7,585 nucleotides of DNA from Microbacterium sp. (GTDB taxonomy: Bacteria; Actinomycetota; Actinomycetes; Actinomycetales; Microbacteriaceae), in contig QFPD01000089.1 of the NCBI GenBank assembly GCA_003248845.1, forward strand, positions 1 to 7,585. The letters are read 5' to 3'. The first letter of the stretch is position 1, and each line of letters begins with the position of its first letter. The translations under genes and the position numbers were made by a program. Below, in pieces: positions 1 through 7,585 of the stretch. The notes under the pieces were generated by a model. The model had not been told where the DNA came from. It ran no database searches and saw only the letters and a list, made by a program, of their open reading frames with translations.

Positions 1-2331
1 AACGGCAAGACGATCCGCTGGTGCCAGGTGGATGTCGGTGAGTCGGAGCCGCGCGGCATCGTCTGCGGCGCGTCGAACTTCTTCGCCGGCGACAAGGTCG
101 TGGTGTCGCTTCCCGGCGCCGTCCTCCCCGGCCCCTTCCCGATCTCGGCGCGCAAGACCTACGGCCACGTCTCGGACGGCATGATCGCGTCGGCGCGTGA
201 ACTGGGCCTCGGCGACGAGCACAGCGGCATCCTGCGCCTTGCCGAACTGGGCCTCGACCCGCAGCCGGGCACCGACGCGATCGCGCTCCTCGGCCTCGAC
301 GACGTCGCGGTCGACGTCAACGTGACGCCCGACCGCGGTTACGCCCTGTCGATCCGCGGCATTGCGCGCGAGTACGCGCACGCGACCGGCGCGGCCTTCC
401 GTGACCCCGCCGAGCACGAGTGGGACGAGGTCCAGCCCGGCAGCGGCTTCTCGCTCGCCGTCGACGACCGCACGCCCATCCGCGGCCGCGTGGGCGCGAG
501 CGAGTTCGTCGTGCGTGTCGTCCGCGACGTCGACCCGTCCCGACCCACGCCGCCGTGGATGGTGGCACGACTGACGCTCGCGGGCATCCGTTCCCTCGGC
601 ATCCTCATCGACATCACCAACTACGTCATGCTCGAGCTCGGGAACCCGATCCACGGCTACGATCTCGACCGCCTGCAGGGCGGCATCACCGTCCGTCGCG
701 CGAGCGAGGGAGAGAAGCTCACGACGCTCGACGGCAAGGAGCGTACGCTCTCGGCCGAGGACCTCCTCATCACCGACGAGTCCGGTCCGATCGGGCTCGC
801 GGGTGTCATGGGCGGCGGTACCACGGAGATGACGGATGCCACCCGGAACGTCCTCATCGAAGCCGCGATCTTCGACACCGTGTCGATCGCGCGCACCGCG
901 CGCCGGCACAAGCTGCCCTCCGAGGCCTCCCGTCGGTTCGAGCGCGGCGTCGACCCGCTCATCCCGTTCGTCGCTGCTCGCCGGGTCGCCGATCTCATGG
1001 TCGACCTCGCCGGCGGCACACTCGACACCGAGCTCGGGGGTGCACTCTACGGAGAGGTGTTCCTCGAGGCGATCGCCCTTCCGCGCGGGTTCGTCTCCGA
1101 GCTCATCGGCGTCGATTACACGGATGCCGAGATCACCGGCGCGCTCGAGACGATCGGGTGCGAGGTCGCACCGCTCGAGGGCGCGGATGCCGGGTGGGAG
1201 GTCATCCCGCCGTCGTGGCGCCCCGACCTCACCGACCGCTGGACGCTGGCCGAGGAGGTGGCGCGCATCCACGGCCTCGACCGGATTCCGTCGGTGCTGC
1301 CGACGCCGCCCGCCGGCCGCGGTCTCACAGCGCTGCAGAAGGGGCGTCGCCGCGTCGCGAACGCGCTCGCCGCGGCCGGCTTCGTCGAGACGCCGTCGTT
1401 TCCGTTCACCACGGCCGCGGCGAACGACCTGCACGGGTCTGCGTCGGGGGAGGCGGTGCCGGCCGTCCGACTGGCCAACCCGCTCGACGGCCACGCACCG
1501 TTCCTGCGCCGCTCGCTCGTACCCGGTCTCATGCAGGTCGCGCACCGCAACATCTCGCGCGGTTTCACCGATCTCGCGCTCTTCGAGACCGGGCCCGTCT
1601 TCACACCGGAAGCCGGGGTGACCTACGGCACCGATGTCGTCCCGCCGCTCGGTGCGCGTCCGGATGACGCGACGCTCGCCGCCCTTCAGGCATCGCTCCC
1701 ACCGCAGCCGCGCCTGGCGGCGGTCCTTCTCACCGGCAACGTCGACGCTAAGCGCCCGGGTCGGCCCCCCGCCCCCGTCGACCTGTCCGACGCCTTCTCC
1801 GCCGTCGAGGCGATCGCGGTGGCGGCGGGCGTGCGCATCGACGTCGCTCAAGGCCAGCGTGCGGCTCTGCACCCGGGCCGCACCGGTGTGCTCTCCGTCG
1901 GCGGCGTCGAGGTGGGTTACGTCGGGGAGCTCCTTCCGACCGTGTCCGCGGACGCGGACCTGCCCGGTCGCGTGTACGTCGCCGAACTGGACCTCGACCG
2001 CGTACTGAGCCTCGCGGGGACGCCCGATGTCGAGGCATCCCTCTCGTCGTTCCCCGCCGCGACGCAGGACGTCTCGCTCGTCGTCGGCGACGACGTCGTC
2101 GCCGGCGATGTCGCCGCGGCGCTGCGCGAAGGCGCGGGCGAGCTGCTCGAGTCGCTGCACCTCGTCGACGACTACCGCGGCCAGGGTCTTGCGGACGGCA
2201 GGAAGAGCCTGACGTTCGCGATGCGCTTCCGCGCGACCGACCGGACGCTGACGGCGGGGGAGGCGACCGACGCCAAGCTCGCCGGCGTCGCGACGGCGTC
2301 GGAGCGCTTCGGAGCGACGATCCGCGAGTAG
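1..2331 (+). CDS. pheT: Phenylalanyl-tRNA synthetase beta subunit, 5'-truncated
   Basis: This is the beta chain of the cytoplasmic alpha2-beta2 phenylalanyl-tRNA synthetase, which with PheS charges tRNA-Phe. The frame is open from base 1, so the GTG at 28 is internal; 776 residues are visible and the family length of about 800-850 implies roughly 60 missing at the N-terminus. Domains in order: the OB-fold tRNA-binding domain (GIVCGASNF at 58-84); the B3/B4 editing region, about 490-960, with NYVMLELGNPIHGYD and ending in RRHKLPSEASRRFERGVDP; the B5 domain, about 1075-1310; the catalytic-like core with LANPLDG near 1470 and ALFETGPVF near 1575; and the C-terminal FDX-ACB anticodon-binding domain, about 2040-2328, opening SSFPAATQDVSLVV. 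It ends with TAG at 2329-2331. No hairpin terminator is visible before the next gene. pheS is expected just upstream, outside the window. Identification is very secure. Confidence 0.97.
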   Translation, partial: NGKTIRWCQVDVGESEPRGIVCGASNFFAGDKVVVSLPGAVLPGPFPISARKTYGHVSDGMIASARELGLGDEHSGILRLAELGLDPQPGTDAIALLGLDDVAVDVNVTPDRGYALSIRGIAREYAHATGAAFRDPAEHEWDEVQPGSGFSLAVDDRTPIRGRVGASEFVVRVVRDVDPSRPTPPWMVARLTLAGIRSLGILIDITNYVMLELGNPIHGYDLDRLQGGITVRRASEGEKLTTLDGKERTLSAEDLLITDESGPIGLAGVMGGGTTEMTDATRNVLIEAAIFDTVSIARTARRHKLPSEASRRFERGVDPLIPFVAARRVADLMVDLAGGTLDTELGGALYGEVFLEAIALPRGFVSELIGVDYTDAEITGALETIGCEVAPLEGADAGWEVIPPSWRPDLTDRWTLAEEVARIHGLDRIPSVLPTPPAGRGLTALQKGRRRVANALAAAGFVETPSFPFTTAAANDLHGSASGEAVPAVRLANPLDGHAPFLRRSLVPGLMQVAHRNISRGFTDLALFETGPVFTPEAGVTYGTDVVPPLGARPDDATLAALQASLPPQPRLAAVLLTGNVDAKRPGRPPAPVDLSDAFSAVEAIAVAAGVRIDVAQGQRAALHPGRTGVLSVGGVEVGYVGELLPTVSADADLPGRVYVAELDLDRVLSLAGTPDVEASLSSFPAATQDVSLVVGDDVVAGDVAAALREGAGELLESLHLVDDYRGQGLADGRKSLTFAMRFRATDRTLTAGEATDAKLAGVATASERFGATIRE

Positions 2332-2345
2332 GAACGGCGGCGTGC

Positions 2346-2383
2346 CTGCGGCGCGCCGGGGTGCCTGGGTAGGCTCGGGAGGG
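2346..2383 (+). promoter_or_regulatory. Probable leaderless promoter of the ABC transporter genes
   Basis: A TAGGCT -10 box lies at 2370-2375, and the ATG follows at 2384, eight bases after the box. Transcription would then start at or within a couple of bases of the start codon, a common arrangement in Actinobacteria. The best-placed -35 candidate, CTGCGG at 2346-2351 with an 18-nt spacer, is poor. GGAGG at 2378-2382 sits only one base before the ATG, too close to act as a normal Shine-Dalgarno, which favours leaderless initiation. The site lies in the 52-nt gap after pheT. Confidence 0.5.
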
Positions 2384-3154
2384 ATGAGCGAGACAACCCC
2401 CCTCCCCGCCCTTCATCTGACCGGACTCGTCAAACGCTTCGGCGAGAAGACGGCGGTCGCCGGCGTCGACCTGATCGTTCCCGCCGGATCGTTCTATGGG
2501 CTCGTCGGGCCCAACGGCGCCGGCAAGACCACGACGCTCTCGATGGCGACCGGTCTGCTGCGCCCCGACGCGGGTACGGCGTGGGTGCACGGCGTCGACG
2601 TGTGGGCGGAACCCGCCCGGGCGAAGGCGATGATCGGCAACCTCGCCGACGGCGTGCGCCTGTTCGACAGGCTCACGGGAGAGCAGCTCATCACCTACAC
2701 CGCGATGATGTTCTCGCTCCCACGGCCGGAGATCGCGGGGCGCGTGAGCGACCTCATCGACCTCATGGACCTCCGCGACGCGGCGGGCACGATCGTCGCG
2801 GACTACTCGGCGGGCATGACGAAGAAGGTGGCTCTCGCGTGCGCGCTCGTGCACGCCCCGCGCCTCCTCGTCCTCGACGAGCCGTTCGAATCGGTCGACC
2901 CCGTCTCCGCGGCCAACATCGAGGATGTGCTGCGCTCCTACACGGCATCGGGTGGCACCGTCATCGTCTCGAGCCACTCCATGGACCTCGTCCAGCGCAT
3001 GTGCGACCACGTCGCCGTGATCGCGGCAGGACGCGTGCTCGCCGCCGGCACCGTCGACGAGGTGCGCGGCGACCAATCGCTGCAGGATCGCTTCGTCGCG
3101 CTCGTCGGGGGTCGGCACACGAGCGAGGGGCCCGCGTGGTTGCGACAGTCCTGA
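2384..3154 (+). CDS. ABC-2-type transporter ATP-binding protein
   Basis: This 256-residue cytoplasmic ATPase should power the permease encoded immediately downstream. Visible motifs: Walker A GPNGAGKTT (42-50), a degenerate signature YSAGM (141-145) in place of LSGGQ, Walker B LLVLDEP (161-167), a D-loop-like ESVDP (169-173) and the H-loop VIVSSHS with His198. The Q-loop region reads IGNLADG (84-90) and has no glutamine at the expected place. The signature and length resemble ABC-2 exporter ATPases of the NatA/CcmA-like type. ATG 2384 is chosen because the ABC fold begins just after it and a promoter-like -10 sits directly upstream; GTG 2342 would add 14 residues without domain support. The gene ends inside the start of the permease gene, implying coupled translation. 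The substrate cannot be told from sequence; antibiotic, peptide or lipid export are all possible. Confidence 0.94.
   Translation: MSETTPLPALHLTGLVKRFGEKTAVAGVDLIVPAGSFYGLVGPNGAGKTTTLSMATGLLRPDAGTAWVHGVDVWAEPARAKAMIGNLADGVRLFDRLTGEQLITYTAMMFSLPRPEIAGRVSDLIDLMDLRDAAGTIVADYSAGMTKKVALACALVHAPRLLVLDEPFESVDPVSAANIEDVLRSYTASGGTVIVSSHSMDLVQRMCDHVAVIAAGRVLAAGTVDEVRGDQSLQDRFVALVGGRHTSEGPAWLRQS
3126..3130 (+). promoter_or_regulatory. Ribosome binding site for the permease gene
   Basis: AGGGG lies five bases before the GTG at 3136, inside the 3' end of the ATPase gene. It decides the permease start: the frame is open far upstream (to 2581), but that upstream part is only a shadow of the ATPase gene, and the first hydrophobic segment begins about 24 residues after this GTG. 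Confidence 0.5.
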
Positions 3155-4719
3155 GGCTCCGCTACCGCATCCTCGGCAACACGCTCGCGCGCAGCCCCTG
3201 GCAGCTCGTCGGGTTCTGCTTCGGGGCACTCTGGGGCCTGTCCGCGCTCACGCTCGTCGGGGCGGGGTCGGTCGCACTCGCCGTCGCGGCTGATCTGACT
3301 CTCACTCGCACGATCGCGGTCGTCGCCGGAACGGTCCTGCTGCTCGGCTGGGTCGTCGGGCCGCTTCTCGTCGCGGGGGTCGACACGACGGTGGATGCCG
3401 CGAAGCTCGCGACCTTCCCGTTCACGACGCGGCAGTTGATGACGGTACTCGCTGCGACGGGGGTCACGGGCATTCCGGGCATCGCGACGACGCTCGCGGC
3501 ACTCCTCTCGGTGCTCATGTGGATGCCGTGGCCCGGCGCGGCGATCGTCGCCGTGCCGTGCGTCCTGCTCGCGGTGCTCACGTGCGTCATCGCGACACGG
3601 CTCGCTGCGACCCTGTCCACGGGTCTCGGCGGAAACCGTCGCGGACGTGAGCTGGTCGGCACGATCGTCCTCGCCGTCGTGATCTTCGCCGGCCCGATCC
3701 TGAGCGGCGCCGTGGCGCTTCTGTCGGGGGGTCGCGACCTCGTCGCCCAGCTGCAGCGGATTGCCGGCATCCTCGCGTGGACCCCGCTCGGGGCTGCCTG
3801 GGCGGTGCCCGGCGACGTTGCCGCGGGAGAGGGGCTCCTCGCCGCCGTGCGCTTCGCGATCGCCCTCGCGACGCTCGGTGTGCTCTGGTTCGCGTGGCGT
3901 GCCGCGCTCGATCGGTCGACGGCCACGCCGCCCCGACGTGCGGCCCGCGCCGTCCGCCAGGGTGCGCTCGGCCTCTTCGGAATCATGCCGACCGGCGGGG
4001 TCGGGGCGACGTGGGCGCGCGCGCTTCGCGGGTGGCTGCGCGACCCGCGGTACGTGCGGCAGCTGATTCTCGTCCCCCTCTTCCCCGTGCTGTTCGCGTT
4101 CACGGGCGGTATCGACGGGTTCTTCTTCTCGGCGTCCGCGGTGCTGGTCGCCTTCGTGCTCTGCATCACCGGCTACTCGGACATCTCCTACGACGGCACC
4201 GCGTTCGCCTCGGTGCTCGCGAGCGGGGTGCGAGGCCGACAGGATCGCCTCGGGCGCGTCCTGGGGGCGGCGAGCGTCGGAGTTCCGCTCCTGATCGTCG
4301 TGGCGGTGGTCACCACCATCGTCGGCGGACGCACCGCGTATCTTCCCGCCATCCTCGGCGCTTCGCTCGGACTGCTCCTCGCCGGCTACGCCGTCAGCTC
4401 GGTGTCTTCGGCGCTTCTCGTCACTCCCGTCGCCGCTCCCGGCGATAGCCCGTTCAAGACGGTCCCGGGGCAAACCTTCCTCTCCGGGCTCATGGTGTTC
4501 GTCGTCATGGGCGCGTGCGGACTCCTCGCGCTGCCCGCGCTCATCCTCGGGATCATCGCGGCGACCACCGCCTCGACGGCACTCGGTGTGGTCACCCTCG
4601 TCGTCGGTGTGGTGGTCGGCGTGGCCGAGATCGCGGCGGGCATCGTCGTCGGGGGACGTACCCTCGATCGCACGGGCCCCGATCTCCTCTTGCGGATCAA
4701 AGCCTTCCCGACGAGCTGA
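3136..4719 (+). CDS. ABC transporter permease, polytopic membrane protein
   Basis: This 527-residue protein is the probable membrane half of the transporter whose ATPase precedes it. It is rich in long hydrophobic stretches; I count about eleven to twelve likely membrane segments, among them residues about 24-46 (WQLVGFCFGALWGLSALTL), one around TVLLLGWVVGPLLVAG, one around LVPLFPVLFAFTGG, and the last at VVTLVVGVVVGVAEIAAG close to the C-terminus. Charged loops rich in arginine separate them, such as GNRRGREL and the long segment DRSTATPPRRAARAVRQG mid-protein. It starts at GTG 3136, overlapping the ATPase stop by 19 nt, which implies translational coupling. The length exceeds a typical six-helix ABC-2 permease and suggests a duplicated or fused membrane domain. 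I recognise the general class, not a named family or substrate. An exporter is more likely than an importer, since no solute-binding protein gene is present. Confidence 0.9.
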   Translation: MVATVLRLRYRILGNTLARSPWQLVGFCFGALWGLSALTLVGAGSVALAVAADLTLTRTIAVVAGTVLLLGWVVGPLLVAGVDTTVDAAKLATFPFTTRQLMTVLAATGVTGIPGIATTLAALLSVLMWMPWPGAAIVAVPCVLLAVLTCVIATRLAATLSTGLGGNRRGRELVGTIVLAVVIFAGPILSGAVALLSGGRDLVAQLQRIAGILAWTPLGAAWAVPGDVAAGEGLLAAVRFAIALATLGVLWFAWRAALDRSTATPPRRAARAVRQGALGLFGIMPTGGVGATWARALRGWLRDPRYVRQLILVPLFPVLFAFTGGIDGFFFSASAVLVAFVLCITGYSDISYDGTAFASVLASGVRGRQDRLGRVLGAASVGVPLLIVVAVVTTIVGGRTAYLPAILGASLGLLLAGYAVSSVSSALLVTPVAAPGDSPFKTVPGQTFLSGLMVFVVMGACGLLALPALILGIIAATTASTALGVVTLVVGVVVGVAEIAAGIVVGGRTLDRTGPDLLLRIKAFPTS

Positions 4720-4727
4720 GGAGCGCC

Positions 4728-5618
4728 ATGACGGACGTCCTGATCCTCGGCGGCACCGGATGGCTCGGCGGCCGCGTCGCCGCGGCATGGCTGGATGCCG
4801 GGGCATCCGTCACGTGCCTCGCCCGCGGCGCGCGCGACGCACCGTACGGGGCGCGGCTCGTCCGCGCCGATCGCACCGCGCCCGACGCGTACGACGGCGT
4901 CCGCGGACGGGACTGGGACGAGGTCATCGACGTCTCGTCGCGTGCGGCCCACGTCGCCGCGGCCGCGGACGCGCTGCGGGAGGTCGCGCGCCACGTGACG
5001 TACGTCTCGAGCGTGTCGGTGTACGCCCGCAACGACGAGCCAGGAGCCGATGAGCGCGCCGCGCTCGCCGCACCGGCCGATCCGACCGATGCCGACGCCG
5101 ACACCGACTACGCGGGCAACTACGCGGCGCAGAAGTCCGCCGCCGAGAACGCGATCCGTGCGGTGTTCCCGCACCGTGCGGCGATCGTGCGGCCGGGACT
5201 CATCGTCGGTCCCGGAGACCCGACCGATCGGTTCGGCTACTGGCCGGCGCGCTTCGCCGCCGCGGGGGCCGGACCCGTCCTCGTGCCGGACGCGCCCGAT
5301 GCCCGCGTCCAGGTCATCGACGTCGACGACCTCGCCGACTTCCTCGTCGCGGTCGGCCGTGCCCGCTTCTCCGGAGCGGTCAACGCCGTCGGCGACTCCG
5401 TGCCGCTCGCCGAGGTGCTGCGGCTCGCGCGCACGGCATCCGATCACAGCGGCGACGTCGTGCGTGCGTCGCCGGAGGAGCTGCGTGCGCGGGACGTCGA
5501 CCACTGGGCCGGCCCCGATCGCTGCCGTTGTGGCTGCCCGCGGATGCGCCCGGGTTCGCGACCCGGTCGAACGCGACATACCGACTGCTCGGCGGTGCGC
5601 TGCGGCCACTTGCCGTGA
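4728..5618 (+). CDS. NAD-dependent epimerase/dehydratase-like protein, frameshifted near its C-terminus
   Basis: This is a Rossmann-fold protein of the extended or atypical short-chain dehydrogenase class. The nucleotide-binding loop is GGTGWLG (residues 8-14, pattern GxxGxxG). The strand YVSSVSVYA carries the usual serine region, and the catalytic YxxxK is YAAQK (Tyr132, Lys136). The later motif RPGLIVGPGDPTDRFGYW is typical of these enzymes. The start ATG 4728 has GAGGAG at 4718-4723 overlapping the permease stop, so it is probably co-transcribed with the transporter genes. The natural frame appears to break at the C-run 5513-5516: after DHWAGPD the reading becomes a cysteine- and arginine-rich tail (CRCGCPRMRPG) and stops at 5618, while a sensible C-terminus continues in another frame to 5728. 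With one C restored the protein would be 333 residues. The NAD(P)-binding part is intact; the substrate is unknown. It may be a real pseudogene or a sequencing error. Confidence 0.85.
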   Translation: MTDVLILGGTGWLGGRVAAAWLDAGASVTCLARGARDAPYGARLVRADRTAPDAYDGVRGRDWDEVIDVSSRAAHVAAAADALREVARHVTYVSSVSVYARNDEPGADERAALAAPADPTDADADTDYAGNYAAQKSAAENAIRAVFPHRAAIVRPGLIVGPGDPTDRFGYWPARFAAAGAGPVLVPDAPDARVQVIDVDDLADFLVAVGRARFSGAVNAVGDSVPLAEVLRLARTASDHSGDVVRASPEELRARDVDHWAGPDRCRCGCPRMRPGSRPGRTRHTDCSAVRCGHLP

Positions 5619-5728
5619 CGATCGCGCGCGTCCTCGACGACGAGAGGGCGCGGGGACTCGAGCGGCCGCGTGCCGCGGGGCTCACCCGGGCCGACGAGCT
5701 CGCCCTGATCTCCTCCCGGGAGCAGTGA
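5519..5728 (+). pseudogene. Out-of-frame C-terminal part of the epimerase-like gene
   Basis: Read from TCG at 5519, this frame gives SLPLWLPADAPGFATRSN and then a plausible helical C-terminus (LRPLAVTIARVLDDERARGL, later GLTRADELALISSREQ) ending at TGA 5726-5728. It continues the epimerase-like protein directly: inserting one C in the run at 5513-5516 gives GPRSLPLWLP across the junction, which from memory matches the C-terminal region of such actinobacterial epimerase-like proteins. No ribosome binding site or sensible independent start was found, so it is not treated as a separate gene. The whole original gene would span 4728-5728. Confidence 0.8.
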
Positions 5729-5738
5729 GCACGCGGAT

Positions 5739-5768
5739 TTGCCTCCCGCGCGGCTCCCGCGCTATCGT
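5739..5768 (+). promoter_or_regulatory. Promoter of the arginine operon leader
   Basis: TTGCCT (5739-5744) and TATCGT (5763-5768) are separated by 18 nt and match the housekeeping consensus TTGACA/TATAAT at four and three positions, including the TAnnnT core. The predicted transcription start, seven bases after the -10 box, falls on A5775, which is the A of the ATG of a short leader ORF. This is the best promoter in the window and lies 10 nt after the end of the disrupted epimerase gene, where a new operon is expected to begin. Confidence 0.65.
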
Positions 5769-5774
5769 CGCGGC

Positions 5775-5846
5775 ATGCTCTCGGCCACGACCACCGCTCC
5801 TGTGGTGTTCCGTGCGCGCCGACGCCTGGGCGACCGCCGACTCTAG
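5775..5846 (+). CDS. Candidate arginine leader peptide upstream of argC
   Basis: This short ORF encodes 23 residues, starts with ATG at the predicted +1 of the promoter (leaderless) and ends with TAG. Its second half reads RARRRLGDRRL: six of the last eleven residues are arginine, with codons CGT 5811, CGC 5817, CGA 5820, CGC 5823, CGC 5835 and CGA 5838. The first half (MLSATTTAPVVF) has none. Position, size and composition fit a leader peptide that senses charged tRNA-Arg ahead of an arginine-biosynthesis operon, and a terminator-like hairpin begins in its stop codon. Caveat: GC-rich DNA makes arginine codons common by chance, so composition alone proves little; the coincidence with promoter, hairpin and argC is the argument. 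No homologue could be checked. Confidence 0.55.
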   Translation: MLSATTTAPVVFRARRRLGDRRL

Positions 5847-5900
5847 GCGGCACCGCTTCTCCTCGCCATCGGCGGGTCGAGGTGCGGGTGTCGCCGTCTT
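5846..5900 (+). terminator. Terminator-like stem-loop, candidate attenuator before argC
   Basis: The 5' arm GGCGGCACCGC (5846-5856) pairs with GCGGGTGTCGCC (5884-5895) in 11 pairs with one G-U and one bulged G at 5886. Above an asymmetric internal loop, CCTCG (5861-5865) pairs with CGAGG (5878-5882) around a 12-nt loop. It is followed by GTCTTCC (5896-5902), a weak T-containing tract; actinobacterial intrinsic terminators often lack a long U-run. It lies between the leader ORF stop and argC, so it would terminate or slow transcription before the structural genes. The pairing was done by eye; no folding energy was computed. Confidence 0.5.
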
Positions 5901-5909
5901 CCGGCCCTT

Positions 5910-5926
5910 GCCGCGTCACGAGCGGC
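5910..5926 (+). other. Small second hairpin before argC
   Basis: GCCGC (5910-5914) and GCGGC (5922-5926) pair around a seven-base loop GTCACGA, ending 26 nt before the argC ATG. It could be part of the leader RNA structure or a chance pairing in GC-rich DNA. No U-run follows, so it is not called a terminator. Confidence 0.3.
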
Positions 5927-5931
5927 GTCAC
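5913..5931 (+). repeat. GCGTCAC direct repeat upstream of argC
   Basis: GCGTCAC occurs at 5913-5919 and again at 5925-5931, with starts 12 nt apart, in the last 40 bases before argC. The spacing is near one helical turn, so a repressor half-site pair is conceivable, but the repeat does not resemble the AT-rich ArgR boxes known from other bacteria. It overlaps the small hairpin at 5910-5926. Confidence 0.3.
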
Positions 5932-5940
5932 CACAGACAA

Positions 5941-5952
5941 TAAGGTTGAGAG
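5941..5952 (+). promoter_or_regulatory. argC start region: weak RBS or second -10 box
   Basis: TAAGGTTGAGAG directly precedes the argC ATG. AAGG (5942-5945) can serve as a weak Shine-Dalgarno with 7-nt spacing. The same bases also form TAAGGT (5941-5946), a TAnnnT box with the same 6-nt gap to ATG as the leader ORF has, so a second leaderless start is possible. No -35 box is seen at 17-19 nt spacing, which favours the RBS reading. Confidence 0.4.
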
Positions 5953-7017
5953 ATGACCTATTCGGTCGCCGTTTCCGGCGCTTCCGGCTATGCGGGCGGC
6001 GAGATCCTGCGCCTGCTCGCCGCACATCCCGACATCGAGATCACGACGGTGACCGCGCATTCCAACGCGGGTCAGCCGCTCGCGCTGCACCAGCCGCACC
6101 TTCGCTCGCTCGCGCACCTCGAGCTCCGGGACACGACGCCCGACGTCCTCGCCGGGCACGACATCGTGTTCCTCGCGCTGCCGCACGGCCAGTCCGGGCA
6201 ATACACCGACGCGCTCGCCGATGCGCCCCTCATCATCGATGCCGGCGCGGATCACCGGCTGACGTCGGCGGACGCTTGGGCGCAGTTCTACGGCGGCCCG
6301 TTCCACGATCCGTGGACCTACGGAGTGCCCGAGCTGCCGATCGGCGGCCTCGGCGACCCGAGCAGCGCGCAGCAGCGGGCGCACCTTGCCGGAGCGACGC
6401 GGATCGCCGCGCCCGGCTGCAATGCCTCGACGGTCGCCCTGAGCCTCGCCCCCGGCGTCGCGGCCGGCGTCATCGACCCGTCCGACATCGTGACGGTTCT
6501 GGCGGTCGGCCCTTCGGGGGCGGGCAAGAGCCTGAAGACGAATCTCCTGGCATCCGAGATCCTCGGCACCGCGAACCCGTACGCCGTCGGCGGCACGCAC
6601 CGGCACATCCCCGAAATCCGGCAGGCGCTCATCGCGGCCGGCGCTGACGGCGACGTGCGGATCTCCTTCACGCCGGTGATCGTTCCGATGGCGCGGGGAA
6701 TCCTTGCGACGTCGACGGCGCCGATCGCCGCGGGAGTCACCGACAGGCAGCTCCGGGATGCCTGGGAACAGGCGTACGGTGACGAGACCTTCGTGCAGCT
6801 CCTGCCGGAGGGCCAGTTCCCCCGCACCGCCGACGTCCTCGGCGCCAATACCGCGCTCCTCGGCCTCGCGATCGACCGCGCCGCGAACCGCGTCGTGGTC
6901 GTCGCCGCCGTCGACAACCTGGTCAAGGGCACCGCGGGTGCGGCGATCCAGTCGATGAACATCGCCCTCGGCCTCCCCGAAGACCGGGGCCTGACCGTGA
7001 ACGGAGTCGCACCGTGA
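5953..7017 (+). CDS. argC: N-acetyl-gamma-glutamyl-phosphate reductase
   Basis: This 354-residue cytoplasmic enzyme reduces N-acetylglutamyl-5-phosphate to the semialdehyde with NADPH, the third step of arginine biosynthesis. The N-terminal dinucleotide-binding loop is GASGYAGGE (residues 9-17). The substrate segment [10 protein letters not shown] follows. The catalytic cysteine is Cys156 in APGCNAS, and the conserved histidine segment HRHIPEI begins at His216. The C-terminal [16 protein letters not shown] is the family's standard ending region, so the gene is complete, at a length normal for the common bacterial form. The start ATG follows directly on TAAGGTTGAGAG and gives the usual short stretch before the GASGYAGGE loop. 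It is preceded by the leader ORF and hairpin, and its stop overlaps argJ by 4 nt. The arg genes seem to have their own promoter at 5739 instead of relying on the upstream genes. Confidence 0.98.
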
Positions 7018-7585
7018 GCAGCACCGCACAGGGATTCTCTGCAGAGGGAATCTCTGCAGAGGGAGTGACCGCACCCGCGGGATTCGAGGCGGCGGGCGTC
7101 GCCGCAGGGCTCAAATCCACCGGCAACCCCGATGTCGCCGTCGTCGTCAACCGCGGGCCGATGAAGGTCGGCGCTGCCGTCTTCACGTCGAACCGGGCGA
7201 AGGCGAACCCGATCCTCTGGTCGCAGCAGGCCATTGCGGACGGCGTCGTCGAGGCGGTCGTGTTGAACTCCGGTGGGGCGAACTGCTTCACCGGCGCTTT
7301 CGGCTTCCAGACGACGCACCAGACCGCCGAGAAGGCGGGGGAGATCCTCGGCGTCAGCGCGGGCGACGTGCTGGTGTGCTCGACGGGCCTGATCGGATCG
7401 GGCGACGAGGTCTTCCGCGGCAAGGTCCTGGCCGGAACCGAGGCGGCGATCGACGCGCTCTCATCCGCAGGGGGGGCGGACGCCGCCCGCGCCATCATGA
7501 CGACCGACACCGTGTCCAAAACGGTCACGTTCCACGGCGACGGCTGGACGATCGGGGCGATGGCGAAGGGCGCGGGGATGCTCGC
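7014..7585 (+). CDS. argJ: Bifunctional ornithine acetyltransferase/N-acetylglutamate synthase, 3'-truncated
   Basis: ArgJ transfers the acetyl group from N-acetylornithine to glutamate, recycling it in the arginine pathway; some family members also use acetyl-CoA. The visible 190 codons hold the N-terminal (alpha-chain) part: [18 protein letters not shown] near the start, [10 protein letters not shown] (85-94), CSTGLIG (122-128) and MAKGAGML (183-190) at the window edge. The autocleavage threonine expected just after that is outside the window. The GTG start overlaps the argC TGA in a GTGA arrangement, with CGGAG at 7002-7006 spaced seven bases upstream. This start gives an unusual 17-residue extension containing a duplicated five-residue unit ([10 protein letters not shown]). 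An alternative GTG at 7065 would give a start nearer to that of many relatives but has a poorly spaced RBS. Confidence 0.97.
7032..7061 (+). repeat. 15-bp tandem repeat in the 5' end of argJ
   Basis: GGATTCTCTGCAGAG (7032-7046) is followed at once by GGAATCTCTGCAGAG (7047-7061), differing at one base. The unit is five codons long, so the frame is kept and the protein gains [10 protein letters not shown]. Each unit contains the perfect 10-bp palindrome CTCTGCAGAG (7037-7046 and 7052-7061). The tract is AT-richer than its surroundings and looks like a recent duplication by slippage. Confidence 0.85.

Follow-up and report, generated by a model that had tools for sequence, protein, structure and literature searches.

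A predicted leaderless, arginine-rich leader peptide and a covarying hairpin upstream of argC in Microbacteriaceae, a family in which ArgR was not detected

The window, i.e. the whole stretch of 7,585 nt of Microbacterium DNA that was analysed, carries pheT (1-2331), a gene for an ABC transporter ATPase (2342-3154), a gene for an NAD-dependent epimerase (within 4515-5728), argC (5953-7017, forward strand) and, cut by the window end, argJ (7014-7583, forward strand), as read from the ORF list with Pfam support for each. The epimerase gene seems split over two frames near position 5520 (ORFs 4515-5618 and 5528-5728), through a sequencing error or a real frameshift, and the alignment of one related locus (L001) spans this gene with gaps. 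Between the epimerase gene and argC lies the locus studied here, all features of which are on the forward strand. A -35 region, ATTTGCCT (5737-5744, with the hexamer TTGCCT at 5739-5744), is separated by 18 nt from a -10 element, TATCGT (5763-5768), which stands 6 nt upstream of the ATG of a 23-codon ORF encoding MLSATTTAPVVFRARRRLGDRRL (5775-5846, stop codon included); both its letters and its conservation lead us to predict that this ORF is leaderless. Its last eleven residues, RARRRLGDRRL, contain six arginines, encoded by a first cluster at codons 13 and 15-17 (CGT and CGC CGA CGC; 5811-5825) and by two last Arg codons, CGC CGA (5835-5840), and its stop codon is followed by 106 nt up to the argC ATG at 5953. 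A preliminary description of this DNA had put forward the TTGCCT-N18-TATCGT promoter, a predicted transcription start on the ATG of the 23-codon ORF and the distance of 106 nt to argC, and the letters agree on every point. A simple sigma-70 scan that is stricter on the consensus letters called no promoter at this position in the window. The predicted folding of 5775-5980 was better than that of 199 out of 200 shuffles (z -2.7), and no Rfam model, T-box included, matched the window at gathering score.

For comparison we took the best 80 loci in a scan with the ArgC of the window, 72 of which are named Microbacterium (from here on the Microbacterium-type loci). Upstream of argC, a TANNNT element 6 or 7 nt before an ATG that opens a short ORF with an Arg-rich end was present in 79 of the 80. 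In these 79 loci and the window together the spacing was 6 nt in 76 cases and 7 nt in four, and the -35 stretch ATTTGC was kept as well, its six bases each occurring in 63 to 77 of the 79 loci. A strict scan (at least five Arg in 12 codons, an ORF of 8-60 codons, leaderless spacing) was positive in 79 of the 81 sequences formed by the 80 loci and the window, the misses being L037 and L052. The one locus of the 80 without a leader, L037, resembles its sister L036 only just before argC, as judged by eye. Among 20 genomes, a motif for the last codons (at most one mismatch) had a single occurrence in 17 and two in one, where the second copy is without a stop codon, and it was absent from two. Conservation of a short ORF with a terminal Arg run, combined with drift of its nucleotides, had been proposed as the signature to look for. 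The ORF and its run are indeed conserved, here as well as in roughly half of the further family loci described below; drift is seen in the N-terminal half of the leader, with the Arg-rich end kept, and is lacking in the last two Arg codons, which read CGC CGA in 79 out of 79 Microbacterium-type sequences (L050 left out). This invariance implies that part of the Arg run is constrained at the RNA level. The observation of the leader itself is confirmed: it is exact and not due to chance.

The leader is spread well beyond Microbacterium. Of 199 family genomes, 190 gave an ArgC match, and the 400 nt upstream of argC were collected from 142 further loci among the matches listed, with some 40 of the 190, mostly weaker ArgC matches, falling outside this set and L275 left out because the contig end was too close. 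Among these listed matches, the strict scan found a leader in 74 of the 142 loci, and a relaxed scan (at least four Arg, with the frames in L291 and L296 removed as lying inside pheT) found one in 82 and none in 60. With the strict scan, 18 of 2840 dinucleotide shuffles, one of 142 reverse strands and none of 57 argC loci from order members outside the family were positive. The 82 leaders of the relaxed scan and those of L112-L116 make up 87 other family leaders, and with 80 of the Microbacterium-type a total of 167. Start codons among the 87 are ATG (54) and GTG (33), and the -10 element lies at 6 nt in 67, at 7 nt in 18 and at 8 nt in two. The peptides differ widely (e.g. MAIFDTSVSAQGFAPSALRRRRTSSERR and MGQSQGVSGELRLRRLRRARRISATPRR), with lengths ranging from 18 to 43 codons, and the peptide of the window and three other leaders gave no match up to E = 1 in Pfam, DUF2618 (PF10940) included, a search that peptides as short as these can escape.

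Some observations on neighbouring arrangements were made along the way. In several family loci without an Arg leader (L284, L285, L286, L301, L314, L321 and others), argC itself looks leaderless, with TAGATT or TACATT 6-7 nt before an ATG. In L324-L342, the argG gene is located apart from the arg operon; upstream of argG no Arg leader was found in these 19 loci, of which L340 and L342 have misplaced starts, and most carry a TAGACT-like -10 element at leaderless distance. In L115, the stretch from the 3' arm of the hairpin discussed next up to argC appears tandemly duplicated (by eye).

We found a single conserved stem when the region from the ORF end to argC was analysed with RNAalifold in 76 sequences. 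This predicted hairpin, H1, pairs GGCGAC.CC with GG.GTCGCC; in the window, the 5' arm GGCGGCACC (5846-5854) would form nine pairs with the 3' arm GGTGTCGCC (5887-5895), and the assignment of both arms rests on the RNAalifold result, on covariation and on the letters. In the RNAalifold model H1 begins with the final nucleotide of the stop codon, and it is 40 to 90 nt long overall (164 sequences measured). In a first count the arms had been picked by pairing, which biased it, and it was replaced by one in which the arms were placed by motif, in 158 of the 167 leaders, 132 of them unique (L050, L058, L187, L200, L197, L217, L256, L266 and L304 left out). In this count, pairs 7-11 were formed in 417 of 660 cells versus 365 +/- 9 (best 390) in 2000 re-dealings, with 80 two-sided changes versus 49 +/- 5 (best 67); these are not probabilities, since re-dealing does not remove relatedness. 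In a thinned set of 53 sequences, 178 of 265 pairs were formed versus 142 +/- 6, with 55 two-sided changes versus 31 +/- 4, and none of 2000 re-dealings reached it. The outer pairs 1-6 are uninformative because they are nearly invariant (746 of 792 paired, one two-sided change, no excess over re-dealing). Sliding the arms lowered the formed pairs from 417 to between 263 and 347, with two-sided changes still up to 78 at a slide of +2; the two-sided count thus proves little by itself and it is the pairing count that carries weight. Telling compensatory cases are GGCGCCACTTT with AAAGTGTCGCC (L308) and GGCGTCGCCTCG with CGAGGTGCCGCC (L259 and L267). A second hairpin around GTCGCC was considered and dropped: its stems vary from 3 to 12 pairs, its arms had been picked for best pairing, its register shifts and RNAalifold omits it. 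Neither the pairing comparison nor RNAalifold revealed a conserved alternative 'off' hairpin.

The position of H1 relative to the Arg codons is nearly fixed. The last Arg codon lies 5 nt from the H1 arm in 141 of 165 leaders and 2 nt from it in 22; the in-frame placement of the arm permits no gaps other than -1, 2, 5 and 8. In 127 of the 165 the stop codon adjoins the arm, and 106 of these 127 have the 5-nt gap; in the other 38 the frame runs through the arm for several codons (e.g. ending in RLSATPRR), and the gap is again 5 nt in 35. The stop codon moves and the gap from Arg codon to arm hardly does, suggesting that it is the step from the Arg codons to the hairpin that is held, not the stop. 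In addition, CGCC stands exactly 7 nt upstream of the H1 arm in 132 of 165 leaders (79 of 79 of the Microbacterium-type and 53 of 86 others), versus 48 +/- 6 (best 64) in codon shuffles, and mostly stems from the last Arg codons. The Arg codons could therefore themselves pair with the H1 arm in the absence of a ribosome; in the window, CGCC at 5835-5838 is able to pair with 5846-5849 across a loop of 7 nt.

Codon use in the leaders is skewed. In the Microbacterium-type leaders 492 of 500 Arg codons are CGC, CGA or CGU and only seven (1.4%) are CGG, and CGA makes up 32%, whereas argC in these 80 loci uses CGG for 29.6% and CGA for 2.6% of its Arg codons. Of the Arg codons in the 87 remaining leaders, 7.6% are CGG. 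Separate tRNA-Arg genes with the anticodons ACG, CCG, CCT and TCT were identified in genome G018 (in 23 of 30 tRNA loci taken, out of 46 tRNA matches). The ACG tRNA, with inosine, decodes CGU, CGC and CGA, and together with the avoidance of CGG this suggests that the leader would respond chiefly to a single isoacceptor. RNA pairing constraints could account for part of the avoidance. The last 13 leader codons carry a weak coding signature, with a pN/pS of 0.89 versus 1.51 and 0.99 in the shifted frames.

How argC itself is started appears to differ between leader-bearing species and their relatives. Where a leader is present, argC nearly always has a Shine-Dalgarno sequence (4 nt or longer) in front of it: all 80 Microbacterium-type loci show one, as do 85 of the 87 others (165 of 167 together). 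The sequence is seen in 28 of the 60 leader-less family loci and in two of the 43 order loci in which the argC start could be placed (14 of the 57 could not). This would agree with a long message in species that carry the leader, whereas argC of the order relatives would be leaderless. In the window, TAAGGT (5941-5946) holds the Shine-Dalgarno sequence AAGG (5942-5945) and can also be read as a -10 element at leaderless distance. All 80 Microbacterium-type loci keep TANNNT at such a distance from argC, as do 66 of the 87 other loci with a leader, which makes possible a second promoter at argC that bypasses the leader; in all 80 loci of the Microbacterium-type the element occurs together with a Shine-Dalgarno sequence. 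An intrinsic terminator with a U-tract was dropped as a general feature: none was found within the window, and at least five T in eight bases between leader stop and argC occur in only nine of the 167 leaders. The stretch after H1 (5896-5938 in the window) is on average rich in C and poor in G, with C exceeding G in 156 of 158 leaders (means 45% C and 24% G), which would suit Rho and makes this stretch a candidate Rho loading region.

The family seems to do without the usual regulator of this pathway. The preliminary description had remarked that arginine operons are mostly described as ArgR-controlled, and the contrast turned out sharper than it had supposed: a search for Arg_repressor_C (PF02863) detected ArgR in 181 of 198 genomes of the order but in none of the 199 that were searched from the family. 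Within 60 chosen genomes it was present in 29, namely in none of the 31 of the leader clade (including G020, the genome of the leader-less L037) and in all 29 others. Of the 17 order genomes without ArgR, 12 were also drawn in the family search, G004 has a locus named Microbacterium, G475 has an ArgC with 83% identity, and G369, G488 and G462 gave no ArgC match. All 57 order control loci come from genomes with ArgR, and in these relatives the argC start is mostly directly preceded by TGTATAGTTATGCA or a similar sequence; their argC promoters combine a -10 element at leaderless distance with an overlapping sequence that looks like an ArgR box. A single ArgR-box-like pattern, drawn by eye from the order loci, was present at argC in 45 of these 57 loci and in none of 223 others, i.e. 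142 of the family (among the matches listed) and 81 of the Microbacterium-type (window included). In G018, the operon runs argC, J, B, D, F, H without interruption, and argR and argG are absent from it. That the attenuator proposed below stands where ArgR control stood is the best reading of these comparisons.

A tree of 82 ArgC proteins picked from those retrieved (43 from loci with a leader, 22 from loci without and 17 from ArgR-bearing relatives) places the ArgR-bearing relatives on one side of a branch with a support of 100/100. From this pattern, the loss of ArgR seems to date from the origin of the family or earlier. Leader presence requires seven changes on this tree, at least three of them on well-supported branches; of the groups without a leader, some fall within leader-bearing ones and others lie near the base. 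A single gain of the leader is not supported as such; the leader looks old within the family, with several losses. In five loci (L239, L278, L283, L291 and L296) pheT lies directly upstream of argC and a separate Arg-rich leader is absent, and the 3' end of pheT (encoding a protein that ends in RFGATLRD) gives an arm like that of H1. When leader tails were compared with the end of pheT, 99 of 130 best matches shared a single register, but only 14 of 130 exceeded all 60 codon shuffles. With so weak a resemblance, descent of the leader tail from pheT is retained only as an idea.

The reading that we consider probable is that of a leaderless, ribosome-stalling attenuator, in which the Arg codons of the leader sense a shortage of Arg-tRNA, free H1 and keep the argC operon on. 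The transcript would begin on the ATG of the leader and continue into argC. When charged Arg-tRNA is short, the ribosome would stall on the Arg codons, and a ribosome on the first of these would leave the H1 arm free, so that H1 could form and the argC operon be expressed. With ample arginine, the ribosome would reach the stop codon and cover the H1 arm in both layouts of the frame, preventing H1; that it covers the arm follows from the usual footprint sizes of ribosomes. After the ribosome at the stop, the local CGCC:GGCG pairing could replace H1. In the absence of H1 the message would be cut short or left untranslated, and because there is no U-tract terminator, the likeliest cut would be by Rho on the C-rich stretch upstream of argC, which is a guess. 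The preliminary description had interpreted the ORF as a sensor of Arg-tRNA that controls argCJ, and this interpretation is partly supported. Beyond the reasons given there, it draws on the covarying predicted hairpin at its nearly fixed distance, on the avoidance of CGG and on the missing ArgR; against it speak the lack of a U-tract and of a conserved 'off' hairpin, the near-invariance of the outer H1 pairs, the weak coding signature, the possible second promoter, the leader-less argG and the 60 of 142 family loci that have no leader in a family where ArgR was not found either. A more specific history, in which the family, after losing ArgR, placed the arg operon under a leaderless attenuator responding to a single tRNA-Arg isoacceptor (ACG), took its hairpin arm from the 3' end of pheT and uses Rho for the cut, is tentative and, taken as a whole, doubtful.

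Other explanations have to be weighed against the Arg-tRNA-sensing attenuator. That GC-rich DNA yields Arg codons for free, and that the ORF arose by chance, is a natural thought in a window full of long spurious Arg-rich ORFs, but it is scarcely credible in view of the shuffled and reverse-strand controls, the conserved -10 and -35 spacing and the covariation of the hairpin. It is also conceivable that most argC transcription starts at a leaderless promoter directly in front of the gene (TAAGGT, 5941-5946), the upstream ORF lying on a short separate transcript with another function or none. The retention of TANNNT in front of argC speaks for this, as does its presence 6 or 7 nt from argC in 36 of the 43 order loci with a placed start, most of which look leaderless. 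Yet 21 of the 87 other leader loci have lost the element and keep the Shine-Dalgarno sequence, which would be useless to a leaderless argC, and the covarying arms of H1 extend from the end of the ORF into the intergenic stretch, so that we judge this explanation unlikely.

Two further possibilities accept the leader and assign it a different action, and we hold both to be improbable. The leader might merely load ribosomes, raising argC translation by reinitiation or by shielding from Rho, with no sensing of arginine, in line with the leaderless spacing, the Shine-Dalgarno sequence of argC and the C-rich stretch upstream of it. Reinitiation at leader peptides is the subject of PMC4833913, the text of which mentions neither arginine nor argC nor Microbacteriaceae. 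Such loading leaves unexplained why the leader is rich in Arg, why the gap between the Arg codons and H1 is nearly fixed, why CGG is avoided and why the leader coincides with a missing ArgR. Alternatively, the nascent Arg-rich peptide could stall the ribosome through bound free arginine or ornithine instead of through lack of Arg-tRNA. The bacterial SpeFL is an arrest peptide of this kind, and a positively charged C-terminus is kept in the leader loci. A fungal arginine arrest peptide exists as well (excerpts of PMC11550727). Against such arrest, the residues other than Arg and the length of the leader vary, the frame either stops within one codon after the last Arg codon or continues for several, and an arrest peptide has no need to avoid CGG.

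The sequence comparisons are best explained by a real and conserved switch for arginine synthesis that is based on a leader peptide and present across much of the family. If true, arginine biosynthesis, for which ArgR is the usual account, would here be under an attenuator, and the lineage would be a clear instance of a protein repressor exchanged for a peptide-RNA switch, whose leader is predicted to begin with the very first nucleotide of the message. As ArgR was found in none of the family genomes searched, the leader offers a concrete answer to how arginine synthesis may be controlled in many of these bacteria. The leader is present in well over a hundred loci (79 of the 80 Microbacterium-type and 82 of the 142 others among the matches listed), giving variation enough to dissect its geometry.

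In the literature searched, with most subscription papers outside its scope, we found no earlier report of such an arginine leader. The leaders of the trp, his, leu and phe operons are ribosome-mediated transcription attenuators, and the arg leader resembles them in having a short ORF rich in codons for the end product just upstream of the operon and possibly also in RNA arms near the ORF end that could pair in mutually exclusive ways. It differs in the amino acid, arginine, in the leaderless spacing, in the absence of a U-tract terminator and in that its stop codon moves and the gap between codons and hairpin hardly does. With the fungal arginine attenuator peptide the arg leader shares an upstream ORF tied to arginine but not the run of Arg codons, on which the fungal peptide is, to our knowledge, not built. 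The fungal upstream ORF answers to arginine by arginine-dependent arrest of the nascent peptide, as described in excerpts of PMC11550727. Control by ArgR has the same target, argC; the order relatives have ArgR and mostly a box, whereas the family has neither in the loci and genomes searched.

Nearest in build are the leaderless short ORFs of mycobacteria that end in a cluster of Cys codons and precede biosynthesis genes (PMC4633059), which Canestrari (2020) also treated as leaderless cysteine-rich ORFs, as cited in excerpts of PMC9094748. These concern cysteine and other genes, and the excerpts of PMC4633059 do not mention a covarying hairpin at a fixed distance. Seliverstov (2005) described actinobacterial Cys leaders without conserved terminators and proposed Rho (PMC1262725); the lack of a conserved terminator and the suggested part for Rho are shared with the arg leader. 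The genomes of that study include Leifsonia xyli, and it reports no conserved RNA structure upstream of arginine operons. In action, the nearest worked-out relative is orf34 of speF in Salmonella, where a pause at two consecutive Arg codons lets a hairpin downstream of the stop codon form, a ribosome at the stop has been proposed to block that hairpin, and Rho-dependent premature termination is involved (excerpts of PMC6386406). The same excerpts place orf34 in gamma-proteobacteria, in front of a polyamine gene, with a start led by a Shine-Dalgarno sequence and a conserved DUF2618 core, whereas the arg leader has the arginine biosynthesis operon as its target and looks leaderless.
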